Assembly (NCBI GenBank): GCA_012729265.1
Contig: JAAYDL010000227.1
Location: 1-48,683 of the forward strand
From: Lentisphaerota bacterium
GTDB taxonomy: Bacteria > Verrucomicrobiota > Kiritimatiellia > Kiritimatiellales > Pontiellaceae
Direction of reading: 5' to 3'
DNA length: 48,683 nt
Below, one piece after another: positions 1 to 48,683 of this stretch. The notes beneath the pieces were generated by a model. The model was not told the DNA's origin and searched no databases. It saw nothing but the letters and a program-made list of their open reading frames with translations. The position numbers were made by a program, and so were the translations under genes. Position 1 is the stretch's first letter. Each line of letters opens with the position of its first letter.

Positions 1-555
1 TACGAAAACTATGGTTCCGATCCGACCATCGATGCTTGGCTCTCCAAGCCGGTTAAGCAGGAATATTTGCGCAAGCAGCTCGTCACCACATTTTCTTCCG
101 ACACTTTGCCGGAAAAGGTTCCGGCGGATTCGGACACGAAAACGGTCCAGGTCCGCAAGGAATACGATCTGCGCATCCTTGTGGCCGAGGACAACGGCGT
201 CAACCGGCGGGTCGTTAAGATGATGCTGGAGCGGCTTGGATACAACAACGTTGTGATTGTTCCCGACGGGGAGGACGCCGTTGCGGCATTCATCGATTTC
301 GAATACGATGTTGTCCTGATGGATATCCAGATGCCCGGCATGGATGGCCTGGAGGCCAGTCGCCAGATCCGTCAGCAAACAGGGAGCAAGGACAAGCCGT
401 GGATTATTGCGCTGACCGCCGGGGTTCTGGATGAGGAGCGGGCGGCGGTTTATGATGCCGGCATGAACGACTTTCTTCCGAAGCCCATCAGGGTTGAGAT
501 TCTCGGGGAGGTGCTGGAGAGGATCCGCTGCGTTATTGATGGCGCTAGGAATTAA
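1..555 (+). CDS. Hybrid sensor histidine kinase, C-terminal part with receiver domains (5' end outside window)
   Basis: The reading frame is open from base 1, so the gene begins upstream. The first codons read as the end of one receiver domain (LSKPV, codons 14-18, carrying the conserved Lys). A linker of about 35 residues follows, then a complete second receiver: acidic pair E63/D64 in VAEDNG, phospho-acceptor D108 in LMDIQMPGMDG, T139 in ALTAG and K161 in LPKPI (numbering from base 1). Two receivers in tandem at a C-terminus are typical of hybrid sensor kinases that signal by phosphorelay. The sensor and kinase parts are not visible, so the stimulus is unknown. A stand-alone multi-receiver protein is the alternative. 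Confidence 0.85.
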   Translation, partial: YENYGSDPTIDAWLSKPVKQEYLRKQLVTTFSSDTLPEKVPADSDTKTVQVRKEYDLRILVAEDNGVNRRVVKMMLERLGYNNVVIVPDGEDAVAAFIDFEYDVVLMDIQMPGMDGLEASRQIRQQTGSKDKPWIIALTAGVLDEERAAVYDAGMNDFLPKPIRVEILGEVLERIRCVIDGARN

Positions 556-834
556 GAAACCACTTGATTTTCCGCACGACCGATTAGAACCAATGTCCCG
601 GAAGAGCGTGTCCGACGGATTTGAACAACCGGAGTCGACTTTCTGGCAATGTTTCGTGGAGCCATTTTACGGCGTTGCATGGAATGATCAACGGCAGGAG
701 TTTCCCGCAACCTATTGGCGCAGATTTGACCCAAGCGCCCGGCAGGTAACCAGATCCTCCTATCGTTCGGAATCCTGTTTGTTTGCTCGTCGCACAATTA
801 CGGAAAAAGCAATATTGGAACTGGAGAGAGAAAT

Positions 835-1455
835 ATGGAGCAGAACTATGCAAAATGGGCGCGCAAGATAAAATCGATTGCGCAGATCGGACTCGAATAT
901 GCGGAGAATGAATATGACCGCGAACGCTACGCCGAACTGCACGAACTCGCCGCTGAAATGATGGCCGAAGTCTCAACCCTGCCCACCGAAGAATGGCTTC
1001 GCATCTTTGCGAAAGAATCCGGCTACGCCACTCCCAAAGTCGATGTGCGCGGTGCCGTCTTCCTCGACGGAAAAGTTTTGCTCGCACGCGAAGCGAGCGA
1101 CGGCCTCTGGAGCCTCCCGGGCGGCTGGGCCGATGTGAACGACTGCCCCGCCGAAGCCGTGATCCGTGAAGTCAAAGAAGAAACCGGCCACAACGTCCGC
1201 TGCACCAAACTTGCCGCCGTACTCGACCGCGACCAGCATTATCAAGGCGAAGCCAGCCCTTTCCATATCTACAAGCTCATGTTTCTCTGTGAAATCATTG
1301 GCGAGGCAGACGCCCTTTGCCACGATATTCTCGAGGCCCGCTTTTTCTCTCTGGACGAACTGCCCCCGCTCTCCGAGCACCGCACCCTCCCCATGCACAT
1401 CGAACTCATGCAGCGCCACCTGCTGGATCCATCGCTGCCCACACAGTTTGATTAA
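835..1455 (+). CDS. Nudix hydrolase with N-terminal Nudix_N-type helical domain
   Basis: A 206-residue protein. Residues 1-60 form an alpha-helical domain like that preceding the Nudix fold in the YjhB-type (ADP-ribose pyrophosphatase-like) family. The Nudix fold spans about 66-195. The Nudix box runs from G97 to G118 and includes REVKEETG, which supplies the metal-binding glutamates; the first acidic position is Asp103 instead of Glu. The likely activity is hydrolysis of a nucleoside diphosphate linked to another moiety, but the substrate cannot be told from sequence. The start is supported by a GGAGAG ribosome site just upstream. It sits alone; the 279 bases before it show no gene. Confidence 0.9.
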   Translation: MEQNYAKWARKIKSIAQIGLEYAENEYDRERYAELHELAAEMMAEVSTLPTEEWLRIFAKESGYATPKVDVRGAVFLDGKVLLAREASDGLWSLPGGWADVNDCPAEAVIREVKEETGHNVRCTKLAAVLDRDQHYQGEASPFHIYKLMFLCEIIGEADALCHDILEARFFSLDELPPLSEHRTLPMHIELMQRHLLDPSLPTQFD

Positions 1456-1530
1456 TTAAAAGTTGAAGTTGTTTCTTCCCTTCCGGGCGGGATTCGGTGT
1501 TCCATGACGGCGGACTTGGAGACGGACACT

Positions 1531-2493
1531 ATGGATTATGCATTGCAGGTTTTTTTTGTTATCGTGCTGATGGGCATCGGCTTTGCCGCCCGCAAACGCG
1601 GAATCGTGAGCGAAACGGGCACCGCCGAAATGGTGCGCGTGCTGATTTCGATCATTTATCCCTGCCTTATCTTTTCGTCGGTCACCAGCCTGAATGTTCA
1701 GAAGCTGGCTGAAAACTGGAAGATGCCCCTGATGGCGATCGCCATTGCCGGAACCGGACTCGTTCTCGGGCTGATTTCGCTGCGCCTGATGAAAAATGTG
1801 GACCAACAGCGGGCGAGCGCCTTTCTCTTCCAAAACACCATTAACAACTATCTCTTTCTTCCGCTCCCGCTGGTGATGCTCCTCTGGCAGGAAAAGGGCG
1901 TGGCACTGCTCGTTTTTGCCTCGATGGGTTTTGAGCTGACCATCTGGACCGTCGGCGTATTCCTCTTCAACCGCTCCAGCAAACTTTCCGAAGGCATCCG
2001 CATGATGTTTGGGCCGCCCCTGCTGGCGCTCATTTTTTCGCTGGGCTGGGTCTGCGTACGCGATCTCGCTCCGCTGCATCTGCCCGAAGCCGGACTCCCG
2101 GCCCACACCGTGCAGCGCATTCTGGGTCTCTTTTATTTTGCAACCGAAACTATCGGCAAAGCCACAATAGCCGTATCGATGATTGTTTCGGGCAGCCGAA
2201 TTGCCGCGCTCAATCTGCGTGCTGCCTTTGACCCCCACGTTTGGATTGTTTCGGCCCTGCGGCTGGTAGTGACTCCTGTCGTCTTTATCCTGCTGCTCAA
2301 ACAGATTCCGATGGATCCGACCGCCTACGGCATTCTCTGTGTTGTGGCAGTAATGCCGGCCGCTGTGGCCAGCCTCATTTTCAGCGAACGCTTTGGCGGC
2401 GATTCTGATTTTGTCGCCACCACCCTGCTGATCACCCATCTCGCCGCCGTCGTAACGATCCCGCTGCTCCTCGTTTGGGCTTTGCCGGCATAA
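1531..2493 (+). CDS. AEC-family (auxin efflux carrier-like) permease
   Basis: About 320 residues, nearly all hydrophobic helices (about ten predicted by eye), with the AEC layout: an N-terminal helix followed by a short basic loop (AARKRG), a central polar stretch and a C-terminal bundle with PTAYGILCVVAVMPAA. Family members are secondary transporters for malate, other organic acids or related anions in the inner membrane; the substrate here is unknown. The ATG at 1531 is preferred over the in-frame ATG at 1504 because a GGAG lies about 10 bases before it and translation then starts directly at the first membrane helix. A strong hairpin terminator follows at 2527. Confidence 0.85.
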   Translation: MDYALQVFFVIVLMGIGFAARKRGIVSETGTAEMVRVLISIIYPCLIFSSVTSLNVQKLAENWKMPLMAIAIAGTGLVLGLISLRLMKNVDQQRASAFLFQNTINNYLFLPLPLVMLLWQEKGVALLVFASMGFELTIWTVGVFLFNRSSKLSEGIRMMFGPPLLALIFSLGWVCVRDLAPLHLPEAGLPAHTVQRILGLFYFATETIGKATIAVSMIVSGSRIAALNLRAAFDPHVWIVSALRLVVTPVVFILLLKQIPMDPTAYGILCVVAVMPAAVASLIFSERFGGDSDFVATTLLITHLAAVVTIPLLLVWALPA

Positions 2494-2526
2494 TTTTCCG
2501 CAAAATCGAGGTCCAAAAACAAAAAC

Positions 2527-2550
2527 AAAGCGTCTCCTCCGGACGCTTTT
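2527..2550 (+). terminator. Rho-independent terminator after the AEC permease
   Basis: Perfect 8-bp stem AAAGCGTC / GACGCTTT around a 7-base loop, ending in TTTT. It separates the permease from the nrdD promoter region. Confidence 0.75.
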
Positions 2551-2598
2551 GGTCCCATTATGCGCAAACCCCTGTGGTTACGGCGTTATTTACAAAAA

Positions 2599-2646
2599 CC
2601 ACAATATATTGTGTCTTGTTCTTGACCCCAACACTTCCTATGGAGT
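2599..2646 (+). promoter_or_regulatory. Two tandem NrdR boxes upstream of nrdD
   Basis: Box 1 (2599-2614) is CCACAATATATTGTGT, 15 of 16 positions fitting the known NrdR box (ACAC-w-ATATAT-w-GTGT). Box 2 (2631-2646), ACACTTCCTATGGAGT, is weaker (about 11 of 16). Their starts are 32 bp apart, about three helical turns, the spacing known for paired NrdR sites. NrdR represses ribonucleotide reductase genes when its ATP-cone is loaded with (d)ATP. A NrdR gene is present in this window at 32249-32704 (minus). The promoter core itself was not identified with confidence. Confidence 0.8.
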
Positions 2647-2707
2647 ACCTTCTCCCACACTTCATATTCAAAAATCAACGTAAAGCATTAATGTAAAAGG
2701 GGGAAAC

Positions 2708-5416
2708 ATGTCGGCAGGGAAGACCCAAACCGCATTCGACGGTTTTCAAAAACGCTCGGGACTCGTAGTCCCATTCAGCTGGCAAAAAATTGAGCTGGCC
2801 ATTGACCGCGCGGTCGACGAAGTCGCCCGCAAACAGCAGGTTCCTAAGAACGAAGGGTTGGCATCAAAGGTGACCGACAACGTGCTTAAGCAGCTGAACA
2901 CACCGCAAAGTGAGTTTTATGTTCATCCCGACAGCAACGGGAAACGTATTCCGCGCATTGAAGATGTGCAGGATCTTGTGGAAATCGTCTTGGCCGAACA
3001 GGGTGAAACGCTCGTGGTGGCCGCATACAAGCGCTATCGTAAGCAGCGCGAAATTGCCCGCCGCAACATTCGTGTGCGCGGCACCGACGCCAAGGGAAAA
3101 GTAGATGTAACCGATGCCAGCCTGCTGCTGGTCGAGTCTTCCTCCAACAACGTTAACCTGCCGTGGGACCGCAAGCGCATCGTTAAGCAGATTCTCGACA
3201 AAACCGACCTCTCTGTAGAACTCGCCATTAACGTCGCAAAATCGGTGGAAAATCGCATTATTGCCAGCGACATGAGCGTCATCAACACCACCCTCATCCG
3301 CGAGCTGGTGAACAATGAACTGATGGAGCGCGGATTTTCGCAGCAGCTCCGCGACCTTTCGCTCTACCGTGTTTCAAAGGATTATCTCGAAAACCTGATG
3401 TTCTCCAAATCGACCGAAAACTCGAACATCGTGAACAACAATCCGGAAGCGGTAAACCTTGGGATTGCTGAGTTGGTACTGAAGCAGTGGGCGCTCGAAA
3501 ACATTTTCAGCCCCGAAGTAAAACGCGCACACGACACCGGTGCCGTTCACGTACATGACCTAGGTTATCCAACCCGCGTTTACTGTTCCTCGCACTCGAT
3601 TGAATATGTGAAAAAATATGGTCTGAACGGATTGATTAACCTCAATACCTCTTCGAGTCCGGCGCGCTCCGCATCGGTGCTGACCGGCCACCTCAACACT
3701 TTCCTGGCGTCAATGCAGGCCAACTATGCGGGCGCACTCGGCATTGCTTACATCAATATTCTGTATGCTCCGTTCCTCGTCGGCATGTCCGATGCGGATC
3801 TGCACCAGATTGCGCAGGAACTCATCTTTAACGGCTCCCAAAACGCGTTCTCACGCGGTGGACAGACGCTGTTCCTCGACTTTAACATTCACACCGGCGT
3901 TCCGAGCTATCTCAAATCGGTCCCGGCGATCGGCCCAGGCGGCCATTACCAGCTCCGACTGAAAAACGGATCCATTGTGGAACTCGAAGAATTTCTGCGC
4001 GATGACACCGACGCCGCCGGATACAAGTTGATGGACCTGCTTTACAACGATCCTGTGCTGGGCAAACGGCTGGTTCTGCGTGAATTGTCGGACGAAAACG
4101 ACGGCACCATTTACGATCCTGAAGTACAGGCCATGCTCGAAGAAAACGGCGAAGCCATTGTGACCTACGGCGACTACACCCAGGAAGCGCAGCAGTTCTG
4201 CCGCGCACTTCTCCAGGTTTTTGCTGAAGGGGATGCCCACGGACGTATCTTTGAGTTCCCCAAGTGCGACTTCCACGTTTCCGATGAAACCTTCCAAGAT
4301 CCGGTTCAGTTCGAGATCTACAGAGAAGCCTGCGATCTCGCCAGTAAAAACGGCTCTACCTACTTCATCTTTGACCGCGACGAAGTCACGCTCTCCGCCT
4401 GCTGCCGCCTGCGCACCACGATCAGCGACAACCGAATGCTCAAGCACCCGGAAAGTATGCGCTTCTGCGGATTCCAGAACGTGACGATCAACATTCCACA
4501 AGCCTCATACCGCGCAGCGCGCAGTGGCGGCGACATTCTGAAGAACTTCTTCAATGAACTCGATAAAACCATGGAGCTGGCCGTGGATGCTCACCTGCAG
4601 AAAAAAGCCAAAACCGCAGAAATGCTCAGCGGCCCCGGCCATCCACTCTGGCAGATCGGCAAGATCGCCAACGATGGAAAACCATATGTTGACCTCGAAA
4701 ACTGCACCTACATTCTGGGGCTGATCGGCGTGAACGATGCCGTCAAATTCCTCATTGGCCAGGAACTGCATGAGAGCGAAGAAGCCCGGCGTTTCGGCAT
4801 CAAGGTGGTTGCCCATATGTATCTTAAAGCGAAGAAGTTGGCGAAAAAGTATCATCTCAAGTTTACCTTGGAAGAATCGCCTGCGGAATCCGCCGCACGC
4901 CGCCTGGCCAAGTCCGATATGATCTATTTCCCCGAAGAGTCGAAAGAGATCGTTAAAGGCCCCGCCGACGCGGAATATTACACCAACTCGATCCATCTGG
5001 CCGCTGAGGCCGACGTTTCGCTGGTTGAGCGTATTACCGAGCAGTCCAAGTATCACAGCCTGATTGAATCCGGCGCGATTACCCACTGCTTTATCGGCGA
5101 GGAGCGGCCCGATGCCGACGCCATCGCGCATCTGATGACCGAAGTCTTCCACCGCACGCAGTCCGCACAGGTTTGTGTTTCTCCGGAATTCACCTTCTGC
5201 GACAACTGCCACCACCAGACCCGCGGCCTGCTTGAACAGTGCCCCGAGTGCGGATCGACCGACGTAGTCGGGGAAACCCGCGTGGTTGGATACTTCAGTA
5301 AAATTCAGAACTGGAACAAATCCAAACGCTACGGTGAATTGCTCGCCCGTCATGCCGGACGTTATAACATTACCACCGCTGACGCAGAACCCACCCTTGC
5401 AACTGCGGAGGCTTAA
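2708..5416 (+). CDS. nrdD: Anaerobic (class III) ribonucleoside-triphosphate reductase, large subunit
   Basis: 902 residues. It reduces ribonucleotides to deoxyribonucleotides by a glycyl radical. An N-terminal ATP-cone (about 15-120) and a second ATP-cone-like segment (about 145-240) precede the barrel, suggesting allosteric on/off control by dATP/ATP. The barrel carries HVHDLGYPTRVYCSSHS and SACCRLR cysteine motifs. The C-terminus has a zinc site (C831, C834, C845, C848) and the radical loop RVVGYF with Gly861. A GGGGG ribosome site precedes the ATG. The redoxin gene follows after 2 bases. No cysteine-poor, formate-type signature stands out, and the adjacent redoxin argues for thiol-based reduction (NrdD2-like; inference). 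Two NrdR boxes lie upstream. Confidence 0.96.
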   Translation: MSAGKTQTAFDGFQKRSGLVVPFSWQKIELAIDRAVDEVARKQQVPKNEGLASKVTDNVLKQLNTPQSEFYVHPDSNGKRIPRIEDVQDLVEIVLAEQGETLVVAAYKRYRKQREIARRNIRVRGTDAKGKVDVTDASLLLVESSSNNVNLPWDRKRIVKQILDKTDLSVELAINVAKSVENRIIASDMSVINTTLIRELVNNELMERGFSQQLRDLSLYRVSKDYLENLMFSKSTENSNIVNNNPEAVNLGIAELVLKQWALENIFSPEVKRAHDTGAVHVHDLGYPTRVYCSSHSIEYVKKYGLNGLINLNTSSSPARSASVLTGHLNTFLASMQANYAGALGIAYINILYAPFLVGMSDADLHQIAQELIFNGSQNAFSRGGQTLFLDFNIHTGVPSYLKSVPAIGPGGHYQLRLKNGSIVELEEFLRDDTDAAGYKLMDLLYNDPVLGKRLVLRELSDENDGTIYDPEVQAMLEENGEAIVTYGDYTQEAQQFCRALLQVFAEGDAHGRIFEFPKCDFHVSDETFQDPVQFEIYREACDLASKNGSTYFIFDRDEVTLSACCRLRTTISDNRMLKHPESMRFCGFQNVTINIPQASYRAARSGGDILKNFFNELDKTMELAVDAHLQKKAKTAEMLSGPGHPLWQIGKIANDGKPYVDLENCTYILGLIGVNDAVKFLIGQELHESEEARRFGIKVVAHMYLKAKKLAKKYHLKFTLEESPAESAARRLAKSDMIYFPEESKEIVKGPADAEYYTNSIHLAAEADVSLVERITEQSKYHSLIESGAITHCFIGEERPDADAIAHLMTEVFHRTQSAQVCVSPEFTFCDNCHHQTRGLLEQCPECGSTDVVGETRVVGYFSKIQNWNKSKRYGELLARHAGRYNITTADAEPTLATAEA

Positions 5417-5418
5417 CC

Positions 5419-5823
5419 ATGACGACTAAATATCAGATCAGGGTGTTCGGGAAAGAGGGCTGCGATAAATGTCATACCCTCAACCAACGAATCGATAAGC
5501 TCCTCACCAAGGAGGAATATGCGGACTTTGAAAAGCTGTACTGCGACGTCGAAACCATCGATGGACTGGTTGCTTTTGCAGAGGCTGGATGCATTAACCC
5601 TTCGCGGATTCCCGCCGTTCTCGTTACCGTGTGGAATGAAATGCTCGAATCCTATATTCCGCTCACCAACAAGGAACCCGGTGCTGTAGATCCGGTGCTG
5701 AAAAAGTCCAAACTTTATCAGTTCCTTGGACTCCAGACCGACTATTCAGACGTCGGAAAGGGCGTTATTTCGCCGAAGATGATTAAGAACATCCTCGACG
5801 AAGCGACAGAATCTGTCGCCTAA
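5419..5823 (+). CDS. Glutaredoxin/thioredoxin-like redoxin, putative NrdD reductant
   Basis: 134 residues, starting with a beta-alpha thioredoxin-type fold and a CxxC centre, GCDKC (C15, C18), followed further on by SRIPAV, which fits the cis-Pro loop. A GGAGG ribosome site lies inside the end of nrdD and the two genes are 2 bases apart, so they are surely co-translated. By position and active site it probably delivers electrons to the class III reductase, as redoxins do for NrdD2-type enzymes; this is inference. It is longer than NrdH (about 75 residues) because of a C-terminal extension of about 45 residues of unknown role. A GC-rich hairpin follows the stop. Confidence 0.75.
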   Translation: MTTKYQIRVFGKEGCDKCHTLNQRIDKLLTKEEYADFEKLYCDVETIDGLVAFAEAGCINPSRIPAVLVTVWNEMLESYIPLTNKEPGAVDPVLKKSKLYQFLGLQTDYSDVGKGVISPKMIKNILDEATESVA

Positions 5824-5830
5824 ATAACTT

Positions 5831-5853
5831 CGGCCCGCTCAGGCGGGCCGCTT
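5831..5853 (+). terminator. Hairpin between the redoxin gene and nrdG
   Basis: Perfect 8-bp stem CGGCCCGC / GCGGGCCG with a TCAG loop, followed only by CTTT. It may be a partial terminator or an mRNA-processing or stability barrier that lowers nrdG expression relative to nrdD, since nrdG starts 20 bases later with no other promoter visible. Confidence 0.55.
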
Positions 5854-5870
5854 TAACCCTCCGTTTAACC

Positions 5871-6563
5871 ATGAGCGTTTATGCCTATCTGGAAAAGCCG
5901 TCGATGGTGGACTATCCCGGCCGCTTTGCCGCCGTGTTTTTCACCAGTGGATGCAACTTCCGCTGCGGTTTCTGTCATAACGCGACGCTCATGGGACGAC
6001 AACAAGCCGCGCTCTCGTGGGAACAGTTGGCGGAGGCGGCCACGCGCTTTAAAAATAACTGGGTGAACGGCGTCGTCATTACCGGCGGTGAGCCCACCTG
6101 CTCCGACGATCTGGTCGACCTCATCCGCTTCTTTAAAGAGCGCTTCGGCTTTGCCGTCAAGCTCGACACTAATGGGGCCAATCCCGATCGCCTCGCCGAA
6201 TGCATCCCGCTCGTCGACTATGTAGCCATGGACATCAAAACCGGCCTCTCCGGCTATTCCGACCTCGTCGGCTTCGCCGACACCGACAAAATCCAGCGCT
6301 CCATCGATCTGATCCGCACGCAGGCCAAGGAATATGAATTCCGCACTACGGTTATTGAATCGGTGCACACGGATGCGCTGATGGACGAAGCCGCCGAATC
6401 CATTCGCGGCTCCAAACGCTATGTCCTTCAGGCCTTTATCCCCCGCGATGACCTGCCCGGCGTACGCTTCCGCACGCTGCCACGCACCACCTCCGCCCGC
6501 CTTCATCAGCTCAAAGACCGCATGGCCGGCTGTGCCGATGAAATTCTCCTGCGCGGAGCTTGA
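5871..6563 (+). CDS. nrdG: Anaerobic ribonucleotide reductase-activating radical SAM protein
   Basis: 230 residues. It cleaves S-adenosylmethionine to install the glycyl radical in NrdD. The [4Fe-4S]-binding CxxxCxxC is C28-C32-C35 (CNFRCGFC), the SAM-contact GGE is in VITGGEPT, and the length suits the longer NrdG / pyruvate formate-lyase activase-like family. It follows nrdD and the redoxin gene in the same orientation, 47 bases after the redoxin stop and across a hairpin. No obvious ribosome site is seen before the ATG. The activase could in principle serve another glycyl radical enzyme, but none is in this window. Confidence 0.93.
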   Translation: MSVYAYLEKPSMVDYPGRFAAVFFTSGCNFRCGFCHNATLMGRQQAALSWEQLAEAATRFKNNWVNGVVITGGEPTCSDDLVDLIRFFKERFGFAVKLDTNGANPDRLAECIPLVDYVAMDIKTGLSGYSDLVGFADTDKIQRSIDLIRTQAKEYEFRTTVIESVHTDALMDEAAESIRGSKRYVLQAFIPRDDLPGVRFRTLPRTTSARLHQLKDRMAGCADEILLRGA

Positions 6564-6842
6564 GCGTTAAAATGAACGCCCATCCTCATTTTCGGGGCGG
6601 ATCGACCAAAAATGCGGGCAGTTGTTGGCCTCTCATTTCTCCAGCATGGTTGGATACGGCTCGCTCCAGAAGCCAGCCGTTTCGTTCTGAAGTGCTTCGG
6701 CGATTCCGCCTCCATTCCTTCATCAAAATGCATTCTCAACAGTGTGAACCCATAATTTTGGATTGTACAAAAGGTTGGAGTTCTGAATGGATTTGCTGCG
6801 GATTTCCGGCATATTTCGAGGGCAACGGTTTGGAGACGTGTT

Positions 6843-7733
6843 GTGCTGATTGTTAACTCTGATTCTATGGATGTCTATCGGAACCTCGCCATTGAAGAAT
6901 ATTTGATGGAACGGAGCTCGGGGCCCGTCCTGTTTTTTTGGCAGAGTGACTGCGCGGTGGTGATGGGAAAGAATCAGAATCCGTGGCGGGAGTGTCGGCT
7001 GGATTTGATGCGCGCCGAGGAGGTTCCGGCAGCACGACGCATTTCCGGCGGCGGAGCGGTGTATCATGACGCGGGAAATCTAAACTACTGCGTGATTGTG
7101 GATCGGCGCTCGTATCGCGAGGAGCAGGTCTATCGCATTGTTTTGCGGGCGTTGGAGCGTTTCGGCATCCGTGCAGAGAAGACGGGAAAGAGCAATCTGA
7201 GTGTGGACGGACTGAAGTTTTCGGGAAACGCCTTTTGTTTTCGAAAAGACCACGCACTGCATCACGGGACATTGCTGCTCCAAACCGATCTGAATCGACT
7301 CAACCGTTATCTCGGCTCCATGTTGGAAGGCATTGAAACGCATGCCGTTGCGTCGGTTCCTGCGCAGGTGATGAATCTTCAGCTGGATCGAGGCGAACTC
7401 ATTTTAGCATTGGAAGAGGAGTTCCGTGCGGAGTATGGTGGTGACCATCTGATTCACAATAGTGACGCTGATCTGGAGCCGGCGGCACTGGAGCCGATGC
7501 TTCGGAGGCAGAATTCGGCGGATTGGATCTGGGGCGCAACACCGCAGTTTGTTCTCGAACAATCGGGGTTCCGTGTGGAGGTGCAGAGGGGTATCGTTAC
7601 TGCCGCAACAGGAGAATACGCCGACACTCGTTGGGTTGGAAAAGTTTTTCAGGAAGTGGCATTTTTATTGCTTCGTTGCTCGACTGTAATATCCGGGATT
7701 CCTAATCAGGGGCCGGTTTTAATGCGTTTTTGA
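6843..7733 (+). CDS. lplA: Lipoate-protein ligase family protein
   Basis: 296 residues, biotin/lipoate ligase fold. Visible motifs are RRISGGGAVYHD (the RRxSGGG(A/T)VxHD signature that binds lipoyl-AMP), LNYCVI and the KFSGNAFCF region with the catalytic-type Lys. It attaches lipoate to E2 or GcvH domains of 2-oxoacid dehydrogenases or the glycine cleavage system; substrate genes are not in the window. The start is GTG 6843 with GGAG 7 bases upstream. The stop overlaps the ribosome site of the next gene, so the HPr-like gene is probably co-translated. It could alternatively be an octanoyltransferase of the LipM/LipL type, which shares the fold. Confidence 0.85.
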   Translation: MLIVNSDSMDVYRNLAIEEYLMERSSGPVLFFWQSDCAVVMGKNQNPWRECRLDLMRAEEVPAARRISGGGAVYHDAGNLNYCVIVDRRSYREEQVYRIVLRALERFGIRAEKTGKSNLSVDGLKFSGNAFCFRKDHALHHGTLLLQTDLNRLNRYLGSMLEGIETHAVASVPAQVMNLQLDRGELILALEEEFRAEYGGDHLIHNSDADLEPAALEPMLRRQNSADWIWGATPQFVLEQSGFRVEVQRGIVTAATGEYADTRWVGKVFQEVAFLLLRCSTVISGIPNQGPVLMRF

Positions 7734-7741
7734 GGGGAGAC

Positions 7742-8014
7742 ATGGTTAAGACAAAAGCTGTAGTGCAAAATGAAGCCGGAATTCACTGTCGCCCTTCAGC
7801 GGTGTTGGTGACAGAAGGTTGCGCCTATGAGGGCGAAATCCACGTCGAGGCCCAAACGGGGACATGTAGTCTGAAATCGGCGCTGGAGCTTATTATGCTT
7901 GGACTCGAAAAAGGCACCGAGGTAACCATTACAGTCAGCGGTCCCGATGAAGAGACCGAAGCAAAAAGGCTGGTCCATCTCTTCGAAACCCACTTTGATT
8001 TCCCGCCGCTATGA
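7742..8014 (+). CDS. HPr-family phosphocarrier protein
   Basis: 90 residues from the ATG at 7742, chosen because GAGGGGAG precedes it directly; the upstream TTG at 7730 is less likely. The phosphorylatable His15 is in GIHCRPSA (normally GLHARPA), and Ser46 is kept in SLKS, the site used by HPr kinase. The C-terminal half matches the HPr beta-alpha pattern. HPr relays phosphate from enzyme I to PTS permeases or acts in carbon-source regulation. Cys16 in place of the usual Ala beside the active His is unusual. No other PTS gene is in the window, so a regulatory role is at least as likely as sugar transport. Confidence 0.88.
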   Translation: MVKTKAVVQNEAGIHCRPSAVLVTEGCAYEGEIHVEAQTGTCSLKSALELIMLGLEKGTEVTITVSGPDEETEAKRLVHLFETHFDFPPL

Positions 8015-8135
8015 TCGCCCTCCTTGATGCTCCAACTTTTTTCCCAATATGGCGCTCATTCCCTAAAACCATTGGGTGCGAAACGCAGCCCTCTGCTGGA
8101 ATGACGACTGCTTTTCCCAGAAAACGATTTTGAAA

Positions 8136-8705
8136 TCAAAACGAAAGAAGAATTTCGTGCAGTTCACAAAGCGGAAGCCCAACCACGTTGGTATATGATC
8201 CGTTAATTGCTCGAACCATATGGGCTGCACCGCCTTGAATGGCATAGGCCCCCGCCTTATCCATCGGACAGCCGGACGCGACATACGCATGCATCTCATC
8301 CTGCGTAAGTGTTCGGAAAACAACCTCCGTTGAGACGGATATAACCCGACATTTGGAGCCCCTTTTAACACATACGGCCGTGATGACTTCGTGCGTTTTA
8401 CCCGAAAGACTCGTGAGCATTTCAACCGCGTGGGCCTCATCAGCGGGTTTCCCCAAAATCAGATTATCCGCCACCACAATCGTGTCTGCTGCAATGACCG
8501 TGGTCTCCGGATCAGCATCCACGGCCGCCGCTTTTTCTACGGCCATCCGCTCCGCAAACACTTTCGGCGCTTCGTCGACCTGCGGCGTCTCGTCGATTTC
8601 GGCAACCTGAGTTAAAAAATCAATGTTTAATGTTTTCAGCAGTTCTCGTCGACGCGGCGAGGCACTGGCGAGAATAACCGTATGGAGGTTGGGATAAGGC
8701 ATCAT
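8136..8705 (-). CDS. maf: Maf-like nucleoside triphosphate pyrophosphatase
   Basis: 189 residues. The N-terminal ILASASPRRRELL signature and the central AADTIV and GKP motifs identify Maf house-cleaning pyrophosphatases, which remove non-canonical or excess nucleotides (dTTP/UTP or m7GTP) in the cytoplasm. The presence of AADT and the later ALCKE-like region (PMDKAGAYAIQG) fits the dTTP/UTPase (YhdE) branch. It is the last gene of a minus-strand run (exonuclease, ldhA, lpxI, lpxB, maf), 47 bases after lpxB. It is convergent with the HPr gene; the 121 bases between hold nothing recognisable. Confidence 0.92.
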   Translation of the reverse strand: MMPYPNLHTVILASASPRRRELLKTLNIDFLTQVAEIDETPQVDEAPKVFAERMAVEKAAAVDADPETTVIAADTIVVADNLILGKPADEAHAVEMLTSLSGKTHEVITAVCVKRGSKCRVISVSTEVVFRTLTQDEMHAYVASGCPMDKAGAYAIQGGAAHMVRAINGSYTNVVGLPLCELHEILLSF

Positions 8706-8752
8706 CTATTTATTCCTCTAGCATAAATCACGCTTTTCTATGAAGAAGGCCG

Positions 8753-9880
8753 CTACGCCTCCAACAGCGCTTCTGCAACATTTTCCGCTGCATCCCGCGA
8801 TCCGAGCAACTGTCGAACTTCTTCGTATCCCGACAACATGGCACTCCGTTCAGGCGATGCCTCCAACAGCGGCCCCAGAGCCTCCGCCAACACCGACGGC
8901 GTTGCCGCCCGCTGAATCAGCTCCGGACAAACCGTGCGGTCCGCGACAATATTGACCAGTCCGATATGACGAATCGTCAACACTGCGTGCGCAAACCAAT
9001 AGGTCGCCGCGCTGGTTTTATAGGTAATGACCTGCGGGGTACCGCTCAGCGCCGTCTCCAGCGTCGCTGTGCCCGAAGTCACAATCGCCGCATCCGCCTG
9101 CCGCATCAGCTCGCGTGCTTGCCCCCGCACCACCGCAATCCGCGTCGGCACCTTCGCCGAGGCGTCTATCACCTCCTGCACCAAGCGCTCAATCCGCTCA
9201 TTGGGCGAAGCAATGATGAATGAACTATCTGGAAACCTCGCCTCCAGTAACTTTGCCGATTCAAGAATGGTCGGAAGAATTCGCAAAATTTCCTGTTTTC
9301 GACTGCCCGGCAGCAGTGCCACGCGCCGCTGCGATTTCCACGGCAGCGCTGCCGGTTTTTGCGCCAAAAATTCATCCATCTGCGCCACGAGCGGGTTGCC
9401 GACAAAGTCCACCTGCAGACCCGTTCCGTCAAACAGCGCCGCTTCAAACGGGAAAATCACGAGGAGCCGATCCACCCGCTGCGCAATCTGAGGAATTCGT
9501 TTCTTATTCCAGGCCCACACCTTCGGGCAGATATAATAGAAAACCTTCACGCCGCGCTTCTTCAGCTCCGCCGCCAGCCGCAGATTAAAGCCGGGATAAT
9601 CCACGAGCAGCGCCGCTTTCGGTTTCCGACGATCCACCTCTGCGAGCACCTGATCAAAAACACCTTTGAGAAAACGGTACTGTTTGAGCACTTCGATCAA
9701 TCCCATCACCGACATTTGGTCCGTATGCTGCAGCAGCTCCATGCCCGCTGCGCGCAGATCATCGCCCCCGAGGCCCCAGAATTCTATATCGGGCTGCCGT
9801 CTCTTCAGCGCACGCACCACACGCGCCGCGTGCAGATCGCCCGAAACCTCTCCTGCAACCACTAAAATTGATTCTTTCAT
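8753..9880 (-). CDS. lpxB: Lipid-A-disaccharide synthase
   Basis: 375 residues, normal family length. It joins UDP-diacylglucosamine to lipid X in lipid A synthesis at the inner membrane. The N-terminal VAGEVSGDLHA motif, DYPGFN, YICPKVWAW, the LLPGSR nucleotide-binding loop and TSGTATLE are all diagnostic of LpxB. It lies downstream of lpxI, whose product supplies lipid X, so consecutive steps of the pathway are adjacent. The 129 bases between them are filled by a 7-bp minisatellite and its inverted partner. Confidence 0.97.
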   Translation of the reverse strand: MKESILVVAGEVSGDLHAARVVRALKRRQPDIEFWGLGGDDLRAAGMELLQHTDQMSVMGLIEVLKQYRFLKGVFDQVLAEVDRRKPKAALLVDYPGFNLRLAAELKKRGVKVFYYICPKVWAWNKKRIPQIAQRVDRLLVIFPFEAALFDGTGLQVDFVGNPLVAQMDEFLAQKPAALPWKSQRRVALLPGSRKQEILRILPTILESAKLLEARFPDSSFIIASPNERIERLVQEVIDASAKVPTRIAVVRGQARELMRQADAAIVTSGTATLETALSGTPQVITYKTSAATYWFAHAVLTIRHIGLVNIVADRTVCPELIQRAATPSVLAEALGPLLEASPERSAMLSGYEEVRQLLGSRDAAENVAEALLEA

Positions 9881-9892
9881 GATTTAGTTAAT

Positions 9893-10000
9893 GCGTATTG
9901 CGTATTGCGTATTGCGTATTGCGTATTGCGTATTGCGTATTGCGTATTGCGTATGATGGTGTTTCGCTCCTCTGGCAGATTCAAGCAATACGTAATACGC
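9893..10000. repeat. GCGTATT minisatellite with inverted arm, between lpxI and lpxB
   Basis: Positions 9893-9954 hold eight perfect head-to-tail copies of the heptamer GCGTATT plus six bases of a ninth. A degenerate inverted arm, CAATACGTAATACGC (9986-10000), pairs with two units at 14 of 15 positions. The whole lies within the lpxI-lpxB intergenic stretch and would be transcribed as the leader of lpxB. The tract could change copy number by slippage and so alter lpxB expression; this is inference. Confidence 0.9.
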
Positions 10001-10009
10001 AGTACGTAG

Positions 10010-10837
10010 TCATTTCTCCGTTTCCACCGCAACAAATGCCATATCCAGCGCGTCTGCCAATGCAATCAGTTTTTCCTTCTCCAATAAAATGGTCTTTCCG
10101 GCCTCCACAGCCAGACACGAGACCTTCGCCTTTTTCATCATCTTAAAGGTTTTGGTTCCAACCACCGGAATATCAAAGCGCATGTCGTGGCCTTCTTTCG
10201 GCACCTTCACAATCACCGTCCCCGCCTTGCCAACCCTGCCCGCCCGGCGAATCGTCTGATTGGTTCCTTCAAATGCTTCAACGGCAATAATGATTCCATC
10301 CTTAATCGCCACGGTCTGCCCGATTTCAAACGCACTTGTTCCCTTCACCAAGCGCAGGCCCAGCTCGATATCCGCCTGCTCACGCGCGGTCGGCGCTCGG
10401 CGGCTGAGCTGTCCAGCGGTCGGTGTATAGCACTCCATAAACACATTTCCCGGAAGTACCGTAATACCCAGCGACTCAATCTTATCCGCCACCGCACCGA
10501 AAATGGTATGCGCATTCTTCGTTTCCAGCGCACTCATCATCTCGCGCGCCAGCTTATCCAGCCGCAGATAAAACAGGTTCGAAGGTGCAATCTGACCCAC
10601 CATCACTGCCTGACGAATCCCGGTGGCGGCCAACTGATCCAGAAACGAACGCATGCTGCCTAGGTGCATCCAGTGCACTTCGTCCGCCAGCGCAGCAATC
10701 TCCTTGCGCGTTTCGCCCTTGAAGCCCAGGACCACAATACGCTTCACACCCGCAGCACGCACCGCCCGCGCCAGCAGCAGCGGATAGGCATCGCGCCCGG
10801 CAATAATAATTAACGCCTCAGGAACATCCGTTTTCAT
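10010..10837 (-). CDS. lpxI: UDP-2,3-diacylglucosamine pyrophosphatase LpxI
   Basis: About 275 residues from the ATG at 10837; an upstream TTG at 10864 is possible but less likely. It hydrolyses UDP-2,3-diacylglucosamine to lipid X in lipid A synthesis, the alternative to LpxH found in alphaproteobacteria and PVC bacteria. Recognisable are the N-terminal LIIIAGRDAYP, MVGQIAPSNLF, the central TAREQADIELG segment and the C-terminal DIPVVGTKTFKMMKKA with EAGKT, which match the LpxI_N / LpxI_C domains. It is followed by lpxB on the same strand. Confidence 0.93.
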   Translation of the reverse strand: MKTDVPEALIIIAGRDAYPLLLARAVRAAGVKRIVVLGFKGETRKEIAALADEVHWMHLGSMRSFLDQLAATGIRQAVMVGQIAPSNLFYLRLDKLAREMMSALETKNAHTIFGAVADKIESLGITVLPGNVFMECYTPTAGQLSRRAPTAREQADIELGLRLVKGTSAFEIGQTVAIKDGIIIAVEAFEGTNQTIRRAGRVGKAGTVIVKVPKEGHDMRFDIPVVGTKTFKMMKKAKVSCLAVEAGKTILLEKEKLIALADALDMAFVAVETEK

Positions 10838-10927
10838 GTGGGTCGAACCATGCCGGAAAACCAAACCCTTGGAAAATCAATTTTTACGGGTTATTATCCC
10901 CTTCCAGACACCGCCGGAATGCTTGCG

Positions 10928-11926
10928 TTACTCCGCCTTCACGGCATTGATCAGTTCGCTGCCGTTTTCGTACGCCGTAATATTTTCCAGCGTGGTTTGT
11001 GCAATCCGCGCAACCGCCTCTTTGGTAAAATAGGCCTGATGCCCCGTAATCATTACGTTGGGGAAGGTGGTGAGACGGGCAAAAACATCGTCCGTCAAAA
11101 TCTGGAACGTTTTATCCTCAAAGAAGAGTTCCTCCTCTTCCTCGTAAACATCAATCCCCAGATAACCGATCTTCTGCGACTTCAATCCCTCAATGGCGGC
11201 GCGCGCATCGATCAGTGCTCCGCGGCTGGTGTTAATGATCATCACGCCCTTTTTCATGCGCGCAATGGCCTCCATATTGATCAGATGATAGGTATCCGGC
11301 AGCAACGGGCAGTGCAGCGAAATAACGTCCGACTGCGCGACCAGCTCCTCAAACGAAACATACTCGACGCCATATTCCGTTTTGCAGATTTTGTTTTCCT
11401 GTTTATCGTGTGCCAAAATCCGGCAGCCGAAGCCGTGCAGCGCGCTTGCCACGCACTCGCCGATCTTTCCGGTTCCAATAAGGCCCACCGTGGCACTGCG
11501 CATATCAAAACCCAGCAACCCATCCAGCGCAAAGTTGCCCTCCTTAACGCGCGAATTGGCCCAATAAATTTTTCGGTTCAGCGCCAGCATCAGTCCGACC
11601 GTATGCTCCGCCACGGCATATGGAGAATAGGCCGGGACGCGCACTACGCTGACGCCCAGCTTGCCTGCACTGCTGACATCCACATTATTAAAACCCGCAC
11701 AGCGCAACGCAATCAAACGAGTGCCCTGAGCCGCCAGCGCAATCAGGGCAGAGGCATCGAGCTGGTCATTCACAAATGCGCAAGCACATTCATAGCCCTC
11801 GGCCAGCTTCACCGTTTGACGCGTCAGACGCGTTTCAAAATAGGTGATCTCATGTCCAAAATCCGCATTGGCTTTATCAAAGAAAACGCGGTCGTACGGT
11901 TTAGTGCTGAAAAATGCTATCTTCAT
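10928..11926 (-). CDS. ldhA: D-lactate dehydrogenase (2-hydroxyacid dehydrogenase)
   Basis: 332 residues, NAD-dependent D-isomer 2-hydroxyacid dehydrogenase. The N-terminus MKIAFFSTKPYD, the nucleotide fold VGLIGTGKIG, the substrate Arg in NTSRGALID and the catalytic His in ITGHQAYFTKEA are the pattern of fermentative D-LDH (LdhA), which regenerates NAD by reducing pyruvate. This fits an anaerobic life. It lies 11 bases after the exonuclease gene and is followed by lpxI, so it is part of a mixed minus-strand operon. Confidence 0.94.
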   Translation of the reverse strand: MKIAFFSTKPYDRVFFDKANADFGHEITYFETRLTRQTVKLAEGYECACAFVNDQLDASALIALAAQGTRLIALRCAGFNNVDVSSAGKLGVSVVRVPAYSPYAVAEHTVGLMLALNRKIYWANSRVKEGNFALDGLLGFDMRSATVGLIGTGKIGECVASALHGFGCRILAHDKQENKICKTEYGVEYVSFEELVAQSDVISLHCPLLPDTYHLINMEAIARMKKGVMIINTSRGALIDARAAIEGLKSQKIGYLGIDVYEEEEELFFEDKTFQILTDDVFARLTTFPNVMITGHQAYFTKEAVARIAQTTLENITAYENGSELINAVKAE

Positions 11927-11937
11927 TTTAGTGCTCC

Positions 11938-12546
11938 TTAAAACAGGTCCAACTGATCCGTAGGGATTACATACTGCGGGAAACGCATCCTCACCGTTCC
12001 CGATAGTGCAGCCATCTTTTCGACTGAAGTCTCTTCACCGCGAAGCTCCAGCGTTTCTACAATTTTCGCAAACAGCATCCCGCAATAGGCGCTGTCCTCT
12101 TCTGCCCGATGAAAGGTTCCACTCGGAAACCTAAAGTGGTGAACCAACGTCCCAAGCTTATAGTTCGGCAGGCCGGGAAAAATTCTGCGGGCCAGCGGAA
12201 GGGTATCCAGCACCGGCCCCTTCGGAGCCCTTGCGCGGTGCAGTTCAATGTCGCAAAGCAGAAATTTATAATCAAACGGCGCGTTATGTGCCACCAAAGG
12301 AAGGTCTCCGCAAAAATCCGCAAAATCGGAAAGCACATCAGCTATCCATGGTTTTCCACAGACCATCTCATCGGTAATTCCATTCACCGCAGAGGCCCCC
12401 GCCGGAATCGGACACCTTGGATTGACTAACGTTCCATATCCTTCCAGCGGACACGAGCCCTCAAATTTAACCGCACCGATCTCTACAATCCTATCTGCGG
12501 AAGGACGAATTCCGGTCGTTTCCAAATCAAATGCAACAAATTTCAT
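11938..12546 (-). CDS. DnaQ-like 3'-5' exonuclease
   Basis: 202 residues with the DEDD exonuclease fold: motif I FDLETTG near the N-terminus, motif II in VAHNAPFDYKFL and motif III with HRAEEDS (HxAxxD type), so DEDDh. This is the fold of DNA polymerase III epsilon and related repair or RNA-end exonucleases. As a free-standing protein without a polymerase domain it may be a proofreading subunit or an independent nuclease; this cannot be decided here. It is the first gene of the run that continues with ldhA. Confidence 0.9.
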   Translation of the reverse strand: MKFVAFDLETTGIRPSADRIVEIGAVKFEGSCPLEGYGTLVNPRCPIPAGASAVNGITDEMVCGKPWIADVLSDFADFCGDLPLVAHNAPFDYKFLLCDIELHRARAPKGPVLDTLPLARRIFPGLPNYKLGTLVHHFRFPSGTFHRAEEDSAYCGMLFAKIVETLELRGEETSVEKMAALSGTVRMRFPQYVIPTDQLDLF

Positions 12547-12597
12547 ATAGCACCAATATAGGATTATTTTTCGGAAGGGCTATCTATTTTTCATAAA

Positions 12598-12629
12598 AAA
12601 ACCCGCTCGGATAAATCGGAGCGGGTTTT
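12598..12629 (-). terminator. Rho-independent terminator of the secretin gene
   Basis: An 11-bp perfect stem (AAAACCCGCTC / GAGCGGGTTTT) with a 10-base loop; read on the minus strand it ends in a run of seven T. It lies 20 bases after the secretin stop. Confidence 0.85.
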
Positions 12630-12649
12630 CTCTGAATGAATGGCGAGAA

Positions 12650-14731
12650 TTATCTGCTGGCCTGGAGGGCTCGTTCGCTCTCTGCCAAGGTCAAGCCACG
12701 AACGTCAACCTGCGTCGGCTTAATATAGATGACCAGATTTTTCTTTTCGGAGCGGGTACCTTCATGGCGGAACAACTTACCGAGGTAGGGAATGTCGCCG
12801 AGAATCGGAACCTGATCCCGGTAGGTTTCTGTACGCTCGTCAATCAAACCACCCATAACCACCGTGTGGCTGTCTGCAACGGTTACCCTCGTCGCCACCG
12901 AACGGATTTCGAAATAGGGCACCTCAGCATACAATGCTCCTCCATCCCCTACGCTGTCAGTAGTGGAATTCTCATCAACATACGAGTTAAAGGCCACAGC
13001 GTACCTATCGAAACCTTTAAATTTTACAATTTTCGGCTCCAGTTCCATGGTTATGGTCCCATTGTCTTTAATCTCGGGCGTAACACTCAGAGAAACACCA
13101 AGGTCAAAGTCTTCCCAGTCTTGCGGCTTCACAACCGGAGCCGTACGCTGACCGGTTTCCACGTCGAAATCCTGCGGGAAACGATGGAGTTCCACCACGC
13201 GTATAGTAGCCAGCTCCCCGTTTATGGTGGTTACAGAAGGACAAGACAGAACATCGGCGGTCCCTTCCTGCTCAAGCGCCGACAATTTGGTCGCGACATC
13301 ACCGCGATCAAAAACCATCGAAGGAATAACGCCTCCGTTACCCATACTGGCAAGAATCCCGGAAGTTACGGCTTCAAACGCAGAGGAAGCGGTACGGCTT
13401 CCGCCAGTGAAAACACCTTGGCCAGTCTTCGTGGGTTGATCCGTATAGAGGAAGCTATACGGGGCGACTTGGGTGGAGTCTGCTTTTTTACCATTAATAA
13501 TAGAGACATTATCAACAAATGTCGGTCCCCACGAGGAGTTGTTGTTCAATTTAAACCCTGCCGCAGAGCCGGTTCCGTTGACAATCCAGTCCAGACCCAC
13601 CTCTTTAAGAGCGCCTTCGCTGAACTCAACAAATTTGGCTTCGATCTTAACTTGCTGCTCCGCTTCAAAAAAGATCTGTTGCTGAATCGCTTCAAGGCGC
13701 TGTTTGATCTTCTTGATATTAGCTGGTGTATTTCTGACCATAACTTCGCTGCTGGCGGGCGTATACGTCGCAACGCTGCGCCGCGGAGAGTTGATACTGA
13801 GGCTCCTAATATAATCGGTCAGATCAACCGGACCGGAAGGAAGGCTTGCCGAACCACCGCCATTTCCAAAAGCGCTGAAAATGTCGTAATCCTCATCCTC
13901 CATGCCATCATCGTCGGAAGGAGCGGCATATTCCGCCAGTTTCAGTCCGACAGCCTTGCTGACCTTAATGATCTCATCTTCCATATTAGCCGGCCGCTCA
14001 TAGTCATAGGGCATGATGTAAACAGCGTCTTCATCCACTTCAAACCGAAGATCCGCCATTTCTGTGATAACGCCAAGCGTCTTGTAGAGGCTCATGTTTT
14101 CAACACTCAGACGAATATTGTTGCCTTCATATCCTGCATCCATGCCATCCGAACCCTGAAGACCAAGCACGATCATATTCACGTTTTCGCCATCGCGACG
14201 GCATACTTCAGTCAGGTAAATCACGGCATCCTGAATACTCAGATTCCCGCTGAATTCGACAGCAACAATCATTATTTCTTGGAGGCGCTGGATCATTTTC
14301 TTCTTGGCGGCATCGGCAACGGTGTCGACTTCTTCGGCATCGTCCGGCGTCAGCTGATTGACCTCAACGGCATCGTTCAGTGTCCACAACTCCTGAACTG
14401 CGGCCATCTGTCCGAGACGCGTCAATTCACGGTTTTTCTTATCGATCGCATTGAGCTTGGTGTAAACACGCGAAAGGTAATCCATCGCGGCTGTATTGTA
14501 CGGGTCTTTTGCAAGTACAACCTTAAACGTCGCTTTGGCTTCTTCATACTCCCCGGCATTGTACTGCTCAATGCCTTTCTTGAAAATCTGCTCTGGCGAC
14601 AACGTCTGCACCCGACCTACAGCTGAGCTGGCGTTAACGCCCGACGTGACCTCCGCATCACTCTGCGCAAAAACAGCCGTACTTCCAGCCACCATTGCGA
14701 TCACCAGAGACGAGATATAGGTTTTTTTCAT
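12650..14731 (-). CDS. Outer-membrane secretin of the type II secretion / type IV pilus family
   Basis: 693 residues. A signal peptide (MKKTYISSLVIAMVAGSTAVFAQ) is followed by a TPR-like segment (about 45-115), then N-domains including an STN-like region (NLSIQDAVIYLTEVC) and a N-domain near 310-370. The C-terminal beta-domain shows the secretin signature in VVMGGLIDERT and VPILGDIPYLGKLFR. It forms a multimeric outer-membrane gate. The TPR-plus-secretin layout resembles the Amuc_1098-type pilus secretins of Verrucomicrobia (resemblance from memory). No partner pilus gene adjoins, so the machine it serves is unknown. A GGAAGG ribosome site lies 3 bases before the ATG. Confidence 0.9.
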   Translation of the reverse strand: MKKTYISSLVIAMVAGSTAVFAQSDAEVTSGVNASSAVGRVQTLSPEQIFKKGIEQYNAGEYEEAKATFKVVLAKDPYNTAAMDYLSRVYTKLNAIDKKNRELTRLGQMAAVQELWTLNDAVEVNQLTPDDAEEVDTVADAAKKKMIQRLQEIMIVAVEFSGNLSIQDAVIYLTEVCRRDGENVNMIVLGLQGSDGMDAGYEGNNIRLSVENMSLYKTLGVITEMADLRFEVDEDAVYIMPYDYERPANMEDEIIKVSKAVGLKLAEYAAPSDDDGMEDEDYDIFSAFGNGGGSASLPSGPVDLTDYIRSLSINSPRRSVATYTPASSEVMVRNTPANIKKIKQRLEAIQQQIFFEAEQQVKIEAKFVEFSEGALKEVGLDWIVNGTGSAAGFKLNNNSSWGPTFVDNVSIINGKKADSTQVAPYSFLYTDQPTKTGQGVFTGGSRTASSAFEAVTSGILASMGNGGVIPSMVFDRGDVATKLSALEQEGTADVLSCPSVTTINGELATIRVVELHRFPQDFDVETGQRTAPVVKPQDWEDFDLGVSLSVTPEIKDNGTITMELEPKIVKFKGFDRYAVAFNSYVDENSTTDSVGDGGALYAEVPYFEIRSVATRVTVADSHTVVMGGLIDERTETYRDQVPILGDIPYLGKLFRHEGTRSEKKNLVIYIKPTQVDVRGLTLAESERALQASR

Positions 14732-15075
14732 ATTCCTTCCCCTCTATACGAACACCACTCCCCCGCGCGTTCTTAAGGGTCCGCGGTTGGCGTTCAAATA
14801 ACTCTCACCCTATCATTCAGATCCATCCGGAGCACTCAGCCCCACCTCATAATCATCGTGTTTCCATCGGCCCACATCACCCGCTCCTGCCGGAGCCTGC
14901 CTTCACACACTGAGCGGTGAAACCAATATTGCGCACAGATAATAACTCGCACACAGTATCAATTTCAGACCCGTGATCAAGTATATAAATCACCTCAACT
15001 TAACTTTCTGAAAGCGGGATTTATCCCCCGGTTATCTATCCATATTCAACGGGGGAAACCCCAACAAAAACAAAT
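14732..15075. other. Gene-free interval between secretin and trpC
   Basis: 344 bases without a supportable gene. It should hold the secretin promoter (minus strand). The only structure seen is an inverted repeat TCCCCCG (15024-15030) / CGGGGGA (15050-15056) with a 19-base loop just after trpC, possibly a weak terminator for that gene. The rest is unremarkable. Confidence 0.5.
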
Positions 15076-15855
15076 TTAAAGTGCTGACATTAAATGTTTT
15101 ACAGCAAATCCCGGATCCGATTCGCGCAGCAGACTCTCGCCGACCAGAACCGCGTGAGCACCAATTTTTTTCAAAAAAACAACGTCTGCGGGCGTTTTAA
15201 TTCCGCTTTCACTGACCAAAGTTGCGGCAGCGGGTGCCATCGCTGCCAGCTCAACTGTTGTCTCCAGCGAAGTGACAAATGTTTTCAGATTCCGGTTGTT
15301 GATTCCAATGCAGTCGGCCCCGCAATCGATCGCGCGTTTCATCTCTTCCCGATCGTGTACTTCCACCAGAGCGGCAAGGCCGAGCGAGCGGATCTGCTCC
15401 ATGAAGGCAATCAGATCAGAATTAGGCAATACACCCACAATCAACAGGACCGCCGACGCCCCCATCACCTTGGCATGAACAATCTGCCACGGATCGATAA
15501 CAAACTCCTTGTAAAGCATCGGCAGTTCAATCGCGCCGCGCACCGCCGAAAAATCATCCGCGCCGCCGCCGAAATATTTGTGGTCCATCAGGCACGAGAT
15601 CGCCTGTGCACCATGGGCTTCATAGCTCCGTGCAATCGCGATCGAATCAAACGGTTCACGGATTGCGCCGGCCGACGGCGAGCGCCGCTTCACTTCAGCA
15701 ATCAATCCCATCGGCGCACTGCGGAGCGCCTGCACAAAGTCGGGCCGTGCTGCGGTTTCCTCCACTAACGCCTCCAGCGCAGCAAACGACTGCTCCTGCT
15801 TATGCGCTTCGATTTCAATGCGCTTGTCTGCGCAGATCTGCTCTAAAATATTCAT
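15076..15855 (-). CDS. trpC: Indole-3-glycerol phosphate synthase
   Basis: 259 residues, TIM barrel; closes the indole ring in tryptophan synthesis. Motifs: LIAEVKRRSPSAG with the catalytic Lys, the YFGGG segment after strand 2, LYKEFVIDPWQI with the second Lys, ALVEVHD, INNRNLKTF, and the phosphate loops LVSESGI and VLVGESLL. The start overlaps the prfB stop by ATGA, so translation is coupled to the release factor. No other trp gene is nearby; trpC orphaned behind prfB suggests a dispersed pathway. Confidence 0.96.
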   Translation of the reverse strand: MNILEQICADKRIEIEAHKQEQSFAALEALVEETAARPDFVQALRSAPMGLIAEVKRRSPSAGAIREPFDSIAIARSYEAHGAQAISCLMDHKYFGGGADDFSAVRGAIELPMLYKEFVIDPWQIVHAKVMGASAVLLIVGVLPNSDLIAFMEQIRSLGLAALVEVHDREEMKRAIDCGADCIGINNRNLKTFVTSLETTVELAAMAPAAATLVSESGIKTPADVVFLKKIGAHAVLVGESLLRESDPGFAVKHLMSAL

Positions 15856-16946
15856 GATCGGCTTTTCTTCAGATAGGCTTCAATAAACGGATCGAGGTTG
15901 CCGTCGAGAACGCCCTGCACGTTTCCCACCTGCTCATCCGTCCGATGATCCTTCACCATCGTATAGGGTTGCATCACATAGGAGCGAATCTGATGCCCCC
16001 ACGCAATCTCACCTTTATCCCCGTAGAGCTGATCCACGGCCTGGCGCTTCTTGTCCTGCTCCAGCTCATAAAGACGCGCCTTGAGCATTTTCATCGCGGC
16101 GGCTTTATTCTTATGTTGCGAGCGCTCGGCCTGACACTGCACCACCGTACCCGTCGGCAGGTGGACAATACGCACGGCGGAATCGGTGGTATTCACATGC
16201 TGCCCGCCGGCCCCCTGCGCACGGTAAGTATCGATCCGCAAATCCGACTCCACAATATCCACATCAATATCATCGTCGATCTCCGGCGTCACATCCGCCG
16301 CCACAAACGAGGTATGCCGGCGCGACTGCGAATCAAACGGGCTGATACGGACCAGCCGATGCACCCCGCGCTCGGACTTGAGCAAACCGTATGCGCTGGG
16401 GCCGGAAATGAGAAGTGTCACGCTCTTAATGCCCGCTTCCTCGCCGGCCAGATAATCCAGAATCTGGACATTGAAGCCTTTGCACTCGGCGTAGCGGGTA
16501 AACATACGATAAAGCATATCCGCCCAGTCGCAGCTCTCTGTACCGCCCGCACCGGCGTGCAGCGTTAGATACGCGTTGGAGCCGTCAAACTCGCCGCCCA
16601 ACAACGCCTGCATTTCCAGCGCAGCAAACCCCTGCTCCACCTTTTCAAGTTCGGCGGAAGACTCGGCCAGCGCATCGTCTTCCCCCGCCTCAGCCAGCTC
16701 GAGCATCACTTCCGCATCGTTGAGGCCCGACATAATCACATCAAAAGGATCCAGCACCCTCTTCAGCGCCTTGGTGGAGGAAATGTTGTCCTTCGCCCTC
16801 GCTTGATCGTTCCAGAATCCCGGTTGCCCCGCCTCGGCTTCAAGCCGTTCCAACTCGGCTCGCTTAGCGGCGATTCCGAGATATTCCTCCATCTCCGCCA
16901 ACTGTTGTCGAAAGTTCTCAATCCTGATCTTTAGTTCGTCCAGCAT
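15852..16946 (-). CDS. prfB: Peptide chain release factor 2, without programmed frameshift
   Basis: 364 residues. Recognises UGA/UAA: SPF tripeptide at 202-204 and GGQ at 247-249, the loop that triggers peptidyl-tRNA hydrolysis. Most prfB genes need a +1 frameshift near codon 25 at CTT-TGA. Here the frame is continuous: codons 22-25 read TAT CTC GGA ATC, with no stop. A GGAGG remains three bases before TAT CTC (16886-16890 on the plus strand), the position of the internal Shine-Dalgarno in frameshifting genes, which looks like a relic. Loss of the switch removes autoregulation by UGA read-out. Confidence 0.96.
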   Translation of the reverse strand: MLDELKIRIENFRQQLAEMEEYLGIAAKRAELERLEAEAGQPGFWNDQARAKDNISSTKALKRVLDPFDVIMSGLNDAEVMLELAEAGEDDALAESSAELEKVEQGFAALEMQALLGGEFDGSNAYLTLHAGAGGTESCDWADMLYRMFTRYAECKGFNVQILDYLAGEEAGIKSVTLLISGPSAYGLLKSERGVHRLVRISPFDSQSRRHTSFVAADVTPEIDDDIDVDIVESDLRIDTYRAQGAGGQHVNTTDSAVRIVHLPTGTVVQCQAERSQHKNKAAAMKMLKARLYELEQDKKRQAVDQLYGDKGEIAWGHQIRSYVMQPYTMVKDHRTDEQVGNVQGVLDGNLDPFIEAYLKKSRS

Positions 16947-17168
16947 AGTTTATCCTGTGTTAGAAGCGGCCCAATATAGCGCAACCTGCGCCGCAGCCAA
17001 ACTCTGCTTTTATATAAAATAAGGGGCTCCCTCCAAATCGAGGACAAAAAAGTCGAGTTAATCACAGATCCGGTGAGCCATCGAAGTATCCCCCGAAGCC
17101 GGGGCGGCAGGAGGCAGAAAACAAAAAAACAGCAATCGCACAAATTGCTGTTTTTGAAGGAGTTGGGT

Positions 17169-17245
17169 TGGTCGGGGCGACTGGATTCGAACCAGCGACT
17201 TCTACGTCCCGAACGTAGCGCTCTACCAGACTGAGCCACGCCCCG
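17169..17245 (-). tRNA. tRNA-Pro (CGG anticodon)
   Basis: 77 nt on the minus strand, CCA encoded. Acceptor stem CGGGGCG / CGCCCCG with discriminator A; D-arm GCTC/GAGC; anticodon stem CTACG / CGTAG with loop TTCGGGA giving anticodon CGG (codon CCG); T-arm GCTGG-TTCGAAT-CCAGT. All stems are perfect except one near-terminal T-stem pair. It lies upstream of prfB on the same strand. Confidence 0.97.
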
Positions 17246-17592
17246 TTGACCAAAAGAAGGGCGTAGTGTACGAATCCGGGGATGAATGGCAAGCTGTAAA
17301 GGAGGCGTTTTTAAGAGGCCCGCAATTTCCTCGTTTGCCCCCTCCTTGCCGAGAGTGATCATTTTCGTGACGCCACGAAAATGATCTTCTGCCTTCCAAA
17401 CCGATTCGAGGATGCCGCCGAAATACTGCGTTTTTTTGATGAGCGCACGGCCTAACATAGATGCGGCACTTTCACCGCACGCCTTCGGAACGTTTGAATG
17501 CAACACGACACTTGCAGACGGAACGGCTTGCTGTATAGCCCTATTCTTTATACGCTCTCTTCGGTTATTTGTGGATTGGAGTTTTTGAGCGT
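17246..17592. other. Gene-free interval between tRNA-Pro and hsdM with a perfect hairpin
   Basis: 347 bases with no supportable gene; it must contain the tRNA promoter (minus) and the hsdM promoter (plus). Its most striking element is a perfect 13-bp inverted repeat, GATCATTTTCGTG (17357-17369) and CACGAAAATGATC (17374-17386), with a 4-base loop ACGC. Confidence 0.6.
17357..17386. repeat. Perfect 13-bp inverted repeat (hairpin)
   Basis: Arms 17357-17369 and 17374-17386 with loop ACGC. No T-run follows on either strand, so it is not a classical terminator. It could be an operator, a REP-type element or a cruciform; none can be chosen from one copy. Confidence 0.8.
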
Positions 17593-19565
<1,973 letters not shown>

Positions 19566-19569
<4 letters not shown>

Positions 19570-20939
19570 CTGAAAATAGCCGCACTGAATACAAAAGGGA
19601 ATTGACCGATTCGCTGGAAAAGGAAGTAGTCGCCTTTCTGAATGCCGGCGAGGGCGGCACCATTTATATCGGCATCGATCAGGACGGCAGAATTTTCGGT
19701 GTGGAATCCATCGACCAGACGCAGCTCATCATCAAGGATCGTCTAAAAAACAATATCCAGCCCTCCATCATGGGGCTGTTCGATATCGTCCACGAAACGC
19801 ACGACGGTGCAGGAGTTCTGCGGGTGGTCATCGCGGGCGGGCTGGAAAAGCCATACTTCCTCAAAAAATTCGGGATGACCGAAAAGGGTTGTTATCTGCG
19901 CATTGGTAGTGCGTGCGAGCCGATGCCGAAAGAGATGATCGAGACGCTCTACGGCAAACGGATTCGCAACACCATCGGCCGCATGGAATCCCCCCGCCGG
20001 GATCTCACCTTTGCTCAGCTCAAAATCTACTACGAAGCCCGTGGATTGCACCTGAATGCTAACTTCATGAAAAATCTGGAGTTGCTGACTCCCGAAGATC
20101 GACCCAACTATGCCGCTTATCTGCTGGCCGACGAAAACGGTTCGTCCTTGCAGATCGCCAAATATGCCGGAACCGATCGGGTGGATCTGATCGAAAACCG
20201 CGACTATGGCCGTTGCTCGCTCGTCAAAGCGCTTAAATCGGTACTGGATCGGGTCGATGTGGAAAACACCGTTTTCACCAAGATCGGTTATCCATTGCGG
20301 GAAGAGCGGGAACTCATCGACTCCGTGGCCATGCGAGAAGCGGTCATTAATGCCGTGGTGCACAACGACTATTCCTATGGCGCCGTTCCCAAGCTGGAAT
20401 TCTTTTCCGACAGGGCGGAAGTCACCTCCATGGGCGGCCTTCCCTATGGCGTGACCCAGGCCGACTTTTTCGGCGGATGTTCCGTGCCGCGCAATAAGGA
20501 GATTATGCGCGTTTTCCGCGACCTTGATATTGTCGAGCAGCTCGGCTCCGGCGTTCCGCGCATTCTCAAAGTCTATGGCAAAGACGCCTTCGAAATCCGC
20601 GACAGCTATCTACGCATCATTTTCTGGTTTGAACAGAAGGAAGGTGCTCCAATCGGTGGTGTAATAGGTGGTGCAATGGGTGGTGCAATAGGTGGTGCAA
20701 TGGGTGGTGCAATAGGTGGTGCAATGGGTGGTGCAGTCGAGTTGGCCGAACGGCAAAAAGAGATCGTTCAGCTGATTCTTACTGAACCGAAGGTAACCTA
20801 TCGGCAGATCGCGCAACGACTTGATATTAATGATTCTGCTGTAATTAAGCATATTAAAGCACTTCGGGAAAAAGGCGTCCTGAAGCGCATCGGCGGGACA
20901 CGCGGCCACTGGGAAGTCGTCGAGGAGAAAAAACCATGA
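19566..20939 (+). CDS. AlbA_2 (Schlafen-like) / HATPase / winged-helix protein with glycine-zipper repeat
   Basis: 457 residues, GTG start overlapping the hsdM stop (GTGA) and stop overlapping the hsdS ATG (ATGA). Residues 4-115 are an AlbA_2 domain ([19 protein letters not shown]). About 230-345 is the HATPase_c_4-like part with the N-box [14 protein letters not shown]. Residues 364-391 are seven GGxx tetrapeptides ([12 protein letters not shown] ...), from a 12-bp minisatellite. Residues 395-457 form a winged helix ([19 protein letters not shown]). Such proteins are common in RM and defence operons, where a role as transcriptional regulator is assumed but rarely shown. The hydrophobic GxxxG series may drive oligomerisation. 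Confidence 0.9.
20655..20738 (+). repeat. 12-bp coding minisatellite (seven units) in the AlbA_2 gene
   Basis: Seven contiguous 12-mers of the type GGTGGTGCAATA / GGTGGTGCAATG, alternating A and G at the last base, so a 24-bp higher-order unit. Unit 1 has GTA for GCA and unit 7 ends GTC. Each unit encodes Gly-Gly-x-x, so gain or loss keeps the frame. Confidence 0.97.
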
Positions 20940-22411
20940 CCGCCCGCTACAAGCCCTATCCTGAATACAAGCCTTCTGACGTTGAGTGGATCGGCGATGT
21001 GCCGGAGCATTGGTGGGTATTTGGGGGGAAGCGTATTTTTCGCCAGCGCATTGAGCGGGCTCAGGTAGACGATGAGCAGTTAGCGGCAACGCAACAATAT
21101 GGCGTTATCCCGCAAAGCCTGTACATGAAAGAAAATGGGCAAAAGGTCGTACTGGCTCTTAAAGGAACGGATAGCTTTCGACATGTTGAGGAGAATGACT
21201 TTGTTATCAGCCTAAGAAGCTTTCAGGGCGGCATTGAACATAGTGGTTATTCAGGCTGTGTGAGTCCTGCCTATACCGTTCTCGACGCGGTGAAGCAGAT
21301 AGACTTCAGGTATTATCGATATTTGCTCAAAAGCACTCCATACATCTGCGCTTTGCAGTCATCTACAGACAGCTTGCGGGAGGGGAAGTCGATAACCTAC
21401 GAGCAGTTCGGACAGATTTCCTTGCCATTACTGCCTATGGAAGAACAACACGCTATCGCGGCGTTTCTGGATCGGGAGACGGGGAAGATCGATCGGATGA
21501 TTGGGAAACAGGAGCGGATGATTGAACTGCTCAAAGAAAAGCGTCAGGCCGTCATCTCCAACGCCGTCACCAAAGGCATCGACCCTACCGCCCCCATGAA
21601 AGACTCAGGCATCGACCCTACCGCCCCCATGAAAGACTCAGGCATCGAATGGCTCGGCCAAATCCCTGAGCATTGGAAAGCGCTTCAACTACGTCATTGT
21701 CTTAACGGAATGGAACAAGGGAAGAGCCCTTCATGCGAAAACAGAATGACAGAAGAAGGAGAATGGGGGGTTTTGAAATCGGGGTGTGTAAATCGCGGAG
21801 AATTTAATCAAAACGAACACAAAGCACTTCCCTCTACAGCAGAACCATTTTCAGAATACGAAGTGAAAAGAGGTGATCTGCTGATGTCACGAGCCAGTGG
21901 CTCTCGTGATTTGATTGGCTCCGTTGGGTATGTTTCAGAGGTGAAGTCAAGATTGTTGCTGTCTGATAAAACTTTTCGGCTTAAAACCAAACCATTAGCT
22001 GACAAGCTATTCCTGTCACACGAAATGAGCTCACAGGTTGTGCGTAGACAAATCGAGTTAGCCATCAACGGAGCAGAGGGGTTGGCTAATAATATCACAC
22101 AGAGTTCGATCAGGAGTTTCTACATTGCGTTGCCACCTATCGACGAACAGAAGGAGATCGTTCAGTTTTTAGAAAGAGAAACCGCCAAGATCGACCACCT
22201 CATCGCGAAAGCGGAGCAGGCCATTGAATTGATGAAGGAACGGCGCACCGCCCTCATCTCGGCGGCAGTGACGGGTAAGATTGATGTGTCTACCTATGCG
22301 AGCACGCACGCAGGCAGGCGGGACGGTTCGAGTAATGCATATTGCGTAACGGATGAAGCACCGGAGATGATGGCGGCGGAGGAGCAAGCGGAATACAGGG
22401 TGAAAGAGTAG
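20936..22411 (+). CDS. hsdS: Type I restriction-modification specificity subunit
   Basis: 491 residues with two target-recognition halves. Each opens with a similar motif (EWIGDVPEHW near 17, EWLGQIPEHW near 237) and ends with a helical spacer (EEQHAIAAFLDRETGKID; DEQKEIVQFLERETAKID). The first half reads about 1-213, the second about 236-440. The central linker contains an exact tandem duplication of 11 residues (214-235, GIDPTAPMKDS twice). Linker repeat number is known in EcoR124I-type subunits to set the spacing between the two half-sites. The C-terminal tail of about 40 residues (SNAYCVTDEAPE) is matched by a decayed copy at 24461-24574. The start is coupled to the upstream gene by ATGA. 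Confidence 0.95.
   Translation: MTARYKPYPEYKPSDVEWIGDVPEHWWVFGGKRIFRQRIERAQVDDEQLAATQQYGVIPQSLYMKENGQKVVLALKGTDSFRHVEENDFVISLRSFQGGIEHSGYSGCVSPAYTVLDAVKQIDFRYYRYLLKSTPYICALQSSTDSLREGKSITYEQFGQISLPLLPMEEQHAIAAFLDRETGKIDRMIGKQERMIELLKEKRQAVISNAVTKGIDPTAPMKDSGIDPTAPMKDSGIEWLGQIPEHWKALQLRHCLNGMEQGKSPSCENRMTEEGEWGVLKSGCVNRGEFNQNEHKALPSTAEPFSEYEVKRGDLLMSRASGSRDLIGSVGYVSEVKSRLLLSDKTFRLKTKPLADKLFLSHEMSSQVVRRQIELAINGAEGLANNITQSSIRSFYIALPPIDEQKEIVQFLERETAKIDHLIAKAEQAIELMKERRTALISAAVTGKIDVSTYASTHAGRRDGSSNAYCVTDEAPEMMAAEEQAEYRVKE
21575..21640 (+). repeat. Perfect 33-bp tandem duplication in the hsdS linker
   Basis: Copies 21575-21607 and 21608-21640 are identical and encode the 11-residue unit GIDPTAPMKDS. 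The next bases begin a third partial copy (GGCATCGA), which is the natural continuation into the second half. Confidence 0.97.
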
Positions 22412-22422
22412 GAGACCAAGGG

Positions 22423-24036
22423 ATGAAAACAAAAGCTAAGAGCATGTATGCTGATCTGTTTGCAGAATTTAAGCATTTGCCGTTTCTGTTTATCGGGGCG
22501 GGAATTTCTCGGCGCTATTTGGGATTGCCCAACTGGAAAGGATTGTTGCGTCAATTTGCAGAGAAGGTATATCCCGATAATCCGTTGGCTCTGGAGGTGT
22601 TTTCTCGGTCGGAGGAGGGCCTGAATTGGCCGGAGGTTTCAAGCCGAATTGAGCAGGAATTTAACAATGTTTGGTTAACAAATAAGGCCTATCGGAGGGA
22701 TCGAGAGTTTTTTCAGGATCAAGTCAAACAAGGCGTATCGCCTTTCAAGCTGGCGGTGGCGCGGTTTTTTTCTGAAGCCGAAAAGCAGACTGCCGACGGT
22801 CATCTACTCGATGAGTTGTCCTGCCTGACCAATGTGGGAAAGCGGAGCATTGCGGGCGTGATCACGACCAATTACGATCAATTGATTGAAGAGGTGTTCA
22901 GCGGCTACAAGGTGTTTGTCGGACAGGAACAACTCTTGTTTTCGGAACCGCAAGGCATTGCCGAAGTGTATAAAATACACGGCTGTTGCACCCAGCCGGA
23001 AAGCATCGTCATCAACGAGAAAGACTATGAAGCCTTCAATAAGCGAAATGCCTATCTGGCGGCTAAACTGCTGACGGTCTTCATGGAGCATCCGATCATA
23101 TTTCTCGGCTACAGCATTTCTGATCCCAATGTTCAGGCGATCCTTAAGGCCATTGCGGATTGTCTGTCGCAGGAAAATCTGAGGCGGTTGAAAAAGCGGT
23201 TTATCTTCATCGAATACTCAGACTCTCCATTGGAAGTTCCGATTATTCGAGAACATACGATTAATTTTGATGGCGCGGGCCGCTCGTTGGAGATGACCCG
23301 GGTTGAATTACACGATTATCTTCCGCTTTATAGTGAGTTGTTGTCACGACGGTATGAATATAATCCGAAGCTGCTGCGCCAACTGAAGCGGGATATATAT
23401 CAGATGATCACCACCAATGAGCCGGTTGATCGTTTTCAAGTGATCGATATTGAAGATGACCAATTGGAAAACGTGAAGGTGCTGGCCGGGGTCGGAATCA
23501 AACAAGAGTCGGGACCAAACGGCGAGAGCGGACATCATATTCCCAATACGGCGGTGCTCTTTAGAGATGTTGTCTTTGATGATGGGGAGTTTGATCTTAA
23601 GTCGTTGGTTGAAGAAGCACTCGGGCATTTGTTAAAGCACAACTCATATAGCCTTCCGTTGCATAAATATATATCGGCATATGAAAAAGAATTTGGAGAA
23701 AAAGCACCATCTGATGTCTCAAATCATGCTAAGCATTCAATCGATGAGTTTCTCAGCCAAGGGCTTAAGACCCGCCGAAATTCTCATCCCATCAACTCGT
23801 TTGAGGAGTTAAAAAAATTATCTGAAAGTGATGAGAAAGTGATCGAGTCAATTCCCCTTCTCACAAACCTTGAAGCCTGCGAAGGCGAGTTGCAGGGTTT
23901 TCTATCGAGTTATATGGAGAAAAACCCGACCGCATTAACGGAATCGGGACAGGTACTAAAGACCAATTTGAAACGCGTAATCAAAATCTATGACTGGCTG
24001 AAATATGGAAAAGAAAAAGGCGCCCCAATCACCTAA
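22423..24036 (+). CDS. SIR2-like domain defence protein
   Basis: 537 residues. The N-terminal half is a SIR2_2-type NAD-binding fold: FIGAGIS (23-29), TTNYDQL (148-154), the catalytic-position His186 in KIHG, and FLGYSISDPNV. The C-terminal half (about 300-537) is not recognised and may be the sensor. SIR2-like proteins in defence islands usually deplete NAD on phage infection, causing abortive infection; here that is inference from fold and place. It begins 11 bases after hsdS with an AGGAG-type ribosome site, so it is in the hsdMS transcription unit. Its flanks carry hsdS-tail repeats, suggesting it was inserted between hsdS and hsdR. Confidence 0.85.
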   Translation: MKTKAKSMYADLFAEFKHLPFLFIGAGISRRYLGLPNWKGLLRQFAEKVYPDNPLALEVFSRSEEGLNWPEVSSRIEQEFNNVWLTNKAYRRDREFFQDQVKQGVSPFKLAVARFFSEAEKQTADGHLLDELSCLTNVGKRSIAGVITTNYDQLIEEVFSGYKVFVGQEQLLFSEPQGIAEVYKIHGCCTQPESIVINEKDYEAFNKRNAYLAAKLLTVFMEHPIIFLGYSISDPNVQAILKAIADCLSQENLRRLKKRFIFIEYSDSPLEVPIIREHTINFDGAGRSLEMTRVELHDYLPLYSELLSRRYEYNPKLLRQLKRDIYQMITTNEPVDRFQVIDIEDDQLENVKVLAGVGIKQESGPNGESGHHIPNTAVLFRDVVFDDGEFDLKSLVEEALGHLLKHNSYSLPLHKYISAYEKEFGEKAPSDVSNHAKHSIDEFLSQGLKTRRNSHPINSFEELKKLSESDEKVIESIPLLTNLEACEGELQGFLSSYMEKNPTALTESGQVLKTNLKRVIKIYDWLKYGKEKGAPIT

Positions 24037-24037
24037 T

Positions 24038-24136
24038 CAGAGAGCGAACCCAAAGGAACACCGTTCCGACACCAGCTTGGACGCCTTTTGTTGCGTTTGC
24101 ACCTGTCCAGAGAGCGAACCTAGGGAACACCGTTCC
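24038..24136. repeat. Two copies of a 29/30-bp repeat containing a GGAAC-ACC-GTTCC palindrome
   Basis: Copy 1 (24038-24067) and copy 2 (24108-24136) share CAGAGAGCGAACC, then 3-4 variable bases, then GGAACACCGTTCC, a 5-bp inverted repeat with loop ACC. The palindromes start 69 bp apart. They lie directly after the SIR2 stop and could be regulator sites or terminator-like hairpins. Confidence 0.8.
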
Positions 24137-24175
24137 AGACTTCCAGCGCTTAAAACTGGGGTGGAACCTATACCG

Positions 24176-24212
24176 CATTGCGGCATAAAACAAGAAAATT
24201 AACGGAATGAAA
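24176..24212 (+). repeat. Direct repeat R1, first copy
   Basis: About 37 bp (CATTGCGG ... AAAACAAGAAAATTAaCGGAAT) that recurs at 26431-26467 just before hsdR with about four differences. Confidence 0.8.
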
Positions 24213-24306
24213 AACGGGAAGCAGTCGCTCTGGCCCCTTATCGGCACTGGCAATTCATTCCCAAGGAGCATGTTTATGATGAGACGAAAACCAAAAGGGC
24301 AAAAAA

Positions 24307-24370
24307 ATAACCCCGCCTTGCCTACGATGTATCTGACGCGGCGCGTTAGACTTCGGCTTGGTAGGGTCTG
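24307..24370 (+). repeat. Direct repeat R2, first copy (64 bp)
   Basis: 64 bp starting ATAACCCCGCCTTGCC and ending AGGGTCTG; the copy at 26351-26414 differs at one base. It contains a small hairpin TCTGACGC-GGC-GCGTTAGA. The two copies bracket the ImmA/IrrE-PIN pair. Confidence 0.92.
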
Positions 24371-24421
24371 ATGGAAAGATAGCTGATTGAGACTATGAGT
24401 CAAACCAAAATCCATATTGAA

Positions 24422-24574
24422 ATGAGAAACAGCAGTTCAGAAGGAATGGTGCGTGTCTCTGCGTCGGTGACGGGCAAGATTGATGTGCGGGGTGTAATGA
24501 GTAATGCGTATTGCGTAACGGATGAAGCACCGGAGCTGATGGCGGAAAAGGAGCTGGCGGAGTACAGGGCGTAA
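24422..24574 (+). pseudogene. Decayed second copy of the hsdS 3' end
   Basis: From 24461 the frame reads VTGKIDV, then SNAYCVTDEAPELMA and ends LAEYRA-stop, matching the last 40 or so residues of HsdS (VTGKIDV, SNAYCVTDEAPEMMA, QAEYRVKE; 22262-22411). The body of a specificity subunit is absent. It shows that an hsdS tail once lay here too, either from duplication accompanying insertion of the SIR2 gene or from an ancestral second hsdS. Confidence 0.8.
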
Positions 24575-24606
24575 AGGGTGACAAGTAACCTAATCACAAA
24601 AAAGGC

Positions 24607-24639
24607 TTGAACCTGCGCAGTGTAAAGTTATGTTTACAC
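24607..24639 (+). promoter_or_regulatory. Promoter with overlapping operator for the ImmA/IrrE-PIN operon
   Basis: TTGAAC (24607-24612) and TATGTT (24629-24634), 16 bp apart, fit a sigma-70 promoter. A perfect inverted repeat GTGTAAA-N6-TTTACAC (24620-24639) covers the -10, the layout expected for autorepression by the helix-turn-helix protein encoded immediately downstream. Confidence 0.6.
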
Positions 24640-24658
24640 AGATGTGTGGAGGTACAGC

Positions 24659-25741
24659 ATGAAGTGGGATGGGAACAAATTAAAATCCGCTTGTGAAGCG
24701 CAGGGGTTTTCGGTTAGCGGACTGGCGGAGGCGTTGTCGGTTACTCGTCCAACGGTCTACAAGTGGTTTGAGGATCAGGTGCCCAAAGGACATCATCTGT
24801 TAAAACTGTGCGGCTTGCTGGATGTTGCTCCGGACAGTCTGTTTGAACAGGAAGAATCAGCAGTAACGGTTCCTGTGCATCGGGCGCGTTCTAATGCAAG
24901 AATCACTAATGAACGGAGACAACGCTCCCATGAATTGGCCGAGTCGTATGTCCCGCTTTTTAATGACGTGCGAGCGGTCGATGTATTATCGGTAATTCGT
25001 ACGACGGGATTTGATGAAGAGAATGTGCAAGAGGCTGCGCTTAAACTCCGTAGGCTGGCAGAAATTCCCGACAAGGTTCCCTGTAGCTATAAACATGCCT
25101 TCCATTTGTTGGAAAAGCTGGGGTGCTATACCATCTTTGTACCGCTCCCCGACGAAATTAAAAGCTCGGCCTTTTTCTCGAAAATTCACGGACATCGAGT
25201 GGTGTTTGTGAACCGCTACTCTAACGTTCTTGATCTGGTATTCTATCTTTTACATGAGTCGGTTCATGCGGCTTTTGATGAGCAGGAAATTTCGGCAGAA
25301 CTGGAGACTTTTTGTGATTCAGTGGCCAGTGCGGTTCAGTTCCCCGCAGAGTATATCCATCTGACCAAAGAGCTACTGGAATCATTGCCTTCGACTCAGC
25401 AAAAGAGACTGATTAAAAAGCTGGCAGAAGAAAACGGCCATGCGACCTATGGGCTAACAAAGCAGCTGTTTCCTTCTGATAAATCGCGACATCGTTCTGC
25501 GGCGCAAACCGACTGTGCATTGCGCAAGAAATATCCCACACTTGATGAACTCTTTTTCAGCAAGACTGAAAGTGCGCATTTTCTGGCGCTCTATCATCAG
25601 TTAAGTCCACAATATCTAAGGTTGATTGCTTCCGCATCCGGGCAGTTCTCTGCTCGAAGGATTGGGGAGTTGATGGGACTGGAGAGCGAGTTGGATGCCT
25701 CGCTGGTGAAAGAGGAACTTGCGCAATACATGGAGGCGTAG
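24659..25741 (+). CDS. Xre-type helix-turn-helix / ImmA-IrrE zinc metallopeptidase regulator (putative antitoxin)
   Basis: 360 residues from the ATG at 24659, with GGAGG 6 bases upstream; the GTG at 24644 would overlap that site. Residues 5-65 are an Xre helix-turn-helix (SVSGLAEALSVTRPTVYKWF). About 130-240 is an ImmA/IrrE-like domain with H199-E200-S-V-H203 as zinc and catalytic ligands. In this family the protease domain senses or responds to stress and relieves repression by the DNA-binding part. The next gene starts directly after its stop and encodes a PIN-like protein; such pairs are considered toxin-antitoxin modules. The palindrome over its own promoter supports autoregulation. Confidence 0.88.
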   Translation: MKWDGNKLKSACEAQGFSVSGLAEALSVTRPTVYKWFEDQVPKGHHLLKLCGLLDVAPDSLFEQEESAVTVPVHRARSNARITNERRQRSHELAESYVPLFNDVRAVDVLSVIRTTGFDEENVQEAALKLRRLAEIPDKVPCSYKHAFHLLEKLGCYTIFVPLPDEIKSSAFFSKIHGHRVVFVNRYSNVLDLVFYLLHESVHAAFDEQEISAELETFCDSVASAVQFPAEYIHLTKELLESLPSTQQKRLIKKLAEENGHATYGLTKQLFPSDKSRHRSAAQTDCALRKKYPTLDELFFSKTESAHFLALYHQLSPQYLRLIASASGQFSARRIGELMGLESELDASLVKEELAQYMEA

Positions 25742-26311
25742 ATGTTTATCCTTTGCGATACCTGCGTACTTCTCATGCTTTTACGGATCGCCCCAGACAT
25801 GCTTACAGATGAGCGGTATAATTGCGTGGTTCCATCGCTTGTGCGGGACGAACTCTTCAGGACGCAAAAATTCAAAGATAAATATCCATGGCGAACGCGC
25901 TATAAATCTCAGGTCGTAACGTTACCCGCATCATTGGCACAAACAGATGAGTACCTTCGTATGCTTCAGACGGTTGACCTGCTGGTTTCCTCCTGTCGGA
26001 ATGAACGAACCGGAAGACGATATGGGTTGAGCGGAGTCGATAAGAGACTTGCAGCACTTGTGATTGCAAACGAGTATCAGTCTTCAACAGGCGATTCCGA
26101 TTTGCGGGACTTCCTTTTTCAGGAGTTTGAAATACCCAATATTTCGCCATTGGAAATCATCAACGATTGGTTGGCGCGTGAACTGATTAAGTGGGATGAT
26201 GACAGACAGGCTGTTCTTGAAGATTGGAAGCGTTGCAACGAACACCCTCAGCCGAAAGAACACATTAAAAACTTTGAAGTAATCACCGGCAGGGCGTACC
26301 CTGCTTACTGA
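25742..26311 (+). CDS. PIN-like domain protein, putative toxin nuclease
   Basis: 189 residues starting at the base after the regulator stop. The N-terminus FILCDTCVLLML has the first acidic position of a PIN fold; RDELF, a central region with GVDKRLAALVIANE and TGDSDLRDFL supply the other conserved acidic positions in PIN order. PIN proteins are metal-dependent RNases; with a Xre/ImmA partner it is probably the toxin of a pair. The assignment rests on motif order only, since no close family was recognised. The C-terminal 60 residues are not assigned. Confidence 0.65.
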   Translation: MFILCDTCVLLMLLRIAPDMLTDERYNCVVPSLVRDELFRTQKFKDKYPWRTRYKSQVVTLPASLAQTDEYLRMLQTVDLLVSSCRNERTGRRYGLSGVDKRLAALVIANEYQSSTGDSDLRDFLFQEFEIPNISPLEIINDWLARELIKWDDDRQAVLEDWKRCNEHPQPKEHIKNFEVITGRAYPAY

Positions 26312-26350
26312 TTTTTGTTCCATTAATCCCATCAGGATCAGTGGGAACAG

Positions 26351-26414
26351 ATAACCCCGCCTTGCCTACGATGTATCTGACGCGGCGCGTTAGACTTCGG
26401 CTTGGCAGGGTCTG
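26351..26414 (+). repeat. Direct repeat R2, second copy
   Basis: 63 of 64 bases identical to 24307-24370; lies 39 bases after the PIN-like gene stop. Confidence 0.92.
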
Positions 26415-26430
26415 GGGGTAAGGCAGTCCT

Positions 26431-26467
26431 CATTGCGGACTAAAACAAGAAAATTACCGGAATAGAA
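26431..26467 (+). repeat. Direct repeat R1, second copy, in the hsdR leader
   Basis: Matches 24176-24212 with about four differences; it ends 3 bases before the hsdR ATG, so it is probably the original hsdR leader and the 24.2 kb copy the derived one. Order is R1-R2 at the left and R2-R1 at the right. Confidence 0.8.
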
Positions 26468-26470
26468 ATT

Positions 26471-29400
26471 ATGCAGGACGCACGCGAAAAAATCTTTCAA
26501 CAGGATATCATAAATCATCTGATCGCCAACGGATGGTTGCTTGGAGAATCATCGGAGTATGATCAGAAGCATGCGCTCTACGCCGAAGATCTTGTCGGCT
26601 ACCTGAGCGAGACCCAGTCCGAGCAGTGGGCAAAGTTTTGTGCGATGAACCCGAAGGGTGTGAAGGATGCGCTTCTCAAATCGGTAGGCCGTCAGCTGGA
26701 CAAGAAGGGAACGCTCCATGTCTTGCGAAATACGATCAAGGATCGGGGCGCAAAGTTCCGCCTGTGTCAGTTTAAACCTGATCACGACCTGAATCCCGAC
26801 ACGATGTCACGCTATAGAGCGAACCGTCTGCGCGTGGTGCCTGAGCTGAACTATTCGCCGACCGATTATAACGGGCGGTTGGACTTGGCGTTGTTTGTGA
26901 ACGGAATCCCTGTAGCGACACTGGAGCTGAAGTCGGAGTTTAAACAGTCGGTGGAGCGGGCAGTTCGACAGTATCGGGTTGATCGAAAGCCGATGAGCAA
27001 TAGCGGGAAGCCTGAGCCGCTGCTGACGTTTAAGCGGGGCGCACTGGTTCATTTTGCGGTCAGCCAATATGAAATACAGATGACCACCAAGCTGGAAGGA
27101 AAGTCCACGTTCTTTCTGCCGTTCAATAAAGGCGGTGCCGATGGCGGTGCTGGAAACATTACACCTCCCGATGGCGGCTATGCGACGAAGTATCTCTGGG
27201 AGGAAGTGCTTGCTCCTGATAACTGGTTGAAGATTCTGGGTCGGTTTATTCATTTGCAGGTGGATCAGAAGGAGGATGCGCTGGGCAGAAAGTACACCAA
27301 GGAGACGATGATCTTTCCGCGTTACCATCAGTGGGACGTGGTCAATCGCTTGGTTGATGCAGCTCGCATGGAAGGAGCGGGGCAGAAGTATCTGGTTCAA
27401 CACAGTGCAGGCTCAGGGAAGTCAAACTCGATTGCTTGGACGGCGCATCAGTTGGCCTCGCTTTATGTCGAGGATCAGAAGGTTTTCAACTCGGTCATTG
27501 TCGTGACGGACCGCACAGTGCTCGATAATCAGTTGCAGGAAACGATCTATCAGTTTGATCATGCCAGTGGTGTGGTGTGCAGGGTCAATCGAGATGAAGG
27601 CGAAGGGTCTAAGTCGGCTCAGTTGGCCAATGCGTTGGAAGCGGCCACGCCGATCATTATTGTGACCATACAAACCTTCCCGTTTGTGCTGGAAGCGATT
27701 CGTCAACGCACGACACTAAAAGGGCGCAAGTATGCCGTGATTGCGGACGAGGCGCATTCGTCTCAGAGCGGGCAAACGGCTCGACAACTTCGGGAAGTGC
27801 TGAATGCAGAGCAGTGGAACGATGACGAGGAAGTGACTTCCGAAGATTTAATGGCGGCGGCAATGGCATCGCGGGGTAAAGCGGAGAATCTGAGCTTTTT
27901 TGCATTCACGGCCACCCCGAAGGCGAAGACGATTGAGCTGTTTGGTCGCTGCCCTGATCCTGATGCACCGCCCAGCGATGGAAACATCCCGCAGGCCTTT
28001 CATGTCTACACGATGCGGCAGGCCATTGAGGAAGGCTTTATTCTGGATGTACTGAAAAACTATACGACCTACGATATGGCGTTGAAGCTGGCTCAGAAGC
28101 TTTCTGAAGCTGACAGCGAGGTGGAGCGCAAACGGGCATCGATTCGCATAGGCCAGTGGTTGCGGTTACACCCGACCAATATCACGCGCAAGGTGGAAAT
28201 CATTATTACCCATTTCCGCGAATGTGTTGCGCCTCTGCTTGGAGGCAAAGCCAAGGCCATGGTGGTGACGGGGAGTCGTAAGGAAGCGGTGCGCTATAAG
28301 CTGGCATTCGATAAACACATTCAGGAAAAGGGATATGCTGGCATTCAGGCGATGGTTGCCTTTTCGGGCGACGTGGAAGACCTTGAGTCGGGCCCAGATC
28401 CATTCAATGAGCGGAACATGAACCCCACCCTGAAAGGGCGGGACATGCGCAAGGCGTTTGATACGGATGAGTATCAGGTCATGCTGGTGGCCAACAAGTT
28501 CCAGACCGGGTTTGATCAGCCGAAGCTGTGCGCGATGTATGTGGATAAAAAGCTGAAGGGCGTAGACTGTATTCAAACACTCTCCAGACTGAATCGAACC
28601 TATGCAGGCAAACAGACCTTCGTGTTGGATTTTGTGAACGATCCTGAAGATATTCTTGGAGCTTTCCGACCGTATTACAGGACGGCTGAACTGGCGGAAG
28701 TCTCGAACCCTAATCTGATCTATGAGCTGCATGATAAGCTGTGCGATGAGCGTATCTTTGAGTGGCATGAGGTCGAAGCCTTTGCGCTGGCATTCTATGA
28801 CACCAAGCAGGGGCAGGATGCGTTGACCTCGATCTGTAGACCCGCAGTAGACCGTTGGCGGTGCCGTTATGTTCCCATTCTGAGATCCCTTGAAGAAGCC
28901 GAACACGAGAAGCTCTCCGCTCAGGCACAGGGCGACAAGGTGTCTGAACACAATGCTGAGGAGAGAATCAAGGTGTTCAAGGCGGAGAAAAACGCGCTGG
29001 ACATTTTCAAGAAGGATTTGGGCAGCTATGTTCGATTCTACGAGTTTATGTCGCAGTTGGTGGACTATGATGACGAGGAGCTGGAAAAGCTTTCCCTGTA
29101 CGCACACCACCTGCGCCCGCTTCTGCACGAAGACAAGGAGTTCATTGAGATCGATCTGTCGGGTATCGAAATGACGCATTATCGTCTCAGCAAGCAGAGC
29201 ACTCGAAGCCTGAAGCTTGACGAAGATGCCGACGAGGACTATCGGCTGACGGGCATCACAAGTATTGGCGAAGGACGTTTCAAGGATCAGGAGCTGGAGT
29301 TTCTATCGGTCATCATCGCGAAACTGAATGAGATCTTTGCGGGGGAATTTACCGACAACGATATGATCAACTATGCCACCACCATCGCTGACAAGGTGCG

Positions 29401-29608
29401 AGAAAATCAAACGGTCATGGATCAGTTGAAAAACAACTCTCCAGATCAGGCTATGCTCGGCGACCTGCCCGGAGCCATCGAGTCGGCTGTGATCAACAGC
29501 ATGGACATCCACTCCAACTTTGCCAACCAACTGCTTGAAGACGAACACAAGGCTGCTGCCTTTGGAAAACTCCTTCTTGAGATGCTGCTCCAAGGACTTG
29601 CGGCCTGA
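26471..29608 (+). CDS. hsdR: Type I restriction enzyme, DNA translocase/endonuclease subunit
   Basis: 1045 residues. The N-terminal nuclease domain shows the PD-ExK pattern in GRLDLALFVNG and TLELKSE (about 138-160). The motor has Walker A SAGSGKS (312-318), DEAH (426-429), a motif III-like FTATP and later ANKFQTGFDQP and LSRLNRTY. The C-terminal helical part binds the methylase. With HsdM and HsdS it translocates DNA and cuts unmethylated phage DNA. It is separated from hsdS by four kilobases of SIR2 and ImmA/PIN genes, all in the same direction. No strong ribosome site is seen; repeat R1 forms its leader. Confidence 0.96.
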   Translation: MQDAREKIFQQDIINHLIANGWLLGESSEYDQKHALYAEDLVGYLSETQSEQWAKFCAMNPKGVKDALLKSVGRQLDKKGTLHVLRNTIKDRGAKFRLCQFKPDHDLNPDTMSRYRANRLRVVPELNYSPTDYNGRLDLALFVNGIPVATLELKSEFKQSVERAVRQYRVDRKPMSNSGKPEPLLTFKRGALVHFAVSQYEIQMTTKLEGKSTFFLPFNKGGADGGAGNITPPDGGYATKYLWEEVLAPDNWLKILGRFIHLQVDQKEDALGRKYTKETMIFPRYHQWDVVNRLVDAARMEGAGQKYLVQHSAGSGKSNSIAWTAHQLASLYVEDQKVFNSVIVVTDRTVLDNQLQETIYQFDHASGVVCRVNRDEGEGSKSAQLANALEAATPIIIVTIQTFPFVLEAIRQRTTLKGRKYAVIADEAHSSQSGQTARQLREVLNAEQWNDDEEVTSEDLMAAAMASRGKAENLSFFAFTATPKAKTIELFGRCPDPDAPPSDGNIPQAFHVYTMRQAIEEGFILDVLKNYTTYDMALKLAQKLSEADSEVERKRASIRIGQWLRLHPTNITRKVEIIITHFRECVAPLLGGKAKAMVVTGSRKEAVRYKLAFDKHIQEKGYAGIQAMVAFSGDVEDLESGPDPFNERNMNPTLKGRDMRKAFDTDEYQVMLVANKFQTGFDQPKLCAMYVDKKLKGVDCIQTLSRLNRTYAGKQTFVLDFVNDPEDILGAFRPYYRTAELAEVSNPNLIYELHDKLCDERIFEWHEVEAFALAFYDTKQGQDALTSICRPAVDRWRCRYVPILRSLEEAEHEKLSAQAQGDKVSEHNAEERIKVFKAEKNALDIFKKDLGSYVRFYEFMSQLVDYDDEELEKLSLYAHHLRPLLHEDKEFIEIDLSGIEMTHYRLSKQSTRSLKLDEDADEDYRLTGITSIGEGRFKDQELEFLSVIIAKLNEIFAGEFTDNDMINYATTIADKVRENQTVMDQLKNNSPDQAMLGDLPGAIESAVINSMDIHSNFANQLLEDEHKAAAFGKLLLEMLLQGLAA

Positions 29609-29799
29609 TCCGTAAATTTCAGGAAATTTCTTCAAACCCTTATATATACGTTGATGGATGCTGGAAGTCCCTCCATACCCCTCGGGCAGCGGATGGTCTG
29701 CGATTTATGCTCAATAATGACCAGAATCTGATGTCACCCTAAACCGATACTTGCTCATTTGATACAGATGCATCACTGCACAAACAACTGAATTCCGAT

Positions 29800-31551
29800 T
29801 CAGACGTCCGGCGGAAGGGGCGACGTTGGTTCTTTTCTTTTGCGCTTACATGCCTTGGAACGGAAAGTGATCAGCGTACCGATGCTCAGGAGCACACAGA
29901 CATAGGCAAAAAAGTCGCCGCGCCGGGTGTAAAAAGTCAGCGGCTCATCTTCGTGGCGCGGAAAAAGTTGAGCGACAGAATAGCCCTCGGTCCGCGGCGC
30001 AATGCGCGACGAAACAAATGGATAAGGATTAATCGCGCCAGATGCGTCGATCAATCCACTCACCCCGGTATTACAACAGCGCACCATCGGCACGCGGTTT
30101 TCGACACAGCGGAAAACGGCATGGGCCAAATGCTGTTCCGATTGCGCCGAAGGATCGAACCACCCATCGTTGGTTTGGTTCACCAGCCAGCGGGCCCCAT
30201 TGAGTACCGACTGCGAGGCCAGCGACGCGACCGTGTCTTCAAAGCAGATCAGCACCGAGAAGGGCGCGCGCTGTATTCCCTCGACCGGATCGGGCAGCGG
30301 GAAAACCGTGCGTACCAGTCCCGGCGAAATATCGCCTTCCACCGCCGTAAATTTTCGGATACCGGGGAACGGCACATATTCGCCGAACGGAACCAGATGC
30401 TGTTTATCATATTTCATCAGCTCATTTCCGTTCCCGCCGACCAGAATCGAACTGTTAAACCAGGACGGAGTTTCATCCCTTGAAATCATGAAATCGATCG
30501 TCCCTACCAACAGCGGCGTTCCGCCGGCGACAATCTCGTTCACCAACGCCCGGCTGGCATAGCTCTGTCCGGCATGCAGTGGATCAGGCAGCGCGGTTTC
30601 CGGCCAGACAATCAGATCCAAATCAAATTTTCCGCCCGCACTATCTTGAAGATTATCCACCGCCAGCGAAAGTCGGCGGAGCGTCTCGCGCATCTTGACC
30701 GCGTCCTGTTGCGTGATCATATTCTTCAGCGTCTGTTCCACATTCGGTTGAACAAAGCCCACCCGCACACTTTCGGACGGTTTGGGCCGGTCCAAAATAA
30801 CGCCGAGACCGTACATCATTGAAAGCGCAACCAGCGTCAGCCCGATCATCAGCTCAAAGTGCATGCGGTATTTGCGCAGACGCGTACCGTGCGTGTACTG
30901 CCGAAGCGTTACAAACAGCGCCATATTCATCCACACCACCACTGCAGAAACCATATAAACGCCGCCGATCCCCGCAAGCTGAATCAGCGCCGGAGAGGTA
31001 TACTGACTCACCCCCAACGCATTCCACGGAAACCCGGTGAACAAAACGCTGCGGAAATATTCCAGCGCAACCCAAGCCACCGATGACGCCAGCATAAAAC
31101 GAACATTCTTCAGCACATCGTCACCCACCCAGCGGCGGATGCCCACGGAGCAGATCATCGCAAATGGAATAAAATAGAGTGCGCAGTAGATCGACAAACC
31201 GGCATAGCCCAGCACCGCACACGCCTTCAGCCCGGGATGATCCACCACGCCCAGCAGCCGACTCAGCCAGGAGAGCGAACACATATAAAAGACAAACCCG
31301 GAGAGCAGCCCCAGCCACGCCGCCCGCCGCAGGCGCACCGACTGCACGGAAAACACCAGCGGCACCAGCGCCGCAAACGCCAGCAGCGAAAATCCCGTGC
31401 CAGGAAACGCCAGCGCCAGCAGAATGCCCGAAAGAATGCTTCCGGCAACCCGCGCAATCAGGGTCCGAAACAACGGATGTTCGCCCAACTGCACCGGCTC
31501 CAGCCCGTGCTTTTTCCGCCTCTTATGATATTCCGCTAATGATCCGATCAT
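29800..31551 (-). CDS. lnt: Apolipoprotein N-acyltransferase
   Basis: 583 residues, longer than the usual 510-540. About six N-terminal and one C-terminal membrane helices surround a periplasmic nitrilase-type domain (about 262-530). The catalytic triad is visible: E318 (WPETALP), K383 (YDKQHLVPFGEYVP) and C436 (ICFEDT). It adds the third acyl chain to lipoproteins, completing their maturation, as expected in a diderm. A basic tail (KACKRKRK) faces the cytoplasm. The gene is 23 bases after the unknown gene that overlaps nrdR, so it is probably part of that operon. The 190 bases beyond its stop show nothing. Confidence 0.95.
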   Translation of the reverse strand: MIGSLAEYHKRRKKHGLEPVQLGEHPLFRTLIARVAGSILSGILLALAFPGTGFSLLAFAALVPLVFSVQSVRLRRAAWLGLLSGFVFYMCSLSWLSRLLGVVDHPGLKACAVLGYAGLSIYCALYFIPFAMICSVGIRRWVGDDVLKNVRFMLASSVAWVALEYFRSVLFTGFPWNALGVSQYTSPALIQLAGIGGVYMVSAVVVWMNMALFVTLRQYTHGTRLRKYRMHFELMIGLTLVALSMMYGLGVILDRPKPSESVRVGFVQPNVEQTLKNMITQQDAVKMRETLRRLSLAVDNLQDSAGGKFDLDLIVWPETALPDPLHAGQSYASRALVNEIVAGGTPLLVGTIDFMISRDETPSWFNSSILVGGNGNELMKYDKQHLVPFGEYVPFPGIRKFTAVEGDISPGLVRTVFPLPDPVEGIQRAPFSVLICFEDTVASLASQSVLNGARWLVNQTNDGWFDPSAQSEQHLAHAVFRCVENRVPMVRCCNTGVSGLIDASGAINPYPFVSSRIAPRTEGYSVAQLFPRHEDEPLTFYTRRGDFFAYVCVLLSIGTLITFRSKACKRKRKEPTSPLPPDV

Positions 31552-31574
31552 TTCGTCACCCGTATCAAAAAAGT

Positions 31575-32252
31575 CTATAAATCCAGATTCATCAAAACCG
31601 GCACCGTGCGCCAGCCCCGCGCTTCCTGTTGCCGCAAAAACAGATCGCCGATAAACGAAAGCAGATCGTCGGCGCTTGTGAAAGTCCGACCCTGCTTCTT
31701 TTTCGGCTCCAGATTAAATGTCTCCAGCCCCTTGAGCCCCAGCACCCCCTCACCGGCCGTTGCATCCCAAAAAACAAACATATGCTCGATGATCGAGCGG
31801 AGCGAGCGGTAGAGCAGCATCTCGTGCTGCTCCGCCTCCGAAAGCGCCAACCGCCCCAGATCGAGCGTCCACATTCGGTCAAGCTGTGCACCCGCCCAGT
31901 CCGCCGGGCGAATAATGCCGAGCGAGAAGAAAGGGAGCAGTGAAGGGAAATGGTGCAGCTCGCAGAGCACCTCCAGCCAGCGCTCGAGATGCCGTTTGTG
32001 CGGGTTGAGCGACTCCAGAACACGCGCGGCACAATCGCGCTCGTTTACGGCACAGAAGGCACGGGCCACCAGCAGATTCAGATCGGAGCGCTGCACGCCA
32101 TGCGGATGATTCTGCCGGCAATAGAGCGCCACGGCAGCGATCAGGTTTTCCAACTTGGGGTTCGGTGGAATATTCAGCGAACAAAACAACGCCTGTAGAT
32201 GCGCCGTCCACGCCTCCTGCTCCGCTAAAATTTCGCTCCGAACGCTGATCAT
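31575..32252 (-). CDS. Unknown protein, translationally coupled to nrdR
   Basis: 225 residues, not recognised. It is soluble by composition, mostly helical, and rich in Leu, Arg and Trp, without signal peptide or membrane helix. Features: repeated helical pairs between about 45 and 125 (ARAFCAVNERDCAARVLESL looks TPR-like), then a segment WDATAGEGVLGLKGLETFN and a C-terminal helix RTFTSADDLLSFIGDLFL. The ATG overlaps the nrdR stop (ATGA), and lnt follows by 23 bases. The context links it to neither dNTP control nor envelope maturation in an obvious way. Confidence 0.75.
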   Translation of the reverse strand: MISVRSEILAEQEAWTAHLQALFCSLNIPPNPKLENLIAAVALYCRQNHPHGVQRSDLNLLVARAFCAVNERDCAARVLESLNPHKRHLERWLEVLCELHHFPSLLPFFSLGIIRPADWAGAQLDRMWTLDLGRLALSEAEQHEMLLYRSLRSIIEHMFVFWDATAGEGVLGLKGLETFNLEPKKKQGRTFTSADDLLSFIGDLFLRQQEARGWRTVPVLMNLDL

Positions 32253-32704
32253 TCGCGACCAATCAGGCGTTCCACTTCGTTCATAAACTGCCCGGCATCA
32301 CGGAAGCGTCGATAAACCGAGGCGTAGCGGATATAGGCGACCTCATCGAGTTTCTCCAGCGCGGACATCACCTTTTTCCCCAGCACAATACTCGGAATCT
32401 CTTTTTCAAACTCGACCTCGACCTCCTGAAGAATCGAATCACAAACCCGTTCAATCTGCTCGACGCTGATATGCCGCTTGCGGCAGGCAACGCTCAGACT
32501 CTGCACCAGCTTCGCCCGGCTCAGCTCCTCCCGTCGCCCGTCTCGCTTTGTTACCTGAAGCTGCGCACGCAAAATCTCCTCATAGGTTGTAAAACGGTGA
32601 TCGCATTTCAGGCAGACCCGCCGACGGCGTATCGCGTCTCCATTGCGGACTTCCCGACTGTCAATCACCCGGTTTTCCCGTCCTTCGCATTTAGGACATC
32701 TCAT
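32249..32704 (-). CDS. nrdR: Transcriptional repressor NrdR
   Basis: 151 residues, family length. N-terminal zinc ribbon with C3, C6, C31 and C34 (MRCPKC ... CLKC) and the basic RRRRVC stretch that contacts DNA; an ATP-cone (about 46-136) senses ATP/dATP. It represses ribonucleotide reductase genes by binding paired boxes. Two such boxes lie upstream of nrdD at 2599-2646 in this window. Here it heads a group with an unknown gene and lnt, downstream of the rpsT terminator. Confidence 0.97.
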   Translation of the reverse strand: MRCPKCEGRENRVIDSREVRNGDAIRRRRVCLKCDHRFTTYEEILRAQLQVTKRDGRREELSRAKLVQSLSVACRKRHISVEQIERVCDSILQEVEVEFEKEIPSIVLGKKVMSALEKLDEVAYIRYASVYRRFRDAGQFMNEVERLIGRE

Positions 32705-32771
32705 TTGGTTATCTCCCTCAGAACGTAGCGGCAGACGTTAGACGCAAACCCCCGGTGCAAACAACAAAAAA

Positions 32772-32793
32772 AGCCCGCTCTTCAGCGGGCTTC
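32772..32793 (-). terminator. Rho-independent terminator of rpsT
   Basis: Perfect 9-bp stem AAGCCCGCT / AGCGGGCTT with loop CTTC, followed on the minus strand by a run of T. It lies 25 bases after the rpsT stop. Confidence 0.85.
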
Positions 32794-32818
32794 TCGCAAA
32801 GCAAATTGATCCGTCGGT

Positions 32819-33088
32819 TTAAGCGGACACAATTTTACGCAGTCCATTCGCAGCATCCCTCTTACGGCGGATGGCGGTATTTTTCTTAATCACCCCTGCT
32901 TTGGCTGCCTTATCGAGTACTGAGCTGTAGGTACGCAGTGCTTCTGCACCCTTTTCGCTGTTTTTATCTTCCAACGCTTCCAACATGGCGCGTCGGGCGT
33001 TCTTAATGCGGGTACGGACCTGCACATTGCGGTCGTGGCGCACTTCGTTCTGGCGCATTCTCTTTTCGGCGCTTTTCAGATTCGGCAT
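32819..33088 (-). CDS. rpsT: 30S ribosomal protein S20
   Basis: 89 residues, highly basic helical protein that binds 16S rRNA early in small-subunit assembly. The N-terminus MPNLKSAEKRMRQNE and the C-terminal KKNTAIRRKRDAANGL are diagnostic. It lies between lepB and nrdR on the minus strand with its own terminator. Confidence 0.97.
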   Translation of the reverse strand: MPNLKSAEKRMRQNEVRHDRNVQVRTRIKNARRAMLEALEDKNSEKGAEALRTYSSVLDKAAKAGVIKKNTAIRRKRDAANGLRKIVSA

Positions 33089-33199
33089 ATCAAATCACTC
33101 CGTTTAATCAAATTCGTTCCAATTTTTGGAAAAGAAGAGCTGGATAATAGCGAGGCCGCATTTCAAGTCAACCCGCAAATCCAGCAAAAAATTGCCCCT

Positions 33200-34354
33200 T
33201 TATTCCACAGGCCCCCAGTGTTCGCGGAACGGCCAATAGACAAAAAAGGCGGATCCCTGAAAATCACCGCGCGGAACCCCGCCAAAATAGCGCCCATCCA
33301 GACTGTTTCTGGTATGGTCGCCCATCATCAAATATTCGTCGTCGTCCAACTGAATATAAGCGTCATCATTTCTCAATTTTCCGGCAAAGGTGTGTCCTTC
33401 ATAGAGCGGGCTCTCATTAATCATCTTGAAGACGGGCGGCTCCTCAATTGTCACTCCGTCCGCCAGCAAATAGCGATCGTCCTTAATCTGTATCTTTTCG
33501 CCCGGCATACCGACCATCCGCTTGATGTAAAATTCCCCTTTGGGCACATCCGGATAATCAATGTTGCGCGTATCAAACACGGCAATATCTCCTCGCTCCG
33601 GCTGCGAAAAATTATACTTCATTTTATTGACCAAAATATGATCGCCCGCAATAACCTCCCCCGTAGCAATCACATCGCCCTTTTCAACATGGGTTTTCCC
33701 GCTCTCGTTAAGGCTCTGGTTAACCAAATCCGCCATATATATCGGAATTTTTTGCTGCTCTTCGCCAATGTTGATGACCGCCTTTGTTCGGGTCAGAGGG
33801 AACGCATAAACCAGCTCTCCGGTTTTCGAATTCATGTACGGATTGCCCGTCATCGGATCATAGAAAGGAATTAAATCCCCTGACGTCTTTGCCCGCACTT
33901 CTTTGTAGGACGTACCCGTGGCCAGCCACTGAAAAAACTTAAACGGGAGTCGATCCATGATCGTCGGCGCAGCCTGAGCTTCCACCAGAATCCCGTTCAG
34001 TGTCGGCTGCATGGAGCCGGTCGGAATTTTGTAGGGCTGGAAGAAAAACGCGCGGATCGCCATAGCCGCACCAATGGCCACAATGAGTACTTCCACATTT
34101 TCCCGCATTCCTGAACGGTTGGAGGAAGGATAGATCTTTTCCGTCGCATCCTGGAGCACTTTTACCGCCGCTTTAATCTCGCTGTTCGGCCCGCCCGCTT
34201 TACGGAAAGAGCGCACGGCCTCTTCAGCTTGAGCGAGTTCATCAAGGTCTCTAGGTGCAGCAATATCTTCGCGCATGTTGCGCGCATGACGGGCGGCGTG
34301 GAGGTATTCCTTAAGCTCCTTGCGCATTCTCCGTTTTTCTAAAAATGGAATCAT
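33200..34354 (-). CDS. lepB: Signal peptidase I
   Basis: 384 residues. A cytoplasmic, charged N-terminal extension of about 85 residues precedes the single membrane helix (about 86-104). Catalytic Ser114 is in PTGSMQPTL and the general base Lys278 in YIKRMVGMPGE; later GDHTRNSLDGRYFG is box E. Between Ser and Lys lies an insertion of about 100 residues not found in short LepB proteins. It removes signal peptides at the outer face of the inner membrane. It follows lepA by 22 bases, the classic lepA-lepB pairing. Confidence 0.95.
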   Translation of the reverse strand: MIPFLEKRRMRKELKEYLHAARHARNMREDIAAPRDLDELAQAEEAVRSFRKAGGPNSEIKAAVKVLQDATEKIYPSSNRSGMRENVEVLIVAIGAAMAIRAFFFQPYKIPTGSMQPTLNGILVEAQAAPTIMDRLPFKFFQWLATGTSYKEVRAKTSGDLIPFYDPMTGNPYMNSKTGELVYAFPLTRTKAVINIGEEQQKIPIYMADLVNQSLNESGKTHVEKGDVIATGEVIAGDHILVNKMKYNFSQPERGDIAVFDTRNIDYPDVPKGEFYIKRMVGMPGEKIQIKDDRYLLADGVTIEEPPVFKMINESPLYEGHTFAGKLRNDDAYIQLDDDEYLMMGDHTRNSLDGRYFGGVPRGDFQGSAFFVYWPFREHWGPVE

Positions 34355-34376
34355 GATGATCCTTTTGTGAGACGTC

Positions 34377-36182
34377 TCACTGATTATTCGTCTTCAGGAC
34401 GGCAATGAACGCCTCCTGCGGGATATTCACCTTACCGATCGCTTTAAGTTTCTTTTTACCTTCCTTCTGGCGCTCAAGCAACTTGCGCTTACGAGAAATA
34501 TCACCGCCGTAACATTTAGCCGTTACGTCTTTGCGATACGCGCGAATGGTTTCGCGGGCGATAATTTTCCCGTTCACCGCCGCCTGAAGCGCCACCGCAA
34601 AAGCTTGGCGCGGAATGACATCGAGCAGCGATTTACACATTTGCCGCCCGCGGGACTCCGCCTTGGAACGGTGCACGATGCTTGAAAAGGCATCGACCAC
34701 TTCGCCGTGAATCATGATATCCATTCTGACCAGATCCGACATTTGGTAATCGGCATATTCATAATCCATCGAAGCATAGCCGCGCGAAATCGTTTTGAGC
34801 CGGTCATAAAAATCGATCAGCACTTCATTGAGCGGCAGGTAGCAGGTGAGCATCACGCGGTGCGCATCAATGGTATCGGTCTTCGTTACTTCGCCGCGTC
34901 GCTCCATCACCAGTTGAAGCATATCGCCCATATAATCCGTCGGCGTAATGATGGTCGCATTGATCATCGGTTCCTCGATATACTCAATCAGACTTAGGTC
35001 CGGCAGACGCATCGGGTTGTCGATTTCCAGCGTGTTGCCCGTTTTATCCACCACCTTGTAAACCACGTTCGGATAAGAAGAGATAATATCGAGGGAAAAC
35101 TCGCGTCGCAGGCGTTCCATAATAATTTCCATATGGAGCAGCCCCAGAAAACCGCAGCGGAAACCAAACCCGAGCGCAATCGATGACTCGGCCTGAAAAG
35201 AAAACGACGCATCGTTCAGCCGCAGTTTATCCATGCTCGCGCCCAGTTTTTCGTAATCGCTCGTCTCCACGGGATAGATCCCCGAAAAGACCATCGGGTG
35301 GATCTCCTTAAAACCGGGCAGCGGATCCATTGCCGGTTTTTTTGCCTGCGTCAGCGTATCGCCGATCTGGATCTCCGACGCATCCTTCATGTTGGCAATC
35401 ACATAACCGACGGCGCCCTCTTCGAGCGTCTTGCACTTATACATTTCGGGCGTAAAAATGCCGACTTCCTTAATTTCATAATCCTGCTCTGTGCTCATGA
35501 CACGGATCTTATCGCCCGCCTTCAGTTCGCCGGAAAAGACCCGCATATAGACGACCACGCCCCGAAACGCGTCATATTTGGAGTCAAACACCAGCGCCCG
35601 GGTAAAATCATCCTTCGCCGGCTCCGGCGCAGGGAAGCGCTCCACTACAGCTTCGAGCAACGCCTCAATACCAATGCCCTTCTTCGCGCTCACCTGCAGC
35701 GCGTCGGTCGCCTCAATCGCCAGAATATCCTCTATCTGCTGACTGACCTCATCGACGTTCGCATTGGGCATCTCGATCTTGTTGAGTACAGGAATAATGG
35801 CCAGCCCGTTTTCCATCGCCAGATACGTATTAGAAACCGTCTGCGCCTCAACCCCCTGCGAAGCATCCACTACCAGAATCGCGCCTTCACACGCCTGCAG
35901 ACTGCGGGAAACCTCATAAGAAAAGTCCACGTGGCCGGGCGTATCAATCAGGTTGAAGGTATAGGTTTTCCCATTCTTTGCTTTGTACTTCATCGTCACC
36001 GGATGCGCTTTGATGGTAATGCCGCGCTCGCGCTCAAGATCCATCGAGTCGAGCAGCTGTTCCTTCATCTTGCGCTGTTCCACCGTCTGGGTCAGCTCCA
36101 GCATACGGTCGGCCAGCGTCGACTTCCCGTGGTCAATATGAGCAATAATTGAAAAGTTTCGGATTAAACTGAGATCGTTCAT
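34377..36182 (-). CDS. lepA: Elongation factor 4 (LepA)
   Basis: About 601 residues from the ATG at 36182, where the family's usual start MNDLSLIRNFSIIAHIDHGKST begins only with these first residues; a GTG 51 bases upstream also has a GGAGG but at poor spacing. GTPase motifs: AHIDHGKST (G1), DTPGHVDF (G3) and LNKIEMP (G4). The C-terminal LepA domain ends with RKRKLLERQKEGKKK. It acts on stalled or mispositioned ribosomes, back-translocating or aiding biogenesis. It is the first gene of lepA-lepB-rpsT. Confidence 0.96.
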   Translation of the reverse strand: MNDLSLIRNFSIIAHIDHGKSTLADRMLELTQTVEQRKMKEQLLDSMDLERERGITIKAHPVTMKYKAKNGKTYTFNLIDTPGHVDFSYEVSRSLQACEGAILVVDASQGVEAQTVSNTYLAMENGLAIIPVLNKIEMPNANVDEVSQQIEDILAIEATDALQVSAKKGIGIEALLEAVVERFPAPEPAKDDFTRALVFDSKYDAFRGVVVYMRVFSGELKAGDKIRVMSTEQDYEIKEVGIFTPEMYKCKTLEEGAVGYVIANMKDASEIQIGDTLTQAKKPAMDPLPGFKEIHPMVFSGIYPVETSDYEKLGASMDKLRLNDASFSFQAESSIALGFGFRCGFLGLLHMEIIMERLRREFSLDIISSYPNVVYKVVDKTGNTLEIDNPMRLPDLSLIEYIEEPMINATIITPTDYMGDMLQLVMERRGEVTKTDTIDAHRVMLTCYLPLNEVLIDFYDRLKTISRGYASMDYEYADYQMSDLVRMDIMIHGEVVDAFSSIVHRSKAESRGRQMCKSLLDVIPRQAFAVALQAAVNGKIIARETIRAYRKDVTAKCYGGDISRKRKLLERQKEGKKKLKAIGKVNIPQEAFIAVLKTNNQ

Positions 36183-36683
36183 AAAAAGTTGTTGTTCAGA
36201 TTGCGGCCTTTTCCCTTTAAAAAGCGAGCGCACAAGCTAGCGGAGCCCTCCGTTGACGTCAAGTTCCTCACGCTCACGGAATTCAGCAAAAAAGCGTTAC
36301 CGATCACGACAAAGCCGCAACGTCACTAAGAAACTCTGTTCCAAAATATTCGTGTCCATCAGCGTTAATCAGCGGTTCCAACCTTATTCACCTGCGCTTC
36401 GTTTCCTTTGTGCCTTCGTGTTTAAAAATGTGCACCCAAGCTTCGCGTCTTAGCGCCTTTGCGTGATCATTCTATTTCCACTCTAACCTCTCTTATGCAC
36501 CCGCGGCATATCATTATGCCCATTCGCTGCCTTTCATACATTCGTTGCAAACATCCGAATCCCGACTAAATGAATCGAATTTATTCTGGTTTCTTGATCC
36601 GCATCAAGGTTTACCGCGTCGAGGCATGCATACTGGGGTGCATCAATTGAAAACAAAACACCAAGAACAGGAGACGATGAATC
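36183..36683. other. Intergenic region between lepA and the cupin gene
   Basis: 500 bases. The part next to lepA must carry its promoter (minus). Around 36345-36480 the sequence has the look of a dispersed intergenic element (phrases such as CCTTTGTGCCTTCGTGTTT and GCGTCTTAGCGCCTTTGCG); related phrasing recurs at 39695-39780 and 40218-40268. The cupin promoter with its FNR-type site is at 36594-36634. No gene is supported. Confidence 0.6.
36594..36634 (+). promoter_or_regulatory. FNR/DNR-type site and -10 of the cupin-CMD-ferredoxin unit
   Basis: TTGATCCGCATCAA (36594-36607) is a perfect TTGAT-N4-ATCAA palindrome. A -10 candidate CATACT lies at 36629-36634, 28.5 bp from the palindrome centre, which places the site near -41.5 as in class II FNR-activated promoters. 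The hcp promoter has the same arrangement. Confidence 0.8.
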
Positions 36684-37022
36684 ATGAATATTATCGATGC
36701 ACAAACCGCTCCAACCATCCGGAACCCGCATGGGGTAAAGGTAAGCAAACTATACGATACAGAGCATGCGCAGACCATGCATATTACGCTTGAGCCCGGC
36801 GAAGCGCTAAAAAAGCATATTACACCGGTTGATGTGTTCTTTTACGTTCTGGAGGGCACGGGCGTCGTTGAAGTCGGTGACGAGAAACAGGAAGTCAAAG
36901 CGGACATGCTGATCGACAGTCCCGCCCGCATTCCCCATTGCTGGTATAATGAAGGCGAAGAAACGCTGCGCGTGTTGGTTGTCAAGGTTCCGCGCCCGGC
37001 TCAGCAGACTCAAGTTTTATAA
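36684..37022 (+). CDS. Small cupin-domain protein
   Basis: 112 residues, one cupin barrel: HITPVDVFFYVLEGTGVVEVGDE splits into the first motif (H and E ligands), and IPHCWYNEGEE is the second. Small cupins bind a metal and act as isomerases, dioxygenases or sensors; substrate unknown. AGGAG lies 10 bases before the ATG. Behind an FNR-type promoter and followed by a CMD-like gene and a ferredoxin, it probably works in an anaerobic or NO-related response. A short out-of-frame ATG precedes it at 36677. Confidence 0.85.
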   Translation: MNIIDAQTAPTIRNPHGVKVSKLYDTEHAQTMHITLEPGEALKKHITPVDVFFYVLEGTGVVEVGDEKQEVKADMLIDSPARIPHCWYNEGEETLRVLVVKVPRPAQQTQVL

Positions 37023-37103
37023 TGATATCATCTGAATATCGCTTGTAAGAAAAAGTCGGAAGAGTACAGTGCCTGACGGGCAGCACGAAATGGAGAGACA
37101 ACA

Positions 37104-37598
37104 ATGCAAAAGAATAAGAATGAGGCAGACCCAACTGAAAGACAGAATCAACCTCCGCTCCGGCCCACGGCTTTGATGAATTTCAAAAAAACGGACGACG
37201 AACTGGCAAGGATTGTCGGTGGGTTTTGGCAACAAATATGGGCTCCGGAAAGCCCCTCAATAGACATCAGAACCAAATACCTGCTTTCACTGGCCAATGC
37301 TGTGGGTGCCCGCCGTTTCCGCCAGGCAACCCGCGAACTGGTCAAAGCCTATGCGGCCGGCACAACAATTCGAGAGCTGGACGAGCTGTTCATGTTGTTT
37401 GTGTGGAATCAGGGGGCAGGAGAATTTGCTTCGGAGGTCGGCCCCTCGCCGCTCTTTGCGGCATATCAACTGGCCAAGGAAATGGAGAAGGGCGGCAGCG
37501 CCAAGGAAATGATCGTTGAAGAACTGAAGAAACGCTTTGGGGAAACCAATCCTCAGGTTGGTACCGCGTTTCGGCCTTCGGAACGAAGCGATAAATGA
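37104..37598 (+). CDS. Carboxymuconolactone decarboxylase/AhpD-like protein without cysteines
   Basis: 164 residues. The segment RTKYLLSLANAVGARRFRQATRE followed by GTTIRELDELFMLFVWNQGAG fits the helical CMD/AhpD fold (the first piece is cited by its two halves: RTKYLLSLANA and VGARRFRQATRE). AhpD-type members carry a CxxC redox pair at the second helix; this protein has no cysteine at all, so it cannot be a disulfide reductase. It may bind a small molecule or protein instead. A GGAGAG site precedes the ATG, and the ferredoxin gene follows after 18 bases. Confidence 0.7.
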   Translation: MQKNKNEADPTERQNQPPLRPTALMNFKKTDDELARIVGGFWQQIWAPESPSIDIRTKYLLSLANAVGARRFRQATRELVKAYAAGTTIRELDELFMLFVWNQGAGEFASEVGPSPLFAAYQLAKEMEKGGSAKEMIVEELKKRFGETNPQVGTAFRPSERSDK

Positions 37599-37616
37599 AG
37601 ATGAAAGGAGTAGATC

Positions 37617-37805
37617 GTGAAAGCAAAAGTAGATGAAAGCCTATGCATCGGTTGTGGTTTATGTGAGCAGGTGTGCCCTGCTGTATTTGCAATGGAAGAC
37701 GACGTGGCCAAGGTTCAAGCCGATCCCGTGCCGGATGGGCAGGCAGATAGTTGTCGCGAAGCCGTCGATGCCTGCCCGGTGGAGGCCATTTCAATAGAAG
37801 AATAA
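37617..37805 (+). CDS. Single-cluster [4Fe-4S] ferredoxin
   Basis: 62 residues, GTG start with AAAGGAG 6 bases upstream. Cysteines C10, C13, C16 and C53 (CIGCGLC ... ACP) should bind one [4Fe-4S] cluster, while C20 and C46 are placed as the disulfide pair seen in Desulfovibrio and Thermotoga one-cluster ferredoxins. Strongly acidic, as expected for an electron carrier. It ends the FNR-type unit that starts with the cupin gene and lies 207 bases before hcp, to whose product it could donate electrons (inference). Confidence 0.94.
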   Translation: MKAKVDESLCIGCGLCEQVCPAVFAMEDDVAKVQADPVPDGQADSCREAVDACPVEAISIEE

Positions 37806-37848
37806 AATCGGTTTCGCTCCGGCCAAGGAAGCCTCCTTGCCCGGTGTC

Positions 37849-37876
37849 GAGAGAGAGAGAGAGAGTGTGTGTGTGT
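37849..37876. repeat. Compound dinucleotide microsatellite (GA)8(GT)6
   Basis: Eight GA units (37849-37864) run straight into six GT units (37865-37876). It lies between the ferredoxin stop and the hcp FNR-type site, about 54 bases upstream of the latter, and is a candidate for slippage. Confidence 0.95.
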
Positions 37877-37929
37877 GCCCCGTTTGGTTTTTGGGAGTAT
37901 TTTGGTGAAATGTGTAAAAATCAGGAATC

Positions 37930-37970
37930 TTGATCTTAATCAATTTATTTTCCATGCAGGCGGGCATACT
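37930..37970 (+). promoter_or_regulatory. FNR/DNR-type site and -10 of hcp
   Basis: TTGATCTTAATCAA (37930-37943) is a perfect TTGAT-N4-ATCAA palindrome; CATACT (37965-37970) begins 28.5 bp from its centre, identical to the cupin promoter. The following 35 bases also resemble the cupin leader (TTGAAA-CAAAA-CCAA phrases). Confidence 0.85.
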
Positions 37971-38012
37971 GTGGACATCATTTGAAACAAAAACCAACCA
38001 AGGAGAGTTATC

Positions 38013-39608
38013 ATGAATATGTTCTGCTATCAGTGCGAACAAACCAGTCAGTGCACCGGATGCACCTCGTTCGGGGTCTGCGGTAAAGATCCCGAAACTG
38101 CCGCGCTGCAGGATCTGCTTATGCAGGTCTGCAAAAAGATTTCCGAAAAGGCCCACGCCAAGCGTCAGGCCGGCGAACCGACCCGCGAGGCCGATCTCTT
38201 CGTCATGGAGGGCCTCTTCACCACCGTCACCAACGTCAACTTTGATGCCCGCGATATCGCCGGCATTATTTCCCGGGGCGTGGCCCTGCTGAAGGACCTG
38301 GGCGGCGAATGGACACTGCCCGACGATCTCGACGGACTGGTTTCCCAAGGCGAAAAGATTGGGGTCGAGAGCCGTCTGAGCACCCTCGGCCCGGACGTCA
38401 CCGGCCTTCAGGAGCTGATCCTGTACGGCCTCAAGGGCATGGCCGCCTACGCCGACCACGCCTACGTCCTCGGCAAGGAAGACGATTCCGTCTTCGCCTT
38501 CTTCCATGAAGCGATGGCCTTCCTGCTCAATCCGGCTCCAACGGTCGACGCGCTCGTTGCGCTGGCCCTTAAAACCGGTGAAATCAACCTGACCGTCATG
38601 GGTCTGCTCGATGCCGCCAATACCGGCACCTACGGCCACCCCGTCCCCACTCCCGTGCGCGTCACGCCGGTCCAGGGCAAGGCGATCCTCGTTTCGGGCC
38701 ACGACCTGAAGGATCTCGAAATCCTGCTCAAGCAGACCGAGGGCAAGGGCATCAACATATATACCCACGGCGAAATGCTGCCGTGCCACGGCTATCCGGA
38801 GCTGAAGAAATACAAGCACCTCGTCGGCAACTATGGCGGAGCCTGGCAAGACCAGCGCAAGGAATTCGAAGCCTTCCCCGGTGCCATCCTGATGACCACC
38901 AACTGCATCCAGAAACCCAAGGAAAACTACAAGGCCCGCATCTTCACCACGGGCCTCGTCCAGTGGCCCGACGTCCAGCACATCGGCGACGACAAGGATT
39001 TTTCGCCGGTCATCGACGCCGCCCTTGAAGCGGAAGGCTTCGCGGCGACGGAACCGGAAAAGACCATCCTCGTCGGCTTCGGCCACAACGCCGTGCTCAA
39101 CGTGGCCCCGCAGGTGATCGACGCGGTCAAGAGCGGCGCGCTCAAGCATTTCTTCCTGATTGGCGGATGCGACGGCGCGAAGCCGGGCCGGAACTACTAC
39201 ACCGACTTCGCCGAAGCCGTGCCCAACGACTGCGTCATCCTTACGCTGGCCTGCGGCAAGTACCGCTTCAACAAGCTTGAGTTCGGCGACATCGGCGGCA
39301 TTCCGCGCTTGCTCGACATCGGCCAGTGCAACGATGCCTACTCCGCGATCCAGATTGCCGTGGCGCTTGCCGGCGCGTTTGGCTGCGGCGTCAACGATCT
39401 GCCGCTCTCGCTCGTGCTTTCCTGGTACGAGCAGAAGGCCATCTGCATCCTGCTCACCCTGCTCCACCTCGGGATCAAGAACATAAAGGTCGGCCCCACC
39501 CTGCCCGCGTTCATCACCCCAACCGTGCTGCAGGTGCTCGTCGATAACTTTAACATCGCGCCGACCACCACGGTCGAGGCCGACCTGGCCGCCTGCCTCG
39601 GGAAATAA
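38013..39608 (+). CDS. hcp: Hybrid cluster protein (hydroxylamine/NO reductase-type), class I
   Basis: 531 residues. N-terminal cysteines C5, C8, C17 and C23 give CX2C-X8-CX5C, the [4Fe-4S] arrangement of class I Hcp of strict anaerobes (an extra C14 lies between). Hybrid-cluster ligands are in [27 protein letters not shown] and LACGKYRFN. Hcp reduces NO, and hydroxylamine in vitro, or acts as an S-nitrosylase in nitrosative stress. AGGAGAG precedes the ATG. GC content at third positions is high and produces a long antisense reading frame; transfer is possible but not shown. Preceded by an FNR-type site and followed by a strong terminator. Confidence 0.97.
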
Positions 39609-39629
39609 TACCGCCGCAATCGAATCAGG

Positions 39630-39660
39630 AAAGGACTGCGCATCCCGCGCAGTCCTTTTT
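39630..39660 (+). terminator. Rho-independent terminator of hcp
   Basis: Perfect 12-bp stem AAAGGACTGCGC / GCGCAGTCCTTT with a 5-base loop and trailing T residues, 21 bases after the hcp stop. Confidence 0.92.
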
Positions 39661-39695
39661 CAACACCTTCGCGCTGCGGATTTTCGAAAGAACCC

Positions 39696-40268
39696 TTTAG
39701 CGCAATTTCGCGTCTTTTCGCGGTCAATCTGCCCGGTCCTCTTTTTTTGGCCCGCTAAACACGCGAAATACCGCTAAACAGATCCTCCATTTCCAAACCT
39801 CACAGTGCCGCCACCCGGCTCGTCGCGTCCTGTTTTATTTGCCGCACAAGTCCTGCATTGCCGCGTCGCCGCGCGACGGGATTGAATAGAATGTCCTCTG
39901 CATGCGCTATCCTTTCCGGACCGTCCTGTCCGGGCCGGGCCTTCCAAAAGGCGCTCCGCAGGTTTTCCAGAGCCACCACTTGCTCAAAACAATTTCCGAT
40001 GCATGCCCGCTTCGTTCTCTTCGTTTCCTTCTGTAATAAAAACATGCTCAACCAATCCCGCCTTTCAACAGAAGACAACAAAGGTAACGAAGCTTTTAGT
40101 TACTCGACAAAACTTTGCGGAGTACCTACTCCTTTCCACCACCGATTAAAACCGAAAACCTGCGCAGATTAATCATTCTGCCCCAAATCATTCTGCCTAA
40201 ATATCTCTATCCGACTCGCCCCTTTCGCGCTATTTTGCGTGTTTCGCAGTCAATCTGCCCGGTCCTCT
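39696..40268. repeat. Dispersed intergenic repeat pair
   Basis: Two copies of a block ending TCAATCTGCCCGGTCCTCT (39724-39742, 40250-40268), each preceded by related text (GCGCAATTTCGCGT... and GCGCTATTTTGCGT...). At the first copy an inverted arm (39751-39780) pairs with 39696-39723 through TTTAGCG, ATTTCGCGT and TTT blocks. Similar wording near 36345-36480 suggests a genome-wide family. Confidence 0.6.
39800..40081 (-). pseudogene. Possible remnant of a reverse transcriptase N-terminus
   Basis: A 93-codon frame whose middle reads CFEQVVALENLRSAFWKAR, which resembles the opening segment (FEQ-[IV]-ENL-xx-A-xx-KAR) of retron/DGR/group II-type reverse transcriptases. The rest does not continue into polymerase motifs, and no YxDD is present. 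Either a decayed fragment or chance resemblance; weak. Confidence 0.25.
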
Positions 40269-40290
40269 GCTTTGGCCCTGCGCATTATAC

Positions 40291-41046
40291 TCAATCTTCG
40301 TCAAAGAGATTGCCGATGCCCTGTAAGACGCTCCCCGCGCCGTCCGAGATTCCCTTGAGCGTGTTCCCAGCACCCTCTGAGATTACCTTGAGCGTGTCCC
40401 CGGCAAAATCCACAGAAGAAGAGACCACCGACACCACCGTCTTGCTGACCACTCCCATGATTTCCTTCGTAAATTCCAGCGGAGAGAATCCGTCGGATTC
40501 TTTGCCGATATCCGTCAAATGGATCGGCGGCATTGGCAATGACAGTTGCTTCCCTTTCAAACCGGTAACAGAAACATTCAGCCTGGTGCCCTTGGATTGA
40601 AAATCTTCGACAATGACCTTTTTCCCCGCCTTATCGTCTTCCTTCTGAGCGAGCTGCTCCTGAAGCGCCTCTATGTTGTTCGAGGTGAGGCTCTTTTCAA
40701 ACGTGAGTTCGGCGCCCTCGAGCACAATTTCCTTAATCACCACGGTATCCGTAAAGAGCGACGGCAGAGAAATGACCATCTTAAATTCATCCAGCGCAAC
40801 CATGCTCGGCGTATGAAAGCCCTCCGGGTTGCCGATGGAGAATGCTTTAACCCGTACTCCGCCGGTCAATAGATTAACCCGCACCTTCTCAACTTGGATT
40901 GGCACACCGAGCACGCTCGGCCCCACCGTTTCGATCGCGCCCTTGATGACGCTCCCAAGAAAAACAACCAGAAGAATCGTCAGGACCAGCAGAGAGGCCC
41001 CGACCACAGAGAATATCTTTTTCAAACTTAACTTCTTTATTTTCAT
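40291..41046 (-). CDS. AsmA-like membrane-anchored protein
   Basis: About 251 residues from the ATG at 41046, which has a GAGG site upstream. One N-terminal membrane helix (about 14-35) is followed by a beta-rich stretch with VRVNLLTGGVRVKAFSIGN, ALDEFKMVISLPSLF and IVLEGAELTFEK, the repeating pattern of AsmA-type (VPS13-like bridge) proteins. It is much shorter than classical AsmA. The C-terminal 45 residues form an amphipathic near-repeat (KVISEGAG, KGISDGAG). Such proteins act in envelope lipid handling, but function here is not shown. It is the last gene after kdsD and the 409-residue protein. Confidence 0.6.
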   Translation of the reverse strand: MKIKKLSLKKIFSVVGASLLVLTILLVVFLGSVIKGAIETVGPSVLGVPIQVEKVRVNLLTGGVRVKAFSIGNPEGFHTPSMVALDEFKMVISLPSLFTDTVVIKEIVLEGAELTFEKSLTSNNIEALQEQLAQKEDDKAGKKVIVEDFQSKGTRLNVSVTGLKGKQLSLPMPPIHLTDIGKESDGFSPLEFTKEIMGVVSKTVVSVVSSSVDFAGDTLKVISEGAGNTLKGISDGAGSVLQGIGNLFDED

Positions 41047-41067
41047 ATACACCTCAACCTTAATTTG

Positions 41068-42297
41068 TTACTTAGCGGAAAGATACAACCGATGCGTGAT
41101 GGAATTGTATGCAACGAGCATCCCGTTAAGGGGAATCGTCTGCATCTGAAGCGAGCTTAACCGCTCATACTGATCCTCAGGATACATCACTTCCGCAGTC
41201 ACCCTGATTTTGGAATAGGTTCCATCCAATGTGCAGACGTCGTAAGATGCTTTCACCCCTTTGGTTCCGGAAAAAACAGGATCGTAGCTGAATCGGGCAA
41301 GATGCTCCATCTTCCCTGCTCCGGTGACGGGAATGCCCTTGAAGCGTTCATCAAACTGACTTGAAGTCAGCATAGAATTCTCGGGATCAACAAACAGTTG
41401 GCGGGCGATGTCCTGCAGATCTTTTGCTTCCAACGCTACAGCCTCCTCCGCTTGTGGCGCAGCTGCTTCAACGCTCACCGCTTTGTCTTCGATTGTAGTG
41501 GGTTCGCTTTCGAAACGTTGATGCTCAGTCGGAACAGGAATCGGGGGGATATCGTCCTCTAAAAACTCGGTCGGCTCCTCCGTTACCACCACAGGAGTGG
41601 GTATGACGAACGGATCCACTGTGATTGAGGGAATATACGCAGTTTCAGAGGGCTCAACTTCCGGCTCTTCCTCTGATTTCTCCTCGTTCTCCGAATCCGT
41701 CGCATACAGATTGTCGAAAGATTTTTCGTCCTCCTCCATGATGATTTCGCAAAACTCTTCGAGTCGTCGGAGCGTTTGAATGATCACGACGGAGTCGCTT
41801 TCTGTGCCGGACTTAACCGCTTCAATATGGCTGTCCGTAATCGTCATATCATCAAAACTGGACAGCAGGTCGATGATCGCGTCCTGCACTGGGGTTGAAA
41901 GAATCGCCCGCACACGCTGTGTATCGTCACCCTTTACAAAGAATTGGTAATCGAACTCGGGGTTCCCCGTCAGAATATCCTGCATCCCGAAGGCCTTGCC
42001 GAGTTCATGAAATATTCCCTGGCGCACAATCTTCATCTCAACCGGAATCGAATTCCGATAATTCATGGAGTACCGCGTGTACGACCGGGAGGTTTTTCCA
42101 CTTCTTTTTGTTAAAACGGTCACCGCAACACGGTTCCCATTCAGCGAACCGTGAATAGAACCCACACCTCCCATTCCTCCCGGCTCATATCGGAGGTTAA
42201 GCTGATTTGCGGCACTCCTCCATTTATCTCCCGTGGCCTTTGCTGAGATCTTCGAAAAGATCACGATCGCGACAATAACAATGATAATGAATTCCAT
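41068..42297 (-). CDS. Unknown membrane-anchored protein with long acidic linker
   Basis: 409 residues, not recognised. An N-terminal helix (MEFIIIVIVAIVIF) anchors it. Residues 20-185 look like a folded alpha/beta domain (GVGSIHGSLNGNRVAVTVL). Residues 200-295 are a Glu/Pro/Val-rich linker of low complexity, and 300-409 a second small domain (FKGIPVTGAGKMEHLARF). It is 21 bases upstream of the AsmA-like gene and 63 after kdsD, suggesting an envelope role for the group. A G-rich ribosome site precedes the ATG. Confidence 0.75.
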   Translation of the reverse strand: MEFIIIVIVAIVIFSKISAKATGDKWRSAANQLNLRYEPGGMGGVGSIHGSLNGNRVAVTVLTKRSGKTSRSYTRYSMNYRNSIPVEMKIVRQGIFHELGKAFGMQDILTGNPEFDYQFFVKGDDTQRVRAILSTPVQDAIIDLLSSFDDMTITDSHIEAVKSGTESDSVVIIQTLRRLEEFCEIIMEEDEKSFDNLYATDSENEEKSEEEPEVEPSETAYIPSITVDPFVIPTPVVVTEEPTEFLEDDIPPIPVPTEHQRFESEPTTIEDKAVSVEAAAPQAEEAVALEAKDLQDIARQLFVDPENSMLTSSQFDERFKGIPVTGAGKMEHLARFSYDPVFSGTKGVKASYDVCTLDGTYSKIRVTAEVMYPEDQYERLSSLQMQTIPLNGMLVAYNSITHRLYLSAK

Positions 42298-42360
42298 TCA
42301 TAACCCCCCGTTTTCCGCTCCCCAAAAACGCCCTGTTTCATCGGTACAGCACCGATGGCG

Positions 42361-43350
42361 CTACAGTATTTTCAGCTTGGGCATATCCTGAATATCCACC
42401 GCACCGATAAATTTGTTTTCCGCATCAACCACAATGAGGTCGTCGATGTTGTATTTTTCATAGATATTGAGGATTTCAAGCGCGAGCATTTCCTTGCGCA
42501 GCGTGATGGGATTAGCGGTCATGACATCATCAATGGACCGCTCAACCAAATTGGGCGTTGCGATCAGGTGGCGCCGGAGATCGCCGTCGGTCATGATTCC
42601 GACCAGCGTCCGATCCTCTTTGATGACGGCGACACAACCCGCCTTGGCGTGAGTCATAGCAATCAGCGCCTCGCGCACAGGCTTGCCCGAAAAAACGGTG
42701 GCACAGCGCTCGCCGGTGCGCATCACATCTTCCACACGCAGGAGCAGCGTCCGGCCGATCGCTCCGCCGGGATGGAGCTTGGCATAGTCTTCGATCCGGA
42801 AACCGCGCGCTTCGAGCAGCACCATGGCCAGCGCATCGCCCAATGCCAATGTAGCGGTCGTGCTGGTGGTCGGCGCCATATTGAACGGACAGGCCTCTTT
42901 TCCCACCTTGACCGACAGAACAATATCGCTGTGCTCTGCGAGCGGACTTCCCATTTCGCCGGTGAGCGCAATGATTGGAACGCCCATACGTTTCACGGGC
43001 TGGAGGAGCGCGATCAGTTCTTCAGAGGCCCCGGAATAACTCATGGCCAACAGGATATCGCGCTCAGAGAGAATCCCGAAATCGCCGTGCATGGCTTCAA
43101 TAGGATGCATCACCACGGCGGGCGTTCCCGTGCTGGTGAACGTGGCGGCAATCTTGTTTCCGATGTGCAGGTTTTTCCCGACACCCGTCACCACGACTTT
43201 ACCGCCGCCAGCGATAATTTTCAGAATAGCATCGACCGCCTGAAGAAATTCGTCGCCGAGTTCATTCTTCACTTTCTCGATGCCGGCGATCTCCTGATCC
43301 AATACTTCCCTTGCCCGTTTAATCCGATCCAAAACGCTCTCCTTGTTCAT
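42361..43350 (-). CDS. kdsD: D-arabinose-5-phosphate isomerase (SIS plus CBS domains)
   Basis: 329 residues. An N-terminal SIS domain (about 30-185) with GVGKNLHIGNKIAATF, MHPIEAMHGDFG and SYSGASEE is followed by two CBS domains (about 205-325). This is the KpsF/GutQ/KdsD layout. The enzyme converts ribulose-5-phosphate to arabinose-5-phosphate, the first step to Kdo for the LPS inner core, consistent with lpxB and lpxI here. It lies 86 bases after the HtrA-like gene on the same strand. Confidence 0.95.
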   Translation of the reverse strand: MNKESVLDRIKRAREVLDQEIAGIEKVKNELGDEFLQAVDAILKIIAGGGKVVVTGVGKNLHIGNKIAATFTSTGTPAVVMHPIEAMHGDFGILSERDILLAMSYSGASEELIALLQPVKRMGVPIIALTGEMGSPLAEHSDIVLSVKVGKEACPFNMAPTTSTTATLALGDALAMVLLEARGFRIEDYAKLHPGGAIGRTLLLRVEDVMRTGERCATVFSGKPVREALIAMTHAKAGCVAVIKEDRTLVGIMTDGDLRRHLIATPNLVERSIDDVMTANPITLRKEMLALEILNIYEKYNIDDLIVVDAENKFIGAVDIQDMPKLKIL

Positions 43351-43436
43351 GTGCTGATCGGAGAAATTAACCGATTTTATCCGGCCAAGGGAATTGATTA
43401 ATTTAATTATCCTTCAGGCGGTCTCTCCTTTTGGAA

Positions 43437-44825
43437 CTAATCCAGCATAATCACAATAAAGCGGGCGCTGCGGGCATCGGAAACCTGAAGCAGTATTCTC
43501 GAGCTTTCGATGCCTTCTTCCACCGCTTCATAAAACGCTTCCGCACTGTCCACCCGCTGGCGATTGACACTCATGATCCTTTGGCCAACCTGAATACCGG
43601 CCCTCGACGCGAGGCTATCCTCTTCAACATCAGCCACAACCACGCCGCCACTGGCTCGCCGTCCTGAGGTCTGCTCTTCCGCATCTTCCACGGTCAGCCC
43701 CAGCTTTTCTTTGGCCATATTGGCCCCGATTGCATTGCTGAAATCCTCTTCCATCGCCTTCGTTACTGCACTCAGTGTTATATATTTCCCATCGCGGAAA
43801 ATCTTCAGTTCAATCTGGGTGTCCGGTGCAAACGAAATGATATGATTTCGGAAAGAAGCGAGCTTACTGGTGCTCCGGCCATTGAGCTCCACAATAATAT
43901 CGCCGGCCTTAAGTCCAGCCTCTTCGGCGGCGGAGTCTTCCATCACCTCCGAAATGAGAATCCCGCGGGTTTCTTCGAGTCCGAAGGTTTCCGCCAACGG
44001 AGCGTCCACCTCCTGAATTGCAATCCCCAGCAGGCTGCGACGAACGGTGCCGCCGTCCATCAGCTGATTCTTGACCGCAATCGCCTGATTAATCGGAAGT
44101 GCGAATCCAATCCCCATGTATCCGCCGGTCTCCGTGTAGATGGCGGTATTGATTCCAACCACCTTGCCCTCAATGTCCAATAACGGGCCGCCTGAATTGC
44201 CCGGATTGATTGCCGCATCGGTCTGAATAAAGTTTGCATAGTCCGTAATACCAACCTCGCTGCGCTCCTTCGCACTCACGATCCCGGCGGTAATCGTCTG
44301 CGAAAGACCAAACGGATTCCCGGCCGCTAAAACCCATTCGCCGACCTCCAGTTTATCGGAATCGCCGAGCGTCAGGAACGGAAAGTCCTCGTCGTCCTCA
44401 ATCTTAATAAGCGCCACCTCTGTTTTTGGATCGGTGCCTACCAGCGTGGCCTTAAACGTACGGCCGTCACCCAGCGTCACCTGAATGCGGTCGGCGTTTC
44501 TGACCACATGGTTGTTGGTCAGAATGTAACCGTCCTTTGAAATGATAAACCCGGATCCTTGCCCCTGCTGGCGGTAGGTTCGCGGCTGCGTGCCGTAAGG
44601 CGATCCATACCCCCGCCCAAACGGATCATTGTATCCTCGCTGTGGAGCCACCTCAATCGTGCTTCTCACGTCAATAAAGACCACCGCAGGCAACGCCTCC
44701 TTGGCAATTTGTGTGAATGCACTTCCGGTCTCCTTCATCGTTTCAATATCGAGTGCATGCGCTGAGCCAACAAACAGAACAACAGCGAGCATCCCCGACA
44801 TCCAGAGTTTTGCTTTCATCATCAT
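43437..44825 (-). CDS. degP: HtrA/Do-family periplasmic serine protease
   Basis: 462 residues. Signal peptide 1-24 (cleavage near AHA), trypsin-like domain with His106 (LTNNHVV) and Ser211 (NPGNSGGP), then two PDZ domains (about 255-350 and 375-460). The position of the catalytic Asp (usually TDxAL) is Glu136 here (PKTEVALIKI), which is unusual. A Gly/Tyr/Arg-rich LA-like loop (60-88) is inserted after the first strand. It degrades or refolds misfolded envelope proteins. AGGAG precedes three consecutive Met codons, so the exact start is uncertain by 1-2 residues. Confidence 0.94.
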   Translation of the reverse strand: MMMKAKLWMSGMLAVVLFVGSAHALDIETMKETGSAFTQIAKEALPAVVFIDVRSTIEVAPQRGYNDPFGRGYGSPYGTQPRTYRQQGQGSGFIISKDGYILTNNHVVRNADRIQVTLGDGRTFKATLVGTDPKTEVALIKIEDDEDFPFLTLGDSDKLEVGEWVLAAGNPFGLSQTITAGIVSAKERSEVGITDYANFIQTDAAINPGNSGGPLLDIEGKVVGINTAIYTETGGYMGIGFALPINQAIAVKNQLMDGGTVRRSLLGIAIQEVDAPLAETFGLEETRGILISEVMEDSAAEEAGLKAGDIIVELNGRSTSKLASFRNHIISFAPDTQIELKIFRDGKYITLSAVTKAMEEDFSNAIGANMAKEKLGLTVEDAEEQTSGRRASGGVVVADVEEDSLASRAGIQVGQRIMSVNRQRVDSAEAFYEAVEEGIESSRILLQVSDARSARFIVIMLD

Positions 44826-44939
44826 TTTTCTCCTTGTTGATGGTTTATCTGCCTAATACGTCCGCTTTAGAAACGGCTTCATGCGTTGCGTTCAAAATTT
44901 GCTTTGAAAGGAACGGGCCCGGCAAACTACTCTCCCCGA

Positions 44940-47900
44940 ATGGCCTCAATTGCAAAAGTCGTGGTGGAGATATCGCTCGACCGGGAATTCGACTATCGGA
45001 TTCCGGCGCACCTGCGTGCCCAGATTAAGGTCGGCTCGCAGGTCGTCGTCCCCTTCAACGGGCGCGAACTACGCGGCTTTGTGGTCGGCCTGACCACCCA
45101 TTCCCCTTACGGCGACAAGCTCAAAGAGATCGCGGGTGTCGTTGGGGAAAAACCGCTCATTCCCGACTCGATCATGAAGCTCGCCTATTGGATCGCCGAC
45201 TATTACTGCGCGCCGATCGAGCACGCCGTCCGCACCGTACTGCCCAGCGCCGTCCGCAAACGCGGCGCCAAACATAAAAAGCAGTTGGTCGTTTCGCTGA
45301 GCACAGACGCACGCCCCACCGTAGACGGAGCATCCTGCTCCGGTGTGCACCAAGGCGTAGACAAAGCCTCCTGCTTTGTTGTCTCACATAAGCAGGCCTG
45401 CTCAGCGTGCACAACGAAGCAGGATGCTTCGTCTACAAAGAAGTGCACAATGGAGCAGGATGCTCCATCTACGGACCCAGAACGCATAAACTATTTCGAC
45501 CCTTCCGACCCCATCGCTAACCTGCACGGCAACCTGCCGCACTGGCGACAGGACGGCGCAACCTATTTCGTCACCTTCCGACTGGGCGATTCTATACCGA
45601 AAGAAAAGCTTCAGCAATGGAACAAAGAACGGGCAGAGTGGCTGGCCGCTCACCCGGAACCGCACGACGCTGCCACAAAACGGGAATATTATGAGCGCTT
45701 CCCCCAACGCTTCCAACACTGGCTCGACCAGGGAACGGGATCATGCGTTTTAGGAAAACCTGAACTGAAAAAGGTTGTAGAAGACGCGTTGTCGCATTTT
45801 GACGGCACTCGATACCGACTGCGCGAATTTGTGGTCATGCCGAATCATGTGCACATGTTAATCAGTCCGCTGGAAGAATATCGGCTTTCCGAAATACTGC
45901 ACAGCCTGAAATCATTCACGGCAAACGAGATCAACAAACGCCTAGGCTCCAAACTGAATCCCGTCTGGCAGCACGAATCGTTCGACCATATCGTCCGCTC
46001 TGCCGAACAAGTTGAACGTATCCGACAATACATTCGAGACAATCCCAAATACGTAGACGAAGCTTCCAGCTTCGTTCTCCGCCCCAACGTAGACGGTGCT
46101 TCCAGCTCCGTTATGCACCAAAGCGTAGACAAAGCATCCTGCTTTGTTGTCTCACATAAGCAGGACTGCTCAGCGTACACAACGGAGCAGGATGCTCCAT
46201 CTACGGAGAAATGCACACCGAAGCAAGATGCTCCGTCTACGATCAAACTTTCGCCCAAACAACAGCAGGTGATCAACACACTACAGCAGTTCGGACCAAT
46301 GGCACTCACCGAGCTGAAAGAGCGCTCGGGCTGCTCGGAATCCCCGATCCGCACCCTCGAAAAAAACGGCCGCGTCACCATCGAAGAATCGACCGTTCAA
46401 CGCGATCCGCACGCCGGCCTAACCCTGCTCCGAACGGAACCGCTTCCGCTGATGCCCGAACAGAAAACCGCGCTGCAGACCATCTGCTCGGCCATGGATC
46501 GCTCAACGCCGGGCACCGTGCTGCTTCACGGCGTCACGGGCAGCGGCAAGACGGAGGTTTATCTCCAGGCCATTCAACACGCGCGGGAGCAGAATCAAGG
46601 AGCGATCGTGCTGGTGCCCGAAATTTCGCTCACGCCGCAGACCGTCGATCGCTTCCGCGCACGCTTCGGCGACGGCGTGGCCGTCCTTCACTCCAGCCTC
46701 TCCGAGGGCGAGCGGCACGACGAGTGGCACCGTATCCGTAGCGGCGAGGCGCATATTGCCATTGGTGCGCGCTCAGCGCTCTTTGCCCCGGTGGAAAACG
46801 TCGGACTCATCGTGGTCGACGAGGAGCACGAGCCGACCTATAAGCAGGACGAATCCCCGCGCTACAATGCCCGCGATGTGGCGGTCATGCGCGGTCACTT
46901 GGAAAACTGCTGCGTGGTGCTCGGTTCCGCAACGCCGTCGCTGGAATCGTTCAACAATGTACAGACCGGACGCTATGAGCTGGCCGAAATGCTACAGCGC
47001 GTGGACAACCGCTCTATGCCGCTGATGCGGATTGTCGACATGCGGATCGAGGCCGAGAAGGAAGGGCGAGCGCATATTTTTTCGCGCGAGCTGGTCCAAG
47101 GAATTTACGAACGCCTCGACAACCGCGAGCAGGTGATTCTCTTTCTCAACCGCCGCGGATTTTCATCGTCGCTCCAATGCGAGCAATGCGGCTACGTGGC
47201 CGAATGCACAGAATGCAGCGTTTCTATGACCTACCACAAGCGCGCAAACAAACTGCTCTGCCACATCTGCGGCGCGGAAAAGGCCGTCCCAAACTGCTGC
47301 CCCGACTGCAACGACCCGGACTTTAAATATGCCGGCATGGGAACCGAGCGGATCGAAGAAGTGCTCGAAAAGCTGTGTCCCTCCGCGAAGGTGGCGCGGA
47401 TGGATTCCGACACGATGCGCAAAAAAGATTCCTACCGCAAGGTGCTCGACGACTTCCGCGTCGGCAAAATCGATATTCTCCTCGGTACGCAGATGATTGC
47501 CAAGGGGCTCGACTTCCCCAATGTCACGCTCGTTGGTGTACTCTATGCCGACATGTCGCTACACGTCCCCGATTTCCGGGCGGGCGAGCGCACCTTCCAG
47601 CTCCTCACGCAGGTTGCCGGACGCGCCGGGCGCGGCGAAAAAGCGGGCGAAGTGATTGTACAGGCCTACACCCCGCACCATCCCGCCATTCAAGCCGCGC
47701 GCAGCCTCGACTATAACGGTTTCTGCGCACAAGACCTCGAATTCCGCAAAGAGCTGGCCTATCCGCCCTTTTCTCATCTGGTGCTGCTCACCTTCAAAGG
47801 CGCAAACGAAATGGAGGTTGCTGGCGCGACCGACCGCTTTTTTGAACGGCTGGAGCCGCTCCTCCCCGAATCCGTTCAGCATTCTCCGCCTATGCCTGCG

Positions 47901-48059
47901 CCGCTTGCCCGCGCAAAAGGCCTATACCGCTACCACATCATGCTGCGCTGCGAGCATACCATTAAAATGAGCAAACCCATTCGCCACGTCTGGAGCACAT
48001 TCAAAATGCCCAAAGGCGTCACCTGCACCATCGACATCGACGCGCTATCCCTGCTTTGA
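44940..48059 (+). CDS. priA: Primosomal helicase PriA with in-frame insertion of a REP-associated tyrosine transposase
   Basis: 1039 residues from the ATG at 44940 (PriA start ASIAKVVVEISLDREFDY); an upstream TTG at 44886 is unlikely. Residues 1-110 are the 3'-end DNA-binding domain. Residues about 128-434 are foreign: REP-like arrays around a Y1/HUH transposase domain. Then the winged helix (LSPKQQQVINTLQQFG), Walker A GVTGSGKT (531-538), VVDEEHE, zinc cysteines from C747 (CEQCGY, CTEC, CHIC, CPDC), helicase motifs to GRAGRGEK, and the C-terminal domain. PriA restarts stalled forks. Without the insert the length is about 732, as in E. coli PriA, so the helicase is complete. The insert falls in the linker before the winged helix, a tolerant place. 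Confidence 0.95.
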   Translation: MASIAKVVVEISLDREFDYRIPAHLRAQIKVGSQVVVPFNGRELRGFVVGLTTHSPYGDKLKEIAGVVGEKPLIPDSIMKLAYWIADYYCAPIEHAVRTVLPSAVRKRGAKHKKQLVVSLSTDARPTVDGASCSGVHQGVDKASCFVVSHKQACSACTTKQDASSTKKCTMEQDAPSTDPERINYFDPSDPIANLHGNLPHWRQDGATYFVTFRLGDSIPKEKLQQWNKERAEWLAAHPEPHDAATKREYYERFPQRFQHWLDQGTGSCVLGKPELKKVVEDALSHFDGTRYRLREFVVMPNHVHMLISPLEEYRLSEILHSLKSFTANEINKRLGSKLNPVWQHESFDHIVRSAEQVERIRQYIRDNPKYVDEASSFVLRPNVDGASSSVMHQSVDKASCFVVSHKQDCSAYTTEQDAPSTEKCTPKQDAPSTIKLSPKQQQVINTLQQFGPMALTELKERSGCSESPIRTLEKNGRVTIEESTVQRDPHAGLTLLRTEPLPLMPEQKTALQTICSAMDRSTPGTVLLHGVTGSGKTEVYLQAIQHAREQNQGAIVLVPEISLTPQTVDRFRARFGDGVAVLHSSLSEGERHDEWHRIRSGEAHIAIGARSALFAPVENVGLIVVDEEHEPTYKQDESPRYNARDVAVMRGHLENCCVVLGSATPSLESFNNVQTGRYELAEMLQRVDNRSMPLMRIVDMRIEAEKEGRAHIFSRELVQGIYERLDNREQVILFLNRRGFSSSLQCEQCGYVAECTECSVSMTYHKRANKLLCHICGAEKAVPNCCPDCNDPDFKYAGMGTERIEEVLEKLCPSAKVARMDSDTMRKKDSYRKVLDDFRVGKIDILLGTQMIAKGLDFPNVTLVGVLYADMSLHVPDFRAGERTFQLLTQVAGRAGRGEKAGEVIVQAYTPHHPAIQAARSLDYNGFCAQDLEFRKELAYPPFSHLVLLTFKGANEMEVAGATDRFFERLEPLLPESVQHSPPMPAPLARAKGLYRYHIMLRCEHTIKMSKPIRHVWSTFKMPKGVTCTIDIDALSLL
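45321..45472 (+). repeat. Left REP-like array inside priA
   Basis: One 36-bp unit (45321-45356), one 80-bp compound unit of two inverted hairpins (45357-45436) and one inverted 36-bp unit (45437-45472). Each hairpin has arms such as GGAGCA / TGCTCC with a TCC loop and carries GTAGAC on its outer side (GTCTAC when inverted). GTAG beside a hairpin is the hallmark of REP elements recognised by RAYT transposases. Confidence 0.9.
45473..46052 (+). mobile_element. REP-associated tyrosine transposase (RAYT, Y1/HUH) domain within priA
   Basis: Codons 178-371 of the priA frame. It opens with HWRQDGATYFVTFRL, typical of RAYTs; the HUH pair is His303 and His305 in VVMPNHVHMLI; WQHESFDHIVR is the conserved follow-up; the catalytic Tyr364 is in IRQYIRDNPKY. 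All catalytic residues are kept, so it may be active. There is no stop codon between it and PriA on either side. An internal in-frame ATG at 45450 could allow separate translation, but no good ribosome site is seen. The domain should cut and join single-stranded DNA at GTAG-headed REPs, which flank it here. Confidence 0.92.
46053..46240 (+). repeat. Right REP-like array inside priA
   Basis: Two 36-bp units (46053-46088, 46089-46124), one 80-bp compound unit (46125-46204) and one inverted 36-bp unit (46205-46240). The compound unit matches the left one at 74 of 80 positions, and differences in one hairpin are compensatory (GAAGC/GCTTC against GGAGC/GCTCC). Confidence 0.9.
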
Positions 48060-48073
48060 CGTCTTTGCAAGTG

Positions 48074-48095
48074 GAGCAGACATCTCTGTCTGCTC
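48074..48095. repeat. Hairpin after priA
   Basis: Perfect 9-bp stem GAGCAGACA / TGTCTGCTC with a TCTC loop, 15 bases after the priA stop. No T-run follows; it could act as a mild terminator or be another REP-like element. Confidence 0.75.
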
Positions 48096-48143
48096 TGCGG
48101 TCTCTGTGTTCTTGTATGTTTCCCAATCAATTCAAGAAGGGTA

Positions 48144-48198
48144 GGGAAAAAGCATTTCGAGAATGGGCGCTTTTCCCGTCGGAGAAATGCTTTTTCCC
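48144..48198. repeat. Perfect 15-bp inverted repeat with GTAG head
   Basis: GGGAAAAAGCATTTC (48144-48158) and GAAATGCTTTTTCCC (48184-48198) with a 25-base loop. GTAG at 48141-48144 touches the left arm. It lies between priA and the transposase fragment and may be a recognition element for it. Confidence 0.85.
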
Positions 48199-48232
48199 GT
48201 GAAAGGAGTTGTGCAATCCTCGAAGAGGAGTG

Positions 48233-48260
48233 CCGCCCCCGATCGGCAGACCGGGGGCGG
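48233..48260. repeat. GC-rich inverted repeat beside the transposase 3' end
   Basis: CCGCCCCCG (48233-48241) / CGGGGGCGG (48252-48260), 10-base loop. It lies 28 bases beyond the transposase stop on the minus strand; terminator or REP-like end structure. Confidence 0.8.
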
Positions 48261-48288
48261 TTCCCGTCCGGCGAGACCGCCCTAGGGG

Positions 48289-48683
48289 TCAGTCCCGTAA
48301 TTTAGTAATTTTGCGCAACTGCTCTCGTTTGTTGATCAACTCTCTGTCTTTTGTTTCATCAATCCTTTTCGGATATCTCGACAGACAATCTGCCCGCCCC
48401 ATTTGAAGGCGCTCGGCAATCCACGTATTCGACACCGTGCAACGTCTGCGGATCAACCAAGCCAACAGCGCTTTTTCATCCGCTCCTTTTCGCAACTTCA
48501 ACAAGCGATCTTCTGTCAGCTCCAATATTTCCAGACCACTTTGAAGCAAGCGCTCGGCTTCGTATTCATCATGCAGGCGGACTTCGTCGCCGGAAAACGA
48601 TTCCCTTTTACCCGAAAGCTCCTCGATCCGTTCCAGCACATCCGTCTTAAACTGATCCGTCCCCAAATACCAACCCCGCCGAA
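48289..48683 (-). mobile_element. Transposase (Y1/REP-associated type), C-terminal part, 5' end outside window
   Basis: The frame is open to the window edge and begins RRGWYLGTDQFKTDVLERI. The RGWxxG...F phrase, followed by a helical region and WLIRRRCTVSNTWIAERLQMG (cited in two parts: WLIRRRCTVS, NTWIAERLQMG), is characteristic of the C-terminal extension of large IS200/REP-like transposases of Planctomycetes and Verrucomicrobia; the last part is a helix-turn-helix. The catalytic HUH domain lies outside the window. The 3' end is surrounded by large palindromes. It is a different subfamily from the copy inside priA. Confidence 0.75.

Follow-up and report, generated by a model that had tools for sequence, protein, structure and literature searches.

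Inteins carrying a homing endonuclease are selfish genes lodged in frame in essential proteins, with empty alleles and transfer between lineages, and the host gene of the WHO elements of yeasts is essential, the elements being tied to its reading frame. Opitutus terrae is a verrucomicrobial bacterium. In the available part of PMC3733652, GTAG REPs are described in that species, and in-frame REPs inside conserved genes are already known, as are the Rickettsia palindromic elements, many of the in-frame palindromic repeats being located in genes of DNA synthesis and repair; no mention of an in-frame transposase was found in that part. According to the excerpts of PMC8049555, the published view of RAYTs is that of single-copy, vertically inherited, domesticated and stand-alone genes, and the long persistence of REP sequence populations is posed there as an open problem. 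No report of in-frame RAYTs was found in the open-licence literature searched, and the accessible part of the paper describing Pontiella yielded nothing relevant on transposases, PriA or the proteome.

The window, that is, the whole stretch of 48,683 nucleotides that was analysed, contains on its forward strand a single frame at 44940-48059, whose ORF translation runs without a stop for 1039 residues, in the order PriA 3'-binding domain, four GTAG REPs, Y1/HUH RAYT, five REPs and remaining PriA. Pfam assigns to it PriA_3primeBD (residues 6-102), Y1_Tnp (290-367), DEAD (508-670), Zn_ribbon_PriA and PriA_C (943-1034), and the frame is the sole PriA match at E <= 1e-100 in the source genome. The N-terminal part (44940-45296, +; Pfam and alignment of relatives) comprises the 3'-DNA-binding domain together with the strand QLVVS(L); the inserts start behind this strand, in a linker of PriA. 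It is followed by the left REP array (45312-45473, +), with two forward (45321-45346, 45357-45382) and two inverted GTAG REPs (45411-45436, 45447-45472), translated in frame as VDGASCSG...EQDAPST; by the RAYT core (45480-46052, +; Pfam and motif check), where His303 and His305 of the NHVH motif and Tyr364 are all intact; and by the right REP array (46053-46241, +), with three forward (46053-46078, 46089-46114, 46125-46150) and two inverted units (46179-46204, 46215-46240). The rest of PriA (46245-48056, +; Pfam) starts with what is presumably the winged helix and continues with the helicase, Zn ribbon and C-terminal domain. The earlier note had described a complete RAYT with its REP arrays in frame inside priA, catalytic residues intact, and the open frame of 1039 codons, the Pfam matches and the three residues bear this out; the architecture it gave also stands, but not the size, as 316 residues separate the two PriA parts, not about 307. 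Regarding family assignment, NF047646 (REP_Tyr_transpos) matches the fusion at E 4.5e-16 with 59 bits, under its 80-bit cut-off, and the RAYT profile compared with solved chains matches transposases including 2xm3, with 4er8 ('TnpArep') at E 1.5e-5.

The segments 45312-45473 and 46080-46241 are direct copies with 87% identity, 768 nt (256 codons) apart, and the arrays hold four and five units (the extra unit at 46053 included), each with GTAG and a hairpin of 6-8 bp. When the nine units were folded, 0 to 6 of 200 dinucleotide shuffles per unit folded equally well (z -2.6 to -7.1). Stem changes are compensatory across 41 distinct units: both sides of the stem differ in 46 cells, compared to a mean of 13.3 after shuffling, and none of 500 shuffles reached that number. 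Another measure in the same test, the count of additional pair types, is not unusual (10 vs 8.5 shuffled; 82 of 500). Searching the genome with a degenerate 26-nt pattern of the priA REP, at up to two mismatches, gave 70 matches, nine of them at the priA locus, and none with the reversed control. The source genome has three close RAYTs, every one in frame in a host gene, namely priA, cmoB and a B12/radical-SAM gene, so the stand-alone, single-copy state that the earlier note had repeated from the published view (PMC8049555, excerpts) fails here. Each of the three has its own repeat family, with 70, 20 and 29 pattern matches, respectively, including the units inside the RAYT loci themselves, and none with reversed controls. 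As read by eye, the cmoB RAYT is flanked by GTAG/GTGG palindromes and the radical-SAM RAYT by palindromes with the tetranucleotide GTAC rather than GTAG. Three further weak RAYT matches (E ~1e-5) are present in this genome. With four rows with short flanks omitted, an exact word of at least 13 nt is common to the upstream and downstream flanks of 46 of 52 in-gene RAYTs, compared to 12 of 248 in the mismatched control, and of 13 of 15 stand-alone RAYTs; since stand-alone copies share such words equally often, REP flanks are not peculiar to in-gene RAYTs.

Source genome and relatives together (58 genomes) contain 71 RAYTs, of which 55 are in line with a host protein, as defined by matches to hand-picked host protein fragments, at 11 sites. 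Recognised host sequence lies on both sides of 47 of these, three are C-terminal (two in tatD, one in Fic), four are cut by contig ends and one, the hypF copy of genome G034, contains a TAG stop, so that not every in-gene copy is open. A RAYT-bearing priA occurs in 17 genomes, Pontiella sulfatireligans among them, and the same RAYT family is found in frame in CmoB, XseA, the CCA-adding enzyme, HypF, mevalonate decarboxylase, LeuRS, ValRS, CarB, HsdR and others. Elsewhere in the phylum, the sole strong LeuRS, recognised by its editing-domain match, carries a RAYT in all four genomes checked. Residence inside genes is frequent but not universal, since 91 of 150 RAYT matches in the phylum, counted by hand among the matches listed and with at most eight candidates scored per genome, are in frames shorter than 400 aa. 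The wider locus list comprises at least 80 RAYT loci, seven of them places already counted among the relatives. The long frames L135, L207, L136, L148, L144 and L245 (CarB) are among those positive for RAYT by our own profile and negative by Pfam Y1_Tnp at 1e-5, and L178, L210 and L161, in which a Pfam host family was not found, were left out of the named hosts. As a control, frames of another phase or strand span the RAYT frame in 5 of 72 and 11 of 80 cases; the only one above 1000 codons, an antisense frame of 1513 codons at L202, was classed by eye as a chance frame that continues into an unrelated protein. Plasmid and phage collections gave no match at 1e-20 and 1e-10.

Three host genes, priA, xseA and leuS, have empty, REP-only and RAYT-bearing alleles at one shared site each, with the REP-only and empty labels set by eye; the xseA site is readable in 23 of 30 loci drawn from 42 genomes with XseA, and the leuS reading covers the loci within LeuRS landmark recognition, outside which L158 falls. 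As the earlier note had suggested, PriA with and without the insert was looked for in relatives, and both were found, along with REP-only linkers, the insert standing after the same PriA strand with junctions that vary by eye. The xseA alleles with REPs or a RAYT mostly share flanking coding sequence as well, unlike most empty alleles (up to 200 residues per flank, for part of the genomes), and so whole alleles may move instead of cassettes.

The RAYT tree has nearly one lineage per host site (13 changes vs 46.6 shuffled, one short Y1 frame of 183 codons being omitted), and in a larger tree (84 and 54 rows), in-gene and stand-alone RAYTs are clustered (15 changes vs 42.9 shuffled). Different RAYT types occupy the one priA site: two are found there in both families, yet PriA itself splits by family (support 100/100 and 100/99). 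Taken with the xseA RAYTs of G003 and G020, which are nearer to those of the other family, this indicates that RAYT histories differ from those of their hosts. On the PriA tree, RAYT presence is scattered, with 18 changes vs 17.7 with shuffled labels and one row mislabelled (G020, labelled 'none' though its contig ends inside priA). The synonymous divergence of the RAYTs is near saturation, weakening the argument for RAYT swaps. A homing element would leave some copies of its site empty and others filled, with occupancy passed on against the host tree; the allele states and the incongruence between RAYT and host trees seen here may reflect either such homing or the transfer of whole alleles.

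Judged from its sequence, the RAYT insert looks alive, being under purifying selection with its catalytic residues kept. In the best-sampled set (15 pairs), pN/pS is 0.161 for the RAYT vs 0.165 for PriA, and in three type B pairs of the second family, 0.29 vs 0.19; the HUH (H.H) is kept in 55 of 55 in-gene copies and the catalytic tyrosine in 54 of 55, the loss being in priA of G031. Selection could act partly on the folding of the domain and not on its activity. Regarding expression, no ATG, GTG or TTG lies within 40 codons upstream of 18 of 53 in-gene RAYTs vs 2 of 15 stand-alone ones, a start-codon count that leaves out three RAYTs cut by contig ends; GTG or TTG with a weak Shine-Dalgarno-like stretch was seen in 5 of 53 in-gene copies and an ATG at most 40 codons upstream in 13 of 55. 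As the transposase gene is in the correct reading frame of the host, translation probably yields a host protein with the transposase in its middle.

What is directly seen is the open frame, the intact HUH and tyrosine, purifying selection, REPs on both sides, three allele states, many hosts and, within a single genome, three pairs of RAYT and repeat. With a probability of roughly 0.72, the insert would be an intragenic REPtron, in which a RAYT is enclosed by REP hairpins of its own; it would lie in frame in a conserved gene and be translated as an unspliced internal domain. Of the three readings offered by the earlier note, the best fit is the unspliced, intein-like parasite. At first, a REP or REPIN, whose sequence is free of stops in most frames, would land in a permissive loop, where a RAYT cassette would enter or be swapped at the REP tract, through single-strand cleavage and joining or REP-REP recombination. 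The RAYT, for the most part probably lacking its own expression signals, would then be produced within the host polypeptide, and its activity would maintain the dispersed REPs. The indispensable host gene would shield the RAYT, because a change that disables it would in most cases break the host protein too, and REP recombination between the direct arrays would remove the RAYT in frame, leaving a REP scar. Lodging and persistence would be intein-like, but with no removal from the protein. More tentatively, and with the odds slightly against it, such REPtrons might form a widespread class of unspliced in-frame elements. These would home from one REP-marked loop to another in essential genes such as priA, leuS, xseA and cca, would be produced as internal domains within the host proteins, and would persist because the host gene is indispensable.

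The location of the priA insert in a linker, the REP-only alleles as tolerated in-frame filler and the two decayed copies (TAG in G034 hypF, lost tyrosine in G031 priA) would also be compatible with an inert relic, with REPs and RAYT sitting in a protein loop and only in-frame cases surviving as the host gene is needed; host selection alone would enforce the frame. Such a merely tolerated dead insert is unlikely given the pN/pS of 0.16 across strongly diverged pairs and the near-complete retention of catalytic residues, which a dead domain would be expected to lose. Purifying selection would equally follow if the host enzyme had gained a built-in ssDNA nuclease/ligase, such as PriA at stalled forks, and several hosts do act on nucleic acids (PriA, XseA, the CCA enzyme, TatD, HsdR, DNA methyltransferases). 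However, CmoB, mevalonate decarboxylase, HypF, CarB, LeuRS and radical SAM are hosts as well, and the scattered presence on the PriA tree and the different RAYT types at one site also make this domestication quite improbable. The fork-targeted PriA fusion raised by the earlier note is rejected as a general explanation, as the same RAYT family occurs in unrelated hosts; relatives, moreover, retain PriA with a linker that is empty or holds REPs only.

Removal after translation or transcription, as for an intein or intron, would agree with the in-frame position inside conserved proteins, with the existence of empty alleles of the same site and with signs of transfer between lineages, but is very improbable: Pfam detects no Hint family in the PriA fusion or in the other fusions scanned, the priA junctions are variable, and an intron would have no need of a frame that stays open across both arrays. 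An Rfam scan of 44700-48300 gave no intron, and thus no catalytic intron RNA as in IStrons; its sole hit was a MIR2950 match to the palindromic array, below threshold. The source assembly is a 385-contig draft, and earlier work set long RAYT proteins aside, taking them for fused genes or misannotations (PMC6006769, available part), both of which could point to an assembly chimera or gene-calling artefact. This is barely credible given the purifying selection across species and the recurrence of this layout in many separate assemblies, two of which, those of Pontiella sulfatireligans F21 and Pontiellaceae bacterium B12227, have records not labelled MAG; as a general explanation, a chimera is ruled out, because the layout recurs after the same PriA strand in other assemblies, that of P. 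sulfatireligans F21 among them.

If the transposase survives as a translated part of an indispensable enzyme, this would be one concrete answer to REP persistence, and small in-frame transposase genes in housekeeping genes of a marine bacterium and many relatives would represent a little-noticed survival route for a mobile element. Essential enzymes such as LeuRS and PriA would then work with an inserted domain of ~200 residues, natural permissive insertion sites would be readable from genomes, and long 'fusion' RAYTs dismissed as annotation errors would merit a second look. Since empty, REP-only and occupied alleles of one and the same gene occur in nature, the question of whether the element is selfish or useful can be tested.

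Compared to inteins, the element is similar in its in-frame lodging in essential proteins, empty alleles and signs of transfer; however, no splicing domain was found here, and the insert appears to remain in the protein. The WHO elements are also non-splicing homing elements tied to one gene, but, as described in the accessible text of PMC7282813, they are eukaryotic, with an intein-related endonuclease replacing the 3' end of FBA1, have no REP bounds and are not reported from many host genes. The RAYT/TnpA(REP) REPtrons share the Y1 HUH transposase with its conserved tyrosine, the GTAG hairpin flanks and the dispersed repeats, whereas here the RAYT is inside the host frame, often without its own start, and one genome holds several lineages distributed over different host genes. 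Finally, intragenic REPs and the Rickettsia elements are palindromic repeats read in frame in conserved genes, adding 20-30 residues, or 43-82 in clusters (PMC3733652, available part), while here the transposase itself is the internal domain.

The feature at 44940-48059 (+) is one uninterrupted open frame of 1039 codons, in which Pfam places the PriA 3'-binding domain at residues 6-102, the Y1_Tnp domain of a RAYT at residues 290-367 and then DEAD, helicase C, Zn ribbon and PriA_C, in that order, up to residue 1034. The transposase is enclosed by two palindrome arrays, 45312-45473 and 46080-46241, in direct order, 768 nt apart and 87% identical to each other, with an extra REP unit at 46053 ahead of the right one. 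Each unit consists of GTAG followed by a 6-8 bp hairpin with a short loop, spaced by 36 nt within a group; the left array has four units (two forward, two inverted) and the right array five (three forward, two inverted). Among the 41 distinct unit sequences of the window's genome, 95.1% of the stem cells are paired and two-sided stem changes occupy 46 cells, compared to 13.3 in shuffles, indicating a conserved DNA hairpin that encodes a variable peptide (VDGASCSV, VDKASCFV and VDEASSFV). Five of the unit's six frames lack stops. Among solved PriA chains the best match is 8fak_H ('Primosomal protein N''), from E. coli; the matched parts stop at residue 106 and restart at 130, so the insert lies within the linker joining the 3'-binding domain to the next domain, the winged helix.

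The window's genome (G000; 385 contigs, 3.4 Mb), assigned by lineage to the genus of Pontiella sulfatireligans, has three close RAYT matches, besides three weak ones (E about 1e-5). All three close copies lie within long open frames, identified by Pfam as priA, a CmoB-type methyltransferase and a B12-binding radical-SAM protein, each flanked by its own distinct repeat family with copies elsewhere in the genome (70, 20 and 29 pattern matches, against 0 for reversed-pattern controls). REPs of the priA type, alone or in pairs, are also seen inside other open frames (loci L008, L012, L015, L022, L023, L031 and L035), of 343-1008 codons and continuing on both sides, which may be chance frames.

When this genome and 57 relatives were searched, 37 of the 58 had RAYT matches, with 71 RAYTs in total, 55 in line with a host protein and 16 stand-alone. 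The commonest hosts were priA (17), a CCA/poly(A) polymerase-like gene (10), xseA (9) and radical SAM (9, over two different sites), followed by tatD, hypF, mevalonate decarboxylase and a DNA methyltransferase (two each) and cmoB and Fic (one each). Host sequence was recognised on both sides in 47 of the 55, the remainder being three C-terminal additions, four copies cut by contig ends and one with an internal TAG, in hypF (L063, G034:C259:6027-6515). Because of this TAG, which may reflect decay or a sequencing error, it is the sole in-gene copy whose frame is not open. Other architectures were observed: a cca-like frame (L062, G028) has the RAYT C-terminal tail and REPs in several tandem repeats with the frame kept; a tatD (L126, G007) carries a REP-like in-frame insert within its TatD domain, besides the RAYT at its C-terminus; and about 750 bases separate a RAYT-bearing radical-SAM frame from a distant second Y1-like frame, 183 codons long (L101, G030:C7).

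The same sites occur in different states among relatives. The priA linker after QLxVSL has only 8-10 residues in G009, G019, G024 and G027, appears by eye to hold REP-derived residues only in G005, G001, G004, G018 and G038, and contains REPs and a RAYT in 17 genomes, 15 of which have the two PriA parts on a single contig under the thresholds used; four genomes were ambiguous (G011, G029, G032 and G034), one was not readable (G020), and G048, from another family, has 19 unrelated residues. In xseA, which an insert interrupts at roughly model position 60-73 in 9 of 42 genomes, all three states are likewise found: 23 of 30 loci were readable at the site, 17 empty, four clearly REP-only and two degenerate. 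Among the REP-only alleles is that of the window's genome (L316, G000:C141:5955-6944), whose in-frame insert VDQASRLTRGKRDACST occupies the same site as whole RAYTs in nine relatives. leuS also shows three states, with 12 RAYT alleles, a REP-like one in G426 and an empty one in G431.

RAYT lineages are nearly specific to each site (13 changes versus 46.6 shuffled), the cca copies forming one clade and the priA copies two, and in-gene and stand-alone copies are clustered in a larger tree of 142 rows (15 changes versus 42.9). Meanwhile, the PriA tree splits two families (support 100/100 and 100/99), both priA RAYT types are present in both, and RAYT states are scattered over it (18 changes versus 17.7 shuffled). 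PriA of G031 and G037 is 95-96% identical and their RAYTs 77%, with fourfold-site differences of 0.14-0.29 and 0.53, respectively. Similarly, in G003 and G020, XseA shares 73-83% identity with that of their own family and 67-72% with that of the other, whereas their xseA RAYTs are nearer the other family (64-71% versus 54-62%). The cmoB RAYT of the window's genome is sister to that in the mevalonate decarboxylase of G025. Judging from these mismatches and this sister pair, RAYTs have passed from gene to gene and, at fixed sites, appear to have been swapped. Whole alleles, rather than RAYT cassettes, may instead have been transferred, as those xseA alleles of the genus that bear REPs or a RAYT mostly share VQGPTAAKSI before the site and most empty ones read VQGAGAE.GI (L311-L340); the REP-only allele of the window's genome (VQGAGAAESI) is an exception to this pattern.

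Regarding selection, pN/pS of RAYT and PriA was 0.161 versus 0.165 in the genus type-A set (six species, 15 pairs), 0.184 versus 0.171 and 0.290 versus 0.188 in two sets of three pairs, and 0.199 versus 0.178 in a single pair. All 55 in-gene RAYTs retain HUH and 54 of them the tyrosine, the lone loss being in priA of G031 (L109 / L092), where His replaces the catalytic Tyr, making it a natural candidate dead copy. Part of this selection could be explained by folding alone, which hardly explains the retention of catalytic residues.

Start signals were scanned over the 40 codons before a conserved Trp, 53 in-gene and 15 stand-alone copies having enough upstream sequence. No ATG, GTG or TTG was present in 18 of 53 and 2 of 15, respectively; an ATG with a Shine-Dalgarno-like stretch was found in 0 of 53 versus 2 of 15, and a GTG or TTG with one in five of the 53. 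Counting all copies, an ATG occurs within 40 codons in 13 of 55 in-gene versus 11 of 16 stand-alone RAYTs. Given such scarce signals, translation within the host frame would be the only visible route for many in-gene copies.

More widely, RAYT matches occur in 104 of 387 genomes of the phylum, with frames of at least 400 aa in 59 of the 150 matches listed and in 35 of the best 80 loci of a named collection. Two of these 35, in Chloroflexales bacterium ZM16-3 and Flavobacterium branchiophilum NBRC 15030, come from records that carry no MAG label, and Pfam identifies both hosts as Eco57I-type methyltransferases; further Pfam hosts are SNF2 helicases, type I restriction HsdR, adenosine deaminase-like proteins, dehydrogenases, PLP decarboxylase, LeuRS, ValRS and carbamoyl-phosphate synthase. 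LeuRS was matched in 114 of 117 genomes of one family, 14 matches ending early in the editing domain with a frame of at least 998 aa. Twelve of these carry a RAYT with an HVH motif, always after the same (L/I)P(I/V/S)xxVV position, and two (G476 and G495) an unrelated insert. In all four genomes checked, the RAYT-bearing LeuRS is the only strong editing-domain match, others being at E 1e-8 or worse.

The favoured reading is an intragenic REPtron, a RAYT bounded by its own REPs, an arrangement within host genes that can be read directly in the assemblies. REPs in a loop would offer a stop-free landing site, where a RAYT would enter or be swapped; an indispensable enzyme would then be made with the RAYT as an internal domain of a single polypeptide. 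Recombination between the direct arrays could remove the RAYT, leaving an in-frame REP scar; the mechanism of exchange, the single polypeptide and RAYT activity are what we infer. The RAYT would presumably act on single-stranded REPs, as described for E. coli TnpA(REP) (PMC8266576). A search of open-licence papers yielded no account in which RAYTs form internal domains of host proteins. In-frame REPs within genes had already been reported in 2013 (PMC3733652), and the published picture of RAYTs is one of single-copy genes, domesticated and vertically inherited (PMC8049555).
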